The position numbers and the translations under genes were made by a program. A stretch of 64,000 nucleotides of DNA from Streptomyces exfoliatus (GTDB lineage: Bacteria > Actinomycetota > Actinomycetes > Streptomycetales > Streptomycetaceae), in contig NZ_JNZP01000008.1 in the NCBI RefSeq assembly GCF_000725545.1, positions 1 through 64,000 of the forward strand, read 5' to 3'. Below the pieces are notes generated by a model. The model did not search any database and was not told the origin of the DNA. It saw nothing but the letters and a program-made list of their open reading frames with translations. This document shows positions 1 through 64,000 of the stretch, piece after piece (the stretch's first letter is position 1; each line of letters starts with the position of its first letter).

Positions 1-107
1 TCGCCGCCAAGGGCGCCCCCATCGCCGGCATCGGCGTCGCCGGCGCCCCCTCCGGCGACCTCGACGAGAAGTTCGCCCAGGCCGGCGTCGCCGCCCTCGG
101 CAAGTAG
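1..107 (+). CDS. GlcG/HbpS-type heme-binding protein, C-terminal fragment
   Basis: Only the last 34 codons lie in the window; the stop is TAG at 105-107. The visible tail is rich in Ala and Gly and carries GIGVAGAPSGDLDEKFAQAG, which fits the C-terminus of the GlcG/HbpS (DUF336) family. Those proteins end with an '(I/V)GVSGGxxxxDExxAxAG' pattern followed by a short Ala-Leu tail. HbpS of Streptomyces is an extracellular heme and iron sensor, while other members are cytoplasmic and of unknown role. A signal peptide cannot be judged because the start is outside the window. Confidence 0.7.
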   Translation, partial: AAKGAPIAGIGVAGAPSGDLDEKFAQAGVAALGK

Positions 108-139
108 TCCGGCGCTCGCGCCGTACGAGGACCGGTGCC

Positions 140-775
140 ATGAACGCGCTCGCCGACACGCTCCTGGCAGCCGCGGCCCGCGGGGACACCGAAGCCGTAC
201 GCGCGGCCCTCGCCGCGGGCGCCCGGGTCGACGCCCGCGACCGGCACCGGCGCACCCCGCTGCTGCGTGCCGCTCTGGGCGACCACGTCCCGGCCGCGCG
301 GGTGCTCCTCGCGGCGGGCGCGGACCCGAACGCACAGGACGACCGGTGCGACAGCCCCTGGCTGGTCACCGGTGTCACGGGGAGCGTCGCGATGATGCGG
401 ACCCTGCTTCCGGCGGGCCCGGATCTGCGGCTGACCGACCGATACGGGGGTACGGCCCTGATCCCCGCGGCGGAACGGGGCCACGTGGCGTACGTCCGGG
501 CCGTCCTCGCCGAGACCGCCATCGACGTGGACCACGTCAACCGGCTCGGCTGGACGGCCCTGCTGGAGGCGGTGATCCTCGGTTCGGGGGCCCGTCCGCA
601 CCAGGACGTCGTCGCCCTGCTGCTCGCCGCGGGCGCGGACCCGGGGCTCCCGGACCCCTACGGTCGCACCGCCCTGGACCACGCCGTCCGTCACGGCCTC
701 ACGGAGATCGCCGCGCTGCTCGCGGGAGCGGCGGGAGTGGCCCCTACCCCCGCGCCTGCGCGAGACCCCGGCTGA
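140..775 (+). CDS. Ankyrin-repeat protein
   Basis: The protein has 211 residues and is made almost wholly of ankyrin repeats. Repeated units read '(G)DTEAVRAALAAGA', 'RRTPLLRAALGDHVPAARVLLAAGADPNAQD', 'GGTALIPAAERGHVAYVRAVL' and 'GRTALDHAVRHGLTEIAALL'. About five repeats can be counted between residues 5 and 200. There is no signal peptide or membrane segment, so a cytoplasmic protein-binding role is likely; the partner is unknown. The ATG is preceded by GAGGA about 10 bases upstream. It lies 32 bases after the preceding stop. Its 3' end overlaps the convergent acyl-CoA dehydrogenase gene by 32 bases. Confidence 0.85.
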   Translation: MNALADTLLAAAARGDTEAVRAALAAGARVDARDRHRRTPLLRAALGDHVPAARVLLAAGADPNAQDDRCDSPWLVTGVTGSVAMMRTLLPAGPDLRLTDRYGGTALIPAAERGHVAYVRAVLAETAIDVDHVNRLGWTALLEAVILGSGARPHQDVVALLLAAGADPGLPDPYGRTALDHAVRHGLTEIAALLAGAAGVAPTPAPARDPG

Positions 776-1898
776 TGACCAGCCGCTGGATCTGGTTGGT
801 TCCCTCGAAGATCTGGGTGATCTTGGCCTCGCGCATGTAGCGCTCGACCGGGAAGTCGCGGGTGTAGCCGTAGCCGCCGAGGACCTGGACGGCGTCCGTG
901 GTGACCTTCATGGCCGTGTCGGTGGCGATGAGCTTGGCCGCGCTGGCCTGGCGGCTGAAGGGGCGGCCGAGGTCGCGGCGGCGGGCCGCGTCCAGGTAGG
1001 TGGCGCGGGCCGCGTCGACGGCGGCGGCCATGTCGGCGAGGAGGAAGCCGAGGCCTTGGTGGTCGACGATCCTGCGGCCGAAGGTGGTGCGCTCGTTGGC
1101 GTACGCGACGGCGGCGTCGAGGGCGGCCTGCGCGAGGCCGGTGGCGCAGGCGGCGATGCCGAGCCGGCCGCTGTCGAGGGCGCTGAACGCTATCTGGAGG
1201 CCCTGGCCCTCGCTGCCGACGAGCCGGTCGGCCTCCAGGAGGGCGCCGTCCCAGTAGGCGGAGGTGGTCGGGACGGCCTGGAGGCCCATCTTGCGCTCGG
1301 GGACGCCGAAGCTGAGGCCCTCGGTGGCGCCCGGGGCGAGGAAGCAGGAGATGCCGTGGCCGCCGGGCGCGGTACGGGCGAAGAGCGCGTAGAAGTCGGC
1401 CCTGCCGCCGTGGGTGATCCACGCCTTGGTGCCGGTGACGCGGTAGCCGCTGCCGTCGTCCTGGCGCTCGGCCTTGCAGCTGAGGGCGGCGGCGTCGGAG
1501 CCGGCCTGCGGCTCGGAGAGGCTGTAGCCGCCGATGGTCCGGCCCTCCAGCATCGCGGGCAGCCAGCGTTCCTTCTGCTCGGCGGTGCCGTAGGTGTGCA
1601 GCGGGTGGCAGGCCAGGGTGTGGACGCTGGTGGCGACGGCGACGGCGGCCCAGCGCGCGGCCAGCTCTTCGAGCACCTGGAGGTAGACCTCGTACGGCTG
1701 GCCTCCGCCGCCGTACTCCTCGGGGTACGGCAGGCCGAGGAGCCCGGCCTCGCCGAGGGTGGCGAAGAGCCCCTCGGGATAGGTCTCGGCGGCCTCGTAC
1801 TCGTCCACCCGGGGAGACAGCTCCTTGTCGGCGATCTCCCGGGTGAGGGCGATGAGGTCCGCCGCTTCGGGGGTGGGAAGCAGGCGGTCGACATCCAT
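744..1898 (-). CDS. Acyl-CoA dehydrogenase
   Basis: This is a 384-residue flavoprotein of the usual length for acyl-CoA dehydrogenases, which oxidise acyl-CoA to trans-2-enoyl-CoA and pass electrons to ETF. Signature 1, YSLSEPQAGSD, lies at about 124-134. Signature 2 runs from QVLGGYGYTRD near 335 to IFEGTNQIQ, whose Glu (about 365) is the catalytic base position of the short/medium-chain enzymes. The ATG at 1898 is chosen because the protein there starts like the family (MDVDRLL); the frame stays open upstream but that extension is non-conserved in character. It is divergent from a TetR-type regulator across 112 bases holding a palindrome, so repression by that regulator is likely. The acyl chain preference cannot be read from sequence. 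Confidence 0.93.
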   Translation of the reverse strand: MDVDRLLPTPEAADLIALTREIADKELSPRVDEYEAAETYPEGLFATLGEAGLLGLPYPEEYGGGGQPYEVYLQVLEELAARWAAVAVATSVHTLACHPLHTYGTAEQKERWLPAMLEGRTIGGYSLSEPQAGSDAAALSCKAERQDDGSGYRVTGTKAWITHGGRADFYALFARTAPGGHGISCFLAPGATEGLSFGVPERKMGLQAVPTTSAYWDGALLEADRLVGSEGQGLQIAFSALDSGRLGIAACATGLAQAALDAAVAYANERTTFGRRIVDHQGLGFLLADMAAAVDAARATYLDAARRRDLGRPFSRQASAAKLIATDTAMKVTTDAVQVLGGYGYTRDFPVERYMREAKITQIFEGTNQIQRLVISRGLAQARG

Positions 1899-1919
1899 GG
1901 CGACTCCAGCGCTCAAAGT

Positions 1920-1945
1920 GGTACTGGGGCGGGTACTGCAGTACC
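1920..1945. promoter_or_regulatory. Candidate TetR operator between acyl-CoA dehydrogenase and tetR genes
   Basis: A perfect 14-bp palindrome, GGTACTGCAGTACC, sits at 1932-1945, and an extra half site GGTACTG lies at 1920-1926. It is in the short divergent region upstream of both genes, where a TetR dimer would block both promoters. Assignment to the neighbouring regulator is inference from position and symmetry. Confidence 0.6.
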
Positions 1946-2010
1946 GGTTAGCGTAGCGCAGAAGGGTGCCGCCGTAACCCCCCGGAAAGCCGGCCTGGAA
2001 TACTGGCGGC

Positions 2011-2616
2011 GTGATCGAGACCTCAGCCACCGACGCCCCGAAGCTGACGGGCCGAGGAGCCGCGCGCCGCACCGCCCTCTTCGAGGAACTCGTCGCCCTC
2101 CTCGTCGGCGAGGGCTTCGCCCGGTTCACGCTCGACGATCTCGCCGCCCGCCTCCACTGCTCGAAGCGCACCCTGTACGGCCTGGCCGGAAGCAAGGAGC
2201 AGCTCGTCAGGGCGGCGGTCGTGCACTTCTTCCGGCGCGCCACGGCCCGCGTCGAGGCGGTCCTCGCCGCCGCGACCGACCCCGCCGAGCGGCTCGCCGC
2301 CTACCTGCGGGCGGTTTCGGCCGAGCTGGCGCCGGTGTCGCCACAGTTCTTCGACGACGTGGCCGCCTTCGAGCCGGCGGCGGAGGTGTACGAGCGCAAC
2401 ACGCGCGCGGCGGCCGGCCGGGTCCAGCAGCTCATCGAGGAGGGCGTGCGGGCGGGCGTCTTCCGCGAGGTGCACGTGACCTTCGCGGCCGACGTCATCT
2501 CCTCGGTGATGGTCCGCATCCAGCGGCGCCAGGTGGCCGCGGCGACCGGCCTCGCCGACGCGGAGGCGTACGACCAGCTGGCCGAGCTGCTGCTGAGCGG
2601 GCTCCGCAGGGCCTGA
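2011..2616 (+). CDS. TetR/AcrR-family transcriptional regulator
   Basis: The 201-residue protein has the usual TetR size. The N-terminal helix-turn-helix spans about residues 25-65 (EGFARFTLDDLAARLHCSKR followed by TLYGLAGSKEQLVRAAV), with the typical 'T-hhh-A-hhh-GVSKxTLYxYFxSKExL' layout, though the usual Tyr-Phe is replaced by Leu-Ala. The C-terminal region is all helical and ligand-binding. Translation starts at GTG 2011. It is divergent from an acyl-CoA dehydrogenase gene, so an acyl-CoA or fatty-acid effector is plausible but not shown. The likely operator is the palindrome at 1932-1945. Confidence 0.9.
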   Translation: MIETSATDAPKLTGRGAARRTALFEELVALLVGEGFARFTLDDLAARLHCSKRTLYGLAGSKEQLVRAAVVHFFRRATARVEAVLAAATDPAERLAAYLRAVSAELAPVSPQFFDDVAAFEPAAEVYERNTRAAAGRVQQLIEEGVRAGVFREVHVTFAADVISSVMVRIQRRQVAAATGLADAEAYDQLAELLLSGLRRA

Positions 2617-2760
2617 GGCGCCTCGGCGGGGGCGGGACGGCCGCGGCGCCGTCGGCAGGGACCCGATTGGCCGGTTTCCGCCCGCGTTCGATCACTCTGC
2701 GCAGGTGATCCACTACTGTGTGCGGCGCCAACGACCACCCCCACTCAGGGAGACCTCCGC

Positions 2761-3453
2761 GTGGAGCGCAGCCGTACCGCCCTCAGGATCCGTGCCGTCC
2801 TCGCCGCCATGGGCGTCACCGCCGCCCTCGCCGCGGCCCCCGCGGCACAGGCCGCCCCCGCCGAGCAGGCCGGGAAGCCCGCCTCCGCTCCCCCTGCCCC
2901 CTGCACCGGGGAGTTCGAGGGCGACAAGCGGCTCGGCCCGAAGTTCCTGCCGAAGAAGTGGCAGGAGCCGGTCGGCCCGCTGCTCAACCGCTACCACCGG
3001 ACCGGGAAGCTGTCCTCCGCCGACTTCCTGAAGAAGTACTGGGAGGGCCCCGCCGACACGGGCAGCTGGAAGTACCCGCCGAACGACGGCTTCGGCGAGG
3101 TCAACGGCACCGTCGACAAGGCGCCCGAGCTGCTGGCGGAGGGCGAGCGCCTGGACCGCTTCGGCTCCGAGTACGGCTCCTACCTGGCCCCGGCCGGTGA
3201 CGCCTACGCCAAGCGCGCGCTGCCCCCGCAGAACCTCAACACCCGGGACGCGGAATTCCCCTGCGACTACCACCTGTACGAGGTGACGCGGTCGTTCGTG
3301 GTCTGGGAGGGCTCCATCGCCCCCTGGTTCGAGCAGCCGGGCGGCGGCCGCCAGATCAAGCTGGACCCGGCCTTCCTGAACCCGGGCGAGGGCCAGCGGC
3401 TCAGCGTCAAGTGGCTGCTCGACAACGGCTACCTGGTGCGCGTCCCCGCGTGA
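2761..3453 (+). CDS. Secreted TNT-domain protein (NAD+ glycohydrolase fold)
   Basis: The 230-residue protein begins with a clear Sec signal peptide (RIRAVLAAMGVTAALAAAPA, cleavage near AQA-AP, about residue 31). A TNT domain (tuberculosis necrotizing toxin, DUF4237) fills roughly residues 105-215. Its landmarks are NDGFGEVNGTV, the Arg/Phe-Gly stretch LDRFGSEYGSYLAPAGD, KRALPPQNLN and WFEQPGGGRQIKLD. TNT domains hydrolyse NAD(P)+, and the Arg, RALPP and Gln positions correspond to family active-site positions. The start is GTG, with GGGAG upstream. The stop overlaps the start of the next small gene (GTGA at 3450-3453), so the two are translationally coupled. The role could be toxin or secreted NADase; activity is inferred from the family. 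Confidence 0.85.
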   Translation: MERSRTALRIRAVLAAMGVTAALAAAPAAQAAPAEQAGKPASAPPAPCTGEFEGDKRLGPKFLPKKWQEPVGPLLNRYHRTGKLSSADFLKKYWEGPADTGSWKYPPNDGFGEVNGTVDKAPELLAEGERLDRFGSEYGSYLAPAGDAYAKRALPPQNLNTRDAEFPCDYHLYEVTRSFVVWEGSIAPWFEQPGGGRQIKLDPAFLNPGEGQRLSVKWLLDNGYLVRVPA

Positions 3454-3692
3454 CGGACCGCCGCGCGCTGGAACGGGCACTCCGGGAGGCCGGAGTGCCC
3501 GAGGCGTACTACTGGATCGAGGGCGTCCACGAACCGGCGCCCACCCCGCCCGACTTCGTCTATCTGCGGACGCGGCCGGGCGGGTCCGGCTGGGAGACCG
3601 GGGTGTACGAGCGGGGCGGGTACGAGCCGGTCGCCACGCACGCCACCGAGGCCGGCGCCTGCGTCCACCTCAGGACGCTCCTGGGCGTGTAG
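3450..3692 (+). CDS. Small protein coupled to the TNT protein (possible immunity or partner protein)
   Basis: This 80-residue, slightly acidic protein has no signal peptide or membrane segment, so it should stay in the cytoplasm while its partner is exported. The start GTG at 3450 overlaps the stop of the TNT gene (GTGA), which explains the choice over the in-frame GTG-less stretch upstream. It is rich in aromatic and Gly residues (EAYYWIEGVHEPAP, GGSGWETGVYERGGYEP) and I recognise no family. An obligatory coupled neighbour of a TNT enzyme could be an immunity factor, but the known mycobacterial factor IFT is much larger, so this remains inference. Confidence 0.75.
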   Translation: MTDRRALERALREAGVPEAYYWIEGVHEPAPTPPDFVYLRTRPGGSGWETGVYERGGYEPVATHATEAGACVHLRTLLGV

Positions 3693-3804
3693 GGCCGGCA
3701 GTTGCGGCGACGCAATTCAGGGTGTGGGCTAAGCCGCGGGAGAAGGGCGGCCAAGGTCCGGACAGCGGTATGTTGCGGTCAGGACTACTTCACCTGGGGG
3801 CCGA

Positions 3805-5115
3805 GTGACCATGCGGAACGGCCGCACCGTGCGTGACCTGCGACGCGAGAACCGCACCGCCGTCCTCCAGCGTCTCTACTTCGACGGGCCGCTGAGCCGC
3901 TTCTCCCTCGGCCCCGCCACCGGCCTCAGCTCCGGCTCCGTCAGCAACGTGGTCGCGGAACTCGTCGCGGAGGGCCTGGTCGAGGAGGCGGGCAGCGTCG
4001 ACTCGGCCGGCGGGCGCCCCCGCACCCTGCTCCGGATCACCCCCGGCAGCGGCTGCATGATCGGCGTCGACGTCGGCGAGACCAGGGTGAGGATCGAGCT
4101 CTTCGACCTCACCCTCACCGAACTCGCGCGCACGGAGCGCCCCTTGGCGGTCGACAGCCCCCATCCTCACGACCGGTACGAGGTCGGCGTCGTCGTCGGC
4201 CACATACGGGAGGGCATCGCGGAGGTGCTGCGGTCCGCCGGTGTGTCCGCCGAACGGCTCCTCGGCGTCGGCGTCGGCGTCCCCGGCATCGTGGCGCGCA
4301 CCGCCGAGGACGGCGCGGTCGTGCACGGCCAGACCATCGGCTGGGACGGCGTCCCCCTGGAACGGCTGCTGCGGGAGAGCGTGGAGCTGCCGGCCGCCGT
4401 GCCGTACTGGATCGACAACGGCGCCAAGACCCTCGGCCAGGCCGAGATGTGGTTCGGCTCCGGCCGGGGCGCGCGCAGCGCCGTGGTCGTGCTCTTCGGC
4501 TCCGGCGTGGGCGCCTGTGTGGTCACGGACCCGCTGGGTCCCGGCCGGGCGATCGAGTGGGGGCATCTGACGGTACGGGTCCGGGGCCGCCGCTGCCGCT
4601 GCGGAGCCCGGGGCTGCCTGGAGGCGTACGCGGGCGCGGAGGCGCTCCTCGATCGGTGGCGGGAGGCGGGCGGGCGTCCCCCGGCGGGCGCGGACGAGGA
4701 GACGGCCCTGACGGCGATGCTGGCCGCCGCGTACCCGGCGGCCCCGGGAACGGACCCCGACGCGACGGCGCTGGCCGTCCTGGAGGAGACGGCCGAGTAC
4801 CTGGGCGCCGGCTTCGCCGACCTGATCAACCTCTTCCAGCCCGAGCGCATCCTCGTCGGCGGTTGGGCGGGCCTCCAGCTCGGCGCGCGCTTCCTGGAGA
4901 CGGTGAAGGGCTACGCGAAGGAGTACGCCCTCGCGTACCCGGCGGCCCGGGTCGCCATCGACATGGGCACGCTCGGCCCCGACGCGGTCACGGTCGGCGC
5001 GGCGATCCTGCCCCTGGCGGACTTCTTCGCCCGCGGCGGCCGCCGCGCGGAGACGGATCCCCCCGAGGAACAGCCGGCCTGGGCGTCGACGCTACGGGGC
5101 AGAACGGCGCACTGA
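3805..5115 (+). CDS. ROK-family transcriptional regulator (XylR/NagC type)
   Basis: The 436-residue protein has a winged helix at residues 1-80 (LSRFSLGPATGLSSGSVSNV) and a ROK sugar-kinase-like domain after it. Landmarks are VDVGETRVRIELFDL, the GVGVGVPGIV loop, EWGHLTV with the conserved His, and the zinc cluster CRCGARGCLEAYAG near 263-276 (C-x-C-x4-C). Such proteins repress sugar utilisation genes and release DNA when a sugar binds. The start is GTG at 3805; ATG at 3811 is an alternative two codons later. GGGGG lies just upstream. It has no sugar genes next to it, so its target is unknown. The C-terminal 30 residues (FFARGGRRAETDPPEEQPAW) look disordered. Confidence 0.9.
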   Translation: MTMRNGRTVRDLRRENRTAVLQRLYFDGPLSRFSLGPATGLSSGSVSNVVAELVAEGLVEEAGSVDSAGGRPRTLLRITPGSGCMIGVDVGETRVRIELFDLTLTELARTERPLAVDSPHPHDRYEVGVVVGHIREGIAEVLRSAGVSAERLLGVGVGVPGIVARTAEDGAVVHGQTIGWDGVPLERLLRESVELPAAVPYWIDNGAKTLGQAEMWFGSGRGARSAVVVLFGSGVGACVVTDPLGPGRAIEWGHLTVRVRGRRCRCGARGCLEAYAGAEALLDRWREAGGRPPAGADEETALTAMLAAAYPAAPGTDPDATALAVLEETAEYLGAGFADLINLFQPERILVGGWAGLQLGARFLETVKGYAKEYALAYPAARVAIDMGTLGPDAVTVGAAILPLADFFARGGRRAETDPPEEQPAWASTLRGRTAH

Positions 5116-5238
5116 GCTTGTCTTCGGCCCGCCACTTCTCTCCGCCCTTCGGACGGAGCGAGCGCGCGGAACGGCCCCGCCCTCGCGATCAGTCCGGAGC
5201 TCGACACCGACGTGGCAAGGGGGCGGGGGGCGGCCTCG

Positions 5239-6375
5239 CTACGCCACGGAGCCTATGCGGCCGTCCGGTTCGCGGGGCACGTCGTGGTGGATCGGGGTGT
5301 GGGCGCCCGTGAGGGAGGCGCCGCTGCCGCCGCGGCGGTTCGCGACGATCTCCGCGCCGATCGACAGGGCGGTCTCCTCGGGCGTCCGGGCGCCGAGGTC
5401 GAGGCCGATCGGGGAGCGCAGCCTGGCGAGTTCGAGTTCGGTGACGCCGACCCCGCGGAGGCGCTCGTTGCGGTCCTCGTGGGTACGGCGGGAGCCCATC
5501 GCGCCGACGTAGGCGACGGGAAGCTTCAGGGCGGCCTGGAGGAGGGGCACGTCGAACTTGGCGTCGTGCGTGAGGACGCAGAGGACGGTACGGCCGTCCA
5601 CCTCCGTCGACTCCAGGTAGCGGTGGGGCCATTCGACGACGATCTCGTCGGCCTCGGGGAAGCGGGCCGGCGTCGCGAAGACGGGCCGCGCGTCGCAGAC
5701 GGTGACGTGGTAGCCGAGGAACTTGCCGACCCGGACGAGGGCGGCGGCGAAGTCGATGGCGCCGAAGACGATCATGCGGGGGGCGGGGACGGAGGACTCG
5801 ACCAGGAGCGTCAGCGGCTGCCCGCAGCGGCTGCCGTCCTCACCGATCTCCACGGTGCCGGTGCGGCCCGCGTCGAGCATCGCGCGGGCCTCGCCCGCGG
5901 CGGTGCGGTCCAGCTCGGGGTGGCCGCCGAGCACCCCCTCGTACGAGCCGTCGGGGCGGACCAGGAGGGCCCGGCCCATGAGTTCCTCGGGTCCGGCGGT
6001 GATCCGGGCCAGGGCGGCGGCCTCCCCCGTGGCGGCGGCCGCGACCGCGGCGGGGAAGACCCCGCCGCGGACCGGGGTGACGAGGATGTCGATGACGCCG
6101 CCGCAGGTCAGGCCGACCGCGAAGGCGTCCTCGTCGCTGTAGCCGAAGCGCTCGACGACGGTCCTGCCGTCTTCGAGGGCCTGCACGCACAGGTCGTACA
6201 CCGCCCCCTCCACACACCCTCCGGAGACCGAGCCGATGGCCGTGCCCTCGCTGTCGACGGCGAGTGCGGCTCCCGGCTGCCGGGGCGCGCTGCCGCCGAC
6301 GGCCACCACGGTGGCGACGGCGAAGACGCGTCCCTGCTCGACCCACCGGTGCAGCTCTTCGGCGATGTCCAGCAT
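5239..6375 (-). CDS. xdhC: XdhC/CoxI-family molybdenum-enzyme maturation protein
   Basis: The 378-residue protein has an N-terminal XdhC/CoxI domain (VATVVAVGGSAPRQPGAALA and SVSGGCVEGAVYD, Cys in the GGC motif) and a C-terminal Rossmann domain (RMIVFGAIDFAAALVRVGK, THDAKFD, AYVGAMGSRRTHEDR). XdhC proteins bind molybdenum cofactor, promote its sulfuration and insert it into xanthine dehydrogenase. It lies 45 bases downstream of the purine permease gene on the same strand, in a cluster with the three xanthine dehydrogenase subunits, which fits that role. The last 35 residues are polar and probably disordered. It is convergent with the ROK gene. Confidence 0.92.
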   Translation of the reverse strand: MLDIAEELHRWVEQGRVFAVATVVAVGGSAPRQPGAALAVDSEGTAIGSVSGGCVEGAVYDLCVQALEDGRTVVERFGYSDEDAFAVGLTCGGVIDILVTPVRGGVFPAAVAAAATGEAAALARITAGPEELMGRALLVRPDGSYEGVLGGHPELDRTAAGEARAMLDAGRTGTVEIGEDGSRCGQPLTLLVESSVPAPRMIVFGAIDFAAALVRVGKFLGYHVTVCDARPVFATPARFPEADEIVVEWPHRYLESTEVDGRTVLCVLTHDAKFDVPLLQAALKLPVAYVGAMGSRRTHEDRNERLRGVGVTELELARLRSPIGLDLGARTPEETALSIGAEIVANRRGGSGASLTGAHTPIHHDVPREPDGRIGSVA

Positions 6376-6420
6376 CTCGGTTCTCCTCTGGAAGGTGTGG
6401 GGAGGGCGGCGGTGTCGGCG

Positions 6421-7896
6421 TCAGCCGACGCCGAGCCAGCTCTCGAGCGGGTGGATCGCGAAGTACACGACGAAGATCGCGGTGAGGCCCCACATGAAGG
6501 CTCCCACCTCGCGGGCCTTGCCCTGCGCCACCTTGATGACGGCGTAGGAGATGACACCGGCCGCGACACCCGTGGTGATGGTGTAGGTGAACGGCATCAG
6601 GACCACGGTGAGGAACACCGGGATCGCCACGGAGCGGTCGCTCCAGTCGACGTGCTTGGCGTTCTGCATCATCATCGCGCCGATGACGACCAGGGCGGCG
6701 GAGGCGACCTCGGCCGGCACGATCGCGGTGAGCGGGGTGAAGAAGAGGCAGGCCGCGAAGAAGGCGCCGGTGACGACGGAGGAGAGGCCCGTGCGGGCGC
6801 CCTCGCCCACGCCCGTGGCGGACTCGACGAAGACGGTCTGGCCGGAGCCGCCGCCCACGCCGCCGATGACGCCGCCGGCGCCGTCGATGAACAGGGCCTT
6901 GGACAGGCCCGGCATGCGGCCCTTGTCGTCGGCGAGGTTGGCCTCGGAGCCGACACCGATGATGGTGGCCATGGCGTCGAAGAAGCCGGCGAGGACCAGG
7001 GTGAAGACGATCATGGTGATCGTGATGTAGCCGACGTCGCCCCAGCCGCTGAAGGACACTTCGCCGATGAGCGAGAAGTCCGGTGCGGAGACGGCGCTCC
7101 CGTTGAGCTCCGGCGGACCGGAGAACCAGGCGCCGGCGCCCTTGGCCGGGATGTCGGCGACCGCGTTGACGATCATGGCGATGACCGTGCCCGCGACGAT
7201 GCCGATGAGGATGGCGCCGGGGATGTTCCGGGCCTGCAGCGCGAAGATGAGCAGCAGGGTGACGGCGAAGATCAGGACGGGCCAGCCCATGAGCTCACCG
7301 GCCGGGCCGAGGGAGACGGGACCGCCGCCCGGGGCGGGGTTCTCGTGCACGAAGCCGGCCTTGACGAAGCCGATGATCGCGATGAAGAGGCCGATGCCGA
7401 TGGTGATCGCGTGCTTGATCGCCAGCGGGATCGCGTTCATGATCATCTCGCGGAGGCCGGTGACCACCAGGAGACAGATGATCACGCCGTAGGCCACGCA
7501 CATGGCCATCGCCTGCGGCCAGGTCATGACGGCGATGACCTGCGAGGAGAGCACGCCGGAGACGCTGAGTCCCGCCGCGAGGGCGAGCGGGACCTTGCCC
7601 CAGAAGCCCATCAGGAGAGTGGTCACCGCGGCGGCGAGCGCGGTCGCGGTGATGAGGGCGGGCTGGCTGAGGACGTTGCCGGCCACATCCTTGCCGCCGA
7701 GGATCAGGGGGTTGAGCAGGAGAATGTACGCCATCGCCATGAAGGTGGTGACGCCGCCGCGGATCTCCGTCGCGACGGTGGATCCTCTCTCCGAGATGTG
7801 AAAGTACCGGTCGAGCCAAGAGCGGCCGGCGGGGACGTTGGAGCCGGAGCCCGCGTCCTCCGAAGCGGTCTTGGGCTCCACAGACGACTGGGTCAT
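6421..7896 (-). CDS. NCS2-family purine permease (AzgA/PbuG type)
   Basis: The 491-residue membrane protein has about 12-14 hydrophobic segments. It carries the AzgA-branch start of domain one (GGVTTFMAMAYILLLNPLIL) and the later motif GSGQTVFVESATGVGEGART, typical of adenine/guanine/hypoxanthine transporters rather than the uracil/xanthine branch. ATG 7896 is chosen because GGGAG lies about 8 bases upstream; a TTG five codons earlier is less likely. It stands between the xanthine dehydrogenase subunits and xdhC, so it probably imports the purine base that the dehydrogenase oxidises. Exact substrate is inferred. Confidence 0.9.
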   Translation of the reverse strand: MTQSSVEPKTASEDAGSGSNVPAGRSWLDRYFHISERGSTVATEIRGGVTTFMAMAYILLLNPLILGGKDVAGNVLSQPALITATALAAAVTTLLMGFWGKVPLALAAGLSVSGVLSSQVIAVMTWPQAMAMCVAYGVIICLLVVTGLREMIMNAIPLAIKHAITIGIGLFIAIIGFVKAGFVHENPAPGGGPVSLGPAGELMGWPVLIFAVTLLLIFALQARNIPGAILIGIVAGTVIAMIVNAVADIPAKGAGAWFSGPPELNGSAVSAPDFSLIGEVSFSGWGDVGYITITMIVFTLVLAGFFDAMATIIGVGSEANLADDKGRMPGLSKALFIDGAGGVIGGVGGGSGQTVFVESATGVGEGARTGLSSVVTGAFFAACLFFTPLTAIVPAEVASAALVVIGAMMMQNAKHVDWSDRSVAIPVFLTVVLMPFTYTITTGVAAGVISYAVIKVAQGKAREVGAFMWGLTAIFVVYFAIHPLESWLGVG

Positions 7897-8197
7897 GGGG
7901 CCTACTCCCAAGGTTCAAAGGGGCACCCGCATCAGACTTCGAAGGACTCTGATCTGGTTGAAGTTGCGGGATTTGGGATGCTGCGTGGGCTGCACGACCC
8001 GGGGGACGGCCCGAGACGAACGAAGTGAATCGGTACTGCGGTGCTGCTGGTACTGACGGGTGGTGCTGGTGGTGCTGGTGTTACCGGTGGTGCTGGCGCT
8101 ACCGGGAGCGGCCGGTGGCGCGGGGGGTTACTCCGGGCGGTGCGGGCTGGGGGGAAGTGTGACGTTCCTGGGGAGGCACGTACCGCCCGGAGAGTTC
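7897..8197. other. 301-base non-coding region upstream of the purine permease
   Basis: No convincing gene is seen. It holds a low-complexity stretch of GGTGGTGCTG-type repeats at 8041-8100 and an inverted repeat with arms ATCAGA (7931-7936) and TCTGAT (7948-7953) around a CTTCGAAG core. The inverted repeat is 35 bases upstream of the permease start and could be an operator or promoter-proximal hairpin. The region's size suggests the permease-xdhC pair has its own promoter. Confidence 0.5.
8041..8100. repeat. Low-complexity GGTGGTGCTG repeat
   Basis: Three imperfect copies of GGTGGTGCTG occur at 8060-8095 within a GGT/GCT-rich stretch. It lies in non-coding DNA between the molybdopterin subunit and permease genes. 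No function is evident. Confidence 0.5.
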
Positions 8198-10597
8198 CTA
8201 GAGGGTGCCGGTGAGCGCCTCGGGGCGGACCGGCGTCTTGTTCAGCTCCAGGCCCGTCGCGTTCCGGATCGCCGCGAGGACGGCCGGGGTCGACGACAGG
8301 GTGGGGGCCTCGCCGATGCCCCGCACGCCGTACGGCGCGTTGGGGTCGGCCAGCTCGAGGTAGTCGACCGGGATGGTCGGCGTGTCGAGGATCGTGGGGA
8401 TCAGGTAGTCCGTGAAGGAGGGGTTGCGCACCTTCGCGGTCTTCGGGTCGACGATGATCTCCTCCATCACCGCGACGCCCAGGCCCTGGGTGGTGCCACC
8501 CTGGATCTGGCCGACCACGGAGAGCGGGTTGACCGCCTTGCCGACGTCCTGGGCGCAGGCCAGTTCGATGACCTTGACCAGGCCCAGCTCGGTGTCGACC
8601 TCCACCACCGCGCGGTGCGCGGCGAAGGCGTACTGGACGTGGCCGTTGCCCTGGCCGGTGACGAGGTCGAAGGCCTGGGTGGGGCGGTGCCGCCACTCCT
8701 CCTCGACCTCCACGGCCTGGTCCTCCAGGACGTCCGCGATGGTGGCGAGGGCCTCGCCGCCGTCGGTGACGACCTTGCCGCCCTCCAGGAGGAGTTCGGC
8801 GTTGGCCCAGGCGGGGTGGTACGAGCCGAACTTGCGCCGGCCGATCTCCAGGACCTTCTCGCGGACGAGTTCGCAGGAGTTCTTGATGGCGCCGCCGGTC
8901 ATGTACGTCTGGCGGCCCGCGGAGGTCGAACCGGCCGAGCCGACCTGGGTGTCGGCGGGCTGGATGGTGACCTGCTGGACGCCGAGCTCGGTGCGGGCGA
9001 TCTGCGCGTGGATGGTGACACCGCCCTGGCCTACCTCCGCCGCGGCGGTGTGGACCGTGGCGACGGGCTCGCCGTTGATGACCTCCATGCGGATCCTGGC
9101 GGTCGAGTAGTCGTCGAAGCCCTCGGAGAAGCCGACGTTCTTGATGCCGACGGCGTAGCCGACGCCCCGCACGACACCCTCGCCGTGGGAGGTGTTGGAC
9201 AGGCCGCCCGGCAGCGCGCGGACGTCCGCGCTCTCGCCGGCGGTCTCCCACTGGCGCTCCGGCGGCATCGGGCGCGCCTTGACCAGGCGGAGCAGCTCGG
9301 CGACCGGGGCGGGCGAGTCGACCGGCTGTCCGGTCGGCATGATGGTGCCCTGCTCCATGGCGTTGAGCTGGCGGAACTCCACCGGGTCCATGCCCAGCTT
9401 CGCCGCCACCTTGTCCATCTGCGCCTCGTACGCGAAGCAGGCCTGGACGGCGCCGAAGCCGCGCATGGCGCCGCAGGGCGGGTTGTTGCTGTAGAGGCCG
9501 ATCGCCTCGATCTCCACGTCGTCGACGACGTAGGGACCGACGGAGAGGGAGGCGGCGTTGCCGACGACCGAGGCCGTGGACGACGCGTAGGCGCCGCCGT
9601 CGAGCACGATCTTGCACTTGAGGTGCGTGAGCTTGCCGTCCTTGGTGGCACCGTGCTCGTAGTACAGCTTGGCCGGGTGCCGGTGGACGTGCCCGAAGAA
9701 GGACTCGTAGCGGTTGTAGACCATCTTGACCGGCTTGCCGGTGCGCAGCGCGAGGATGGAGGCGAGGATCTGCATCGAGATGTCCTCGCGACCGCCGAAC
9801 GCACCGCCGACGCCCGCCATCGTCATGCGGATCTTCTCCTCGGGCAGGCCGAGGCAGGGGGCGATCTGCTTGAGGTCCGAGTGCAGCCACTGGGTGGCCA
9901 CGTACAGGTCGACGCCGCCGTCCTCCGCCGGTACGGCGAGGCCGGACTCGGGGCCGAGGAAGGCCTGGTCCTGCATGCCGAAGGTGTACTCGCCCTTGAC
10001 GATGACGTCGGCCCGCTTGGCGGCCTCGTCGGCGTTGCCGCGGATGATCGGCTGGCGGTGCACGATGTTCGGGTGCGGGACGTGGCCGGAGTGGTGGTCG
10101 TCGCGGTTCTCGTGGACGAGGATCGCGTCGGGGGCGAGGGCCGAGGCCTCATCGGTGATGAGGGGCAGCTCCCGGTACTCGATCCTGATCTTCGCGGCGG
10201 CGCGGCGGGCGGTCTCCGGGTGGTCGGCGGCCACGAGGGCGACCGGCTCACCGTGGTGACGGACCTTGCCGTACGCGAGGACCGGGGTGTCCTGGAACTC
10301 CATGCCGTAGTTCTTCGCGGCGGGCAGGTCCTCGTGGGTGAGGACGGCGTAGACGCCGTCCATCGTGAGGGCCTCGGAGGTGTCGATGGACAGGATCTCG
10401 GCGTGCGCGACCGTGGAGCGCAGGATCTGGCCCCACAGCATGTCCTCGTGCCACATGTCCGAGGAGTACGCGAACTCGCCGGTGACCTTGAGGGTGCCGT
10501 CCGGGCGGAGGGTGGACTCGCCCACGCCGCCCTTGACGTGGTTCTGGGTGACCTCGGTGGGCGTGCCCGCCGGGACCGTGCGTGTGTGCTGAGCCAT
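8198..10597 (-). CDS. Xanthine dehydrogenase, molybdopterin-binding subunit
   Basis: The 799-residue protein is of the usual length for the large molybdenum subunit. It carries QAFLGPESGLAVP, the GGAFGGRED molybdopterin-binding loop near residue 265, PPCGAMRGFGAVQ, GQGGVTIHAQIARTELG, GSAGSTSAGRQTYMTGGAIK and, near the C-terminus, YGVRGIGEAP, whose Glu matches the catalytic glutamate of the KGVGEPP motif. It hydroxylates hypoxanthine and xanthine toward urate. The start is ATG 10597, two bases after the stop of the 2Fe-2S subunit, so it is translated from the same mRNA. Other substrates of the family (nicotinate, aldehydes, CO) are possible, but the pucR and permease context favours purines. 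Confidence 0.93.
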   Translation of the reverse strand: MAQHTRTVPAGTPTEVTQNHVKGGVGESTLRPDGTLKVTGEFAYSSDMWHEDMLWGQILRSTVAHAEILSIDTSEALTMDGVYAVLTHEDLPAAKNYGMEFQDTPVLAYGKVRHHGEPVALVAADHPETARRAAAKIRIEYRELPLITDEASALAPDAILVHENRDDHHSGHVPHPNIVHRQPIIRGNADEAAKRADVIVKGEYTFGMQDQAFLGPESGLAVPAEDGGVDLYVATQWLHSDLKQIAPCLGLPEEKIRMTMAGVGGAFGGREDISMQILASILALRTGKPVKMVYNRYESFFGHVHRHPAKLYYEHGATKDGKLTHLKCKIVLDGGAYASSTASVVGNAASLSVGPYVVDDVEIEAIGLYSNNPPCGAMRGFGAVQACFAYEAQMDKVAAKLGMDPVEFRQLNAMEQGTIMPTGQPVDSPAPVAELLRLVKARPMPPERQWETAGESADVRALPGGLSNTSHGEGVVRGVGYAVGIKNVGFSEGFDDYSTARIRMEVINGEPVATVHTAAAEVGQGGVTIHAQIARTELGVQQVTIQPADTQVGSAGSTSAGRQTYMTGGAIKNSCELVREKVLEIGRRKFGSYHPAWANAELLLEGGKVVTDGGEALATIADVLEDQAVEVEEEWRHRPTQAFDLVTGQGNGHVQYAFAAHRAVVEVDTELGLVKVIELACAQDVGKAVNPLSVVGQIQGGTTQGLGVAVMEEIIVDPKTAKVRNPSFTDYLIPTILDTPTIPVDYLELADPNAPYGVRGIGEAPTLSSTPAVLAAIRNATGLELNKTPVRPEALTGTL

Positions 10598-10599
10598 CG

Positions 10600-11208
10600 T
10601 CAGACCGCCTCTTCCTGACGCTCCTGGCGAGCGGCCGCGAGGCGGACCGCGTCGAGGATCTTCTCGTAACCCGTGCAGCGGCAGAGGTTGCCGGAGAGCG
10701 CCTCGCGGATGTCCGCGTCCGTCGGGGACGGGTTGCGCTCCAGCATCTCGTCGGCCGCGACGAGCAGACCGGGGGTGCAGAAGCCGCACTGGACGGCGCC
10801 GGCGTCGATGAACGCCTGCTGGATGGGGCTCAGTTCGACGCCCTCGCCCGTCTGCGAGTCCTGACCGGGCTTGGCCTCCCACTTCTTGGCGGCGTCGAGC
10901 GAGGTGCCGCAGGCACCGGAGGCGCAAGCACCTCCTTCCCTACGGGCCTGCCCGCGCTCATTCGCGTATTCGGCGAGGCCCTCGACCGTGACGACCTCGC
11001 GGCCCTCGACCTGGCCGGCGGCGACGAGGCAGGAACAGACCGGCACCCCGTCGAGACGGACCGTGCAGGAACCGCACTCGCCCTGCTCGCAGGCGTTCTT
11101 GGAGCCGGGCAGACCCAGGCGCTCACGCAGAACGTAGAGGAGGGACTCGCCCTCCCAGACGTCGTCGGCTTCCTGCGGACGACCGTTGACCGTGAAATTG
11201 ACGCGCAT
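10600..11208 (-). CDS. Xanthine dehydrogenase, 2Fe-2S subunit
   Basis: The 202-residue subunit carries two [2Fe-2S] clusters. The plant-ferredoxin-type cluster uses C40, C45, C48 and C60 (ACEQGECGSC). The second uses C141, C144, C176 and C178 (QCGFCTPG and NLCRCTGY). It passes electrons from the molybdenum site to FAD. Residues of about 84-123 form an insertion between the two cluster domains (GGACASGACGTSLDAAKKWE) with two extra cysteines that most family members lack. It sits two bases after the FAD subunit's stop and two bases before the molybdenum subunit, so the three are one operon. Confidence 0.94.
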   Translation of the reverse strand: MRVNFTVNGRPQEADDVWEGESLLYVLRERLGLPGSKNACEQGECGSCTVRLDGVPVCSCLVAAGQVEGREVVTVEGLAEYANERGQARREGGACASGACGTSLDAAKKWEAKPGQDSQTGEGVELSPIQQAFIDAGAVQCGFCTPGLLVAADEMLERNPSPTDADIREALSGNLCRCTGYEKILDAVRLAAARQERQEEAV

Positions 11209-11210
11209 GG

Positions 11211-12101
11211 TTATGCAGCTCCCTCAAGCGTGCGGCCTGCGCCGCGGTACTGCTCCCAGGTCCAGCCGAGCTGGCGGCGGGCCATGATGCCGACGGCGTG
11301 GCGGCGGTACTTCGCGGTGCCCCGGACGTCGTCGATCGGGTTGGCGGCGCCGGAGCAGAGGTCGGCGAACTGCTTCGCGATCGAAGGGGTGATGATCTTG
11401 CCGTTGTCCCAGAATCCGCCCTCCTCCAGAGCCGCGTTCAGGAAGGCCTCGGCCTCCTTGGCGCGGATGGGGGTCGGCGCGGCGGAGCCGATGCCGGTGC
11501 GGACGGTCCGGGTCTCCGGGTGGAGCGCCAGGCCGAAGGCGCAGACGGCGATGACCATCGCGTTGCGGGTGCCGACCTTGGAGTACTGCTGGGGGCCGTC
11601 CGCCTTCTTGATGTGGACGGTCTTGATGAGCTCGTCCGGCTGGAGCGCGTTGCGCTTCACGCCGGTGTAGAACTCGTCGATCGGGATGAAGCGGCTGCCG
11701 CGCACCGACTCGACCTCGACCTCGGCGCCCGCGGCGAGCAGGGCCGGGTGGGCGTCGCCGGCGGGCGAGGCGGTGCCGAGGTTGCCACCGACGCCGCCGC
11801 GGTTGCGGATCTGCGGGGAGGCGACCGTGTGCGAGGCGAGCGCCAGACCGGGGAGTTCGGCCCGCAGGCTCTCCATGATCCGGGTGTACGGAACGGAGGC
11901 GCCGAGGCGGACGTTCTCCTCGCCGACCTCCCACTCGCGCAGCAGCTCGATACGGTTCAGGTCGAGGAGGTACTCGGGCCGCCGGTGATCGAAGTTGATC
12001 TCGACCATGACGTCGGTACCACCTGCGATGGGCACGGCCGTGGGGTGCTCGGCCTTGGCGGCGAGCGCCTCCTCCCAGCTGGCGGGGCGAAGGAAGTCCA
12101 T
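11211..12101 (-). CDS. Xanthine dehydrogenase, FAD-binding subunit
   Basis: The 296-residue protein has the two FAD-binding motifs of the CoxM/XdhB family: IAGGTDVMVE near residue 26 and IRNRGGVGGNLGTASPAGD near 96-115. It carries electrons from the Fe-S subunit to NAD+ or another acceptor. AGAGAG lies upstream of the ATG. It is the first gene of the xanthine dehydrogenase operon. The promoter must lie in the 308 bases shared with the divergent pucR gene. Confidence 0.93.
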   Translation of the reverse strand: MDFLRPASWEEALAAKAEHPTAVPIAGGTDVMVEINFDHRRPEYLLDLNRIELLREWEVGEENVRLGASVPYTRIMESLRAELPGLALASHTVASPQIRNRGGVGGNLGTASPAGDAHPALLAAGAEVEVESVRGSRFIPIDEFYTGVKRNALQPDELIKTVHIKKADGPQQYSKVGTRNAMVIAVCAFGLALHPETRTVRTGIGSAAPTPIRAKEAEAFLNAALEEGGFWDNGKIITPSIAKQFADLCSGAANPIDDVRGTAKYRRHAVGIMARRQLGWTWEQYRGAGRTLEGAA

Positions 12102-12409
12102 GGTGGCTCTCTTCTAGTGATTCTGGTGATCGGGGGTCGAACGGTGGGGCCCGGGGGGACGGCCGGCCCTCGACATCGTGTTCATGTGCTGTTCACGCGG
12201 TGTGTGGCCTAGTACACAAGGCCACGATCGCCCGGGTGCAGTCACCGAAAACATGAAGGAGTTGGCCGGGTCCTGTTGTCGTCTTGTAGATTCGAACGAA
12301 CGGCGGGGAACAGAAACCTCGCTGTTTTCCCCTGGAAACGGTGGCACCACCCCACCGTCGACAACGCGACACACCCCCACCCCCCAGACGAAGGAACGGC
12401 GGCGACACG
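12102..12409. promoter_or_regulatory. Divergent xdh/pucR control region with inverted repeat
   Basis: The 308-base region separates the start of the xanthine dehydrogenase operon from pucR. It holds a perfect inverted repeat at 12204-12225 (GTGGCCT, eight bases, AGGCCAC), about 103 bases upstream of the dehydrogenase start and 185 bases upstream of pucR. A weak promoter-like pair toward pucR is TTGGCC at 12262 and TAGATT at 12287, with 19-base spacing. That the repeat is a PucR site is inference. Confidence 0.5.
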
Positions 12410-14107
12410 ATGCGGCTGCGCGCACTGCTGGAGAACGACGCGCTCGGGCTGCGCCTGCTCGGCGGCGAGGACGAGCTCGACCGCACCGTCCGCGGCGTGA
12501 TGACGACGGACCTCAAGGACCCCAGCCGGTACCTTTCCGGCGGCGAGCTGGTCCTCACCGGCCTCGCCTGGCGGGCCGAGCCGGACGACTCCGAGCCCTT
12601 CGTCCGGATCCTGGCCTCCGCCGGGGTGGCCGGCCTCGCCGCGGGCGAGGCGGAACTCGGCGACATCCCCGACGATCTCGTACAGGCGTGTTCACGCCAT
12701 CGGCTGCCGCTGTTCGCGGTGAACGAGTCCGTTGCGTTCGCGACGATCACCGAGCACGTTGTTCGACAGGTGTCCGGCGAGCGGGCCGGTGACCTGGCGG
12801 CCGTCGTCGACCGGCACAGGCGCCTCATGACCTCGGGACCGGCCGGCGGCGGACCCGAGGTGGTCCTCGACCTGCTCGGCTCCGACCTGGATCTCCGCGC
12901 CTGGGTCCTCTCCCCCACCGGCCGCCAGATCGCGGGCGCGGGCGAGCCGCTCCCGGCCCCTCTCGCCGCCACCCTGGCCGGTGAGCACCTGGCCGCCACC
13001 CGGACGGGCCGGCGCGGCCCGCACCGGCTGAGCACCGGCGGGACGGCGTACTCGCTCTTCCCGATCCGCAACACGGGCCGGGGCGCCGCCCCCGCCTCCC
13101 GGGACGTGCGCGAGACGGTCCTGTCCGACTGGCTGCTGGCCGTCGAGGCGGACGCCGGGGAGTGGCCGGCCGCCCGGCTCGACCTGCTCCAGGGCGTCAC
13201 CCAGCTGATCGCCGTCGAGCGGGACCGCCGCGACGCGGCCCGTACGGTGCGCCGCCGGCTGGCCCAGGAGGTCCTCGAACTGGTGCAGACGGGCGCCGCG
13301 CCCGCCGAGATCGCGGCCAGGCTGCGGGTCGCCGCCCCGGTACTGCTGCCCGGCCTCGGCAGCGCCCCGCACTGGCAGGTGGTCGTCGCCCGGGTCGAGT
13401 GGGAGCAGGAGGCCGGTCAGGGCACCCCCGTGGACGGCGGTCCGGTCGCCCAGGCGCTCCTGGAGGAGATCCTGGTCGACCCGGCGACCGTGGGCGCCGA
13501 GTCCGCCGACCGGATCGCCGTCGCGCACAGCGGCGACGAGGCCATCGCCCTCGTTCCGCTGGCCGCCGGGCCGCTGCCGGACAGCGAGGACGAGAACCCG
13601 GTCCCCGCGCTGGGCCTGCACGCGGACGCGCTGCTCGCCGCCGTACGGGCCCCGCTCTCCGCGGGCCTCGCCGACGACGGGCGGCTCACCCTCGGCGTGT
13701 CCGCCGCCGTGCACTCGGCGGAGGGGCTGCGCGGGGCCCTGGAGGAGGCCAGGCACGCCCGCCGGGTCGCCGCCGCACGCCCGGGCCGGGTCTGCGCCGC
13801 CGGGCACCACGAACTGGCCTCGCACGTCCTGCTGCTGCCGTTCGTGCCGGACGACGTCCGCCGCGCCTTCACGGCCCGGCTGCTCGACCCGCTGCGCGAC
13901 TACGACCGCCGGCACCGCGCGGAGCTGATCCCGACCCTGGAGGCGTTCCTGGACTGCGACGGCTCGTGGACGCGCTGCGCGACCCGGCTGCACCTGCACG
14001 TGAACACGCTGCGCTACCGGGTGGGCCGGATCGAGCAGCTCACCGGACGCGATCTGTCGCGTCTGGAGGACAAGCTCGACTTCTTCCTCGCGCTGCGGAT
14101 GAGCTGA
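12410..14107 (+). CDS. pucR: PucR-family purine catabolism regulator
   Basis: The 565-residue protein has the N-terminal PucR domain (residues 1-115; VRGVMTTDLKDPSRYLSGGE and LTGLAWR) and a C-terminal PucR-type helix-turn-helix at about 505-560 (FLDCDGSWTRCATRLHLHVN, then TLRYRVGRIEQLTGRDL). The middle resembles a GGDEF-like spacer as in CdaR relatives. Members control purine or allantoin use in response to pathway metabolites. ATG 12410 is preceded by GAAGGAA and is favoured over upstream codons, which encode a Pro/Arg-rich non-conserved stretch. It is divergent from the xanthine dehydrogenase operon, its probable target. Confidence 0.93.
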   Translation: MRLRALLENDALGLRLLGGEDELDRTVRGVMTTDLKDPSRYLSGGELVLTGLAWRAEPDDSEPFVRILASAGVAGLAAGEAELGDIPDDLVQACSRHRLPLFAVNESVAFATITEHVVRQVSGERAGDLAAVVDRHRRLMTSGPAGGGPEVVLDLLGSDLDLRAWVLSPTGRQIAGAGEPLPAPLAATLAGEHLAATRTGRRGPHRLSTGGTAYSLFPIRNTGRGAAPASRDVRETVLSDWLLAVEADAGEWPAARLDLLQGVTQLIAVERDRRDAARTVRRRLAQEVLELVQTGAAPAEIAARLRVAAPVLLPGLGSAPHWQVVVARVEWEQEAGQGTPVDGGPVAQALLEEILVDPATVGAESADRIAVAHSGDEAIALVPLAAGPLPDSEDENPVPALGLHADALLAAVRAPLSAGLADDGRLTLGVSAAVHSAEGLRGALEEARHARRVAAARPGRVCAAGHHELASHVLLLPFVPDDVRRAFTARLLDPLRDYDRRHRAELIPTLEAFLDCDGSWTRCATRLHLHVNTLRYRVGRIEQLTGRDLSRLEDKLDFFLALRMS

Positions 14108-14435
14108 GCGAGCGGCCGGGAAGGCCCCTGCCGGGGTCCGAGCCTTCGGAAAGCCCCGAAAGTCACCTTCGGGATTCACCCCTTCGGGCGAGTCCGCCCG
14201 AGTGACGTCCGGGCCGGTGGCGGCCCCCGGGCCCGGGTGGCCGAGGGGCCGCCCGGGGGCCTGATCCCGGGCTCCGGGGCGATCTGACGGACTCTCGGCC
14301 GCCCACCACGGAGCCGTACCCCGATCCACCGCCCTCTTGTGAAATCTTTCACCTGACCCCTTGGCCAGGTACTCCCGTTCGTGCTCTGATGCGGTTCTCA
14401 CTCAACAGCTCAATGGCGCGCTCGGGGAGGGCAAT
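14108..14435. other. 328-base intergenic region after pucR
   Basis: No gene is supported here. It contains a GC-rich hairpin (listed separately) and an AT-richer stretch around 14338-14400 (GAAATCTTTCACCTGACC) that probably holds the promoter of the following TPR gene. Confidence 0.5.
14222..14261. terminator. GC-rich hairpin, probable terminator of pucR
   Basis: Arms GGCCCCCGGGC (14222-14232) and GCCCGGGGGCC (14251-14261) are perfectly complementary over 11 bases with an 18-base loop. There is no T-run, as is common in Streptomyces. It lies 115 bases after the pucR stop. Confidence 0.5.
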
Positions 14436-15239
14436 GTGGCGGATACCGCCATGTCTGGTTCCGAATCAAGGGGCGGCGAAGATCCGTCCCTCGCCTATGG
14501 CAAGGAGAGTCCCGTAGAGACCGCCATATGGCGGCTCCGGTCCCGGGGATGCTGGACGGACGCGGCAGCACTGCTCGCACCGCACGCGGCCGAACCGGCC
14601 GCCGCACTCGAAAGGGCCGCGCTGCTGATCGAGCGCTGCCTCTACACCGAACAGGGCTGGGCCGACGCCGAGGAGGCGCTCCGGGCGGCCGAGGCCGTGG
14701 CCCGCACCGACGAGGAACGGGGGGCCGCAGCCTGCGAACGCGGCTATCTCGCCTACGCGTCCACGCTCCTCGGGGTACGTGACAGGGCCGACGAGGCACG
14801 GATGGCCCTGGGCCGGGCCGCCGCCCTCATCTCGCCTTCCGGCGAGGGCCGGCCGCTGCTCGACCTGCGGCGCGGGCTCATCGCCCAGAACCTCGGCGAC
14901 TCCCCGCAGGCCGCCCGCGCCGCGTACCGCAGGGCCCACGCGGGGGCCGCGGCGCAGGGGGACTCTCTGCTGCTCTCCTCCACCTGGCGGCACCTCGCCG
15001 GACTGGCTCTGCGGGAAGGGGAGTTGGCGGAGGCGCGGCACGGTTTCGCGGAGTCGCTCCGCATCCGTGAGGAACTGGGATACCTGGTGGGTACGGCTCC
15101 GGCGCTCACCGCCCTCGCCACCACGGAGACGGAGCCGGAGGCGGGCCGTCTCCGCGCCGAGGCGCGCCGCCTCTTCCGTCTCCTCGGCGGCGTGCCGACC
15201 TGGCTGGCGAGCCAGCTGACACCGCAGACCGCGGCCTGA
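14436..15239 (+). CDS. TPR-like helical repeat protein
   Basis: This 267-residue protein is built of helical pairs with a TPR-like rhythm (AWRLRS..., EQGWADAEEALRAAEAVART, AARAAYRRAHAGAAAQGDS, GELAEARHGFAESLRIREEL). The repeats cover about residues 30-245. No enzymatic or DNA-binding domain is seen. GTG 14436 is chosen because GGGGAGGG ends five bases upstream; an earlier start would add a segment unlike a protein N-terminus. The role is unknown; TPR proteins of this size in Streptomyces often serve as scaffold or regulator modules. It stands alone, convergent with the next gene. Confidence 0.8.
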   Translation: MADTAMSGSESRGGEDPSLAYGKESPVETAIWRLRSRGCWTDAAALLAPHAAEPAAALERAALLIERCLYTEQGWADAEEALRAAEAVARTDEERGAAACERGYLAYASTLLGVRDRADEARMALGRAAALISPSGEGRPLLDLRRGLIAQNLGDSPQAARAAYRRAHAGAAAQGDSLLLSSTWRHLAGLALREGELAEARHGFAESLRIREELGYLVGTAPALTALATTETEPEAGRLRAEARRLFRLLGGVPTWLASQLTPQTAA

Positions 15240-15286
15240 AGTCCCTTGAGGTGAGGGGTATCTGACCGCCACTCACCACAGTCCGG

Positions 15287-16957
15287 TCAATCTCTCGGCG
15301 CCAGGCACACCAGGCTCTCGTCGGTGCCGACGAGGAGGGAACCGGCGCCGGTGACGGCGACCGCGCGGACCGGGGGGCCGGGACGGAACGACAGCGTCCG
15401 GCCTCCCTCCGGGTGGTGGAGTCCGACGAGTCCGTCGGCCCAGGCCACGGCGACCAGCGGGCCGTGCGGGGTGTCCGTCGCGTGCAGGGAGACCACGGGC
15501 GAGGGCCGCTCGACGAGGGGCTCGGGGCGCGGGTCACGGCCCGGGGTCCAGAGCCGTACCGTCCCGTCGACGCCGCCGGAGCAGACGAAGGGGGTCTCGG
15601 ACTCGACCGCCGCGACCGCCGTGACCCGGCCGCTGTGCGAGGCCGCCTGGTGCAGCCCCCTCAGGCCGAAGGCGTGCACGGAGCCGAGCCGGTCCCCCAC
15701 CACCACCGAACCCGCGATCGCCGCGAGCGCCGTGCCCGGATGGCGGGCCAGGGTCGCAGAGACGGCCTCCGTGAGGCGCTCCAGATACGGGGCACGGGGC
15801 GCCGCCCCCCGTACGGTGTGCAGCCGGCCCCGGTCGTCCAGGAGGAGCACCGTGCCGTCGGGCGCGGGCGCGAGCGCGGTGATCCGGCCCGGCACGGTGT
15901 GGGCGAGGCGTCCGGCGGGGCTCGCGTCGGCCTCGTGCAGCAGTCGTACGGTCCCGGTGCGGTCGCCGACGAGGAGGGTCCCCTCCAGGGGCCCGCCGGC
16001 CGCGCCGAGTACGGTGACCGGGCCCGGCCAGGGCGGGGTCAGGTCGCCGAGGTGCCGGGCCCAGCGGAGCCGCCAGGGCGCGCCCGCCGCCAACTCGGCC
16101 AGCGTCGGGCGCAGTCGGGGGTCGGCGCCGTCGCCCAGCGCGGCGAGAAGCACCAACGCCCGCTCACCTGGAGCCTGTTCGCGGCAGAGCGACTGTCCGG
16201 CCCGCATCCAGGCGGCCCGCAGTCCGCCGTGGTCCCCGGCGGCGTTCTCGCCGGGGCGTGCGGACGGTTCGGGACCGTCGAGGGTGCCGGGCAGACCCGC
16301 GGCGGCGGATCCGGTGACGTACGCCGTGGTGACGAGGAGCGGGTCGGCGACGCAGACGGCCACCGGGTCGGCGAGGTCGGGCTGCGGCCGGGGCGGCTCC
16401 GGCCGGGTCGCGTCGGCGGGTTCCGTCTCGCCGTCGAGGTCCACGACGGTCACCCGGCGGTCGGCGCGCAGCGCGGCGAGGGCCGGGGTGCCGCTGCGGG
16501 CCTCGACGGCGAGACGGATCCGCCCCACGCCGGCGAGTTCGGCGATCAGCTCGGTGAGCGCGGCGGGTTCGGCGGCGGCGTGCAGATCGGTCAGGAGGAG
16601 GACGGTGCGTCCGGCGGGCCGGGCCTCGCTGGTGGCCAGGGCGTGCACGAGGTCGCCCGGCGACCTGGCCACCACACCGAGGCGGTCGGCGATCGTCCAG
16701 GTCGCGCCGAGCGCGCTCTGGCCCGCGAGCGGCACGAGCGCCCGGGCGGCGCGGCGGCGGGGCCGGCCGGCGCGCGGGCCGTAGGTCGCGAGCCAGCCGA
16801 GCAGCGCCGTCTTGCCGCTGCCGGGGGCACCGGTCACGAGGCAGAGCCGGGGCGCCTCGGGATCGGTGAGCCAGCCGACCAGGGCCGCGGCCTCGGCTTC
16901 CGTGCCGGTGACGGGTCGGCGTCCGTCCCATGCCGGGGACGGGGTCGCGGACGGCAT
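15287..16957 (-). CDS. P-loop NTPase with C-terminal WD40-like beta-propeller
   Basis: The 556-residue protein has a Walker A at residues 43-50 (VTGAPGSGKT) in a STAND-like NTPase domain, with LLLTDLHAA as a Walker B candidate. The C-terminal half from about 310 has repeated units such as GTLLVGDRTGTVRLL, AIAGSVVVGDRLGSVHAFG, FVCSGGVDGTVRLW and VAVAWADGLVGLHHPE, which are beta-propeller (WD40-like) blades. ATG 16957 follows GAGGTG by six bases. Proteins with NTPase plus propeller act as signal-sensing switches, but the partner is not known. No helix-turn-helix or effector domain is visible. Confidence 0.8.
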   Translation of the reverse strand: MPSATPSPAWDGRRPVTGTEAEAAALVGWLTDPEAPRLCLVTGAPGSGKTALLGWLATYGPRAGRPRRRAARALVPLAGQSALGATWTIADRLGVVARSPGDLVHALATSEARPAGRTVLLLTDLHAAAEPAALTELIAELAGVGRIRLAVEARSGTPALAALRADRRVTVVDLDGETEPADATRPEPPRPQPDLADPVAVCVADPLLVTTAYVTGSAAAGLPGTLDGPEPSARPGENAAGDHGGLRAAWMRAGQSLCREQAPGERALVLLAALGDGADPRLRPTLAELAAGAPWRLRWARHLGDLTPPWPGPVTVLGAAGGPLEGTLLVGDRTGTVRLLHEADASPAGRLAHTVPGRITALAPAPDGTVLLLDDRGRLHTVRGAAPRAPYLERLTEAVSATLARHPGTALAAIAGSVVVGDRLGSVHAFGLRGLHQAASHSGRVTAVAAVESETPFVCSGGVDGTVRLWTPGRDPRPEPLVERPSPVVSLHATDTPHGPLVAVAWADGLVGLHHPEGGRTLSFRPGPPVRAVAVTGAGSLLVGTDESLVCLAPRD

Positions 16958-17081
16958 GGGACACCTCACGGGCGACGCGGTGCGGGCGGCTGACGTCAAC
17001 GACCTTAGTGGTCCGGGGCGCCCGGCGGTTGTGTTGTCGATCAGCCCGGATCAGGACCCGGCCTGATCGACAGGACACCCC

Positions 17082-18125
17082 CTAGCAGTCCGATCCGGTG
17101 AAGTGCTCCCGTACCAGGGTCTGCACGACCGTCAGGTCCTGGACGATCAGGGCGTCCAGGAGGGCCGTGTGCTCGGCGGCGTCGGCGACGAGCACGCCGT
17201 GCCGGAGGGTGGGGGCGCTGATCAGGGGCCACTGGGAGCGGCGGTGGAGGTCGTCGGCGACGGCGAGCAGTTGCTCGTTCCCCGCGAGGGAGAGGACGGC
17301 CCGGTGGAAGGCCCGGTCGGCCTCCGCGTAATGGGCGCGGTCGCCCCGGGCGGCGGCGGTCGACGTCGCCTCGGCGAGCGGCCGGAGCGCGGCCCAGCGG
17401 GCGGCCGGGACCGTGCGGGCGAGCCGCAGCATCACGGGGACCTCGATGAGCGCGCGGACCTCGGCGAGCTCCGCGAGCTCACGCGGGGTGCGCTCGATGA
17501 CCCGGAACCCGCGGTTCGGCACGACCTCGACCGCGCCTTCGACGGCCAGGCGCTGCATGGCCTCGCGGACGGGGGTGGCCGAGACGCCGAAGCGCTCGCC
17601 CAGGGCGGGGGCGGAGTAGACCTCGCCGGGGACCAGCTCACCGCCGACGAGGGCGGTACGGAGGGCGTCGAGGATCTGGCCGCGGACGGAGTGGCGCACG
17701 ACACGGGGGGCGGGGGCGCCACCGGACGGGGAGGGCGCCGGTTCGTCGTGGGTGTGCTCACCCCGGGCGTACTCGGCGCGCCGCGCCGCGCCACCCGGAG
17801 GCCGCCCGGCACCACGAGGACGTGCGGCCCCGCGCTCCCGTTCGGCACCACGAGTCGCTTCCGTGCTCTGAGCCGCTTCCACCGCATGCGGGCGGTCCGC
17901 GCCGTGAGGCGCCTCCGCCTCGTGGGGCCGTTCCGCGCCGCGGGCCTGTTCCGGTACGCGTACGGCGTCGCCGAAGGGCGGGGACGGCTTCTCCGTCGCC
18001 CGCTCGCGCGCTGCGCCCTGCTCCACCCGGGTCCTCCTGCGGCCTCGTGCCGGGCCCGGCTCGCGTCGCCCGGGTCCTCTGTGCACCATAGGCGAACGGA
18101 CCGACATCACGGACGTGGGGAACAT
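17082..18125 (-). CDS. GntR-family regulator (FadR/FCD type) with long low-complexity N-terminus
   Basis: The core is a GntR winged helix (VVRHSVRGQILDALRTALVG and GERFGVSATPVREAMQRLAV) and an FCD ligand domain (DRAFHRAVLSLAGNEQL, AAEHTALLDALIVQD). The start is uncertain. ATG 18125 gives 347 residues and GAGG just upstream, but spacing is short; ATG 18107 and 18089 are alternatives. In every case about 110 residues of Ala/Glu/Arg/His-rich sequence precede the DNA-binding domain, made of short repeats such as 'ERPHEAEAPHGADRPHAVEA'. Typical family members start just ahead of the helix-turn-helix, so a start nearer 17710 cannot be excluded. The gene is divergent from the ferric reductase and shares its upstream region. 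Confidence 0.75.
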   Translation of the reverse strand: MFPTSVMSVRSPMVHRGPGRREPGPARGRRRTRVEQGAARERATEKPSPPFGDAVRVPEQARGAERPHEAEAPHGADRPHAVEAAQSTEATRGAERERGAARPRGAGRPPGGAARRAEYARGEHTHDEPAPSPSGGAPAPRVVRHSVRGQILDALRTALVGGELVPGEVYSAPALGERFGVSATPVREAMQRLAVEGAVEVVPNRGFRVIERTPRELAELAEVRALIEVPVMLRLARTVPAARWAALRPLAEATSTAAARGDRAHYAEADRAFHRAVLSLAGNEQLLAVADDLHRRSQWPLISAPTLRHGVLVADAAEHTALLDALIVQDLTVVQTLVREHFTGSDC

Positions 18126-18177
18126 ACCTCGCTGGTGAGAGCGGTGGGCCGGTGGTGAGAGGTGACCTCGAATCGGG

Positions 18178-18196
18178 TAAGGTAAGGCTAACCTGC
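18178..18196. promoter_or_regulatory. Iron box (DmdR/IdeR-type operator)
   Basis: The 19 bases match the actinobacterial iron box TTAGGTTAGGCTAACCTAA at 15 of 19 positions, with the core AGGCTAACCT intact. It lies 26 bases upstream of the ferric reductase ATG and 53 bases from the proposed GntR start. DmdR with Fe2+ would repress transcription, so the reductase should be induced by iron limitation. Confidence 0.8.
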
Positions 18197-18221
18197 CAAC
18201 GCTCGCGATTCGGTGGTCCAC

Positions 18222-19088
18222 ATGACCGTCCCCGCCCTGTTGCCCGCCCCCCTGACCTCGCCCGTCGCGGCCGCCTACGCGCGCCTCGCCGAGGTCTTCC
18301 CCCATCTGCGGATAGACGAGATCGCCGACGGTGAGCGGCTTCCGCGCGGCGCGGGCTGGGTCGGCGCGGAGGACCTCGCGGCCGGCGGCCCCGACCTGGA
18401 CGCCTTCCTCGCCTGGGACAACGCGCAGGTGCTGCGCGACTACGGCACCCAGGCCCGCCCCGACGTCGTCGCCAGCTTCGGACTGCACCGGTACGCGTGG
18501 CCCGCCTGTCTCCTCGTCACCGTCCCCTGGTTCCTGGACCGCAGGGTCCCCCGACTGCCCGTCGGGAACGTGTCCTTCCAGCGCGCGCTCGGCCGCCTGT
18601 CGGTCCGGATCGAGGAGTTCGCCTGCCTGCCGGGCGATCCCGCCGCCGCGCTGCCCGGCGCCCGGGTCGTCGCCGACGAGGACGCCCTCCGGGCCGAGCT
18701 GCGGGCTTCGCTCGCGGAGCACTTCGAGGCGGTCCTCGACGGTTTCGGACCCCGGATGCGGCGCGGCCGCCGGGCCCTGTGGGGAATGGCGACGGACGAG
18801 ATCGTCGAGGGCCTCTGGTACGTCGGGGCGCTGCTCGGCGAGGAGCGGCGGGCGATGGACGAGCTCGAACTCCTGATGCCGGGCACCGCCAAGCCGTACA
18901 AGCCCTACGCGGGCTCGGCGGCCTTCCGCGAGCTGGCCGGCTCCGAGGGTCCCGACGGGGAGCCGCGCGCCACGCGCGACCGGGCGACCTGCTGTTTCTT
19001 CTACACCCTGCGTCCCGACGACACCTGCCTCACCTGCCCCCGCACCTGTGACGCCGACCGCGTCCGGCGGCTGGCCGCGACCGCCTGA
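18222..19088 (+). CDS. FhuF-type ferric-siderophore reductase, 2Fe-2S
   Basis: The 288-residue protein ends with the FhuF-like cluster motif C-C-x10-C-x2-C (TCCFFYTLRPDDTCLTCPRT) near residues 262-277. FhuF-type proteins reduce ferric iron bound to siderophores in the cytoplasm. The N-terminal part, about 60-220, is the helical FhuF-like region with FGLHRYAWPACLLVTVPW. ATG 18222 is favoured over GTG 18213 because GGTGG lies five bases upstream. The iron box directly upstream supports an iron-uptake role. It stands alone; no siderophore synthesis genes are seen in the window. Confidence 0.88.
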   Translation: MTVPALLPAPLTSPVAAAYARLAEVFPHLRIDEIADGERLPRGAGWVGAEDLAAGGPDLDAFLAWDNAQVLRDYGTQARPDVVASFGLHRYAWPACLLVTVPWFLDRRVPRLPVGNVSFQRALGRLSVRIEEFACLPGDPAAALPGARVVADEDALRAELRASLAEHFEAVLDGFGPRMRRGRRALWGMATDEIVEGLWYVGALLGEERRAMDELELLMPGTAKPYKPYAGSAAFRELAGSEGPDGEPRATRDRATCCFFYTLRPDDTCLTCPRTCDADRVRRLAATA

Positions 19089-19101
19089 GGCACCCGAGTG
19101 A

Positions 19102-19127
19102 TTACGCCACCCGGACGGGTGGCGTAA
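19102..19127. terminator. Hairpin after the ferric reductase gene
   Basis: Arms TTACGCCACCCG (19102-19113) and CGGGTGGCGTAA (19116-19127) are perfectly complementary over 12 bases with a two-base loop. The hairpin starts 14 bases after the stop codon. It is likely a transcription terminator. Confidence 0.6.
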
Positions 19128-19292
19128 ATCGAACTCAAATCCCCTTCCCTGCATGGGTGTTCGACCAGATCGCACCTATTCGTATGTCCTGGCGCCCCGA
19201 TGGCGTGCTCTTGCCCGGAAACCCCTTGAGCACCCCACGGGGTCGGCCAGTATGGGCCGCCAAACGCCCTACTGCGATGCAAGGGACACCGC

Positions 19293-20402
19293 ATGAGACT
19301 GACCGACATATCGCTGGACTGGCTGCTTCCGGGTGGCGTGATGGTGGCCGGAGTCCTGACGGCGGTGGCGGTGCTCGCGCGCGGGAAGCGCGCCGGTGAC
19401 CAGGCCGCGGCAGAGGACTCCTGGGAACGCAGTGAGGAGCGCCGCAGACGCAAGGAGGCGGTCTACGGCACCGCTTCCTACGTCCTCCTCTTCTGCTGCG
19501 CCGCGGTCGCCGCGGCGCTGTCCTTCCACGGACTCGTCGGCTTCGGCCGGCAGAACCTCAACCTCGCCGGGGGCTGGGAGTACCTGGTCCCCTTCGGCCT
19601 CGACGGCGCCGCCATGTTCTGCTCGGTGCTCGCGGTCCGCGAGGCCAGCCACGGCGACGCGGCCCTCGGCTCGCGCCTCCTGGTCTGGCTGTTCGCGGGC
19701 GCGGCGGCCTGGTTCAACTGGGTGCACGCACCGCGCGGCCTGGGCCACGACGGCGCCCCGCAGTTCTTCGCGGGCATGTCCCTCTCGGCGGCGGTCCTCT
19801 TCGACCGGGCCCTCAAGCAGACCCGCAGGGCCGCGCTCCGCGAGCAGGGCCTCGTGCCCCGCCCGCTGCCGCAGATCCGGATCGTCCGCTGGCTGAGGGC
19901 GCCCCGGGAGACCTTCGCCGCCTGGTCGCTGATGCTCCTGGAGGGCGTACGGACCCTGGACGAGGCGGTCGACGAGGTCCGCGAGGACCGGAAGGAGAAG
20001 GAGCAGAACCGCATCCGCCGGCGCGACCAGGTCAAGCTCGACCGGGCACGGCTCAAGGCGATCAACCGCCAGCACCGGTCCTTCGGGCTCGGCAGGGGCG
20101 GCGGACGCCAGGTCGAGATGGCCGCGCTCAACGCCTCACCCGGGGCCGGTACGGGCCCGGGTCCGGGGTCCGGCGGCAGTCCGGGTTCCGGTTCCGCCAC
20201 GGCGTCCGTCCAGGCCGCCGTCGCGGAACCCGCCATAGCGGACCCGGGACAACTGCCGCTTCGACCCCGGCCCTCCCTCCAAGCCGTCAGGGGAAGTGAC
20301 TCCCGGACGGTGGACCTCACCGCGGAGGACGACACCCAGACGCTGCCCCGTCTCGACTCCCTGGAGCGCAAGCTCAAGGACCTGGAGCAGCAGTTCGGCT
20401 GA
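19293..20402 (+). CDS. DUF2637 membrane protein (SpdB-like)
   Basis: The 369-residue protein has four or five hydrophobic segments in its first 180 residues (WLLPGGVMVAGVLTAVAVLA, YVLLFCCAAVAAALSFHGLV, and GSRLLVWLFAGAAAWFNWVH), a basic coiled segment around 215-265 (EVREDRKEKEQNRIRRRDQ), a Gly/Pro/Ser-rich linker and an acidic end. The arrangement matches DUF2637, related to SpdB spread proteins of Streptomyces plasmids. Chromosomal versions have no proven role. ATG 19293 has AGGGACA upstream. No Tra genes are nearby. The final codons overlap the convergent ATPase-like gene by 29 bases. Confidence 0.85.
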   Translation: MRLTDISLDWLLPGGVMVAGVLTAVAVLARGKRAGDQAAAEDSWERSEERRRRKEAVYGTASYVLLFCCAAVAAALSFHGLVGFGRQNLNLAGGWEYLVPFGLDGAAMFCSVLAVREASHGDAALGSRLLVWLFAGAAAWFNWVHAPRGLGHDGAPQFFAGMSLSAAVLFDRALKQTRRAALREQGLVPRPLPQIRIVRWLRAPRETFAAWSLMLLEGVRTLDEAVDEVREDRKEKEQNRIRRRDQVKLDRARLKAINRQHRSFGLGRGGGRQVEMAALNASPGAGTGPGPGSGGSPGSGSATASVQAAVAEPAIADPGQLPLRPRPSLQAVRGSDSRTVDLTAEDDTQTLPRLDSLERKLKDLEQQFG

Positions 20403-20862
20403 GCGTCCCACCCTCCGCACATCCTCCGCACCGCACACCGGCGGGGGGGCCCCCCCCCCGGGCGCCCCCGCCGTTCAGTTCGAACCACACCACCTTGCCG
20501 ACCCCGTGGTCCTCGACCCCCCAGGAGTCGGCCAGGGCCTCGACGAGGACGAGCCCCCTGCCGTGCGTACCGTCGTCGGCGGGCGGTACGAGCGGCGGCG
20601 CGAGTCCGGGGACGAAGTCCCGCACCTCGACGCGCAGTTGTTCGGGCACGACCGTCGCGGTCACGACGGCCCCGTGCTCGGTGTGGACCAGGGCGTTGGT
20701 CACCAGTTCGCTGGTGAGCAGTTCCGCCACGTCGGAGGCGCCCGGTCCGCCCCACTTCCGCAGCAGGTCACGCAAGGCATGTCGCACCTCCGGCACCGCG
20801 GTGAGATCCGCGCATCCCACCTTCCTGAGCAGTTGAGTCGGCTGTCGTGCCTCCCCTGCCAT
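20374..20862 (-). CDS. Anti-sigma-factor-like ATP-binding protein (HATPase_c, RsbW type)
   Basis: The 162-residue protein has the HATPase landmarks: ELLTSELVTNALVHTEHG (N box, with the conserved Glu and Asn), VEVRDFVPGL (a D-x-G variant with D-F-V-P-G) and GRGLVLVEALADSWGVE (G box). Such kinases phosphorylate anti-anti-sigma factors or bind sigma factors. ATG 20862 follows a GTGGGGGTT ribosome-site-like stretch closely; ATG 20907 would add 15 residues. The last 33 residues after WFELNG run through G and C homopolymers (20443-20459) and look non-native. No cognate sigma gene is adjacent. Confidence 0.8.
   Translation of the reverse strand: MAGEARQPTQLLRKVGCADLTAVPEVRHALRDLLRKWGGPGASDVAELLTSELVTNALVHTEHGAVVTATVVPEQLRVEVRDFVPGLAPPLVPPADDGTHGRGLVLVEALADSWGVEDHGVGKVVWFELNGGGARGGGPPAGVRCGGCAEGGTLSRTAAPGP
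20443..20459. repeat. Homopolymer runs G7-C10
   Basis: Seven G residues followed directly by ten C residues sit inside the 3' end of the ATPase-like gene, between two convergent genes. They form a strong self-complementary hairpin and are prone to length errors in sequencing and replication. A length change would alter the C-terminal frame of the ATPase-like protein. Confidence 0.7.
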
Positions 20863-20933
20863 AACCCCCACCCACAGATCGCGTCGAACAGGCTCACGGG
20901 GATGCATGCCCCCGCCGGTTCGTCCGCATTCCC

Positions 20934-22676
20934 TCAGGGCCGGGGCACGTTCCGAAGGTTCGAGCGGGCCATCTGGAGCATCCGGCCCACTCCGCCGTCC
21001 AGGACGATCTTGCTGGCGGAGAGGGCGAAGCCGGTCACCATGTCGGCGCTGATCTTCGGGGGGATGGACAGCGCGTTGGGGTCGGTGACGACGTCCACCA
21101 GGGCCGGGCCCTTGTGCTTGAAGGCGTCCTTGAGGGCGTTCGTGAGCTGTTTGGGCTTCTCGACCCGGACGCCGTAGGCGCCCGCGGCGCGCGCGATGGC
21201 CGCGAAGTCGGGGTTCTTGTTCGTCGTTCCGTACGAGGGCAGTCCGGAGACCAGCATCTCCAGCTCGACCATGCCGAGCGAGGAGTTGTTGAAGACGACC
21301 ACCTTCACCGGCAGGTCGTACTGCACGAGGGTGAGGAAGTCGCCCATCAGCATGGAGAAGCCGCCGTCGCCGGAGAGCGACACGACCTGGCGGTTCCGGT
21401 CGGTGAACTGCGCGCCGATGGCCTGGGGCAGGGCGTTCGCCATCGAGCCGTGGCTGAACGAACCGATGATCCTGCGCCGCCCGTTGGGGCTGAGGTAGCG
21501 GGCGGCCCAGACGTTGCACATGCCGGTGTCGACGGTGAACACCGCGTCGCCGTCGGCGAGGTCGTCGATCACGGAGGCGACGTACTCGGGGTGGATCGGG
21601 ACGTGCTTCTCCACCTTGCGGGTGTACGCCTTGACGACGCCTTCGAGGGCCTCGGTGTGCTTCTTCAGCATCTTGTCGAGGAAGCGGCGGTCGGTCTTGG
21701 CGCGGACCTGCGGGATCACACAGCGCAGGGTCTCGCGGACGTCGCCCCAGACGGCGAGGTCGAGCCGGGAGCGGCGGCCGAGGTGCTCGGGCCGGACGTC
21801 CACCTGCACGATCTTGACGTCGTCGGGCAGGAACGCGTTGTACGGGAAGTCGGTGCCGAGCAGGATCAGCAGGTCGCACTCGTGGGTGGCCTCGTAGGCG
21901 GCGCCGTACCCGAGGAGCCCGCTCATGCCGACGTCGTACGGATTGTCGTACTGGATCCATTCCTTGCCGCGCAGGGCGTGGCCGACGGGTGACTTGATCC
22001 GTTCGGCGAACTGCATCACCTCGGCGTGCGCCCCTGCGGTGCCGCTGCCGCAGAAGAGCGTCACCCGGTCGGCCGCGTCGATCATCCGTACCAGTGCCTC
22101 GATCTCGGCGTCTCCGGGGCGGACGGTCGGCCGGGAGGTGACGAGCGAGGTGTCGGCGCCCTTCTCCGGGGCCTCCTGGGAGGCGATGTCGCCGGGCAGC
22201 GAGACCACGCTGACCCCGCCGCGGCCGATGGCGTGCTGGATCGCCGTCCGGAGCAGCCGGGGCATCTGCTTCGGATTGGAGATGAGTTCGCTGTAGTGGC
22301 TGCACTCTCGGAACAGCTGGTCGGGGTGGGTCTCCTGGAAGTAGCCGAGGCCGATCTCCGCGGACGGGATGTGCGAGGCGAGGGCGAGCACCGGGGCCAT
22401 GGAGCGGTGTGCGTCGTACAGGCCGTTGATGAGGTGCAGGTTCCCCGGCCCGCAGGAGCCGGCGCAGGCGGCGAGGCCGCCGGTGATCTGGGCCTCGGCG
22501 CCGGCGGCGAAGGCCGCGACCTCCTCGTGCCGCACCTGGATCCAGTCGAGCGCGGGGGTACGGCGGATGGCGTCGACGACCGGGTTCAGGCTGTCACCGA
22601 CGACGCCGTACAGGCGCCGGACGCCCGCGCTCACGAGGATGTCGACGAACTGTTCCGCCACGTTCTGTTTGGCCAT
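20934..22676 (-). CDS. poxB: ThDP-dependent pyruvate oxidase/dehydrogenase (PoxB-like)
   Basis: The 580-residue protein matches the pyruvate:quinone oxidoreductase branch of ThDP enzymes. Seen are the N-terminal Pyr domain with catalytic Glu (RHEEVAAFAAGAEAQ), a middle FAD/Rossmann domain (LLILLGTDFPYNAFLPDD) and the C-terminal PP domain with the Mg-ThDP motif GDGGFSMLMGDFLTLVQY and FNNSS. It would decarboxylate pyruvate to acetate, feeding electrons to the quinone pool. A membrane-binding tail like that of E. coli PoxB is not obvious; the end is IVLDGGVGRMLQMARSNL. It stands between unrelated genes. Acetolactate or oxalyl-CoA specificity is less likely. Confidence 0.88.
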   Translation of the reverse strand: MAKQNVAEQFVDILVSAGVRRLYGVVGDSLNPVVDAIRRTPALDWIQVRHEEVAAFAAGAEAQITGGLAACAGSCGPGNLHLINGLYDAHRSMAPVLALASHIPSAEIGLGYFQETHPDQLFRECSHYSELISNPKQMPRLLRTAIQHAIGRGGVSVVSLPGDIASQEAPEKGADTSLVTSRPTVRPGDAEIEALVRMIDAADRVTLFCGSGTAGAHAEVMQFAERIKSPVGHALRGKEWIQYDNPYDVGMSGLLGYGAAYEATHECDLLILLGTDFPYNAFLPDDVKIVQVDVRPEHLGRRSRLDLAVWGDVRETLRCVIPQVRAKTDRRFLDKMLKKHTEALEGVVKAYTRKVEKHVPIHPEYVASVIDDLADGDAVFTVDTGMCNVWAARYLSPNGRRRIIGSFSHGSMANALPQAIGAQFTDRNRQVVSLSGDGGFSMLMGDFLTLVQYDLPVKVVVFNNSSLGMVELEMLVSGLPSYGTTNKNPDFAAIARAAGAYGVRVEKPKQLTNALKDAFKHKGPALVDVVTDPNALSIPPKISADMVTGFALSASKIVLDGGVGRMLQMARSNLRNVPRP

Positions 22677-22731
22677 GGCTCCATCAACCCATGGCCCGAC
22701 GGGATGCGCCCGACGGGATGCGCCCCGTGGG

Positions 22732-24144
22732 TTACGCCTCCCAGACGCCCACCCCCGTACGGTCGTCGGCGTAACCGGTCACCCTGAGCTGGCTGTCGGC
22801 GAGGAAGGCGGCCAGGCCGGGCGGCTCGGCACCGGCCCAGCGGGCGGCCAGCTCCCGGGCGAGAGCGGGCTCACCGCGCATCGGCTCGGCGAGACCGGGA
22901 GAGGCGAGGAGCAGGGTGTCACCGGGACGGGCGACTGAGGCGCGGAAGCGGAAGGGCTCGGCGGGCGGTGGTACGGGACCCTCGACGAGCGGCGCGGGAG
23001 CGGTGGTGATGCCGAGGTCCATGGTGAGCCGGTCGCCCTCTTCGGTCTCCTCGTTCGTGGAGGCGACCGGCTCCGGCGGCGGGGAGCCGAAGCCGACGAC
23101 GGGGGCGCCGGTGACGGCGGCCGGTTCGGGCAGGAGCGGTTCGATGTCCTGCCAGGCGCCGTCGCGGAGCCGGAAGAGACCGCCGCCGCCGATGCCGAAG
23201 AAGACCCGGGTGCGGCAGGCGGGGTCGGCGGGCACGAGGAGGCAGCGGAGGGTCGCGGTGTACTCGTCGGGGGCCAGGCCGCGTTCGGCGGCGCGGGCCC
23301 TGAGCTTGCCGTAGGTGCGGTCGGTGAGCCGGTGCAGCCCGGACTTGAGGTCGCCGCGGCGGCCGGTCCTGATGTCCTCGGAGAGCCGGGCGTGGCTGCG
23401 GCAGACGGCCTCGGCGATCCACCGGCAGGCGTCGGAGGCGGCGAGGTGGGCGTCTTCGGCGGCGCGGGATCCGGCGGCGACGGCGATGAGGACGAGGGCG
23501 GTCTCGTCGTGGCCGAAGCGGGCCGTGAGCAGGGCGTCGCGGCGGGGCTCGCCCCGGTAGCGGGCGGAGTCGCCCCGTACGGAGGCGGCCCGCACGGTGC
23601 AGGTGCCGTAGCGGGCGCCGTCGAGGACGGTGTCGGGGACCAGTTCGCCGAGTTCGCCGGGACGGGCGACGGGCAGGGCGGTCGGCTCGGCCTCGTAGGT
23701 GGGCGGTCTGCTGCCGACGAACCCGGTACGGGGCCGGGGCACGGAGACCTCGACGGTGAGGTCGCGGTCGGCCGCGTCCGGGTCGGCGCCCGCGCCGGTG
23801 TCGGCCTCGCCAGGGACCGGGCCGAGGGGCGGCACCGGCACCTGGACGGTGGGCGTCTCGACGACCGGCGGTTCGGGAGCCGGGGGCGCCGGAGGAGGCG
23901 GCGAGGGGAAGGTCCTGGGTCCGCCCGAAGGGGACTCCCAGGGCGCCTTGTCGTCCGCGTGCGCCGGTGTCCGGGCCCGCTCCGTCGTCATGTCCGGCGG
24001 GCGCGGCGAGGGCGGGCCCGTCGTGGCCCTGGTCGCCGTGACGAAGTGGTCGTCGAGCGTGTCACCCGAGACCGCCGGGGCCGTGTCCGGCACCGACTCG
24101 TCGTAGAGCTTGTCCCACCAGTTGCTGTCCCCCTGCTGAGTCAT
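22732..24144 (-). CDS. Degenerate PP2C-like protein with proline-rich N-terminus
   Basis: The 470-residue protein starts with a Pro-rich region of about 150 residues (PSPPPPAPPAPEPPVVETP) followed by a PP2C-like fold. The expected metal motifs have changed: where active phosphatases read 'VADGxG' this protein has LIAVAAGSRAAED, and where they read 'TDGL' it has LLLASPGLAEP. The final DD-R-T motif (ADDRTGVGVWEA) is kept. This suggests a pseudophosphatase that binds a phosphoprotein or regulator, or a divergent enzyme. ATG 24144 is the first plausible start. It lies upstream of poxB on the same strand with a 55-base gap. Confidence 0.8.
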   Translation of the reverse strand: MTQQGDSNWWDKLYDESVPDTAPAVSGDTLDDHFVTATRATTGPPSPRPPDMTTERARTPAHADDKAPWESPSGGPRTFPSPPPPAPPAPEPPVVETPTVQVPVPPLGPVPGEADTGAGADPDAADRDLTVEVSVPRPRTGFVGSRPPTYEAEPTALPVARPGELGELVPDTVLDGARYGTCTVRAASVRGDSARYRGEPRRDALLTARFGHDETALVLIAVAAGSRAAEDAHLAASDACRWIAEAVCRSHARLSEDIRTGRRGDLKSGLHRLTDRTYGKLRARAAERGLAPDEYTATLRCLLVPADPACRTRVFFGIGGGGLFRLRDGAWQDIEPLLPEPAAVTGAPVVGFGSPPPEPVASTNEETEEGDRLTMDLGITTAPAPLVEGPVPPPAEPFRFRASVARPGDTLLLASPGLAEPMRGEPALARELAARWAGAEPPGLAAFLADSQLRVTGYADDRTGVGVWEA

Positions 24145-24267
24145 GCCCTTATTGTCCACCGCGCACGGCGCCCGAAAACGGGACATCAGGAAAACCGTTG
24201 CTGCAAATGGGTGGTCCGCCGGGCGGCCCCACCCCCCACGGGAAGGACGCCCGGCGGACCGTCGTGA

Positions 24268-27200
24268 TCAGCGCACGTCGTAGGCGCGGACCACGGTCTG
24301 GATGACGGAGTTGCCGTTGGCGTCCGTCAGTTCGGTCTTCAGGGTGACGGGCTTGCCGGTCGCGCCCGCGTGGTTCACGGTCGCGGTCCAGGAACCGCCC
24401 TGCTGGGAGACCCGCGCTTCGGTCCAGGTCGTACCCCCGTCGTAGGAGTACGAGAGCTTGGCCGAGGTGAGCGCTGCGGGGGTGTAGCCCGCGTGACCCG
24501 TCGCGGTGAGGCCGATGTGCTGGCCGTCGGTCGCGGCGAGGGTCTTGAGTCCGTCCTCCGGAAGGTCGTACCGGGGGAAGAGAATCGGGATGCCCTGAGA
24601 ATAGACGCTCTCGTCAAGCTTGGAGGTGAATTTCCACACCGAGTTGACGGATGTGGAGCGGGCCCACACCTTGCTGCCTATCTTCATGGTGTTCTGCTCG
24701 AGTGTGTACGTCCCGGCGTCGGACGGTACCTCGAACACTCCGAACGGCCATCCGGTGCTGCCGAGGACCTCGCCGTCGCGGCTGAGGCTGAGATTGCCGA
24801 TGTCTCCGAAGGAGCCGGCCTCGGCGTGGTGGGTGCCGTCGCCCCACATGGCGTCGGCGAAGCCGATGAGGTTGCCCTGGCGCTCGGAGACGAGGATCGG
24901 CTCGCCGGTCGTGTCGCGCGGGGCCGTGGGGGCGAGGACTCCGTCGTACCAGGCCTCGGTGCGCCGCTCGCCCGCCGTGTAGGCGCGGGGCGTGCCCCTC
25001 ATGAACTCGCCGAACGGGAAGCTGCTGCTGACCATCTGCTCCCAGCGCGTGTCACCGGCTGTGTAGTACTCGGCCCGGGTGCCGGGGGCCGGGAGCGGCT
25101 CGATCCAGCTGAAGGAGACGCTGGTGCCGTCGGGCCGGACGGCGGCCGGGCTCTCGATGAAGTCCGTCGCGATGCCGGCCGAGCCGTAGGTGGCGTCCGT
25201 ACGGCCGAGGTTGCCGTCGTGGACCCGGTAGGTCTTCTCGTCCCGGATCGACCCCGTCTCGGGGAAGGCGAGGCTGTAGACGTACGGGCTCTTGGCGGTG
25301 GCCTGCCAGGCGAGGGTGACCTCGCCCGCCGCCAGCTTGGCGAGCAGCTGGGCCGCCTCGTCGGCGGGGACGGCGAGGGCTGCGAGGCCCAGGCCGGTGA
25401 AGGAGCCGCCGGGGTACCAGCGGTGGGCGGTCGAGCGGTGCAGCAGGACGGCGACGGCCCCCGCGGCCTTGGCGTTTCGGGTGACGGCGCCCGCGTTGGT
25501 GGAGTCGTCGGGCAGGCGGACGAGGGCGATGCGGCCCTGGACGCCGGCGGCCTTGAGCTCGTCCGGGGTGCCGGTTCCGGCGTCGACGAGGCGGGCGGAG
25601 CCGGTGCCGTCGAGGTTGTCGGAGCCGAGGGAGGCGGTGACCGGGTGCAGGGTCAGGCCGTCGGTGGTGCGCAGCGAGGTGATCTTCGGGGCGGCGGCGC
25701 GCCAGTAGCTGCCGAACTCGAAGTCGCCCTCGTCGGCGGCGCCTTCGACGGAGGCGTAGTAGCCGCGGATGGTGCGCGGTCCCGCGGCGGTGCCGGAGTG
25801 CAGCCAGACGTCGTCCCAGGAGCGGGCGAACGCGAGGGTGGCGCCGCGGAGTTCGGTGGCCTTGTCGGTCCTCACCGACAGCTTGTGCGCCCTGCGGGCG
25901 TCGAGGACGACGGTGGTGTCTTTCTTCAGCTCCAGCTGCGGGCGGCCGAGGTAGCTGAGCGAGTCGTTCAGCGTGGCGCCCTCACCCGCGTCGGGGGTGG
26001 TGACGAAGGAGGAGAGGAAGTAGCTGCCGGGGCGCAGGCGGTAGACCTGGTCGGCGGCGCCGTCGTTGAAGCGGCGTTCGCCGCTGGCGTCGTCGGTGCC
26101 GATGACGTCGAGGGAGGAGGCGCCGGCGGCGGGCTTGCCCTGACGGTCGATCAGCTTGACGCGCAGGGTGACGGTCTCGGGCTCGACGTACAGCGAGAAC
26201 GGGGTGGAGACGTGCGTGCTCCCAGTGCCGGTGGCGGCGCCGGTGGCGACGATCCGCCCGGTGACGTCGCCGTACTGTGCGCGGTCGAGGCGGGCCGCGG
26301 GGTCGATGTCCAGGGGGACACGGACGGTGGCTCCGGCCGGGACGGTGACGGTCCGCGCGCCGAGGCGGGCGACCGAACTCCGCACGGGGGTGCCGTCGTT
26401 GCCGGTGACCTTCTCGACGGCCAGGGCCAGGGTGACGGGGGCGTCGGAGGTGTTGGTGTACGGGACGGAGACGGTGGTGCGGTCCGTGCGGTCCTGCGGC
26501 CAGTTGAACGTGCCGCCCTGGACGGCCGGCGCGCCGAGGACCGTCTGGTCGACGGCGGCCTTGACGTCGAGCCGGCCGCCGCCGACCTCGCGGACGTCGC
26601 CGGGGACGGAGCTCTCGGCGGAGCCGACGAGCGCGGCCTTGACCTGCTGGGCGGTCCAGTCGGGGTGGCGCTGCTTGACGATGGCGGCGGCGCCCGCGAC
26701 GTGCGGGGTGGCCATCGACGTACCGGACATGGACTGGTAGGCGTACACGCCCCGGCCACCGGCCGCGGCGGCGGAGATGCCGACGCCGGGCGCGGCGATC
26801 TCGGGCTTGAGGGTGTGGTTGACGATGGTCGGGCCGCGGCTGGAGAACCACGCGGTGGAGTCGTCGCGGTCGGTGGCGCCGACGGTGAGCACGCTGGGCG
26901 CGCAGCCGGGCGAGGAGACCGTGTTGAGGGTGGGGCCGGTGTTGCCGGCGGCGATGACGAACAACGTGCCCTCGTTCTGGGCGAGTTCCTCGGCCGCGAC
27001 GCTCATCGGGTCGGTGCAGTCGGTGGGTACGGGGCTGCCGAGGCTCATCGAGACGACGTCGGCGCCCTGGGCGACGGCCCACTCCATGCCCGCGATGATC
27101 CAGGAGGCGGCGCCGGAGCCGTGGTCGTTGAGGACCTTGCCGTTGAGGAGGCCCGCGCCGGGTGCGACGCCCTTCTTCGTGCCGTCGCTCGCGGCGCCTG

Positions 27201-28041
27201 AGCCGCCGACGGTGGAGAGGGTGTGGGTGCCGTGGCCCTGGCGGTCGTCGGCGGTGTCGGAGTCGGTGAAGTTCTCCGCGGCGGTGATGCGGCCCTTGAG
27301 GTCGGGGTGCTCGGCGTCGGCGCCGGTGTCGAGGACGGCGACCTTGGTGCCCGTGCCGTCGTAGCCGGCGGCCCAGGCCTCGGGGGCGTGGACCTGCTTC
27401 GTCGACCGCTCCAGGGTGGCCTGGACCTTGCGGTCGAGCCAGAGCTTCCGGATGCCGGAGGCGGAGCGGGCCGCGGGGGCGTTCACGTCGGCCCAGAAGG
27501 TCGCGGCCTGCTTCTTGTCCGCCTTGAGCGCGACGCCGTCGACGGTCTTCAGGACCTGGCCGCGCCGGGCGCCGCGCGGGGCGGCGGGGACGGACCGGGC
27601 GAGGTCGGTGCCGTAGACCGCGATGAGGGGGAGCGTGGTGGTGGAGGTGTCGTCGTAGCCCTGCCGGACGAGTCCGGTGACGTTGAAGAGTTCCTGGTCC
27701 ACACGGCCCGCGGCGAGGGCGGCGGTGGCGGCCTCGGGGTAGACGTACAGGTCCTGACCGGAACGGCGGGTCTGGACCAGGGGGACGGTGCCGTCCTCGC
27801 GGGGCAGGGCCGTGGCGGCGGGGTTGCCGTCGGCGTCGCGGCTCACCACGACGCGGTCGCCGGTGACCAGGGTCACGGTGACGGGCCGGTCCCCGGCGCG
27901 GGCCGCGGCCTCGCTTCCTACCAGCGGTCGCTTGCCGGCCGTGTCGTCCTGCGGCTCGTTCGCCGTGGACGGCGCGACCGCGGTGACGGCCAGGACGACG
28001 GCGGTCGCCGCCCCCAGGGCCGTACGCGAAATCGGGCGCAT
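24268..28041 (-). CDS. Secreted S8 subtilisin-type serine protease with PA domain
   Basis: The 1257-residue protein begins with a signal peptide (RTALGAATAVVLAVTAVAPS). A long propeptide is followed by the catalytic domain with Asp near 238 (VAVLDTGADAEHPDL), His near 269 (GHGTHTLSTVGG) and Ser near 442 (MSGTSMATPHVAGAAAIVKQ). After about residue 500 come beta-sandwich regions and a PA-like segment (GRIALVRLPDDSTNAGAVTR). It would degrade proteins outside the cell. ATG 28041 has GGGGAGA four bases upstream; the in-frame ATG at 28053 is an alternative. It is divergent from a LuxR-type regulator across 232 bases containing an inverted repeat. Confidence 0.93.
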   Translation of the reverse strand: MRPISRTALGAATAVVLAVTAVAPSTANEPQDDTAGKRPLVGSEAAARAGDRPVTVTLVTGDRVVVSRDADGNPAATALPREDGTVPLVQTRRSGQDLYVYPEAATAALAAGRVDQELFNVTGLVRQGYDDTSTTTLPLIAVYGTDLARSVPAAPRGARRGQVLKTVDGVALKADKKQAATFWADVNAPAARSASGIRKLWLDRKVQATLERSTKQVHAPEAWAAGYDGTGTKVAVLDTGADAEHPDLKGRITAAENFTDSDTADDRQGHGTHTLSTVGGSGAASDGTKKGVAPGAGLLNGKVLNDHGSGAASWIIAGMEWAVAQGADVVSMSLGSPVPTDCTDPMSVAAEELAQNEGTLFVIAAGNTGPTLNTVSSPGCAPSVLTVGATDRDDSTAWFSSRGPTIVNHTLKPEIAAPGVGISAAAAGGRGVYAYQSMSGTSMATPHVAGAAAIVKQRHPDWTAQQVKAALVGSAESSVPGDVREVGGGRLDVKAAVDQTVLGAPAVQGGTFNWPQDRTDRTTVSVPYTNTSDAPVTLALAVEKVTGNDGTPVRSSVARLGARTVTVPAGATVRVPLDIDPAARLDRAQYGDVTGRIVATGAATGTGSTHVSTPFSLYVEPETVTLRVKLIDRQGKPAAGASSLDVIGTDDASGERRFNDGAADQVYRLRPGSYFLSSFVTTPDAGEGATLNDSLSYLGRPQLELKKDTTVVLDARRAHKLSVRTDKATELRGATLAFARSWDDVWLHSGTAAGPRTIRGYYASVEGAADEGDFEFGSYWRAAAPKITSLRTTDGLTLHPVTASLGSDNLDGTGSARLVDAGTGTPDELKAAGVQGRIALVRLPDDSTNAGAVTRNAKAAGAVAVLLHRSTAHRWYPGGSFTGLGLAALAVPADEAAQLLAKLAAGEVTLAWQATAKSPYVYSLAFPETGSIRDEKTYRVHDGNLGRTDATYGSAGIATDFIESPAAVRPDGTSVSFSWIEPLPAPGTRAEYYTAGDTRWEQMVSSSFPFGEFMRGTPRAYTAGERRTEAWYDGVLAPTAPRDTTGEPILVSERQGNLIGFADAMWGDGTHHAEAGSFGDIGNLSLSRDGEVLGSTGWPFGVFEVPSDAGTYTLEQNTMKIGSKVWARSTSVNSVWKFTSKLDESVYSQGIPILFPRYDLPEDGLKTLAATDGQHIGLTATGHAGYTPAALTSAKLSYSYDGGTTWTEARVSQQGGSWTATVNHAGATGKPVTLKTELTDANGNSVIQTVVRAYDVR

Positions 28042-28156
28042 CGCTCTCCCCATCTGATTCCGGAAATTGGGCGCAGAACACCCGTCTCCGGAGGCTGTCG
28101 GTGCTGCGGTGGCGCCACATTGGCAGAGGTGAGGGCGGTACAGGGATGATGGGGAA

Positions 28157-28186
28157 GGCGGGAATACGCCGTGGCCGTTTCCCGCC
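28157..28186. promoter_or_regulatory. Inverted repeat between S8 protease and LuxR-type genes
   Basis: Arms GGCGGGAA (28157-28164) and TTCCCGCC (28179-28186) are perfectly complementary with a 14-base spacer. The site is about 116 bases from the protease start and 87 bases from the regulator start. A dimeric regulator site is likely, but the binder is not known. Confidence 0.45.
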
Positions 28187-28273
28187 AGGTCACCAACGGA
28201 ACGAATGCCTCCGGTGAACGTCCCGGGAAGATCCGGGACGTCCGCCGCGGGTACGGCGAGGGGTGGGGCATCC

Positions 28274-29257
28274 ATGCTGGGAGCGATAGGACTCGACGAG
28301 CGCCAGGAATCCGCGTACCGCGCGCTGGTCGCGCTGGGCGCGGCCGAGGTGACCGATCTCGCGCACCGGCTCGCACTGCCCGAGCGGGACACCGAGCGCG
28401 CGCTGCGCCGCCTCGAGTCGCAGGGGCTCGCCGCCCAGTCCTCGGCCAGGACCGGGCGGTGGGTGGCGGCGCCCCCGGGGGTGGCGCTCGGCGCGCTCCT
28501 CACCCAGCAGCGGCACGAACTGGAGCAGGCGGAGCTGGCGGCGGCGCTGCTCGCCGAGGAGTACCGGGCGGAGGCGGCGGAGGCTGCCGTGCACGACCTG
28601 GTGGAGGTGGTGACCGGCGCGAGCGCCGTCACCCACCGTTTCCTCCAGCTCCAGCTGGGCGCTCAGGAGGAGGTCTGCGCCCTGGTGACGGGCAAGCCGA
28701 TCGCCGTCACCGGCCTGGAGAACGACGCGGAGGAACAGGCCGCCGAGCGGGGGGTGCGCTACCGGGTGGTGATCGAGCGCGAGGTGCTCACGCTCCCCTC
28801 CGGGCTCCTGGAACTCTCCGCGGCGCTCGGCCGCGAGGAGCGGATCCGGGTCGCCGACCGGGTCCCCACCAAGCTGGTGGTGGCCGACCGGTCCCTCGCC
28901 ATGGTCCCGCTGACCGGGCGGGGCGTGGAGCCCGCGGCGATCGTGGTGCACGCGAGCGGGCTCCTCGAATCGCTGCTCGGCCTGTTCGAGTCGGTGTGGC
29001 GGGAGGCGCTGCCGCTGCGCCTCGGGGCGGGCGCCCAGATCACCGAGGACGAGGCCCCCGGCCCGGACGCCATGGACCTGGAGATCCTGTCGCTGCTGCT
29101 CGCCGGGATGACGGACGCGAGCGTGGCCAAGCAGCTGGACCTGGGGCTCCGGACGGTACAGAGACGGGTGAAGGGCCTGATGGAGCTGACCGGGGTGACG
29201 ACCCGTCTGCAGCTCGGCTGGCACGCGTACGAGAAGGGCTGGGTGGCCCGCGGCTGA
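28274..29257 (+). CDS. LuxR-type regulator with TrmB-like N-terminus
   Basis: The 327-residue protein opens with a TrmB-like winged helix (LDERQESAYRALVALGAAEV, residues 5-70), has a middle sensing region resembling those of TrmB relatives, and ends with a LuxR-type helix-turn-helix (LLLAGMTDASVAKQLDLGLR then TVQRRVKGLM, about 270-310). GTG-rich sequence and GAGGGG precede ATG 28274. It sits divergently from an S8 protease gene, a pairing common in Streptomyces, so control of the protease is likely. The protein end (YEKGWVARG) is duplicated downstream as a tandem DNA repeat. Confidence 0.88.
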   Translation: MLGAIGLDERQESAYRALVALGAAEVTDLAHRLALPERDTERALRRLESQGLAAQSSARTGRWVAAPPGVALGALLTQQRHELEQAELAAALLAEEYRAEAAEAAVHDLVEVVTGASAVTHRFLQLQLGAQEEVCALVTGKPIAVTGLENDAEEQAAERGVRYRVVIEREVLTLPSGLLELSAALGREERIRVADRVPTKLVVADRSLAMVPLTGRGVEPAAIVVHASGLLESLLGLFESVWREALPLRLGAGAQITEDEAPGPDAMDLEILSLLLAGMTDASVAKQLDLGLRTVQRRVKGLMELTGVTTRLQLGWHAYEKGWVARG

Positions 29258-29324
29258 GGCCGTACGAGAAGGGCCGGGTGGCCCGCGGCTGAGGCCGTAC
29301 GAGAAGGGCCGGGTGGCCCGCGGC
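29227..29324. repeat. 35-bp tandem repeat spanning the LuxR-type gene's stop codon
   Basis: Three near-identical copies, starting at 29227, 29262 and 29297, each begin GTACGAGAAGGGC and contain GGGTGGCCCGCGGC; the last copy is cut at about 28 bases. The first copy encodes the C-terminal residues YEKGWVARG plus the stop. Copies two and three are non-coding and differ from copy one by a T to C change. This looks like slippage duplication of the 3' end of the gene. Confidence 0.9.
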
Positions 29325-29405
29325 CGACGTCCGGGCGTGTGGCAGGGTGAGCGGCTGGTTCCGCATACCGCCGCACCCCGCACCTCGCACCTCAGGAGTA
29401 CCGCC

Positions 29406-29840
29406 ATGAACGGAAGGCGCCGTCGCGCCCTGCTCGCCACCGTCCACCCCCTCCTCGAACCCGGGGAGCGCGTCGAGGTGACGACCGTCGTGAACCTGAG
29501 CAGCGTCTCCGTGCGGCGGACGGCGGCGTTCGCCGTGGCCTCCGCCATCGCGTCCGCCGGCGCGATGGCGGTGATACCGGTGCCGACGCCGATGTACCTG
29601 ACGATGACCGACCGCCGGATCCTCGTCCACCGGGCGGACCCGGTCTTCGCCAAGCCGGTGGAGCACGCCCTGACGATCGCGCGCGCGGGCCTCGTCCGCT
29701 CGGAGATCAAGGAGCGGTTCGTCAACTCCTCCTTCGTCGTCTCCCCCGCCGAGGGCGGGAACGGCCTGAAGATCGTCTTCCCGCTGCTCGGCCGCAAGGA
29801 CCGCGATCTGGTGGCCGCCGCGCTCCCCCTGGCGGCCTGA
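29406..29840 (+). CDS. Small protein, possibly PH-like
   Basis: The 144-residue protein begins MNGRRRRALLATVHP and has one hydrophobic stretch at about 40-65 (AAFAVASAIASAGAMAVIPV), then a segment, TPMYLTMTDRRILVHRADP, like the start of bacterial PH-like (YokE type) domains. An end of KIVFPLLGRKDRDLVAAALP supports a compact domain. AGGAG lies eight bases before ATG 29406. No family is recognised with certainty and the role is unknown. The gene is about 80 bases ahead of the DUF456 gene on the same strand. Confidence 0.75.
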   Translation: MNGRRRRALLATVHPLLEPGERVEVTTVVNLSSVSVRRTAAFAVASAIASAGAMAVIPVPTPMYLTMTDRRILVHRADPVFAKPVEHALTIARAGLVRSEIKERFVNSSFVVSPAEGGNGLKIVFPLLGRKDRDLVAAALPLAA

Positions 29841-29921
29841 CGGCCCCGGGGTCCCCGTCTCGCGTACCCCGTCCGCCCGCTGCGACCTGCGGGAACCCGC
29901 ACCATCCTGCACCCTGGGCAG

Positions 29922-30404
29922 GTGGGTGTCTGGCAGCTCCTGATGGTCGCGACGGTCATGCTGCTCGGTCTGTTCGGGGTGCTGGCCCCCGGCGTGCCGG
30001 GCACGTGGCTGGTGTGGGCGGCGATGCTCTGGTGGTCGCTGCACGAGCGGACGGACCTGGCCTGGATCCTGCTGGCCTGCACCACCGGCCTCCTGCTGCT
30101 CACCCAGGTCGTCGTCTGGCAGCTGCCGCCCCGCCGCATGAGAGGCGTGGGCATCACCCGGCGGATGGTGACGTACGCCGGTCTCGGCGCGCTCCTGGGC
30201 TTCGTGATCGTCCCGGTGGTCGGCGCGATCCCCGGCTTCGTCGGCGGGATCTACCTCTCGGAGCGGCTCCGGCTCGGCGGGCACGGCCAGGCCAGGGCGG
30301 CGACCCGGACGGTGATGCGGGCGGCCGGCACGAGCGTGCTCGTCGAGCTGTTCGCCTGTCTGCTGATCGTGGGGGCATGGGCGGGGGCGGTGCTGTGGGG
30401 GTGA
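29922..30404 (+). CDS. DUF456 membrane protein
   Basis: The 160-residue protein is nearly all hydrophobic with four likely transmembrane segments (VATVMLLGLFGVLAPGVPGT, LAWILLACTTGLLLLTQVVV, TYAGLGALLGFVIVPVVGAI, and TSVLVELFACLLIVGAWAGA). The GVPGTWLVW and the Gly-rich GAIPGFVGGIYLSERL are typical of DUF456 proteins, whose function is unknown. The start is GTG at 29922, with GGGCAG upstream. It is convergent with the Ada-like gene across ten bases. Confidence 0.85.
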   Translation: MGVWQLLMVATVMLLGLFGVLAPGVPGTWLVWAAMLWWSLHERTDLAWILLACTTGLLLLTQVVVWQLPPRRMRGVGITRRMVTYAGLGALLGFVIVPVVGAIPGFVGGIYLSERLRLGGHGQARAATRTVMRAAGTSVLVELFACLLIVGAWAGAVLWG

Positions 30405-30414
30405 GACGGGTCGT

Positions 30415-31764
30415 TCAGGAGACCGGGGCCGTCGCGAGATAGCGCGCCGCGTACGAACGCCACGGCCGCCAGTCCTCGGTGGCCCGGCAGCCCGGCGGGG
30501 GGACGTCCGGGTCGCCGAGGGCCCGCATCCGGATGAGGGCGGCGGACTCGGCGGTCACACCGGTGACGGCGAGCAGGGCGCGCTCGGCCTCGTCGCGGTC
30601 GGCGCCGGGATCGAGGCGTACGGCTCCGTCGGCGAGGGCGCGGGCCAGCGGTCCCGCGACGGGGTGGCCGGTCAGGGCGACGGGTTCCGGAAAGACGTGG
30701 GTCAGGGTGCCGCAGGCCGTGGCCAGGAGGGTCCCGTACCGCTCGACGACCCGGGCCGACTCCACCGCGCCGAGGACCGTCCGCAGGGCGAACTCCTCAG
30801 GATCGGCCGTGCCGGGGGACCGCACCCCGGGCCGGGCCGCCACCTCGGCGGCGAGGCCGGGTGCCGCCCCGAGACGTTCGGCGACCGCGTACGGGTCGGC
30901 GTCCAGGTCGAAGAGGCGGCGCAGCCGGTGCACGGCGGTGGTCAGGTCGCGCAGCTCGGTGAGATGGATCCGGGCGTCCAGCCAGCGCCCGGCCGAGCGC
31001 TCGTCGACGGAGACGACCCCGGTGCCGTACGGGAGGCGCAGCGTCCGCCGGTAGGTGCGGGCGCCGGGGGCGCCGACGACCTCCTCCACGCGGGGCACGG
31101 CCTCGGCCGCCAGCAGGTCGAAGACCTCCCCGGCCGCGTACGGCCCCCGGTGGGCGAGCCGCAGCGGGACGCCTGCGGCGAGCGCGGTACGGGCTCCCGC
31201 GCCGCTGCCCGCCTCCGCGCGCAGGGCGGTGGGGGTGCGGGCGTAGACGGCGCGGATCGTCTCGTTGAACTGGCGGACGCTGGCGAAACCGGCCGCGAAG
31301 GCGATCTCGGTCACCGGCAGGCCGGTGGTCTGGAGCAGCAGCCGCGCGGTGTGCGCCCGCTGGGCGCGGGCGAGCGCGACGGGCCCGGCGCCGAGCTCGG
31401 CGGTGAGCTGGCGCTGCACCTGGCGGGTGCTGTAGCCGAGGCGTCCGGCGAGTCCGGGCACGCCCTCGCGGTCGACGACGCCGTCGCCGATCATCCGCAT
31501 GGCGCGGCCCACGACGTCGGCCCGTACGTCCCAGGCGGCGGAGCCGGGCACGGCGTCGGGACGGCAGCGGCGGCAGGCCCGGAAGCCGTGGCCCTGGGCG
31601 GCGGCGGCCGTCGGGAAGAACGCGACGTTCCGCCGCTTGGGGGTGACGGCGGGGCAGCTGGGACGGCAGTAGATGCCGGTGGTCCGTACGGCGAAGAAGA
31701 ACTCCCCGTCGAACCGCGCGTCCCTGCTGCTCACCGCCTCGTAGCGGGTGTCGTCGTCCTTCAT
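30415..31764 (-). CDS. Ada/AlkA-like alkylation-response protein with eroded glycosylase domain
   Basis: Residues 1-80 form an Ada zinc domain with YCRPSCPAVTPKRRN and ACRRCRPD (C-x3-C and C-x2-C), the methyl-acceptor layout. An AraC-type helix-turn-helix follows (RLGYSTRQVQRQL, GFASVRQFNETIRAVYARTP). The C-terminal half is an AlkA-type domain, but the helix-hairpin-helix reads LLAVTGVTAESAALIRMRAL instead of the usual LPGIGPWTA, and the segment that normally carries the catalytic Asp between ALGDPD and WRPWRSY is shortened to about ten residues without it. So the protein may regulate and accept methyl groups but have no glycosylase activity. ATG 31764 is chosen; ATG 31824 would add 20 residues. 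GGGAGG precedes ATG 31764 by one base. Confidence 0.85.
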   Translation of the reverse strand: MKDDDTRYEAVSSRDARFDGEFFFAVRTTGIYCRPSCPAVTPKRRNVAFFPTAAAAQGHGFRACRRCRPDAVPGSAAWDVRADVVGRAMRMIGDGVVDREGVPGLAGRLGYSTRQVQRQLTAELGAGPVALARAQRAHTARLLLQTTGLPVTEIAFAAGFASVRQFNETIRAVYARTPTALRAEAGSGAGARTALAAGVPLRLAHRGPYAAGEVFDLLAAEAVPRVEEVVGAPGARTYRRTLRLPYGTGVVSVDERSAGRWLDARIHLTELRDLTTAVHRLRRLFDLDADPYAVAERLGAAPGLAAEVAARPGVRSPGTADPEEFALRTVLGAVESARVVERYGTLLATACGTLTHVFPEPVALTGHPVAGPLARALADGAVRLDPGADRDEAERALLAVTGVTAESAALIRMRALGDPDVPPPGCRATEDWRPWRSYAARYLATAPVS

Positions 31765-31827
31765 GCCTCCCAGTGTGCGGGCCCGCCGGGCGGCGGGCTC
31801 GCGGTTTTCGGACACGACGTTCATGCT

Positions 31828-32940
31828 CTAGCGGGCGTGGCCGCGCTTCAGCTCCATGGCACGGCGGCCCTCGGCGCCCCTGCGCTTCCAGTCCTTGAGC
31901 ATCTCGGTGCGCAGTCGGGCGTCGGTCTTGGCCACGATCCGCTGGTTCTCCCGGAGCAGCTTGCGGTAGCTCTCCAGGCGGCGCACGGGCAGCGAGCCGT
32001 CCTCGATCGCCGCCGCCACCGCGCAGCCCGGCTCCGCCTCGTGGGCGCAGTCGTGGAAGCGGCAGTCCGCGGCCAGCTCCTCGATCTCCGAGAAGACCTG
32101 GCCGACGCCCGTCTCGGCGTCCCAGAGGCCGACGCCGCGCAGACCGGGGGTGTCGATGAGGACTCCCCCGCCCGGCAGCACGAAGAGGTTGCGGGTGGTC
32201 GTGGTGTGCCGGCCCTTGCCGTCGATGTCGCGGGCGGCCTGGACGGTCATGACGTCCTCGCCGACGAGGGCGTTGGCGAGGGTCGACTTGCCGGCGCCGG
32301 AGACCCCGAGGAGCACGGTCGTGCCGCCCGCGACCACCGCGGAGAGCACGTCGAGGCCCTCGCCGGTGGTGGAGCTGAGGGGCACCACCTGGACGCCGGG
32401 GGCGACGGTCTCCACGTCCTCGACGAGGTAGGAGAGACCGACGGGGTCGGGAACGAGGTCCGCCTTGCTGAGGACGACGGTCGGCTGGGCGCCGGACTCC
32501 CAGGCCAGGGCGAGGAAGCGCTCGATCCGGCCGAGGTCGAGCTCGACGGCGAGCGAGACCGTGATGACGGCGTGGTCGACGTTGGCGGCGAGGATCTGCC
32601 CCTCGGACCGCTTGGAGGAGGTGGAGCGCGCGAAGGCCGTACGGCGCGGCAGACACGCCCGTACGTAGCGGGGATCGCCGGCGTCGGCCGGGTCGACGGC
32701 CGCCCAGTCGCCGGTGCAGACGACCCGGAGCGGGTCGTGCGGGGTCACGAACGCGGTGTCGGCGCGCACGATCCCCTCGGCGGTGGCGACGTCACACTGC
32801 CCGCGGTCGACCCGGACGACCCGTCCGGGGACGAGTCCCTGGGCGGCGTAGGGCGCGAAGAGGGAGGCCCAGCCGGAGTCCCAGCCGTGGGCGTCGAGCA
32901 GCGAGGAGTCGGAGATGACGGAGGAAAGCGGGAAAGACAA
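31828..32940 (-). CDS. rsgA: Ribosome small-subunit-dependent GTPase A
   Basis: The 370-residue protein is a circularly permuted GTPase: the G4 motif (VVLSKADLV) precedes G1 (GVSGAGKST, about residues 211-219), then G2/G3 (RHTTTTRNL, LIDTPGLRGVGLW). An OB-fold sits at the N-terminus and a zinc cluster at about 290-310 (CRFHDCAHEAEPGC). RsgA checks maturation of the 30S subunit. The start is TTG 32940 with GAAGGG upstream, giving MSFPLSSVI; the conserved part begins near DAHGWDSGW. A small ORF with a strong ribosome site lies 60 bases upstream. Confidence 0.92.
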   Translation of the reverse strand: MSFPLSSVISDSSLLDAHGWDSGWASLFAPYAAQGLVPGRVVRVDRGQCDVATAEGIVRADTAFVTPHDPLRVVCTGDWAAVDPADAGDPRYVRACLPRRTAFARSTSSKRSEGQILAANVDHAVITVSLAVELDLGRIERFLALAWESGAQPTVVLSKADLVPDPVGLSYLVEDVETVAPGVQVVPLSSTTGEGLDVLSAVVAGGTTVLLGVSGAGKSTLANALVGEDVMTVQAARDIDGKGRHTTTTRNLFVLPGGGVLIDTPGLRGVGLWDAETGVGQVFSEIEELAADCRFHDCAHEAEPGCAVAAAIEDGSLPVRRLESYRKLLRENQRIVAKTDARLRTEMLKDWKRRGAEGRRAMELKRGHAR

Positions 32941-33000
32941 GGGAAACCCTTCGAAGGGCGGCCCCGGCGGCGCGCTCTGCGCGCGGAAGTCGAGTGGGTG

Positions 33001-33072
33001 TCAGCCGGAGGCCACAGGGGTGGGAACGATGAACTCCTGAATGCGGGCAGAGCCCGTCTCCGTGACAGTCAT
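33001..33072 (-). CDS. Short ORF (23 codons) with near-perfect ribosome binding site upstream of rsgA
   Basis: The ORF encodes 23 residues starting MTVTETGSARIQEF and ending PTPVASG. Its ATG at 33072 is preceded by AGGAGGTGA with eight-base spacing, the best Shine-Dalgarno match in the window. It lies 60 bases ahead of rsgA on the same strand and 130 bases after the SDR gene. The frame continues open upstream, so an in-frame longer form is possible, but the strong site points to this start. It could be a leader peptide, a small functional protein or a peptide precursor. No family is recognised. Confidence 0.6.
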   Translation of the reverse strand: MTVTETGSARIQEFIVPTPVASG

Positions 33073-33202
33073 CAATGTCCTCACCTCCTGCTTCTTCTCA
33101 ACGAGCCAACTCCGGCCCCACGGGGACCGGATGAGCAGAACCATAGTCCCGCGGACGGCAGCGCGCCACCGATTAAACGGGGGCCTCGCCGCACGACGGC
33201 GG

Positions 33203-34096
33203 TCACGGTGGTGACGCGTCGTGCGGCCGGGGAGCCTGCCAGTCGGCGAGGCCTCCCGCGCCCAGGATGCCCGCCGCCTCTTCGACGGCGGCGGTGTCGA
33301 GGTGCGCCAGGCCCCGGCGGGCGACACGGGCGACGACGAAGGGGAAGAGCGGTCGCAGGGGTTGCATGAGTCTGAGCCAGGGCGGGCAGTAGATGCCGGC
33401 CGCACGCCGCTCGACACCGTGGCGCAGCCAGCGTGCGACCTGTTCCGCCTCGTGCACGCGTCCGGCGAAGCGCGGCTGGGAGGACCGGAGCGCGCGCAGC
33501 ACGGGATGCTCGTCGATGTCCTGCGTCATGGCCGTACCGGTCCAGTGCAGATAGGCGATGCCCACGCCGACCCCTGCCGGCGCCATCTCGGCCCGGAGCG
33601 AGAGGGCGAACGACTCGGCGCCCGCTTTCGAGGCGCAGTACGCGCTCATCATCGGAGCCGCGCCGAAAGCGGCGGTGCTGGCGATCTGGAGGAAGTACCC
33701 GCGCGTCCGGACGAGGTGGGGCAGGAACACGCGGGCGGTGGTCGCGCTGCCGAGCAGGTTGACGCCCACCACGCGTTCCCACAGCTCCGGGTCGGCGGTC
33801 TCGAACGGACCGGTGGCGGCGATGCCCGCGTTGGCGACGACCACGGAGGCCTGGCCCATGTCGCCCGCCACTTCGGCGGCCGTCCGCGTCATGCCCGCCC
33901 TGTCGGTGACGTCCACCCCGTAACAGCGTGCGTCCCCCGGCAAAGTGCGGGCCACCGAGCGCAGGGTCGCAGTCTCCCTGCCCAGCAGTGCCACACGCAT
34001 GCCGTGGGCCGAGAGCTCCCGTGCCAGAGCGGCGCCCACACCACGCGCCGCGCCGGTGACGACGGCGATCCGGCCCTCCAGTACAGACCCGCGCAC
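33203..34096 (-). CDS. Short-chain dehydrogenase/reductase
   Basis: The 297-residue protein has the classical SDR motifs: TGAARGVGAALA (TGxxxGxG) near residue 14, VANAGIAATG (NAG) near 88, the catalytic Ser in IASTAAF and Tyr/Lys in AYCASKAG near 150. The C-terminal third extends beyond the usual 250 residues with RRAAGIYCPPWLRLMQPLRP. GTG 34096 is preceded by AAGGGAG seven bases upstream and is favoured over GTG 34132. The substrate is unknown. It is divergent from the VOC protein gene. Confidence 0.88.
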   Translation of the reverse strand: MRGSVLEGRIAVVTGAARGVGAALARELSAHGMRVALLGRETATLRSVARTLPGDARCYGVDVTDRAGMTRTAAEVAGDMGQASVVVANAGIAATGPFETADPELWERVVGVNLLGSATTARVFLPHLVRTRGYFLQIASTAAFGAAPMMSAYCASKAGAESFALSLRAEMAPAGVGVGIAYLHWTGTAMTQDIDEHPVLRALRSSQPRFAGRVHEAEQVARWLRHGVERRAAGIYCPPWLRLMQPLRPLFPFVVARVARRGLAHLDTAAVEEAAGILGAGGLADWQAPRPHDASPP

Positions 34097-34348
34097 GGCG
34101 TCTCCCTTCCGTCGGCTGCCTCTCGAGTCCACGCCTCGGCGGAGGGGTCGAGATTATCCCGCGCCGTCACGTCCCGCCCGGCGTGCGGGCCGGGCGGAAC
34201 CGTGCGGCGGTCTTCGACGGGCCGAGCACCCGATCCGGTGGTCGCCTGCCAGGAGGCACCCGAAAGGGGGGAGAAGGACGTCCGAGGACAGGAAGTCGTG
34301 ACCGATTCGTACAAGACCTCGGTGGGTGCGGCGTCCAGCATGGGAGGC

Positions 34349-34771
34349 ATGGACATCGCACCCCGGGTCACTCCCCGTCTCGACCTCGTCGGCCTCGTCG
34401 TCTCGGACATGGCCGCCTCGCTCGCCTTCTACCGCCGTCTCGGCGTGGACGTTCCCGAGGGGGCCGAGTCCGCCCCGCACGTGGAGGTCGCGCTGCCCGG
34501 CGGGCTGCGGATCGCCTGGGACACCGAGGACGTCGTGCGCTCCTTCGATCCCGGCCGGCAGCGGCCCGAGGGCGGGAACCGGATCGAGCTCGCCTTCCGG
34601 TGCGGTACGCCGGCGGACGTGGACGCGGTGTACGAGGAGCTGGTCGGCGCCGGGTACCGGGGACATCTGACGCCCTGGGACGCCGTCTGGGGCCAGCGTT
34701 ACGCGGTGGTCCTCGACCCGGACGGCTGCGGGGTCTCCCTGTTCGCCGACGCCGCCGCCGAGAGCGCGTAG
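34349..34771 (+). CDS. VOC/glyoxalase-family protein
   Basis: The 140-residue protein has the VOC beta-alpha-beta pattern (LDLVGLVVSDMAASLAFYRR, RYAVVLDPDGCGVSLFAD). The family covers glyoxalase, dioxygenase and resistance proteins, and metal ligands cannot be assigned with confidence. ATG 34349 (MDIAPRVTPRL) is close to the usual family start; ATG 34340 and GTG 34298 (with AGGAAG upstream) are alternatives. Its 3' end overlaps the convergent AraC gene by 73 bases. Confidence 0.8.
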   Translation: MDIAPRVTPRLDLVGLVVSDMAASLAFYRRLGVDVPEGAESAPHVEVALPGGLRIAWDTEDVVRSFDPGRQRPEGGNRIELAFRCGTPADVDAVYEELVGAGYRGHLTPWDAVWGQRYAVVLDPDGCGVSLFADAAAESA

Positions 34772-35445
34772 GCGCCGAGCGTCGTTCCCGCCAGGGCCCG
34801 TGTCTCGCGCGCGAGATGGGCCTGGTCGGCGCAGCCCGCGCGCAGGGCGGCCTCGGCGTACGGCACTCCGGCGCGGACCAGGGCGAGGGCGCGCTGGAGG
34901 CGGAGGACGCGGGCGAGGGTCTTCGGGCCGTAGCCGAAGGCGTCCAGGGACCGCCGGTGCAGCTGCCGGGCGCCGAGCCCGACCGCGTCGGCCGTCTCGG
35001 CGACCGGCCGGCCGGCCGCGAGCCGCTCGGCGACGGCCCGGATCAGCGGATCGGGCGCGGGCGCCTCGGCCGCCCTGAGCCGTACGAGTTCGTCCAGGGC
35101 GCCGGCGGGGTCGGGCGCCTCGGCGATCCGTTCGGCGAGGCGGCGCGCCCCGGCCTCGTCCCACAGGGCGCCGAGGGCGACCCGTCGGTCACGGAGTTCG
35201 CGGGCCGGGACGCCGAAGAAGGCGGGCGCGTCACCGGGCGCGAAGCGGATCCCCGCGTACCGTACGGCGGTCTCCCGCGGTACGTACGCGCGCGTGTCGG
35301 GTCCGGCGACGAGGAGGTGTCCGTCGGCCCAGATCAGGTCCATGCAGCCGTCGGGAAGGACCGGGCGTGCGCTCTCCGGCGACGGAGCGGCGGTCCGGGT
35401 CCACAGGACGGCTCCGTCGAGCAGGGCGGGGCGCTCCTCGTACAC
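34699..35445 (-). CDS. AraC-family transcriptional regulator
   Basis: The 248-residue protein has an N-terminal DUF6597-like domain (RPVLPDGCMDLIWADGHLLVA) and a C-terminal AraC helix-turn-helix (GLGARQLHRRSLDAFGYGPK then TLARVLRLQRALALVRAGVP, about 150-215). The usual second-repeat motif is AGCADQAHLARETRALAG. GTG 35445 starts six bases after the stop of the YihY gene and shares its operon. Overlap with the VOC gene at the 3' end suggests antisense or coupled control. Its target is unknown. Confidence 0.85.
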   Translation of the reverse strand: MYEERPALLDGAVLWTRTAAPSPESARPVLPDGCMDLIWADGHLLVAGPDTRAYVPRETAVRYAGIRFAPGDAPAFFGVPARELRDRRVALGALWDEAGARRLAERIAEAPDPAGALDELVRLRAAEAPAPDPLIRAVAERLAAGRPVAETADAVGLGARQLHRRSLDAFGYGPKTLARVLRLQRALALVRAGVPYAEAALRAGCADQAHLARETRALAGTTLGAYALSAAASANRETPQPSGSRTTA

Positions 35446-35451
35446 CCGGGG

Positions 35452-36576
35452 TCAGTCCTTCTCCCAGCCCGAGTGGAGGCGGGCCTTGACGTCGTCCGGG
35501 GGGAGGAAGCGGGACCAGCGTTCGGGGAACTCCGAGGGCATGTCCGGGTCGTCCTCGTCGACGTCGTCCGCCTCGGCGCGCACGCGGGCGACGAGTTCCG
35601 CCGCCTGGACGGCGCGGGCGCGTTCGTTGGCCTCGCGGGCGGCGGCGGTGGCGACGGAGGGCCAGACGCGGTCGATGGCGGCGTTCACCGCGGCGCCGAC
35701 GAGGACTGCGAAGGCCGAGATGCCGATCCAGAGGAGGACGGCGATGGGCGCGGCGAGCGAGCCGTAGATCGTCGGGCCCTCGACCTGGCTCGTGAGGTAG
35801 ATCCGCAGCAGGAAGCTGCCGAGGACCCACATCCCGAGGGCGACCAGGGCACCCGGGATGTCCTCGATCCACGGCGATCTGACGGGCACGGACACGTGGT
35901 AGAGCGTGGTGAGGAAGGCGATGGAGAGCAGGATGACGGCCGGCCAGTAGAGGACGGCGACGACCTCCGTGCCGAAGGGGACGAGTTCGACGACCCGGTC
36001 GGGGCCGACGACCGCGAGGGGCAGCACGACGGCTCCGATGAGGAGGGCGACGAGGTAGAGCAGGAAGGCCAGGAGCCTCGTCTTCACGATGCCGCGGTGG
36101 CCGTCGAGCCCGTACATGACGGTGATGGTGTCGATGAAGACGTTCACCGCGCGTGAGCCGGACCAGAGGGCGATGGCGAAGCCGAGGGAGATCAGGTCGG
36201 CCCGTTTGCCCTGGGTCACGTCGTCCAGGATCGGTTTGGCGATGTCGTCGACGCCCCGGTCGGAGAGGACCGTTCCGGCGGCGCGGAGGATGTTCTCCTG
36301 GATGCTCGCGACGGTGTCCGTGTTGGTCCAGTCGTCGGCGTAGCCGAGGAGGGCGATCAGACCGAGGAGCAGCGGCGGCAGGGACAGCAGGGTGAAGAAC
36401 GCGGCCTCGGCGGCGAGGCCGAGGATCCGGTACTCGATGCACGAGTTGACGGTGTCCTTGAGGAGCAGCCAGACCATCTTCCGCTTCGAGACGTTGCGGT
36501 AGAGGACGCGCGCGCGGTGGAGCCTGCTCCAGGGCCGCCGCTCGGGCCGTTCGGGTGTTTCGCTTGCTGCCTGCAC
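35452..36576 (-). CDS. YihY/BrkB-family inner membrane protein
   Basis: The 374-residue protein has about six transmembrane segments (AEAAFFTLLSLPPLLLGLIA, LLAFLLYLVALLIGAVVLPL, WPAVILLSIAFLTTLYHVSV, LVALGMWVLGSFLLRIYLTS, and LAAPIAVLLWIGISAFAVLV). The motifs LWSGSRAVNVFIDTITVMYG and YGSLAAPIAVLLWIG are typical of YihY/BrkB proteins, whose role is not known. The C-terminal 80 residues are charged and probably cytoplasmic (ADDVDEDDPDMPSEFPERWS). GTG 36576 is the start, with GGTAGG upstream. It is divergent from the AidB-like gene across 17 bases. Confidence 0.87.
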   Translation of the reverse strand: MQAASETPERPERRPWSRLHRARVLYRNVSKRKMVWLLLKDTVNSCIEYRILGLAAEAAFFTLLSLPPLLLGLIALLGYADDWTNTDTVASIQENILRAAGTVLSDRGVDDIAKPILDDVTQGKRADLISLGFAIALWSGSRAVNVFIDTITVMYGLDGHRGIVKTRLLAFLLYLVALLIGAVVLPLAVVGPDRVVELVPFGTEVVAVLYWPAVILLSIAFLTTLYHVSVPVRSPWIEDIPGALVALGMWVLGSFLLRIYLTSQVEGPTIYGSLAAPIAVLLWIGISAFAVLVGAAVNAAIDRVWPSVATAAAREANERARAVQAAELVARVRAEADDVDEDDPDMPSEFPERWSRFLPPDDVKARLHSGWEKD

Positions 36577-36593
36577 CTGCCTACCGTATCGGC

Positions 36594-38231
36594 ATGACAG
36601 CGACCACCCACACCGTGACCAACCAGGCTCCGCCCCTGGTCGGACATGACGTCTTCGACAGCGATCGGGTGCTGGCCGAGGCGGTCGAGCGACACCTCGC
36701 GCCGGAGCTCCTCGACGAGGCCCGCGGTGATCTCGGCGTGCTCGGCAAGGCGGCCGGTTCGGGGCAGATGGCGAAGTGGGGCGAGCGTGCGAACGCGAAC
36801 CCGCCGCGGCTGCTCACCCACGACCGGTACGGCCACCGGATCGACGAGGTCGAGTTCGATCCGGCCTGGCACCGGCTCCTCGGCAAGTCGGTGGGGGCCG
36901 GGCTCACCGACGCGTGGGGCCGTCCGGGTGGTCATGTGCGACGCGCCGCCGGATTCATGGTGGTGTCGCAGGTGGAGGCGGGGCACGGCTGCCCGCTGTC
37001 GATGACGCACGCCGCGGTGCCGGCGCTGCGCACCGAGCCGGAGGTCGCGGAGGTCTGGGAGCCGGCGGCCACCTCGCACGTGTACGAGTGGGGGCTCCGT
37101 CCGGTGGCGGAGAAGGCCGGTGCCCTGGTCGGGATGGGCATGACGGAGAAGCAGGGCGGCAGCGACGTCCGGACGAACACGACGGAGGCCCGCCCGCTGG
37201 CGGCCGACGGGGAGTACGTCCTGACGGGGCACAAGTGGTTCTGTTCGGCGCCGATGTCGGACGCGTTCCTCGTCCTGGCGCAGGCCCCGGCGGGTCTCAC
37301 CTGTTTCCTGGTGCCGCGGGTGCTCCCGGACGGCTCGCGGAACGCCTTCGCGCTCCAGCGGCTCAAGGACAAGCTGGGCAACCGTTCGAACGCCTCCGCG
37401 GAGGTGGAGTTCGACGGGACGACGTGGGCGCGCCGGGTCGGCGAGGAGGGGCGCGGGCTGCGCTCGATCATGGGCATGGTCGCGGCGACCCGGCTGGACT
37501 GCGTGCTCGGCTCGGCGGCCCTGATGCGGCAGGCGGTGGCGCAGGCCGTGCACCACTGCGCGTATCGCAGCGCCTTCGGCGGGCTGCTGATCGACAAGCC
37601 GCTGATGCGGAACGTCCTGGCCGATCTGGCCCTGGAGTCGGAGGCGGCGACGACCCTGGGACTGCGTCTCGCGGCGGCCTACGACGCCGACACTCCGGAG
37701 GAGCGGTCCCTTCTCCGTATCGCCGTTCCGGCGGCGAAGTACTGGGTGACGAAGCGCTGCACGCCGATGGTGGCGGAGGCGCTCGAGTGCCTGGGCGGCA
37801 ACGGGTACGTGGAGGAGTCGGGGATGCCCCGGCTGCTGCGGGAGTCGCCGCTGAACTCCGTCTGGGAGGGCTCCGGGAACGTACAGGCGCTCGACGTGGT
37901 GCGGGTGCTGCGGACCGAGCCCGCCGCCCTCGACGCGTTCCTGCGGGAGGTCGGAGAGGCGCGGGGCGCGGACCACCGTCTGGACCGGGCGATCCGGGGC
38001 GTCCTCGTCGAACTCGCGGACATGGACGGGATCGAGGCGAGGGCGCGGCGGCTCACGGAACGGCTCGCGCTGGTGCTCCAGGGCTCGCTGCTCGTGCGGT
38101 GGGCGCCGCCGGAGGTCGCGGACGCGTTCTGCGCGGCGCGGCTCGGCGGGGACGGCGGCGCCGCGTTCGGGACGCTGCCGCACACCCTGGACCTGCGGGC
38201 GGTGGTGGAGCGGGCGCGGGTGGAGGTCTGA
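36594..38231 (+). CDS. AidB-like acyl-CoA dehydrogenase-family flavoprotein
   Basis: The 545-residue length and sequence resemble E. coli AidB. Landmarks are VGMGMTEKQGGSDVRTNTT near 180, YVLTGHKWFCSAPMSDAFLV near 205, LGGNGYVEESGMPRLLRESP near 395, and LNSVWEGSGNVQALDVVRVL near 418. AidB binds DNA and protects against alkylation, and is part of the Ada response in E. coli. This gene lies about 5 kb from the Ada/AlkA-like gene, which makes an alkylation link plausible. ATG 36594 is the first reasonable start. It stands alone, ahead of the GAF regulator. Confidence 0.87.
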   Translation: MTATTHTVTNQAPPLVGHDVFDSDRVLAEAVERHLAPELLDEARGDLGVLGKAAGSGQMAKWGERANANPPRLLTHDRYGHRIDEVEFDPAWHRLLGKSVGAGLTDAWGRPGGHVRRAAGFMVVSQVEAGHGCPLSMTHAAVPALRTEPEVAEVWEPAATSHVYEWGLRPVAEKAGALVGMGMTEKQGGSDVRTNTTEARPLAADGEYVLTGHKWFCSAPMSDAFLVLAQAPAGLTCFLVPRVLPDGSRNAFALQRLKDKLGNRSNASAEVEFDGTTWARRVGEEGRGLRSIMGMVAATRLDCVLGSAALMRQAVAQAVHHCAYRSAFGGLLIDKPLMRNVLADLALESEAATTLGLRLAAAYDADTPEERSLLRIAVPAAKYWVTKRCTPMVAEALECLGGNGYVEESGMPRLLRESPLNSVWEGSGNVQALDVVRVLRTEPAALDAFLREVGEARGADHRLDRAIRGVLVELADMDGIEARARRLTERLALVLQGSLLVRWAPPEVADAFCAARLGGDGGAAFGTLPHTLDLRAVVERARVEV

Positions 38232-38377
38232 CGCGCGCCGAGTGAAGTCGTGCCGCGCGCACCAGGGGTGGACCGCAGGGGGTCGGTACGCGCGGGAAAG
38301 CGGGGGTGGTGCTGCGCCGACACGGCACCACCCACCGCTCACACCACCTTCGCCCAGGGAGCCGGTGGACGACCAGA

Positions 38378-38393
38378 GTTGCAAAGGGTTGCA
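38378..38393. promoter_or_regulatory. Direct repeat GTTGCA upstream of the GAF regulator gene
   Basis: GTTGCA occurs at 38378-38383 and again at 38388-38393, ten bases apart (one helical turn). The 278-base region 38232-38509 otherwise shows no gene. The repeat may be a regulator site, but this is weak evidence. Confidence 0.3.
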
Positions 38394-38509
38394 GGATTAC
38401 CCGAACCGGGCCTCGCCGGACGGCGGCGAACGGCACGATGGGCACCGACACTCCGGACATCTGCCCCGTGCAGAACCGATACAGCACCCCGGGTGGCTGG
38501 GAGAGACCG

Positions 38510-39802
38510 ATGAAGAACACGCAGCTCGACATGAAGCGCCTCGCCTCCATGGACGCCGTCCAGGCCAGCCGACTGCTCCACCGGGTGCGCGAGGAGACCC
38601 TGGCGGGCCGTACGCCCCCGATCGCGCCCCGCCCGGTGATCGACGCCTCCTGGCAGCGGATGGCCCGGCTGGGGCTCGACCCCGACCAGGGCACGAGCAG
38701 TGTGCTGCTCCAGCGGGACGAGCTGGAGGAGCGGCGCAGGAGCACGCTCCTCTCCGAGGTCATGCAGACGCTGAGCGGCGGGCTCGCCGGCATCGCCGAC
38801 ACCTCGCTCCAGATCATGGTGGTCACCGACGAGCACGGCCGCGTGCTGTGGCGGCAGGGGAACGCGGCGGTGCTGCGGCAGGCGAACGGCATCTGCCTGG
38901 AGGAGGGCGCCGCCTGGTCGGAGCACACCACCGGCACCAACGCCGTCGGCACGGCCCTCGCCATGGACCGGGCCGTGCAGGTGCACTCGGCCGAGCACTA
39001 CGTGCACACCCTCCACAACTGGACCTGCGCCGCCGCGCCCGTGCACGACCCGCGCGACCGGCGGCTGCTCGGCATCCTGGACGTGAGCGGTCCCGCTTCC
39101 ACCTTCCATCCGGCGATGCTGGCCCTGGTGGACTCGGTGGCCCAGCTCGCCGAGGCCGAGATGCGGGAGCGGCACCGCAGCTCGATCGAGCGGCTGCGGG
39201 CGGTGGCCGCGCCGATCCTGTGCCGGGTGGGCGGCCGGGCCGTCGCGGTGGACACCCACGGCTGGACGGCGGCGGTGACCGGGCTCGCGCCGGTGGACCG
39301 GATCCCGCTGCCGAAGTCCTTCGGGTCCGGCCGGCTGTGGCTGCCCTCGCTCGGCCTGTGCGCGGTGGAGCCGCTGCCGGGCGGCTGGCTGCTGCGGGTG
39401 GAGGAGGAGACGCCGGGCGAGGGCCCGGGCGCGACGGCGGCGGCCCGGGTGGTGCTCGACCTGAGCAGGCCGCGCCGCGCGACGGTGGCGGTGTCGGGCG
39501 CGGAGGGCAGCTGGCAGCTGGAGCTGAGCCCGCGCCACGCCGAGCTGTTGTACGTGCTCGCGCTGCACCGGGACGGGCGGAGCGCGGCGGACCTCGCGGA
39601 GGACGTGTTCGGCGACCGGACGAGGACGGTGACCGTGCGGGCGGAGATGTCCCGGGTGCGGCGCAATCTGGCCGGGGTCCTGGCGCACCGCCCGTACCGC
39701 TTCCGGGAGGAGGTCGCCGTGGAGGTCCTGCGGCCGGAGCGCGCGGCGGACCTGCTGCCGCACTCCCTGGCCCCGGCGGTCCGGGCGGCGGCGCGTACGT
39801 GA
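38510..39802 (+). CDS. GAF-domain transcriptional regulator (AcoR-like N-terminus)
   Basis: The 430-residue protein has an AcoR/DhaR-type GAF region at about 45-215 (LQIMVVTDEHGRVLWRQGNA, GAAWSEHTTGTNAVGTALAM, and CAAAPVHDPRDRRLLGILDV). The C-terminus, about 355-425, has a winged helix-like segment (ELLYVLALHRDGRSAADLAE, then TVTVRAEMSRVRRNL) in place of a sigma-54 AAA domain. So it is probably a ligand-controlled repressor or activator rather than an enhancer-binding protein. ATG 38510 follows GGGAGAG; ATG 38438 is an alternative. The likely effector is a small metabolite. Confidence 0.82.
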   Translation: MKNTQLDMKRLASMDAVQASRLLHRVREETLAGRTPPIAPRPVIDASWQRMARLGLDPDQGTSSVLLQRDELEERRRSTLLSEVMQTLSGGLAGIADTSLQIMVVTDEHGRVLWRQGNAAVLRQANGICLEEGAAWSEHTTGTNAVGTALAMDRAVQVHSAEHYVHTLHNWTCAAAPVHDPRDRRLLGILDVSGPASTFHPAMLALVDSVAQLAEAEMRERHRSSIERLRAVAAPILCRVGGRAVAVDTHGWTAAVTGLAPVDRIPLPKSFGSGRLWLPSLGLCAVEPLPGGWLLRVEEETPGEGPGATAAARVVLDLSRPRRATVAVSGAEGSWQLELSPRHAELLYVLALHRDGRSAADLAEDVFGDRTRTVTVRAEMSRVRRNLAGVLAHRPYRFREEVAVEVLRPERAADLLPHSLAPAVRAAART

Positions 39803-39892
39803 GCGAAAGGCCGGGTGTCCGGATGACGGACCGGTTGTCCGCCGATACCGAACAGGGTGGGAATCAGCCGCTCCGCATGATGCGATGACCTT

Positions 39893-40462
39893 ATGAGCAT
39901 CACTCTCACCACCTGGTCCCTCGAACAGACCTCGCCGTCCGACCTCCGCCCCGCCACCCCGCCGGAGGGCGACGACGTGGTCGTCCGGCGGGCCGAGGTG
40001 CCCTCGGCGGAGTTCAGCCGCTTCCTCTATACGGCAGTCGGCGGCGACATCCGCTGGAACGACCGCCTGTCGCTGACGTACAAGCAGTGGCAGGAGATCG
40101 TCGAGAAGCCGGGGGCCGAGATCTGGGTGGCGTACGACAAGGGGACGCCGGCCGGGTACGTGGAGCTGGACCCGCAGGACGACGGCACGGTGGAGATCGT
40201 CTACTTCGGCCTGATCCCGGCCTTCCGGGGGCGCCGGATCGGCGGCCACCTGCTCTCGTACGGGGTGGCGCGGGCCTGGGACCTGGCGGAGCGGTGGCCC
40301 GGGCGGGAGGCGACGAAGCGCGTCTGGCTGCACACCTGCTCCCTCGACGGACCGCACGCGATGGCCAACTACGAGCGGCGCGGCTTCCGGCTGTTCGACA
40401 CCAAGGTCGAGGAGGTCGAGGAGAGCGAGACGCCCGGCCCGTGGCCCGGCGCCCACGCCTGA
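39893..40462 (+). CDS. GNAT-family N-acetyltransferase
   Basis: The 189-residue protein has the GNAT acetyl-CoA-binding region (VEIVYFGLIPAFRGRRIGGH, the R/QxxGxG/A-type loop as RGRRIGGH) near residues 102-122 and a Tyr-rich C-terminal motif (SLDGPHAMANYERRGFRLFD). An N-terminal extension of about 30 residues precedes the fold. The substrate is unknown. It ends just ahead of the strong palindromic terminator at 40487-40516. Confidence 0.87.
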   Translation: MSITLTTWSLEQTSPSDLRPATPPEGDDVVVRRAEVPSAEFSRFLYTAVGGDIRWNDRLSLTYKQWQEIVEKPGAEIWVAYDKGTPAGYVELDPQDDGTVEIVYFGLIPAFRGRRIGGHLLSYGVARAWDLAERWPGREATKRVWLHTCSLDGPHAMANYERRGFRLFDTKVEEVEESETPGPWPGAHA

Positions 40463-40486
40463 GCCGGTCGCTTCCGGCATCCCGAC

Positions 40487-40516
40487 CGAAAGGGGCCCTG
40501 ATCAGGGCCCCTTTCG
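40487..40516. terminator. Perfect 30-bp palindrome, bidirectional terminator
   Basis: Each arm is 15 bases (CGAAAGGGGCCCTGA) and its reverse complement follows with no loop, ending CCCCTTTCG. It lies 24 bases after the acetyltransferase stop and before the sulfur operon leader. The A/T pairs at the stem base resemble terminators that work in both directions. Confidence 0.75.
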
Positions 40517-40613
40517 CGTGACCCAGACCACACCATCTCGACAAGCGAGACGACTATGTCCGCATTCTGGACGATGCTGGACTGGGTCCAAAGTCCCGTG
40601 ACACGCTTCCGTC

Positions 40614-40697
40614 ATGTCTGGAACTGGAATTGCCTTGGTGAGTCGGCGGCACGTCGACCTCGGCCGCATGTCCAGCGCCATCTGTCCGGCGCGCTGA
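40614..40697 (+). CDS. Cys-containing leader peptide of the sulfur operon
   Basis: The 27-codon ORF encodes a peptide with SRRHVDLGRMSSAICPAR at its end. This is the 'RRHVDL.RMSSA.C' pattern annotated in actinobacteria as a putative leader peptide ahead of sulfur-metabolism genes. The Cys codon (TGT) lies five codons before the stop. Such peptides are thought to sense cysteinyl-tRNA through ribosome stalling. It precedes the sulfite reductase start by 136 bases. A hairpin with arms GGACT and AGTCC lies just upstream. Confidence 0.8.
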   Translation: MSGTGIALVSRRHVDLGRMSSAICPAR

Positions 40698-40833
40698 GAG
40701 AACCAGCACCGCCGCGATCTCCACACAGCCCGACTCTGCCCCACCCTGCTGCGCACTGACGCGCCACCCTCTGACCTGAGCGCCAGTGTGCAGGTCAGAG
40801 CCGCCCTCTCGCAGTCCCGAAGGACAAGACGCC

Positions 40834-42531
40834 ATGGCCGCCACCCCGGAAAACCCCACTCCCGCCGCCGCCCGCCGCAAGGCCGGGCGCCACCGTGGCG
40901 AGGGTCAGTGGGCCGTGGGGCACTTCACCCCCCTGAACGGCAATGAGCAGTTCAAGAAGGACGACGACGGTCTCAACGTACGGACACGTATTGAGACGGT
41001 CTACTCGAAGCGCGGCTTCGACTCCATCGACCCCAACGACCTGCGCGGCCGCATGCGCTGGTGGGGCCTCTACACCCAGCGCAAGCAGGGTCTGGACGGC
41101 ACCAAGACGGGCGTCCTGGAGCCGGAGGAGCTGGACGACGAGTACTTCATGCTCCGCGTCCGCATCGACGGCGGCCGGCTGACCACCGAGCAGCTCAGGG
41201 TCATCGGCGAGATCTCGGAGGAGTTCGCCCGCGGCACGGCGGACATCACCGACCGGCAGAACGTCCAGTACCACTGGATCCGCATCGAGGACGTCCCCGA
41301 GATCTGGAACCGCCTGGAGGCGGTCGGCCTGTCCACCACGGAGGCCTGCGGCGACACCCCGCGCGTCATCCTCGGCTCCCCCGTGGCCGGCATCGCCGAG
41401 GACGAGATCATCGACGGCACGCCCGCCATCGACGAGATCTACCGGCGGATCGTCGGCAACAAGGACTTCTCCAACCTGCCCCGCAAGTTCAAGTCCGCGG
41501 TCTCCGGCTCGCCGCAGCTCGACGTCGCGCACGAGATCAACGACATCGCCTTCGTCGGCGTGCACCACCCGGAGCACGGCCCCGGCTTCGACGTCTGGGT
41601 CGGCGGCGGCCTCTCCACCAACCCCAAGCTCGGCGTCCGCCTCGGCACCTGGGTCTCGCTCGACGAGGTCCCGGACGTCTACGAGGGCGTCATCTCGATC
41701 TTCCGCGACTACGGATACCGCCGCCTGCGCAACCGCGCCCGGCTGAAGTTCCTCGTCGCCGACTGGGGCCCGGAGAAGTTCCGCCAGGTCCTGCAGGACG
41801 AGTACCTCAAGCGCGAACTGACCGACGGCCCCGCCCCCGAGCAGCCCGCCGGCCAGTGGCGCGACCACATGGGCGTGCACCGCCAGAAGGACGGCCGCTT
41901 CTACATCGGCTTCGCCCCGCGCGTGGGCCGGGTCGACGGCGCCACCCTCACCAAGATCGCGGGCCTGGCCGAGCAGCACGGCTCCGGCCGGCTGCGCACC
42001 ACCGCGGACCAGAAGCTGATCCTGCTCGACGTCGAGGAGGCGCAGGTCGAGTCGGCGGTCGCCGCCCTGGAGGCGCTCGACCTGCGGGTGAACCCGACCC
42101 CGTTCCGGCGCGGCACGATGGCCTGCACCGGCATCGAGTTCTGCAAGCTCGCGATCGTCGAGACCAAGGCGCGGGGCGCCTCGCTCATCGACGAACTGGA
42201 GCGCCGGATCCCGGAGTTCGACGAGCCGCTGACGATCAACATCAACGGCTGCCCGAACGCCTGCGCCCGCATCCAGGTCGCGGACATCGGCCTCAAGGGC
42301 CAGCTGGTCCTGGACGACGACGGCAACCGCGTCGAGGGCTACCAGGTGCACCTGGGCGGCGCCCTCGGCCTGGAGGCCGGCTTCGGCCGCAAGGTCCGGG
42401 GCCTCAAGGTCACCGCGGCCGAGCTCCCCGACTACGTCGAGCGGGTCCTCAAGCGCTTCCAGGCGGAGCGCGAGACCGGCGAGCGCTTCGCCACCTGGGC
42501 GTCGCGCGCCTCCGAGGAGGCCCTCTCATGA
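40834..42531 (+). CDS. Ferredoxin-type assimilatory sulfite reductase
   Basis: The 565-residue protein is a siroheme/4Fe-4S enzyme. The cluster Cys residues are in TMACTGIEFCKLA (about 431 and 437) and INGCPNACAR (about 473 and 477). It also has the RTTADQKLILLDVEE and DITDRQNVQYHWIRIED motifs typical of the family. It reduces sulfite to sulfide with electrons from ferredoxin. GAAGGAC lies eight bases before ATG 40834. Nitrite reductase is excluded by the cysH-cysC-cysD-cysN neighbours. It is the first large gene after the leader peptide. The overlapping ATGA start of the next gene shows coupling. Confidence 0.93.
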   Translation: MAATPENPTPAAARRKAGRHRGEGQWAVGHFTPLNGNEQFKKDDDGLNVRTRIETVYSKRGFDSIDPNDLRGRMRWWGLYTQRKQGLDGTKTGVLEPEELDDEYFMLRVRIDGGRLTTEQLRVIGEISEEFARGTADITDRQNVQYHWIRIEDVPEIWNRLEAVGLSTTEACGDTPRVILGSPVAGIAEDEIIDGTPAIDEIYRRIVGNKDFSNLPRKFKSAVSGSPQLDVAHEINDIAFVGVHHPEHGPGFDVWVGGGLSTNPKLGVRLGTWVSLDEVPDVYEGVISIFRDYGYRRLRNRARLKFLVADWGPEKFRQVLQDEYLKRELTDGPAPEQPAGQWRDHMGVHRQKDGRFYIGFAPRVGRVDGATLTKIAGLAEQHGSGRLRTTADQKLILLDVEEAQVESAVAALEALDLRVNPTPFRRGTMACTGIEFCKLAIVETKARGASLIDELERRIPEFDEPLTININGCPNACARIQVADIGLKGQLVLDDDGNRVEGYQVHLGGALGLEAGFGRKVRGLKVTAAELPDYVERVLKRFQAERETGERFATWASRASEEALS

Positions 42532-42707
42532 GCGAGCGCGCCGCACCGTTCCACTGCCCCTACTGCGGCGACGAGGACCTGCGTCCGAACGAGCAGGGCC
42601 ACGGCGCCTGGGAATGCGCCGCGTGCAGCCGAGCCTTCCAGTTGAAGTTCCTGGGGCTGCTCGCCCCGGGCACTTCGAGCAACACCGCTGGAAGGAAAGA
42701 GATATGA
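42528..42707 (+). CDS. Small zinc-ribbon protein of the sulfur operon
   Basis: The 59-residue protein has two Cys pairs (HCPYCGDEDLRPNEQ and WECAACSRAFQLKF, spacing C-x2-C-x19-C-x2-C), which would bind one zinc. ATG 42528 overlaps the sulfite reductase stop and its own stop overlaps cysH (ATGA at both ends), so all three are coupled. Its function is unknown; a role in delivery or regulation of the neighbouring reductases is inferred from position. Confidence 0.85.
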   Translation: MSERAAPFHCPYCGDEDLRPNEQGHGAWECAACSRAFQLKFLGLLAPGTSSNTAGRKEI

Positions 42708-43420
42708 CGGTCACTCAAGTGAACGAGGACGCGACCGCGGCCGACCTCAAGGCACTCGCCGAACAGGCCGGCCGCGAGCTGGAGGACGCCTCCCCCCTGG
42801 AGATCCTCCGGTGGGCGGTCGACACCTTCGGCGACGCCTTCTGCGTCACGTCCTCCATGGAGGACGCGGTCGTCGCCCATCTCGCCTCCCGGGTCCGCCC
42901 CGGCGTGGACGTCGTCTTCCTCGACACCGGCTACCACTTCGAGGAGACCATCGGCACCCGTGACGCCGTGGACGCCGTCATGGACGTCAACGTCATCACC
43001 CTGACCCCGCGTCAGACGGTGGCCGAGCAGGACGCCGAGTACGGCCCGAAGCTGCACGACCGCGACCCCGACCGGTGCTGCGCCCTGCGCAAGGTCAAGC
43101 CGCTCGAAGAGGGCCTGACCCGGTACAGCGCGTGGGCGACGGGGCTGCGCCGCGACGAGTCCCCGACCCGGGCGAACACCCCGGTCGTCGGCTGGGACGA
43201 GAAGCGGCGCAAGGTCAAGGTCTCCCCCATCGCGCGCTGGACGCAGGACGACGTCGACGCGTACGTCACCGAGCACGGTGTCCTCACCAACCCGCTCCTC
43301 ATGGACGGGTACGCCTCCGTCGGCTGTGCCCCCTGCACCCGCCGCGTCCTGGAGGGCGAGGACGCCCGCGCCGGACGCTGGGCGGGCCGTGCCAAGACCG
43401 AATGCGGGCTGCACGGCTGA
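42704..43420 (+). CDS. cysH: Adenylyl-sulfate reductase (4Fe-4S)
   Basis: The 238-residue protein carries the reductase family motifs DTGYHFEETI and a 4Fe-4S site built from DRCCALRK (C125, C126) and GCAPCTRR (C209, C212). The catalytic Cys is in the C-terminal ECGLHG. The Cys pairs place it with enzymes that reduce APS and often PAPS. The start ATG overlaps the zinc-ribbon stop. It feeds sulfite to the sulfite reductase upstream. Its stop overlaps cysC by one base. Confidence 0.92.
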   Translation: MTVTQVNEDATAADLKALAEQAGRELEDASPLEILRWAVDTFGDAFCVTSSMEDAVVAHLASRVRPGVDVVFLDTGYHFEETIGTRDAVDAVMDVNVITLTPRQTVAEQDAEYGPKLHDRDPDRCCALRKVKPLEEGLTRYSAWATGLRRDESPTRANTPVVGWDEKRRKVKVSPIARWTQDDVDAYVTEHGVLTNPLLMDGYASVGCAPCTRRVLEGEDARAGRWAGRAKTECGLHG

Positions 43421-44010
43421 TGACCACCACCCCTCAGACCTCCCCCGAGACCTCCCACACCTCCCAGGAGACCCACGTGACCGGTGCCACCATCTGGCTC
43501 ACCGGCCTGCCGAGCGCCGGCAAGACCACCATCGCGTACGAGCTGGCCGGCCGCCTCCGCGGCGAGGGCCACCGCGTCGAGGTCCTCGACGGCGACGAGA
43601 TCCGCGAGTTCCTGTCGGCGGGTCTCGGCTTCAGCCGCGAGGACCGGCACACCAACGTGCAGCGCATCGGCTTCGTCGCCGAACTCCTCGCCTCGCAGGG
43701 CGTACAGGTCCTGGTCCCGGTCATCGCCCCGTACGCCGACAGCCGCGAGGCGGTCCGCAAGCGCCACCAGGCCGAGGGCACCGCCTTCGTCGAGGTGCAC
43801 GTGGCCACCCCCGTCGAGGTCTGCTCCGTCCGCGACGTGAAGGGCCTCTACGCCAAGCAGGCCGCGGGCGAGATCAGCGGCCTGACCGGGGTCGACGACC
43901 CGTACGAGGCTCCCGAGACGCCCGACCTGCGGATCGAGTCCCAGAACCAGACCGTGCAGGAGTCCGCAGCGCAGCTCCACGCGCTGCTCACCGAGAGGGG
44001 TCTGCTGTGA
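43420..44010 (+). CDS. cysC: Adenylyl-sulfate kinase
   Basis: The 196-residue protein has the P-loop GLPSAGKTT near residue 29 and family motifs LDGDEIREFLSAGLGFSRED and VKGLYAKQAAGEISGLTGVD. It would phosphorylate APS to PAPS. ATG 43420 overlaps the cysH stop; the Thr/Ser-rich first 18 residues are non-conserved, and GTG 43477 could be the functional start. The presence of cysC next to an APS-type reductase suggests it serves PAPS supply as well. Confidence 0.9.
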   Translation: MTTTPQTSPETSHTSQETHVTGATIWLTGLPSAGKTTIAYELAGRLRGEGHRVEVLDGDEIREFLSAGLGFSREDRHTNVQRIGFVAELLASQGVQVLVPVIAPYADSREAVRKRHQAEGTAFVEVHVATPVEVCSVRDVKGLYAKQAAGEISGLTGVDDPYEAPETPDLRIESQNQTVQESAAQLHALLTERGLL

Positions 44011-44942
44011 CCACCGTCGCTCATCTCCACGACGCCACCGACAGCCCGTTCGCGCTGTCGCACCTGGACTCCCTGGAGTCCGAGGCCGTCCACATCTTCC
44101 GTGAGGTGGCGGGCGAGTTCGAGCGGCCGGTGATCCTCTTCTCCGGCGGCAAGGACTCGATCGTCATGCTGCACCTGGCGCTGAAGGCCTTCGCCCCCGC
44201 GCCGGTCCCCTTCACGCTGCTGCACGTCGACACCGGGCACAACTTCCCGGAGGTGCTCGAGTACCGCGACCGCGTCGTCGCCCGGCACGGACTGCGGCTG
44301 CACGTCGCCTCCGTGCAGGACTACATCGACGCGGGCAAGCTCCGCGAGCGCCCTGACGGCACCCGCAACCCGCTGCAGACCGTCCCGCTGACCGAGGCGA
44401 TCCAGCAGCACCGCTTCGACGCCGTCTTCGGCGGCGGCCGGCGCGACGAGGAGAAGGCCCGCGCCAAGGAGCGGGTGTTCAGCCTCCGCGACGAGTTCTC
44501 GCAGTGGGACCCGCGCCGCCAGCGCCCCGAGCTGTGGCAGCTCTACAACGGCCGGCACGCCCCCGGCGAGCACGTCCGCGTCTTCCCGCTGTCGAACTGG
44601 ACCGAGCTCGACGTCTGGCAGTACATCCAGCGCGAGAAGATCGAACTCCCCGACATCTACTTCGCCCACGAGCGCGAGGTGTTCGCCCGCAGCGGCATGT
44701 GGCTGACCGCCGGTGAGTGGGGCGGCCCGAAGGAGTCCGAGACGGTCGAGACGCGGCTCATCCGCTACCGCACCGTCGGCGACATGTCCTGCACCGGCGC
44801 CGTCGACTCCGACGCCACCACGCTCGACGCCGTCATCGCCGAGATCGCCGCCTCCCGACTGACCGAGCGGGGCGCGACCCGCGCCGACGACAAGATGTCC
44901 GAGGCCGCGATGGAAGACCGCAAGCGCGAAGGGTACTTCTAA
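44007..44942 (+). CDS. cysD: Sulfate adenylyltransferase, small subunit
   Basis: The 311-residue protein has the PP-loop SGGKDS (ILFSGGKDSIVMLHLALKAF) near residue 49, and GGGRRDEEKARAKERVFSLR and TVGDMSCTGAVDSDATTLDA typical of CysD. It forms APS from sulfate and ATP with CysN. The start GTG overlaps the cysC stop (GTGA), and its TAA overlaps the cysN start (TAATG). Confidence 0.94.
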   Translation: MTTVAHLHDATDSPFALSHLDSLESEAVHIFREVAGEFERPVILFSGGKDSIVMLHLALKAFAPAPVPFTLLHVDTGHNFPEVLEYRDRVVARHGLRLHVASVQDYIDAGKLRERPDGTRNPLQTVPLTEAIQQHRFDAVFGGGRRDEEKARAKERVFSLRDEFSQWDPRRQRPELWQLYNGRHAPGEHVRVFPLSNWTELDVWQYIQREKIELPDIYFAHEREVFARSGMWLTAGEWGGPKESETVETRLIRYRTVGDMSCTGAVDSDATTLDAVIAEIAASRLTERGATRADDKMSEAAMEDRKREGYF

Positions 44943-46285
44943 TGAGCACGTCCACCGAGCAGCTGACCGAGCAGCTGGCGGCCACCACCCTGCTGCGCTT
45001 CGCCACCGCCGGCTCCGTCGACGACGGCAAGTCCACCCTGGTGGGCCGCCTCCTGCATGACTCCAAGTCGGTCCTGGCCGACCAGCTGGAGGCCGTCGAA
45101 CACGCCTCCCGCTCCCGCGGTCAGGAGGCGCCCGACCTGGCACTCCTCACCGACGGTCTGCGGGCCGAGCGTGAGCAGGGCATCACCATCGACGTCGCGT
45201 ACCGCTACTTCGCGACCCCGCGCCGCCGGTTCATCCTCGCCGACACCCCCGGGCACGTGCAGTACACCCGGAACATGGTCACCGGCGCGTCCACCGCCGA
45301 GCTGGCCGTGGTCCTGGTCGACGCCCGCAACGGCGTCGTCGAGCAGACCCGCCGGCACGCCGCCGTCGCCGCGCTCCTCCGCGTCCCGCACGTGGTCCTG
45401 GCCGTGAACAAGATGGACCTCGTCGAGTACGCCGAGCCCGTCTTCGCCGCCATCGCCGAGGAGTTCACGACGTACGCCTCCGAGCTCGGCGTCCCGGAGA
45501 TCACCGCGATCCCGATCTCGGCGCTCGCCGGAGACAACGTGGTGGAGCCGTCCGCGAACATGGACTGGTACGGCGGCCCGACGGTCCTCGAGCACCTGGA
45601 GACCGTGCCGGTCAGCCACGACCTGACGAGCTGCCACGCACGCTTCCCCGTGCAGTACGTGATCCGCCCCCAGACCGCCGAGCACCCCGACTACCGGGGC
45701 TACGCCGGTCAGATCGCGGCCGGCGCCTTCCGGGTCGGCGAGGAGATCACCGTCCTGCCGTCGGGGAAGACCTCCACGATCACCGGGATCGACGCGCTGG
45801 GCGAGTCGGTCGACATCGCCTGGGCGCCGCAGTCGGTCACGATCCGGCTCGCCGACGACATCGACATCTCGCGCGGCGACCTGCTCGCCCCGAGCGGTGA
45901 CGCCCCGGCGACCACGCAGGACATCGAGGCGACCGTCTGCCACGTCGCGGACCAGGCGCTCGCCGTCGGCCAGCGGGTGCTGCTCAAGCACACCACCCGC
46001 ACGGTCAAGGCGATCGTCAAGGAGATCCCCTCGCGGCTGACCCTCGACGACCTCTCCCAGCACCCGAACCCGGGTCAGCTGGTCGCCAACGACATCGGCC
46101 GGGTCGTGGTGCGCACGGCCGAGCCGCTCGCGCTCGACGCGTACGCGGACTCGCGCCGCACCGGTTCGTTCCTGCTGATCGACCCGGCGGACGGCACCAC
46201 GCTCGCGGCGGGCATGGCGGGCGAGTCGTTCGCCACCACCAAGACCGTCACGGTCGTCGAGGACGAAGAAGGGTGGGACTTCTGA
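44942..46285 (+). CDS. cysN: Sulfate adenylyltransferase, GTPase subunit
   Basis: The 447-residue protein is an elongation-factor-like GTPase with G1 AGSVDDGKST near 22, G3 LADTPGHVQYT and G4 VNKMDLV. It drives APS formation by CysD using GTP hydrolysis. ATG 44942 overlaps the cysD stop. It lacks the fused CysC kinase domain found in some relatives, matching the separate cysC. A short ORF follows with ATG on its stop codon. Confidence 0.94.
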   Translation: MSTSTEQLTEQLAATTLLRFATAGSVDDGKSTLVGRLLHDSKSVLADQLEAVEHASRSRGQEAPDLALLTDGLRAEREQGITIDVAYRYFATPRRRFILADTPGHVQYTRNMVTGASTAELAVVLVDARNGVVEQTRRHAAVAALLRVPHVVLAVNKMDLVEYAEPVFAAIAEEFTTYASELGVPEITAIPISALAGDNVVEPSANMDWYGGPTVLEHLETVPVSHDLTSCHARFPVQYVIRPQTAEHPDYRGYAGQIAAGAFRVGEEITVLPSGKTSTITGIDALGESVDIAWAPQSVTIRLADDIDISRGDLLAPSGDAPATTQDIEATVCHVADQALAVGQRVLLKHTTRTVKAIVKEIPSRLTLDDLSQHPNPGQLVANDIGRVVVRTAEPLALDAYADSRRTGSFLLIDPADGTTLAAGMAGESFATTKTVTVVEDEEGWDF

Positions 46286-46386
46286 TGACGAAGGACATGT
46301 ACGCCACCTTCGCGAAGGAAGGCGGCCGGGTGGGCTCCGGCGCCCTCGGCGCGGGCCGCGGAGGTGTCGCGCGATGTGCGTGCTGA
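46285..46386 (+). CDS. Possible small ORF coupled to cysN
   Basis: A 33-codon frame begins with ATG overlapping the cysN stop (TGATG at 46283-46287). It encodes MTKDMYATFAKEGG then a Gly/Arg-rich end. The overlap suggests coupled translation, but the composition is low-complexity and no family is known, so it may be chance. Confidence 0.35.
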   Translation: MTKDMYATFAKEGGRVGSGALGAGRGGVARCAC

Positions 46387-46469
46387 CCTCGACGCGCCGC
46401 ATGCGCGGCGCGACCCCGCTCCACCCGCTCCACCCCGAACGACATAGACGCAGACTTCGAAAACGCTGA
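46374..46469 (+). CDS. Possible leader ORF ahead of the sulfonate ABC transporter
   Basis: A 31-codon frame starts at ATG 46374 with GAGGTG seven bases upstream and a Cys at codon 2 (MCVLTSTRRMRGATP). Its C-terminus is His/Arg-rich. It ends 19 bases before the binding-protein gene, so it could act like the Cys leader peptide of the same operon, but the match to that family is partial. Confidence 0.35.
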   Translation: MCVLTSTRRMRGATPLHPLHPERHRRRLRKR

Positions 46470-46488
46470 ATCGAGGGGAAAACCTCCC

Positions 46489-47598
46489 GTGCCTGCCACC
46501 ACCCGTACCACCCTGCGCCGCGGCCTCGCCGCCGCCGCCGCTCTGCCGCTGCTGATCGGCGCACTCGCCTCCTGCGGCTACGGCTCCGAGGCCAAGAACG
46601 ACGAGAAGAAGGTGGCCGCCGAGGGCACGAAGCTCTCCGCCGACACCGTACGGCTCGGGTACTTCCCCAACCTCACCCACGCCACCGCGCTCGTGGGCGA
46701 CCAGGAGGGCATCCTCCAGAAGGAGCTGGGCGGCACCAAGCTGGTGCCCACCACCTTCAACGCCGGTCCTTCCGAGATCGAGGCGCTCAACGCCGGCTCG
46801 ATCGACATCGGCTTCATCGGCCCCTCGCCGTCGATCAACGGCTACGTCAAGACCAAGGGCGCGAACCTGCGGATCGTCGGCGGCGCCGCCTCCGGCGGTG
46901 TGAAGCTCGTCGTGAACCCCGCGAAGATCAAGACCTTGGACGACCTCAAGGGCAAGAAGATCGCCACCCCGCAGCACGGCAACACGCAGGACGTGGCCTT
47001 CCTCAACTGGATCTCCGAGAAGGGCTGGAAGGTCGACGCCGAGAGCGGCAAGGGCGACGTCTCCGTGGTCCGTACGGACAACAAGGTCACCCCGAACGCC
47101 TACGCCTCCGGCGCCATCGACGGCGCCTGGGTGCCCGAGCCGACCGCGTCGAAGCTGGTCAGCGACGGCGCGAAGGTGCTGCTCGACGAGTCCGACCTGT
47201 GGCCGGACAAGAAGTTCGTGATCACGAACATCATCGTGTCGCAGAAGTTCCTCACGGAGCACCCCGACGTCGTCGAGGCGTTCCTGCGGGGCACGGTGAA
47301 GACCAACGAGTGGATCAACGCCAACCAGGACAAGGCGAAGGCCTCGGCCAACGCCAAGCTGAAGGACCTGTCCGGCAAGGCACTGGGCGCCAAGGTGATC
47401 GACGCCGCGTGGCCGTCCATCCAGTTCACCGACGACCCGCTGGCGGCCACGCTCCAGGCGCAGGCGGACCACGCGGTGAAGGCCGGTCTCCTGGAGAAGC
47501 CGGAGCTGTCCGGCATCTACGACCTGAAGCCGCTCAACAAGGTCCTGAAGGCCGCGGGCAGGCCCGAGGTCTCCGACGCCGGTCTCGGCGTGAAGTAG
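46489..47598 (+). CDS. ssuA: Sulfonate/nitrate-type ABC transporter substrate-binding lipoprotein
   Basis: The 369-residue protein has a lipoprotein signal peptide with the lipobox LASC (Cys about 29). Its body follows the SsuA/TauA/NrtA fold (TVRLGYFPNLTHATALVGDQ, FNAGPSEIEALNAGSIDIGF, KIATPQHGNTQDVAFLNW). It would bind sulfonates or related anions outside the membrane. GTG 46489 follows GAGGGGAA. It sits in the sulfur operon, next to its ATPase and permease, so sulfonate or taurine is the likely ligand. Confidence 0.88.
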   Translation: MPATTRTTLRRGLAAAAALPLLIGALASCGYGSEAKNDEKKVAAEGTKLSADTVRLGYFPNLTHATALVGDQEGILQKELGGTKLVPTTFNAGPSEIEALNAGSIDIGFIGPSPSINGYVKTKGANLRIVGGAASGGVKLVVNPAKIKTLDDLKGKKIATPQHGNTQDVAFLNWISEKGWKVDAESGKGDVSVVRTDNKVTPNAYASGAIDGAWVPEPTASKLVSDGAKVLLDESDLWPDKKFVITNIIVSQKFLTEHPDVVEAFLRGTVKTNEWINANQDKAKASANAKLKDLSGKALGAKVIDAAWPSIQFTDDPLAATLQAQADHAVKAGLLEKPELSGIYDLKPLNKVLKAAGRPEVSDAGLGVK

Positions 47599-47665
47599 TC
47601 CCCGAGTAAAAGCGTCAGACACCCGCGCAGCAGCCCGAGTTCAGCTTCACCAGGAGGTGACGACC

Positions 47666-48460
47666 ATGGCCACGACCGCGACGCTCGCCAAGGCCGAGGA
47701 CCGTGCGGCGGTGACCCATGCCGCCCGTATCGAGCATGTATCCAAGTCCTTCGGCGGACCCGCCGGCGGGCAGCTCGTCCTCGACGACATCTCGCTCGAT
47801 GTCGCTCCGGGCGAGTTCGTCACCCTCCTGGGCGCCTCGGGCTGCGGCAAGTCCACGCTGCTCAACCTGGTCGCCGGGATCGACCGGCCGTCCGCGGGGT
47901 CCATCGAGACCCCCGGCGGCCGGCCGGCCCTGATGTTCCAGGAGCACGCCCTCTTCCCGTGGCTCACCGCGGGCAAGAACATCGAACTGGCCCTGCGGCT
48001 GCGCGGGGTGCCCAAGGCCGAGCGGCGGACCGAGGCGGAGCGGCTGCTCGACCTGGTCCGGCTCGGCGGCTCGTACGGCAAGCGGGTCCACGAGCTGTCC
48101 GGCGGCATGCGCCAGCGGGTCGCGCTGGCCCGCGCGCTCGCCCAGGACAGCGATCTCCTCCTGATGGACGAGCCGTTCGCGGCGCTCGACGCCATCACCC
48201 GGGACGTGCTGCACGACGAACTGACCCGGATCTGGCGGGAGACGAGGCTGTCGGTGCTCTTCGTCACCCACAACGTGCGCGAGGCCGTGCGGCTGGCCGA
48301 GCGCGTGGTCCTCCTCTCGTCGCGGCCGGGCCGGATCGCGCACGAGTGGACCATCGACATCCCTCAGCCGCGTCGCATCGAGGACGCCGACGTCGCGGAG
48401 CTGTCCCTCGAGATCACCGAGCACCTGCGTGGGGAGATCCGCCGTCATGGCCAGCACTGA
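47666..48460 (+). CDS. ssuB: Sulfonate-type ABC transporter ATP-binding protein
   Basis: The 264-residue protein has Walker A GASGCGKST near 55, the signature LSGGMRQRVALARALAQD near 145 and Walker B LLLMDEPFAALD. It matches the SsuB/TauB/NrtD group. ATG 47666 has AGGAGG with eight-base spacing, a strong site. It energises the transporter with the permease that follows and overlaps its start. Confidence 0.9.
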   Translation: MATTATLAKAEDRAAVTHAARIEHVSKSFGGPAGGQLVLDDISLDVAPGEFVTLLGASGCGKSTLLNLVAGIDRPSAGSIETPGGRPALMFQEHALFPWLTAGKNIELALRLRGVPKAERRTEAERLLDLVRLGGSYGKRVHELSGGMRQRVALARALAQDSDLLLMDEPFAALDAITRDVLHDELTRIWRETRLSVLFVTHNVREAVRLAERVVLLSSRPGRIAHEWTIDIPQPRRIEDADVAELSLEITEHLRGEIRRHGQH

Positions 48461-49340
48461 AACGACTCCGAAGGCACGGAAGGCCGACGATCTCGCCGGT
48501 CTGGAAGCCGGTCTGGACGCCCTGGACAGCGTGCAGATCCGACGGACCCCGGTCCGTGAGGTGCTGCTCAAGAAGGTGCTGCCGCCGGTCGTCGCCGTCG
48601 TGCTCGTCCTGGTGGTCTGGCAGCTGCTCGTCACACTGAAGGTCACCGACGAGTACAAGCTCCCGGCACCGTCCGCGGTGTGGGACAGCCTGACCACGAT
48701 GTGGCTGGAGGGCACGCTCCTCGAAGTCCTCTGGACCAGTGTGTCCCGGGCCCTGTTCGGCTTCCTGCTGGCCCTCGCCATCGGCACCCCGCTGGGACTC
48801 CTCGTCTCCCGGGTGAAGTTCGTGCGCGCGGCGATCGGCCCGATCCTCGCCGGGCTCCAGTCGCTGCCGTCCGTGGCCTGGGTGGCGCCGGCCGTCCTCT
48901 GGCTCGGCCTCAACGACAGCATGATGTACGCGGTGATCCTGCTCGGTGCCGTCCCGTCGATCGCCAACGGCCTCGTCGCCGGTGTCGACCAGGTCCCGCC
49001 GCTCTACCTGCGGGCAGGCCAGACGCTCGGCGCGACCGGGCTCAAGGGCGCCTGGTTCATCGTCATGCCGGCCGCGCTGCCGGGCTATCTGGCGGGCCTG
49101 AAGCAGGGCTGGGCGTTCTCCTGGCGTTCGCTGATGGCCGCGGAGATCATCGCGTCCTCCCCGGACCTGGGCCTCGGCCTCGGCCAGCTCCTGGAGAACG
49201 GCCGCAACAACATCGACATGGCGGGCATCTTCCTGGCGATCATCCTGATCCTGGTCGTCGGCATCGCCATCGACCTGCTCATCTTCAGCCCGCTGGAGCG
49301 CGCGGTCCTGCGCCGCCGCGGTCTGCTGACGAAGGGCTGA
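48447..49340 (+). CDS. ssuC: Sulfonate-type ABC transporter permease
   Basis: The 297-residue protein has six transmembrane segments (VVAVVLVLVVWQLLVTLKVT, ALFGFLLALAIGTPLGLLVS, and SWRSLMAAEIIASSPDLGLG), with the EAA-type loop LRAGQTLGATGLKGAWFIVM. It forms the channel for the sulfonate importer. ATG 48447 lies 14 bases before the ssuB stop. The charged N-terminal 40 residues are cytoplasmic. Confidence 0.88.
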   Translation: MASTETTPKARKADDLAGLEAGLDALDSVQIRRTPVREVLLKKVLPPVVAVVLVLVVWQLLVTLKVTDEYKLPAPSAVWDSLTTMWLEGTLLEVLWTSVSRALFGFLLALAIGTPLGLLVSRVKFVRAAIGPILAGLQSLPSVAWVAPAVLWLGLNDSMMYAVILLGAVPSIANGLVAGVDQVPPLYLRAGQTLGATGLKGAWFIVMPAALPGYLAGLKQGWAFSWRSLMAAEIIASSPDLGLGLGQLLENGRNNIDMAGIFLAIILILVVGIAIDLLIFSPLERAVLRRRGLLTKG

Positions 49341-49348
49341 ACCGCACC

Positions 49349-50089
49349 ATGAACAGGCCCGTCCTCCTCGTGATCGCCCACGGCAGCCGCGACCCGCGGC
49401 ACGCGGCGACCGTCCAGGCGCTGGTGCGCCGGGCCGGTGCGCTGCGGCCGGGGCTGCGCGTGGAGACGGCGTTCCTGGACTTCAACCTGCCGTCGGTGAC
49501 GGGGGTCCTCGACCGGCTCGCCGCCGAGGGGGTGCGGGACGTGGTGGCGCTGCCGCTGCTGCTCACCCGGGCCTTCCACGCGAAGGCCGACGTCCCCGCC
49601 GTCCTGCGGCAGGCCCCTCCCTCGCTGCGGATCCGGCAGGCGGAGGTCCTGGGGCCCTCGCCGCTGCTGGTCGCGGCGGTGGAACGACGGCTGTACGAGG
49701 CCGGGCTCACGCCCGGCGACAAGAGCACGACCGGGGTCGTCCTGGCCTCGGCGGGCTCCACCGACCCGGAGGCGATCGCGGTGATCGCAGAAACGGCGCG
49801 GGAGCTGCGGCGCACCGGTTGGTGCTCCGTGCGGCCCGCGTTCGCCTCCGCATCCCTTCCCAGGACCGAGGACGCGGTCCGCGCCCTGCGCGCCGACGGG
49901 GTGCGCCGGGTGGCGGTCGCCCCGTACGTGATCGCCCCGGGCCGTCTTCCCGACCGCATCGCGGCGGGCGCGGCAGGGGCGGACGTCCTGGCGGACGTCC
50001 TCGGCCCGTCCCCCGAACTGGCCGCGCTGCTCGTCGAGCGGTACACCGAGGCGGCCCGCCCGCTCTCCCGCGTGGCCGCCGCCGGCTGA
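49349..50089 (+). CDS. Sirohydrochlorin chelatase family protein (CbiX/SirB)
   Basis: The 246-residue protein starts with VLLVIAHGSRDPRHAATVQA, the CbiX/SirB motif with the metal-site His (HGSRDP), and has a repeated half (GVVLASAGSTDPEAIAVIAE) of the two-domain form. It inserts iron or cobalt into sirohydrochlorin. Since sulfite reductase uses siroheme, iron insertion is the likely reaction here. It ends the sulfur operon, eight bases after ssuC. Confidence 0.88.
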   Translation: MNRPVLLVIAHGSRDPRHAATVQALVRRAGALRPGLRVETAFLDFNLPSVTGVLDRLAAEGVRDVVALPLLLTRAFHAKADVPAVLRQAPPSLRIRQAEVLGPSPLLVAAVERRLYEAGLTPGDKSTTGVVLASAGSTDPEAIAVIAETARELRRTGWCSVRPAFASASLPRTEDAVRALRADGVRRVAVAPYVIAPGRLPDRIAAGAAGADVLADVLGPSPELAALLVERYTEAARPLSRVAAAG

Positions 50090-50188
50090 TCCCCCACCTC
50101 TGGAACCGCGCCGGACGTTCCTTCGTTCTCCCTTGCAGACGTGCCCTGCGGGGTATGAGGGGTCAGACATGACGCAAGGGGGTGCGGC

Positions 50189-53100
50189 GTGTTCGGTTGG
50201 GCTCTGTTCCGGCTGTGGGCGGCGGAGCGCGGCGGGTCCGTCCCCCCGCGCGATCCGGACGATCGACAGGCCGCCTCCGACCGGATCCTGCGGCTGGCCT
50301 CGCTTCCGCCGAAGGAGCTGAACCGCACCGTCGCGGCCCTGCCCGCGGAGGGGCTCGGCCACCTCCTCGGCGATCTGACCGAGGTGGCGGAAGGGGCGGG
50401 CACGGTCTGGCGGGACCGTCCGACGGCTGCCGCTCTCGGTGACGTCCTGGCCTCGGTCTCACTCGCCGCCGAACTCCTCACCGGTGACCGTGCCCTGTCG
50501 GGGGAACTGCGTCGCGAGTCCCACGTCCTGCGGGGCGCTGCGGCCGCTCTGCAAGGCCAGGACCAGGAGGCCGTGCGGCAGTTCGACCACGGGCTCCACG
50601 CGCTGACGGTGGACGAGGCTCCTCTCGCCCGCACCCTGGGGACGGTCGGCCGACTCGTGTCCGCGTGGGACGGCACGGACGCGGACTCCTTGCGCCGCGC
50701 GGTGGCGGCGGAGCTCGGCCCGCCGACCGGACCGGAGTCCGGGGAGCGACGGGACGCAGTCCGTCGCTCCCTGGATGTTCGTCTCTCGGCCTACGGGACG
50801 GTGTCCCGCGCCTGGGCGGCGGACGGTCCGGAGGCCTCGGCGGCGCTGCTGACGGAGTGGCTGCGCGGCCACGACCGTGACGAGGCGGCGGAGTTGAGAT
50901 GGGTGTCCGCCCGGCGCCTGATCGACGCGGCCGCTGACCCGGAGGCCGCCGCCGCACGGGCCCGGCTGCTCGACGCCGCCTTCGGGGTGCACGGCGAGAC
51001 GACCCTCTTCCAGGACGTGCTGGCGCGGTTCTACCAGGCACACGACCTGCCGCACGCCGTGGTCACGGTCCTGAAGCCCTGGAACGCCGCACATCCGGGC
51101 GACAGGGACGTGGCCCTCCAGCTCGCGGAGGCGTACCGGCGGGTGGGCGCCCCCGAGGAGGGCGTCGCGGTGCTCCGGCCGCACGTCTCGGACCCGCCCG
51201 TGCCGGGCGAGGAGCGCCTCGCGCACCTCTTCGTCGTCCTGCTCGCGGCGGCGGATGCACCCGAGGCCCCGGAGTGGGCCGAGCGTTTCGCGCGTCTCCT
51301 GAACGAGGAGGAGATCGCCTCGCTGTTCCCGAGCGCGGCGCGCGGACCCGCTCCGCTCGCCGCCCACTTCGCCGACGGCAGGCTGACCGTCGATCCCACG
51401 GCCGCCGCGGCCCTGCCACCGGGTCAGCTTCAGGCCCATCTCACCGCGGCGCTGATCGCGGGCAGCCCCGAAGGGGCGGAGATGTTCCGTACGCTCGCGG
51501 CCGACTCACCCGTCCTCGCGGCGCAGGTGGCGGACCTCCTCGGGATCCGGCGGCAGCCGCCGCCGGAGGGGGCGCACAGCGAGGCGGACGAGCTCTTCCA
51601 CCGCGGCGAAGGCCATTTCGGGCGGCGCGAGTTCGAGCAGGCGATCACCTGCTACGTCGGCGCCTTACGGCTGAACCCTGACCACGTCACAGCTCTCCTC
51701 TGCCTCGGCGACGCGTACTACGTCCAGGACAGGTTCGCGGTGGCGCGGGCCTACTTCGAGGAGTCGCTCGCCGTCGAGGAGACGCCGATGGCCTGGCGTT
51801 TCCTCGGTGACGTGTTGAGGGAGACGTCGGCCCCGACCGCGGACGTCCGCGCCTGCTACGAGCGCGCGCTCGCGCTCGACCCCGGGTACGGAGGCGCCCG
51901 GCAGGCACTCGCCGCGCTCCCTCCGCCGGAGGAGTACGACGACGGTGAAGCGGTCGCGGATCCAGCGGCACCGGAGCGGACGTCTCTGCCACGGCGCGTC
52001 TGGCGCAGGCTGCGGCGTCCGGCCGCGCCTGCGGCGCCCGCTCCCGCTCCCGCTCCCGCTCCCGGCGACGGTGCCGACGTGCCGGACTCCGTCGAGGAGG
52101 AGCTGACCCGGCTGTCGCCCGCGGGGATCCGGCACCGCCTGCCGGAGCACCTCGAAGCCGTGCTCCGCGCACGCGAGCCCTGGACGGCGGAGCTCCTCGA
52201 CGCGCTGCCGGACGACGACGCGTTCGCACGCTGGCAGGAACGGTGGCTGCCCGAACGGCTCGCGTCCGCGCTCACGGCGCTCCGCGTGCTCTCCTGGCAG
52301 TGGAACGCCAAGGCGGGCGACACCGGGCGCGCGCTCCTCATGGCCGAACGTAAGCTGGAGCTCGTGACCGGCCTCCCGTCCCAGTGGGGCGACGGCGCAC
52401 CCGAGTTCGCCGGCCGCGCCCTGCTCATCAGCGACGCCCTGCAGGCGAAAGCGGCGTACCTCACCGACTTCGGGCAGTACGCCGAGGCGTACGCGGTGCT
52501 GCGCGACGCCGAGGTCTGGCTGGAGAAGGACCGGGAGGAGCGCGAGCTGGCCGGCAGGCCGATGACCGGTCTTCCGGGCGCGCACGTGCTGCGGGAGAAC
52601 CCCCGCGCCGACCTGTACGGGATGCTCGCCGCCGCGGCCGAGCGCTGCGGGGACATCGAGGCCGCCGGGCGCTACGACGGACTGTCGGACCGATGGCGCG
52701 AGGGGGCTCCGCACTCCGACCACGACCGGATAGTGGCCATGTGCGCACAAGCCCTCATCTCGCTCGGGGAGGGCGATCCGGACACATGCTTCCGCCTGCT
52801 CGACGAGGCTCTGCCGCTCGCCGAGCGGGAGGCGGGCTGGAGTCCGGTCGAGCACGCGTTGGCCCTGGTCCACCACACCCGCGCGCGGGCCCTGGCCGTG
52901 CTCGGTCCGCAGCGCGGCGCGCTGCGCCACGCGGCCCTGGCCCGCCGGCACAACGCGGGGAACTCGGACCGACTGGCGACCGACTGGCTGGTGACCGCCG
53001 AGATCCTCGGCGCCCGTCCGGAGCTCGGGGACCCCCTGGAGGCGTACGAGCACGTCCTCCAGCTGTCCGGTGTGCCCGCGGAGTCCGTCGGTCCCCTCGT

Positions 53101-54766
53101 GTGGCATCCGCGCCACGGTGCCGGGCAGCCGGTACGGATCGAGAACGCCGAGCGGGTCTGGCAGGTCGTCGCCCCCATGGCCAGGGCCGCCTGGACGGCC
53201 GATGAACCGGAGACCGCGATCCGGGTCCTCGAACTGGGCGTCGAACTCTCCGATCTCGTACGGGCCGCGCAGCCCGACCCCGCCCTGCGGCGGCACCTCC
53301 AGGAGGAACGCGCCGAGGTGTACGAACTCCTCGTCCAGTACCACCTGGACGGCGCCGCCGGAGCCGAGAGGCGGGACGGGCCCGAGGGCCCCGAGGGGAG
53401 CGACGGGCCGGCCGAGGTCGGGGCCGCCTTCGCCGCAGCGGAACGGCTGCGCTCCCGCACGCTCCTCGACACGCTCAGTACGGCGGAGCTGAGAGCTCCG
53501 GACGGCGTGCCGGCGGCTCTGATCTACCGTGAGTCGGGACTCCTCCGCGAGCGTACGGCGCTGGAACGGGCCCCGCGCACGGACTGGACGCGGCTCCGGA
53601 CCGTCCGCCGGGAGCTGGACGCGCTGTGGTCGGAGATGGCCTCGCACCACGTGTCGGGCGCGGAGTACGCCGCCGTGCGTTCCGCCGCGGCCGTCACGGC
53701 CGACGCCGCCCTCGCGCGGCTGCGCGGGGAGCAGGTGGTGGTGGCCTCGTACGCCCGCCTGGGCGACGGCCGGCTCGTCCTCTTCCTGCTCGACCCCCGG
53801 ACCGGACTCGCCGTGACGCCGATCGACGCGGACGGAGCCGCCCTGACCCGGTTCGTGGCGGACAACTTCGGAAGTGCCGGGCAGGTCAGGGAGATGGCCA
53901 TCGACATGCCCGGCCTCTTCCAACAGATGCTCTCGCCGCTCGTCGCCCCGCTGGCGGGCCTGACCCGGCCGGAGGACACGGTGCTGATCTGCCCGACCGG
54001 CCCCCTCCACAACGTTCCCTTCCACGCCCTGTCTCCCGACGGAGGTGCCTCCCTGATCGAGCGGAACCCGGTGGCGTACCTGCCGAGCATCTCGCTGCTC
54101 GGCACCCTCGCCCACCGGGAGCCGCGGACCGGGCGGGGAGCCGTGGTGCTCGGCGATCCCGGCGGCGACCTGCCGTACGCCCGGGAGGAGGCGCGGCTGC
54201 TCGCCGCGCGTCTGGGCACGGAGCCGCTTCTGGGCGCCGACGCGACCCGCCGGAGGGTGCTCGACGCGATGGCCGGGTCGGAGATCCTGCACGCCGCCTG
54301 CCATGCCACCTTCCGTGCGGACGACCCCTTGTCGTCGGGTCTGGCGCTCGCGGACGGGCCGCTCACCGGGCGGGACATCCTGCGGGAGGACTGGCACGGT
54401 GTGCGCCTGGCCGTCCTGTCGGCCTGCGAGACCGGGCTCGGAGGCGTCGATCGCACCGACGAGGTGTTGGGCCTGAGCCGGTCCCTCCTCTTCGCGGGCG
54501 TCCGGTCCCTCGTCATGAGTCTGTGGCGGGTCCCGGACCGCTCCACGGCCGACATCATGGGGGCGTTCCACGAGCTGACCCTGTCGGGCGCGACTCCGGC
54601 GGGCGCGCTGCGCGCGGCCGTGCTGGCCTCGCGCGACCGGCCCGGCGGGGACCGCCTCGACCGCTGGGCCGCCTTCTGTCTGCTGGGCGAGTGGCGGGCG
54701 GACCGGACCTCCGGCGGCCGGGCGGCCGACACCCTGGGATCTTCGAGTGGAAGGAGCGACGCATGA
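50189..54766 (+). CDS. Large TPR-CHAT protein (caspase-like protease fold)
   Basis: The 1525-residue protein has a helical N-terminal region, TPR repeats at about 470-580 (REFEQAITCYVGALRLNPDH, then FAVARAYFEESLAVEE), an Ala/Pro linker near 615, a second helical region and a C-terminal CHAT domain from about 1200. The catalytic His is in LHAACHATF (about 1370) and the Cys in LSACETGLGG (about 1412), followed by GVRSLVMSLWRVPD. CHAT domains are caspase-like proteases. GTG 50189 follows AAGGGGG. It is translationally coupled to an unknown protein (ATGA). Proteolytic control of that partner is plausible but inferred. Confidence 0.9.
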   Translation: MFGWALFRLWAAERGGSVPPRDPDDRQAASDRILRLASLPPKELNRTVAALPAEGLGHLLGDLTEVAEGAGTVWRDRPTAAALGDVLASVSLAAELLTGDRALSGELRRESHVLRGAAAALQGQDQEAVRQFDHGLHALTVDEAPLARTLGTVGRLVSAWDGTDADSLRRAVAAELGPPTGPESGERRDAVRRSLDVRLSAYGTVSRAWAADGPEASAALLTEWLRGHDRDEAAELRWVSARRLIDAAADPEAAAARARLLDAAFGVHGETTLFQDVLARFYQAHDLPHAVVTVLKPWNAAHPGDRDVALQLAEAYRRVGAPEEGVAVLRPHVSDPPVPGEERLAHLFVVLLAAADAPEAPEWAERFARLLNEEEIASLFPSAARGPAPLAAHFADGRLTVDPTAAAALPPGQLQAHLTAALIAGSPEGAEMFRTLAADSPVLAAQVADLLGIRRQPPPEGAHSEADELFHRGEGHFGRREFEQAITCYVGALRLNPDHVTALLCLGDAYYVQDRFAVARAYFEESLAVEETPMAWRFLGDVLRETSAPTADVRACYERALALDPGYGGARQALAALPPPEEYDDGEAVADPAAPERTSLPRRVWRRLRRPAAPAAPAPAPAPAPGDGADVPDSVEEELTRLSPAGIRHRLPEHLEAVLRAREPWTAELLDALPDDDAFARWQERWLPERLASALTALRVLSWQWNAKAGDTGRALLMAERKLELVTGLPSQWGDGAPEFAGRALLISDALQAKAAYLTDFGQYAEAYAVLRDAEVWLEKDREERELAGRPMTGLPGAHVLRENPRADLYGMLAAAAERCGDIEAAGRYDGLSDRWREGAPHSDHDRIVAMCAQALISLGEGDPDTCFRLLDEALPLAEREAGWSPVEHALALVHHTRARALAVLGPQRGALRHAALARRHNAGNSDRLATDWLVTAEILGARPELGDPLEAYEHVLQLSGVPAESVGPLVWHPRHGAGQPVRIENAERVWQVVAPMARAAWTADEPETAIRVLELGVELSDLVRAAQPDPALRRHLQEERAEVYELLVQYHLDGAAGAERRDGPEGPEGSDGPAEVGAAFAAAERLRSRTLLDTLSTAELRAPDGVPAALIYRESGLLRERTALERAPRTDWTRLRTVRRELDALWSEMASHHVSGAEYAAVRSAAAVTADAALARLRGEQVVVASYARLGDGRLVLFLLDPRTGLAVTPIDADGAALTRFVADNFGSAGQVREMAIDMPGLFQQMLSPLVAPLAGLTRPEDTVLICPTGPLHNVPFHALSPDGGASLIERNPVAYLPSISLLGTLAHREPRTGRGAVVLGDPGGDLPYAREEARLLAARLGTEPLLGADATRRRVLDAMAGSEILHAACHATFRADDPLSSGLALADGPLTGRDILREDWHGVRLAVLSACETGLGGVDRTDEVLGLSRSLLFAGVRSLVMSLWRVPDRSTADIMGAFHELTLSGATPAGALRAAVLASRDRPGGDRLDRWAAFCLLGEWRADRTSGGRAADTLGSSSGRSDA

Positions 54767-55458
54767 CGGAGACGCTGGACCTCTCCCCCCGGCTTCCGGA
54801 GGGATACCGGCTGGTGGGGCTGGTCGAGCCGACCGTGGAGGAGGACGAGGCCGACCGGGCCTTCACCACGGTCGACGAGACGACGGTGCGGCTTCTGCGC
54901 CGCGAGACGCGGATCGGACTCGCCCGGGGCACGGTCACCCCGGTGGACACGGGCGAGCCCGGGCTCCAGGGATACGACATCCCGCTGATCCTGGTGGTGC
55001 AGACGCATCCCGAGTCCACGGTCGCCTGGTCCCGTCTGGTCCTCGATCTGTCGCCCAGCCCTGGCGCGACCGTCGCGGCCATGTCGCCCACCCTGGTGGA
55101 GGGCGACACGCCCCAGGAGATCGAGACGACGCTGGGGGCGAACCTCACGTTCAGCGTGGCGGGGACGCCGTTGGGCCTGGAGGCCGGTCCCGAGGTGTTG
55201 CGGCGGCGTACCGTCTACTGTCCGCGCATCACGTCGTCCGGGGTCGGATTCACCAGCGCCTACTGGGACTTCAGGGCTTCCGATCGCGCGTTCCTGCACG
55301 TCAACGAGGAGCTGCGGCTGCTCGTCCGGGCCCCGGAAGGGCAGCCCGTCGACGCCGTCGTGACCCTGCGCACCCGCGTCCTGCCCAGGGGGCTCGGGCG
55401 GTTCCTGCGCCTGTCGGGCAAGATCGCCGGCATCGACGGCAGCTGTCGCCTCGTGTGA
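54763..55458 (+). CDS. Unknown beta-rich protein coupled to the CHAT protein
   Basis: The 231-residue protein starts with ATG overlapping the CHAT gene's stop (ATGA). Predicted strands dominate (IPLILVVQTHPESTVAWSRL, VLDLSPSPGATVAAMSPTLV, ITSSGVGFTSAYWDF). The first 60 residues are acidic and likely linear (EPTVEEDEADRAFTTVDETT). No signal peptide, membrane segment or known motif is seen. It may be a substrate or regulator of the CHAT protein. I do not recognise the family. Confidence 0.82.
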   Translation: MTETLDLSPRLPEGYRLVGLVEPTVEEDEADRAFTTVDETTVRLLRRETRIGLARGTVTPVDTGEPGLQGYDIPLILVVQTHPESTVAWSRLVLDLSPSPGATVAAMSPTLVEGDTPQEIETTLGANLTFSVAGTPLGLEAGPEVLRRRTVYCPRITSSGVGFTSAYWDFRASDRAFLHVNEELRLLVRAPEGQPVDAVVTLRTRVLPRGLGRFLRLSGKIAGIDGSCRLV

Positions 55459-55488
55459 CCCCGGTTCCCGCGGCAGCTCGCGGGGGCG

Positions 55489-56118
55489 TCAGCCGAAGTC
55501 GAGGCTTCCGGTGCGGGTTCGCTTGAGTTCGAAGAAGTCGGGGTGGGCGGCCAGGACGCGGAAGCCGTCGAAGAGTTCGGCGGCCTTCTCGTCGCGCGGG
55601 ATCGCGCGCAGGACCGGGCCGAACCAGACGGTGCCGTCGACGTGGATCGTGGGGGTGCCGACGTACGCCCCGGTGTCGGGTTCCTTGCCGGCGTCGTGGT
55701 GGCGGCGGACGTCCTCGTCGTACCCGGGGTCGTGGGCGGCCTTCGCGAGTGCGGCGGGGAGGCCGAGTTCGGCGAGGGACTCCTCGACGACGGCGTCGAG
55801 GTCGTCGCGCTTCTGCTCGTGGATGCGGGTGCCGTACGCGGTGTAGAGCGGGCGGAGGATCTCCTCGCCGTGCTGTGCGGCGGCGGCCGCCGCGACCCGG
55901 ACGGGTCCGATCGAGGCGTCGACCAGTGCGCGGTACCAGTCGGGCAGGGTGTTGCCCTCGTTGTGCAGGTACAGGCTCATGACCTTGAAGCGGAGGTCGA
56001 TGTCCCGGTGCCGTTCGACCTCCAGGATCCAGCGGGAGGTGATCCAGGCGAAGGGGCAGGCCGGGTCGAAGAAGAAGTCGACGGTGGGACGGGACGGGGT
56101 CTCGGTGGTGGTCGTCAT
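55489..56118 (-). CDS. DsbA-like thioredoxin-fold protein (mycothiol-linked nitroreductase type)
   Basis: The 209-residue protein has a thioredoxin fold start, [20 protein letters not shown], with the site C-P-F-A (one Cys, no C-x-x-C), then [14 protein letters not shown] with the cis-Pro loop. The architecture matches actinobacterial mycothiol-dependent DsbA-like proteins such as Rv2466c relatives. Loss of the second Cys means single-Cys chemistry with a thiol such as mycothiol. ATG 56118 is preferred over the upstream in-frame extension, which lacks conserved residues. Its neighbours give no pathway. Confidence 0.82.
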
Positions 56119-56201
56119 ACGGCCGAATCTAGCCAGCGAATGGCCCGTCGGCTTGGGCCAATCGGCAGCCACCGGGCTGGGCCACTCGGGCCGCTTCGCC
56201 G

Positions 56202-56756
56202 TCAGGCCTCCCGCGTCATCTCCACCAGCTTGACCACGGTGTTCCAGTTGCGGGCGGTGACCACCAGGCCCTTGACGACGGACGGCCGGGTGAGGACGTC
56301 GGCCAGCTTCGACCTGCCCAGGCCTTCGGGGACGTGGAGGTAGAGGACCCGGTCGCCGAGGGCGAAGTCCTCGGGGAGGTAGGCGGCGCGGTCGATCCCG
56401 GCGAAGCGCTCCGGGTCCGCGGGCCCGGAGAGGTAGAAGGCGTGGAGCTGTTTGCCCTCGAGCTCGGCGGCGGGGAAGGGGCAGGCGGCCGCCACGGCCG
56501 CGAGGTAGTCGCCGTCCCGGACGAGGCAGTCGACGCGGAAGCCGAAGCGGCTCTCGATCGCGTCCTCGATCTGGGTGGTGAGCGCGTCCTCGCCGGCGGT
56601 GGAGTCGGTGGTGAAGACGGCGTTCCCGCTCTGCAGATGCGTGCGCGCGTTCCGGTGCCCGAGTTCTTCGAGGACGGCCCGCAGCTCCGGCATGGGGACC
56701 TTGCGGTGCCCGCTGACGTTGATTCCGCGGAGCAGGAGCGCGTATGTCTGCGTCAT
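56202..56756 (-). CDS. DUF1697 family protein
   Basis: The 184-residue protein starts [19 protein letters not shown] and has [10 protein letters not shown] typical of DUF1697 proteins. The domain has no known activity. It is downstream of the sugar ABC transporter on the same strand but separated by 141 bases, so independent expression is likely. The A/T-rich stretch 56860-56897 contains GTAATCGCGAATCC with no clear terminator. Confidence 0.87.
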
Positions 56757-56897
56757 GGCCTCACTCTAAGTGGGCCACCGCGCCTCGTGGGGGGCGGCAC
56801 GGTGGCCGGTTCGAACACTGGCCGATGGAGGGGATCGGGGAGAAGACCCTTCACTCATCTGTGACTTATTCAACAAGGTTTCGTAATCGCGAATCCA

Positions 56898-58196
56898 TCA
56901 TTTGCGCTGATAGCGGGCGAGCACCCGGTTGCCGTCCTCCACCAGCCTTCTGCGCAGCTCCCCCACGTCGATGGCCCCGCTGTAGTACTCCTGGAAGGCC
57001 GGGGTCGCGACCTTGTCCTTCCACTCCGGATAGCCCCGTACCGACTGCGCGGGCGCGGGCCGCAGCCGCTGCGCCACCGCCGCGCCGGTCGCCCAGCCGT
57101 CCTCCGCGGTGTGCAGCGAGGGGTCGGCGAGGGCCTTCGTACCGGTGGGCAGCATCCAGTCGCCGCGGGCGAGCCGCACCATGTTCTCCGGCCGGAGGAA
57201 GAAGTCGAGGAATTCCGCCGCCTCCTTCTTGTACGGGCTGTCCTCGGCGATCGACAGGGTCTGCGGGGAGACGCCCTGGGCGAGCCCGGCGTCCCCGGCG
57301 GGGGCGGGCAGCACGGTCCACTCGAAGCCCTTCGGGGCCTGTTGGGCGATCTGCTGCCGGTAGGCGAAGCCGAGCGGGACCATGGCGTACTTGCCGGCGA
57401 AGAAGCCGGGCAGGGTGTCGGAGCCGCCGCTGCCGAGGGTGGTGCGCGGGGCGGTGCGGTCGGTGACGACCAGGTCGTGGATGGTGCCGGGGACGACGGC
57501 GTCGGACTCCGTGAAGCGGATGGTGACCCGTCCGTCGGCTTCGCGGTGGAAGAGCCGGCCGCCCGCGGAGAGCCCGAGGTTGAGGCTGACGGAGACCGGT
57601 TCCTTGAGGGGCCAGGCGACGGCGTACCCGCCGGGGCCCATGGTGCGGGTGAGGTCCTGGGCGATCTGCCGGAACTCGGGCCAGCTCCAGGGCTTCTCCG
57701 GCGTGGGGACGCGGACGCCGGAGGATTGCAGGATCTTCCGGTTGGCGATGATCACGCGCGGTTCCTGGAGGAACGGCACGCCGTAGACGCCCTTGTCGGG
57801 GCCGAAGGTGGTGGTCTCCCAACTGCGGGCGGGGATGTCGGCGCGCAGCCGCTCGGACAGCAGTGGGCGCAGGTCGGCGAGGTGGCCGCCGTAGGCGAAG
57901 TCGGCCAGGTCGTCGGAGGCGTCGTGGATGAGGTCGGGGGCCTCGCCGCCCTCGAAGGAGGTGAGGAGCTGGTCGTGGACGGAGTCCCAGCTGCCCTGGA
58001 CGTAGTCGATCTGGACGCGGGGGTGGGTGGCGTTCCATTCGTCCACGAGCTGCCGGTTGGCGTCGACGGACTCCTTCTGCCAGGCGAGGGACTGGAAGCG
58101 GAGCCGTACGACTCCGTCGTCGGGGCCCTTGTCGCCGGCCGTGCATCCGGTGAGGAGCAGGGCGAGCGCGGCGGCGGCGGTGAGGATCCTCCTCAT
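56898..58196 (-). CDS. Carbohydrate ABC transporter substrate-binding lipoprotein
   Basis: The 432-residue protein has a lipoprotein signal (RRILTAAAALALLLTGCTAG, lipid Cys at 18). Its fold is the type-I sugar-binding kind (WQKESVDANRQLVDEWNATH, FEGGEAPDLIHDASDDLADF). It would bind a sugar or oligosaccharide outside the membrane. ATG 58196 overlaps the permease stop (ATGA). It is the last gene of the three-gene transporter; no ATPase is encoded here, so it probably uses a shared MsiK-type ATPase. Confidence 0.9.
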   Translation of the reverse strand: MRRILTAAAALALLLTGCTAGDKGPDDGVVRLRFQSLAWQKESVDANRQLVDEWNATHPRVQIDYVQGSWDSVHDQLLTSFEGGEAPDLIHDASDDLADFAYGGHLADLRPLLSERLRADIPARSWETTTFGPDKGVYGVPFLQEPRVIIANRKILQSSGVRVPTPEKPWSWPEFRQIAQDLTRTMGPGGYAVAWPLKEPVSVSLNLGLSAGGRLFHREADGRVTIRFTESDAVVPGTIHDLVVTDRTAPRTTLGSGGSDTLPGFFAGKYAMVPLGFAYRQQIAQQAPKGFEWTVLPAPAGDAGLAQGVSPQTLSIAEDSPYKKEAAEFLDFFLRPENMVRLARGDWMLPTGTKALADPSLHTAEDGWATGAAVAQRLRPAPAQSVRGYPEWKDKVATPAFQEYYSGAIDVGELRRRLVEDGNRVLARYQRK

Positions 58197-59035
58197 GACT
58201 TCACCGCCCCGGCCATCATCCCGCCGGTGATGCGTCGCTGGAGGAGGGCGAAGACGACGAGGGAGGGCAGCGTCGCGAGGAACGCCGCCGCGGCGAGCGG
58301 GCCGAGGTCGGCGACGCCCTCGGCTCCGAGGAAGTGGGTGAGGACGACCGGCAGGGTCTGCTTCTCCGGGGTCTTGAGCAGGACGAGCGCGAAGAAGAAC
58401 TCGTTCCACGCGGTGACGAAGGCGAAGAGGGCGGTGGCGACGATGCCGGGGGCGAGCAGCGGTGCGGTGACGGAGACGAGGGTGCGCAGCCGCCCCGCGC
58501 CGTCGACGGCGGCGGCCTCTTCGAGCTCGGCGGGGACGGCCCTGACGTATCCCATGAGCATCCAGAGGGCGAAGGGCAGCGACCAGACCACGTAGACCAG
58601 GACGAGGCCGAGGACGCTGTTGACGAGGTGGAGGTTCTTGAGGATCAGGAAGAGCGGGATGATCACCAGGACGAAGGGGAAGGCCTGGCTGATCACGACC
58701 CAGCCGGTGGCGGCCGAGGCGAGCCTGCCCCGGTGGCGGGCCGTGACGTAGGCGAGCGGGGTGGCGACGGCGACCGCGATGAGGGCGGCGGAGACGGCGG
58801 CGATCAGGCTGTTCACGGCGGCCCTGAGCAGGGGCTGTTCGTCGAAGGCCTGCCGGAAGTTGCCGAGCGTGGGGTCCTCGGGGATCCAGGTGGGGTGGAG
58901 CGAGGCCAGCTCGGGCGCGGGCTTGAAGGCGGTGGAGACGAGCCAGAGGAAGGGGAAGGCGAGGAAGACCAGGTACGCGAGGAGGGCGAGGTACTGGCCG
59001 ACCCGCGCGGGTCCGCTCGTCCGGAGGGCGCTCAC
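58193..59035 (-). CDS. Carbohydrate ABC transporter permease (MalG type)
   Basis: The 280-residue protein has six membrane segments (LALLAYLVFLAFPFLWLVST, AAVSAALIAVAVATPLAYVT, GWVVISQAFPFVLVIIPLFL, VLGLVLVYVVWSLPFALWML, and LAPGIVATALFAFVTAWNEF) and the EAA loop (ELEEAAAVDGAGRLRTLVSV). It forms the sugar channel with the MalF-type partner. GTG 59035 overlaps that gene's stop. Confidence 0.9.
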   Translation of the reverse strand: MSALRTSGPARVGQYLALLAYLVFLAFPFLWLVSTAFKPAPELASLHPTWIPEDPTLGNFRQAFDEQPLLRAAVNSLIAAVSAALIAVAVATPLAYVTARHRGRLASAATGWVVISQAFPFVLVIIPLFLILKNLHLVNSVLGLVLVYVVWSLPFALWMLMGYVRAVPAELEEAAAVDGAGRLRTLVSVTAPLLAPGIVATALFAFVTAWNEFFFALVLLKTPEKQTLPVVLTHFLGAEGVADLGPLAAAAFLATLPSLVVFALLQRRITGGMMAGAVKS

Positions 59036-59976
59036 CGGTCCTGGTCCCCTTTCAGCCGGCGTACGAGGGAGAGGGCGATGAGCACCGAGACGGCGGCGAT
59101 CATCACGCAGCCCATCGCGGCGGCGTAGCCGAACTGTCCGTAGCGGAAGGCCTCTTCGTAGGCGAAGAGCATGGGGAGCCGGGTGCGGCCGCCGGGTCCG
59201 CCGCTGGTGAGCACGTAGACCAGGGCGAAGGAGTTGAAGTTCCAGATGAGGTTGAGGGCGGTGATGGCGAGGGCGACCGGTCGGAGTGCGGGCCAGGTGA
59301 CGGTGCGGAAGCGGCGCCAGGCTCCGGCGCCGTCGAGAGCGGCGGCCTCGTGGAGTTCGCGCGGGGTGTTCTGGAGGCCGGCGAGCAGGGCGACGGTGGT
59401 CTGCGGCATGCCGGCCCAGACGCCGACGACGATGACGGCGGGGAGTGCGGTGGCGAGCCCGGACAGCCAGTCGTGGCCCTCACCGAGGCCGAGGTTCCGG
59501 AGGGTCTCGTTGAGGATGCCGGCGTCGGGGTTGTAGACCAGCCGCCACATGATGCCGACGACGACCTCGGGCATCGCCCAGGGGACGATCGCGAGAGCGC
59601 GTGCCAGCCAGCGGAAGCGGAGCTTCTGGTTGAGCAGGAGGGCCAGGCCGAGGGCGAGGAGGAACTGCGGGACGGTCACCCCGACGGCCCAGACCACCCC
59701 GATGCGGAACGAGTCCCAGAAGAGGGTGTCGTGCAGCAGGTCCTGGAAGTTGAGCGTGCCCGTCCACCGGGTGGCCTGGGTGCGGCCCGACTGGGCGTCG
59801 GTGAAGGCGAGCGCGATGCCGTAGAGCAGCGGGCCGACGCTGAGCACCAGGATGGGCAGGAGCGCGGGGAGCACCAGGAACCACGCGCCGAAGTCGGGGC
59901 CCCGGGGTCGTGCCGGGCGGACGGTGCGCGGTGTCCGCGCCCCGTCCGGCCGCTTCGTCGCGGTCGCCGAGCTCAT
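59032..59976 (-). CDS. Carbohydrate ABC transporter permease (MalF type)
   Basis: The 314-residue protein has six membrane segments (FLVLPALLPILVLSVGPLLY, FLLALGLALLLNQKLRF) and the EAA loop (ELHEAAALDGAGAWRRFRTV). ATG 59976 is chosen; the frame continues upstream through a basic stretch. It starts the transporter operon. The region 59977-60119 is shared with the divergent phosphotransferase. No regulator is adjacent. Confidence 0.9.
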   Translation of the reverse strand: MSSATATKRPDGARTPRTVRPARPRGPDFGAWFLVLPALLPILVLSVGPLLYGIALAFTDAQSGRTQATRWTGTLNFQDLLHDTLFWDSFRIGVVWAVGVTVPQFLLALGLALLLNQKLRFRWLARALAIVPWAMPEVVVGIMWRLVYNPDAGILNETLRNLGLGEGHDWLSGLATALPAVIVVGVWAGMPQTTVALLAGLQNTPRELHEAAALDGAGAWRRFRTVTWPALRPVALAITALNLIWNFNSFALVYVLTSGGPGGRTRLPMLFAYEEAFRYGQFGYAAAMGCVMIAAVSVLIALSLVRRLKGDQDR

Positions 59977-60119
59977 CGATCCGACCCCCGTCCGCTGCCT
60001 CCGCCGCCGTGGGAACCCCGTCATGGTCCTGACGGGTCGTCGGGCCGTCAAGGCGGCCTGCGCGGTGAGCTGCGTGGATGCGAGACTTTGGCTCAAACGC
60101 ACAGGTGAGGGAGAGGTCG

Positions 60120-60977
60120 ATGGACGAGGCGCGGGCGCGGGAGATCCTGGCGGCGGCGGGGCTGCCGGTCGGGGAGGCGCGACTGCTCGCCCTCGGGGAG
60201 AACGCCGTCTTCGCCGTGGGCGGTCTCGCGGTGAAGGTGGGCAGGGACGCGGAGCTGTTCGGGCGGGCCGAGCGGGAACTGGCCCTCGCCGGCTGGCTCG
60301 CCGAGGCCGGGGTCCCGGCGGTGCGGGCCGCCGAGGGGAAGCCGCGTCTGGTCGAGGGGCATCCGGTGACCCTCTGGCACCGGCTGCCCGAGGCGGTGCG
60401 GCCCACGGAGCCCCGTGATCTCGCCCCGCTGCTGCGGGCCGTGCACGCCCTGCCGGAGCCGGTGGGGTTCACACTGCCCCGCCGTGAGCTGCTCGGCGGG
60501 GTGGAGCGGTGGCTGCGGCTCGCGGGGGACGCGATCGACCCGGCGGACGCGGCCTTCCTGCGGGAGAGGCGCGACTCCTTCGCCCCGGCGGCCGCCGCCC
60601 TGACCCCGCATCTGCCGCCGGGCCCGATCCACGGTGACGCCCTCCCGCGGAACGTCCACGTCGGTCCTGAGGGGCCGGTCCTGGTGGACCTGGAGACCTT
60701 CTCCTCGGACCTGCGTGAGCACGATCTGGTGGTGCTCGCGCTCTCGCGTGACCGGTACGGCCTCGATCCGGCCGCGTACGAGGCGTTCACGGAGGCGTAC
60801 GGCTGGGACGTCCGGGAGTGGGAGGGGTGTGCGGTGCTGCGGGGGGCGCGGGAGACGGCGAGCTGTGCGTGGGTGGCGCAGCACGCACCGGCGAACCCGA
60901 AGGCACTGGCCGAATTCGAGCGGCGGGTGTCCTCGCTGCGGGACGGCGATCCCGAGGTGCGCTGGTACCCGTTCTGA
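60120..60977 (+). CDS. Aminoglycoside phosphotransferase-like kinase
   Basis: The 285-residue protein has the APH-type motifs HGDALPRNVHVGPEGPVLVD (catalytic loop HGDxxxxN, about residues 171-178, and the metal site V-D-L-E near 189). The N-terminal lobe has AVGGLAVKVGRDAELFGRAE with a Lys that could bind ATP. The substrate is unknown; such kinases also act on sugars and other metabolites. ATG 60120 has GAGGGAGAGG upstream. It is divergent from the sugar transporter. Confidence 0.83.
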   Translation: MDEARAREILAAAGLPVGEARLLALGENAVFAVGGLAVKVGRDAELFGRAERELALAGWLAEAGVPAVRAAEGKPRLVEGHPVTLWHRLPEAVRPTEPRDLAPLLRAVHALPEPVGFTLPRRELLGGVERWLRLAGDAIDPADAAFLRERRDSFAPAAAALTPHLPPGPIHGDALPRNVHVGPEGPVLVDLETFSSDLREHDLVVLALSRDRYGLDPAAYEAFTEAYGWDVREWEGCAVLRGARETASCAWVAQHAPANPKALAEFERRVSSLRDGDPEVRWYPF

Positions 60978-60980
60978 CAT

Positions 60981-61022
60981 CTTGACTGCTCCCCCTTCTG
61001 AAGGAGGGGGATTCCTGACTCA
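60981..61022. repeat. Hairpin resembling an IS200/IS605 tnpB right end, or a terminator
   Basis: Read on the minus strand, the sequence is a GGAATCCCCCT arm, a short loop and AGGGGGAGCAGTCAAG. This is the layout seen at the right end of IS200/IS605-type tnpB elements (GAATCCCC-hairpin-GGGGAxxxGTCAA), which also forms the guide RNA scaffold end. The arms TCCCCCT (60990-60996) and AGGGGGA (61005-61011) are perfect. No tnpB or left end is near, so it is a remnant or a chance terminator between convergent genes. Confidence 0.5.
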
Positions 61023-61044
61023 CTTCGCCTGCGGACCGGCAGGT

Positions 61045-61767
61045 CTACAAGATCAACGCGACGGCGTCGCGCAGGGGCCAAACCGGGTCGACGACCGCCT
61101 CCGTGTCGCCCTTGCGGCGCAGGAAAGCCTGGAAGTTCTCGGCCCAGGCGCGGTACCAGACGATCTGCCGCTCGTGGAGTTCGGCCGGGTGCATCGCGGC
61201 GACCTCGGGGTGCCGCTCGGCTATCGCGACGGCGACCCGGACGGCGGCGAGCGCGTCGGCGGCGGCCTGGTGGGCGGCTTCGAGGACCACCCCGTACTCG
61301 CCGCAGACCGCTTCCAGGGTCCGCTTGCCGCGCCGGTAGCGGTCGACCGCCCGGTCGATGGTGTACGGGTCGACGACGGGTCCGATGCCGGTGCCGCCGA
61401 GCCGCTCGCTCAGCGAGGGCAGTCCGTGGCGGCGCAGCTCGGCGGAGAGGAGCGTCAGGTCGAAGGAGGCGTTGTACGCCACGACCGGCACGCCCTGCTT
61501 CCAGTACCCGGTCAGGGTCTCCGCGATCTCGTCGGCGACCTCCCGGACCGGGCGGCCCTCGGCGGCGGCCCGCTCGCTGCTGATGCCGTGGATGGCGGAG
61601 GCCTGTTCGGGGATGCGGATGCCGGGGTCGGCGAGCCAGTCGCGCTGCCGGACGACCCGTCCCTCGTGGACGGCGACGATCGAGGCCGTCACGATCCGGG
61701 CCTCCAGCGGATCGGTGCCGGTGGTCTCCAGGTCGAAGCCGACCAGTGTCTCCCCATGCCAAGCCAT
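61045..61767 (-). CDS. DEDD-family 3'-5' exonuclease (DnaQ-like)
   Basis: The 240-residue protein has exonuclease motif I (GFDLETTGTDPLEARIVTAS, D12 and E14), motif II near 95 (VVAYNASFDLTLLSAELRRH) and motif III (AAHQAAADALAAVRVAVAIA, His and Asp). This matches DnaQ-type DEDD exonucleases that remove nucleotides from 3' ends. ATG 61767 follows AAGGAGG by six bases. It lies 66 bases downstream of the HEPN protein gene on the same strand. Confidence 0.9.
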   Translation of the reverse strand: MAWHGETLVGFDLETTGTDPLEARIVTASIVAVHEGRVVRQRDWLADPGIRIPEQASAIHGISSERAAAEGRPVREVADEIAETLTGYWKQGVPVVAYNASFDLTLLSAELRRHGLPSLSERLGGTGIGPVVDPYTIDRAVDRYRRGKRTLEAVCGEYGVVLEAAHQAAADALAAVRVAVAIAERHPEVAAMHPAELHERQIVWYRAWAENFQAFLRRKGDTEAVVDPVWPLRDAVALIL

Positions 61768-61833
61768 CGGGTCCTCCTTACGTGATCTCCCCCGTGGTGC
61801 TGACCACCCTCGCACGGGCCACTGACATCGGGT

Positions 61834-63117
61834 TCAGGAGACGGGTCGGGAGTCGAGCCAGACGGATTCGAACTCCTCCCGGTATGTCTGGAAAAGTCCG
61901 TGATCGCCGTCATGGCTGCCCTGACCGTGCCGCACCACGTTCCGCCCGCCGCCGCGCAGCACGAGGACGGGGGCCTCCATGCCCCGGGCCCGGCGCAGGT
62001 AGGACTGGACGACGCCGACCCCGTCCGGTCCGTCACCGTCCACCAGGTAGGCGGTGAAGCGGGGGGTCTCGTCGAAGACGTGGATCTGGAAGGCGCCCGG
62101 GTCGCGGAGCTTGGAGCGGACCCGGCGCATGTGCAGGATGTTCATCTCGACGGAGCGGCTCAGCTCGCCCTTCCGGAGGCCGAGTTCCCGCTCGCGGCGC
62201 TTGACCGCGCTGCTCGCCGGGTTGAGGAACAGGAGCCGGGTCCTGCAGCCGGACTCGGCGAGCCGGACCATGCGCCGGCCGGAGAAGTTCTGCACGAGCA
62301 GATTGAGACCTATGCCGGTGGCGTCGAGGCGGCGCGCGCCGCCGAAGAGGTCCTCGGCGGGCAGCTGTCGCTGGAGCCGCACCCGGTCGGGATGGACGGA
62401 GACCACGTCCGCGTACCGGTCGCCGACGAGGTCCTCGACCGCGTCCACGGGCAGCCGGTCGGCGGACGGCACCCCGGCGCCGCTGCCGAGGATCTCCAGG
62501 ATGCGGGCGGAGGCCCGCTCGGACTGGGCGAGCACGGTCAGCGAGAGGGCCCGGTTGCGGGAGACCACGTTCCGCGTGACCTCCAGTTCGTCGAGGGCGA
62601 GCTCGACCTCGCGCCGGTCGTCGAAGTAGGGCTCGAAGCAGGGCCAGTGCTGGACCATCAGCTCCCGTAGCTGCGGGAGGGTGAGGAAACTCAGCACGTT
62701 GTCGTCGGCCGGGTCGAGGAGGTAGCCCTTGCGGCGCGACACCTCGCGCACGGCGACGGCTCGCTGCACCCACTCCTGGCCCGCCGGGCCGGCCGCGGCC
62801 ACCACCCACTCCTCGCCGTGCACCGGTTCGTACACGGGCCGCAGGACGGCGGCGACCACGGCGCGGAGCCGCTGTTCGACGAGGTTCAGCCAGATGTAGG
62901 CCCGCCCGGCGCGCTGGGCGCGGGTGCGGACCTCGCTCCAGGCCTCGGCACCCCAGTCGAGCTCGGCCCCGATCTCCACAGGGCGGGCGACGGTGACCGT
63001 GCCCGGCGGCACGGCGCCCGGCGGGGCGACCGCGCCGGGCGGCGCCTCGGCGGAGTCCGCCGGGCCCCCCTCACGGCCCGCATCCCCTGGGGGCAGCTCC
63101 AGACCTCCCGAGCTCAC
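61834..63117 (-). CDS. SAV2148-family HEPN-domain protein with PLD-like C-terminus
   Basis: The 427-residue protein resembles the Streptomyces SAV2148 family. The N-terminal half has a HEPN-like helical region with DELEVTRNVVSRNRALS, where the usual RN-x3-H motif reads RNVVSRN, so the catalytic His is replaced. The C-terminal half (RTRLLFLNPASSAVKRRERE, then ELSRSVEMNILHMRRVRSKL and IHVFDETPRFTAYLVDGDG) looks like a PLD-like or DUF5919 domain. The GTG start 63117 is uncertain; AGGAG lies about 22 bases upstream. Both domains are often found in RNA or phage-defence proteins, but the role here is not known. Confidence 0.78.
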   Translation of the reverse strand: MSSGGLELPPGDAGREGGPADSAEAPPGAVAPPGAVPPGTVTVARPVEIGAELDWGAEAWSEVRTRAQRAGRAYIWLNLVEQRLRAVVAAVLRPVYEPVHGEEWVVAAAGPAGQEWVQRAVAVREVSRRKGYLLDPADDNVLSFLTLPQLRELMVQHWPCFEPYFDDRREVELALDELEVTRNVVSRNRALSLTVLAQSERASARILEILGSGAGVPSADRLPVDAVEDLVGDRYADVVSVHPDRVRLQRQLPAEDLFGGARRLDATGIGLNLLVQNFSGRRMVRLAESGCRTRLLFLNPASSAVKRRERELGLRKGELSRSVEMNILHMRRVRSKLRDPGAFQIHVFDETPRFTAYLVDGDGPDGVGVVQSYLRRARGMEAPVLVLRGGGRNVVRHGQGSHDGDHGLFQTYREEFESVWLDSRPVS

Positions 63118-63227
63118 CCGCGCACCGCCTTCTGCTCCTGGACGCCCGTGTCGACCGGTCCGACAACGATCAAGGAAGGGTACTCCGCGAGCGGGAGGCG
63201 GTGCAGCAGGATCGTCAGGCTGCTTGC

Positions 63228-64000
63228 TCAACTGCCCAGATCGGGCTGCCCGTTCTGGGAGGCGAGATCGGGCGGAGTGAGCGGATTCATAGCGGTTACG
63301 TCCCTGGGCGCGAGCTGGAAGCCCTGCCAGTGGACCGGCATGGGCTGCTGGTCCTCGTCCCGGGCGATGTGGTGGAACCCGATGTTGACCCACACCGAAG
63401 GCTTGGTCAGGGTCTCGCCGTTGACCCACTTGTCCACGCTGTCACCGGCGTTGGGGGCGCAGTCGCCGATGTTGTTGCTGGCGAACTTCTCGCAGGCGCG
63501 GGCCTGGGTGAAGTACACGTCGTGCTTGGTGAAGCCGCGCCCGGCGTGGGTGTCGGTGTGGCCGGGGGCGATCTCGTACGAGCGGGCGTGGCCGTCGGCG
63601 TTCTTGCCGGTGCCGCTGACCACCCGCCACCAGCGCATGTTCTTCGCGTCTCCGGCGAGTTCCTTGGTGACGACGGTGCGCTTGGTCTTCACGGTCGGTC
63701 CGCCGCCGTTGGCGGGCGGCGCGGTGACGGTGGAGTCGAACTGCTCGATCCGGTCCTTGGTGGAGCCGTCGAGGCCGAAGTCGAGCTTCCAGAAGACGTT
63801 GTGGGCGTGGCTGGTGGCGTAGGCGCGGGCGCCCTTGCCGATGGGCCAGCCGCGGCCGTCGGTGGCGTTGTAGTCGACGGGCGAGAGGCTGCCGGTGGCT
63901 CCGACGTTGGCGCCTATGGTGCCGTCGGCGGAGAACCGCCACTCGGTGATGTACTCGTACCAGCCGACCTTGTTGACGGTGTAGACGAGCAGGTCCTTGC
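63228..64000 (-). CDS. Copper amine oxidase, C-terminal part
   Basis: The window holds the last 256 codons; the start lies beyond 64000. The C-terminal motif WVNIGFHHIARDEDQQPMPV and the H-x-H copper ligands in TSHAHNVFWKLDFGLD match copper amine oxidases. Just before it, near 63957, the cofactor region reads VNKVGWYEYITEWRFSADGT, where Y is the expected topaquinone precursor but the usual preceding Asn is Trp. The enzyme would oxidise primary amines to aldehydes with H2O2. The signal peptide, if any, is outside the window. Confidence 0.9.
   Translation of the reverse strand, partial: KDLLVYTVNKVGWYEYITEWRFSADGTIGANVGATGSLSPVDYNATDGRGWPIGKGARAYATSHAHNVFWKLDFGLDGSTKDRIEQFDSTVTAPPANGGGPTVKTKRTVVTKELAGDAKNMRWWRVVSGTGKNADGHARSYEIAPGHTDTHAGRGFTKHDVYFTQARACEKFASNNIGDCAPNAGDSVDKWVNGETLTKPSVWVNIGFHHIARDEDQQPMPVHWQGFQLAPRDVTAMNPLTPPDLASQNGQPDLGS

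Follow-up and report, generated by a model that had tools for sequence, protein, structure and literature searches.

Gene pair and insertion site

In the window, by which we mean the whole 64,000-nucleotide stretch of Streptomyces exfoliatus DNA analysed here, a gene for a predicted TPR-CHAT cysteine protease runs directly into a gene for a much smaller partner protein, and the ATGA at 54763-54766 is common to both reading frames (Table 1). Coordinates, sizes, and overlap were all found as the first-pass annotation of this DNA had given them. Pfam also bore out its assignment of TPR repeats and a CHAT domain to the 1525-residue protein, the CHAT match scoring 197.5 bits against a cut-off of 24, and its description of the 231-residue partner as belonging to no known family, for which there were zero Pfam matches. 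Nothing in NCBIfam exceeded a curated cut-off for either protein, and PADLOC returned no match for either. The partner gene is preceded by an AAGGAG-like ribosome site of its own. The genome from which the window comes has a single CHAT match and a single partner copy, and an identical partner is encoded on a contig of Streptomyces griseoluteus NRRL ISP-5360.

Table 1. Features of the gene pair, in window coordinates. Family A comprises the partner in the window and its close relatives (see text)
Feature	Position	Strand	Remarks
Two-gene cassette	50090..55488	.	flanked by CbiX (ending at 50089) and Rv2466c-like nitroreductase (stop at 55489)
Predicted TPR-CHAT cysteine protease gene	50189..54766	+	GTG start, 1525 aa
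TPR repeats, residues about 466-541	51584..51811	+	Pfam TPR families
CHAT domain, residues 1243-1500	53915..54688	+	PF12770, E 4.3e-58
Predicted catalytic His1372	54302..54304	+	invariant in 10/10 family-A CHATs; aligns with Csx29 H585
Predicted catalytic Cys1413	54425..54427	+	invariant in 10/10 family-A CHATs; aligns with Csx29 C627
Partner gene	54763..55458	+	ATG start, 231 aa; predicted haemolysin/leukocidin-type fold, no signal peptide
Partner Arg32 codon, candidate cleavage site	54856..54858	+	flexible linker; invariant 10/10; E at P4 in 7/10
Possible membrane-inserting (stem-like) segment, partner residues 115-157	55105..55233	+	low-confidence model stretch; alternating pattern 117-132

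Pfam identified the flanking genes as CbiX upstream and the Rv2466c-like nitroreductase downstream, and the corresponding loci of four relatives (L136, L137, L138, and L139) were checked for an empty site. Instead of the 5.4 kb present in the window, only some 50 bp (L137) and 30 bp (L138) separate the matched ends of the flanking genes in two of them. Because the flanks abut there, the cassette consists of these two genes, and the 5.4-kb pair is a complete two-gene cassette, likely acquired horizontally. The CbiX gene was not found in L139. At the same junction L136 carries 1.4 kb of other sequence (L136:2336-3736) that by eye includes a D-Ala-D-Ala carboxypeptidase-like gene, and the CbiX/nitroreductase junction may be a spot that repeatedly receives inserts.

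No Cas family was detected in the ten neighbouring frames scanned, and the absence of gasdermin and CRISPR genes reported earlier holds for the two proteins and these ten frames. Near the cassette, at 61834-63429 of the window, lies a gene with SAV2148-like HEPN and DUF5919 domains.

Conservation of the pairing

A search for the partner in 295 Streptomyces genomes (E <= 0.001) matched 10 of them. One match (G046) was a 28-residue fragment, leaving nine full-length copies, including that in the window; a tenth full-length member of this family (family A) came from another genus of the same taxonomic family (L103). Matches dropped as short or spurious were G046 (L012/L021), G661 (L023/L064), G075 (L089), G704 (L104), and G692 (L105), and G618, found twice (L099, L140), was counted once. 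A profile built from the close partners (A1) and run against 394 genomes in a scan of the class matched nothing but the window and a single spurious fragment. Neither viral contigs and plasmids nor PHROGs contained a relative of the partner in the window.

In all ten family-A loci, nine from Streptomyces and one from the other genus, the partner lies directly 3' of a CHAT gene on the same strand, so the pairing is more than chance and the 231-residue partner is a true conserved family. Among the nine relatives the distance between the two genes varies between -17 and +83 nt. This range, along with the partner's own ribosome site, weakens the argument for the fixed stoichiometry that had been read from the overlap, although a 4-nt overlap nonetheless recurs in seven of the eight loci measured in the sister family (family B, below). 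In L020 the contig ends inside the CHAT gene. At L018:10267-11295 the CHAT frame preceding the partner stays open over just 343 aa; its TPR part may be interrupted, and this is possibly a broken copy.

Divergence of the two proteins is closely matched. Identities of partner and CHAT domain covary across the 10 family-A pairs with a Mantel r of 0.98, and across nine pairs of the sister family with an r of 0.96, both values being uncorrected for shared species descent. When neighbourhoods were compared at nine family-A loci (all but L103; open reading frames of at least 100 aa), no third gene was common to three or more of the nine. Beyond the pair itself and antisense frames, these nine loci gave three weak pairwise matches, at 27-29% identity, to more distant genes.

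A sister family beside CHAT and EAD1-CHAT genes

In the same genomes, profile A1 also uncovered a second and divergent family (B). The relationship is recovered in the other direction: profile A2, built from four B members, found the partner in the window at an E value of 1.6e-7, and profile A4 did so at 5.4e-8. Profile A3 (11 of 124 candidates scored) did not report it. Family B reaches three further families of the class, where any match at all was obtained in 5 of 384 genomes, one of these being the weak match in the window's own genome.

Eighteen of the 19 full-length B members adjoin a CHAT or EAD1-CHAT-type gene, the exception being L086. Eleven sit beside a long CHAT gene (L065, L066, L067, L087, L088, L098, L099, L101, L102, L145, and L147), with L066 and L102 convergent with theirs. 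Seven adjoin an EAD1-CHAT or related gene (L068, L082, L083, L084, L085, L100, and L146). Pfam reported both EAD1 and CHAT for L068, L082, L083, and L146, CHAT only for L100, where the gene runs off the contig, and EAD1 only for L084 and L085, which were counted as EAD1-CHAT-type neighbours despite this. In both of the latter (L084:7921-9463 and L085:8674-10225) the B partner stands between a gene that by eye is acyl-CoA-ligase-like and an EAD1 CHAT-like protein that lacks the catalytic His; these EAD1 proteins are possibly inactive versions of the protease.

The CHAT dyad and CHAT genes at large

Domain content and dyad together mark the 1525-residue protein as a predicted CHAT protease (caspase-like, clan CD). 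The intact His/Cys pair noted in the first pass is present, and alignments show a complete dyad in every family-A CHAT (10/10), every long family-B CHAT (11/11), and five of seven EAD1 types, or 26 of 28 overall. Such retention, without a single change among the 10 close pairs, suggests selection for protease activity.

CHAT genes are common in Streptomyces, with 205 matches in 77 of 101 genomes, and among them this partner is rare: at least 7 of the 205 are directly followed by an A or B partner (G000, G012, G014, G015, G053, G054, and G079). The comparison of CHAT neighbourhoods proposed in the first pass thus had a divided outcome, in that close homologues carry the partner in 10/10 loci (in a search led by the partner), whereas Streptomyces CHAT genes in general seldom are. 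In a tree of 46 CHAT domains, the family-A and family-B domains are separated from each other (100/100). Interspersed with the family-A CHATs, at a fork that the tree does not resolve, are six that have other neighbours (L035, L036, L039, L041, L042, and L047), which makes an exchange or loss of partners possible at that point in the tree.

Other CHAT genes sampled are followed by different genes, among them caspases and short proteins with no assigned function. In L035, L039, L041, and L047 another short partner, of about 170-200 aa, overlaps or abuts the stop codon of CHAT genes related to that in the window; the L039 protein, the one scanned from this group, had no Pfam match. A caspase gene follows within a few bases in L045 (Pfam Peptidase_C14) and, by eye, in L048 and L049, and these CHAT-caspase combinations are possibly protease cascade pairs. 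At L058:2315-3754 the CHAT gene is followed by one for a 480-aa protein with no Pfam match, the C-terminal part of which we take, by eye, to resemble a class III nucleotide cyclase. This protein was considered as a member of the partner family and rejected, as it matched no profile.

Predicted fold of the partner

Predicting the partner's structure had been suggested in the first pass. AlphaFold models of one member each of families A and B, built from non-overlapping alignments, both had leukocidin/alpha-haemolysin pore formers as their best matches. For the partner in the window, all 50 of the fold matches listed were pore formers, and the predicted haemolysin-type fold spans almost the whole protein. 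On the strength of these models we regard a haemolysin-type fold as probable, and the earlier statement that no transmembrane effector is present may be wrong, since the partner itself is a predicted pore former. No similarity to leukocidins was found by sequence or profile in Pfam or among PDB sequences; the novelty lies in a predicted fold that sequence searches do not see. As for gasdermins, the partner had no Pfam or PADLOC match to them, and the fold matches listed belong to other families, which does not exclude a gasdermin.

A simple scan found a hydrophobic N-terminal signal in 0 of 26 partners, the highest 19-residue mean hydropathy within the first 60 residues being 1.30. Lacking a signal peptide, the partner should share the cytosol with the protease. 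The invariant Arg32 falls in a segment (residues 26-37) modelled with a pLDDT below 50; an invariant Arg of this kind is missing from the N-terminus of family B. Within the stem-like stretch, the alternating pattern at 117-132 has a moment of 2.05, which is not the strongest in the protein, and amphipathicity of the family-B hairpin is weak (1.05 and 0.48).

Proposed mechanism and alternatives

Adjacency, tracking divergence, a two-gene cassette with an empty site, and a predicted haemolysin-type fold lend weight to the first-pass idea of a protease with its effector or substrate, on gasdermin lines. We put at about one in two the probability that the pair is a protease-gated haemolysin-fold pore that kills or arrests its own cell. 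The TPR part, a possible sensor, would respond to a signal of infection or stress and switch the protease on, and the triggered CHAT protease would then cut the partner. A cut in the flexible, acidic N-terminal linker would free a latch-like N-terminal strand, the stem-like segment would enter the cell's own membrane, and the cut partner would assemble into a pore, leading to cell death or arrest. The benefit might be phage defence by abortive infection, which we consider the likely purpose, or developmental cell death. The pair would then work like a gasdermin system but with an apparently unrelated pore former. More tentatively, and at somewhat less than even odds, the same pieces could amount to a second, gasdermin-independent pyroptosis in Actinobacteria, in which intracellular haemolysin-fold pores, encoded in two-gene cassettes and also in EAD1 networks, are activated by CHAT proteases.

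Arg32 as the site of the cut is a guess. Its context resembles ExxR, the separase motif (PMC9729208). The same paper describes separase D2151 as holding the P1 Arg and Csx29 K670 as the equivalent position. That position is Ala1454 in the window and acidic in one of the 10 family-A CHATs, so a separase-type acidic Arg pocket is absent. A separase-like ExxR specificity for Arg32 is weakened, since the acidic residue that would bind the P1 Arg is missing.

Among the alternatives, the partner could be a soluble beta-sandwich regulator, an inhibitor or securin-like chaperone that holds CHAT inactive while the real targets lie elsewhere in the cell. We think this unlikely, given that every fold match listed for the partner in the window is a pore former and that the pair moves as a self-contained unit, leaving no obvious other effector. 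Still less probable is a signalling substrate cleaved in the manner of Craspase's Csx30, a fragment of which acts on another protein and not on the membrane; there is precedent in a TPR-CHAT protease with a neighbouring substrate that complexes RpoE (PMC9729208). Against it are the lack of a shared third gene among the nine loci compared, a score of 50.5 bits with the Csx29 model, well short of the required 300, and the pore-former fold predicted for the partner. The least probable alternative is a pore former of the haemolysin fold that works uncut and is controlled through binding, or removed, by the CHAT protein. In its favour, proteolysis is generally not required by proteins of the alpha-haemolysin type, the CHAT protein lacks the Arg pocket that cutting after Arg32 would call for, and two family-B members pair with CHAT-like proteins without the catalytic His, but the near-universal retention of the dyad, including all 10 close pairs, argues against it.

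Comparison with known systems

In bacterial gasdermin systems (PMC9612521, PMC9729208), the gene for the pore former neighbours that for a caspase-like protease, which cuts the pore former about 20 residues from one end. The pair in the window has the same outline: a small gene for a predicted pore former beside a caspase-like CHAT protease gene (adjacent in 10/10 loci), a proposed cut with self-killing, and proteins without export signals. It differs in the partner's predicted fold, which is of the haemolysin/leukocidin type and not that of a gasdermin, and in the candidate cut, which is near the N-terminus, whereas bacterial gasdermins are cut near the C-terminal end. With the leukocidin/alpha-haemolysin superfamily the partner shares a predicted fold over almost its whole length in two independent models. 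Known toxins of that superfamily typically carry a secretion signal; the partner has neither a signal peptide nor sequence similarity to them, and its gene is paired with one for a protease.

The Type III-E CRISPR protein Csx29 is likewise a TPR-CHAT protease with an aligned His/Cys pair, and a CHAT profile relates the two through PDB sequences (E 6e-13). In contrast, the 50.5 bits scored by the CHAT protein in the window compare with an NCBIfam cut-off of 300 for Csx29, no Cas7-11 gene was found among the neighbours, and searches found the partner unrelated.

No paper on a CHAT protease with a haemolysin-fold partner was recognised in the open-access literature, most subscription papers and all preprints being outside the scope of the search. 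Open-access full texts combining "CHAT protease" with Streptomyces, or "CHAT domain" with Streptomyces and pore, numbered zero. The words hemolysin and leukocidin do not occur in the main text of the EAD papers PMC7159879 and PMC8195603.

Bacteria and humans alike use protease-gated pores in immunity, and gasdermin is the bacterial case known so far. If the proposed mechanism is true, protease-to-pore circuits have arisen more than once, from pores unrelated to one another, and the haemolysin fold, familiar mainly from secreted toxins that act on other cells, also serves as an internal suicide effector under CHAT control, which would raise the question of whether the leukocidin fold has a parallel or ancestral role. 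The cassette is small and self-contained.

A further likeness is to the EAD1 conflict systems (Kaur et al. 2020, PMC7159879), because members of the sister family adjoin EAD1-CHAT genes and once also an EAD1-helicase gene; the CHAT protein in the window differs in having TPRs and, by Pfam, no EAD1. If the mechanism holds there too, the partner would be a new kind of effector for EAD-type bacterial conflict systems. At the locus with the helicase (L083:3133-8520), genes for an EAD1-CHAT protein and an EAD1-DEAD-helicase come after the B partner, possibly as parts of a larger conflict system.
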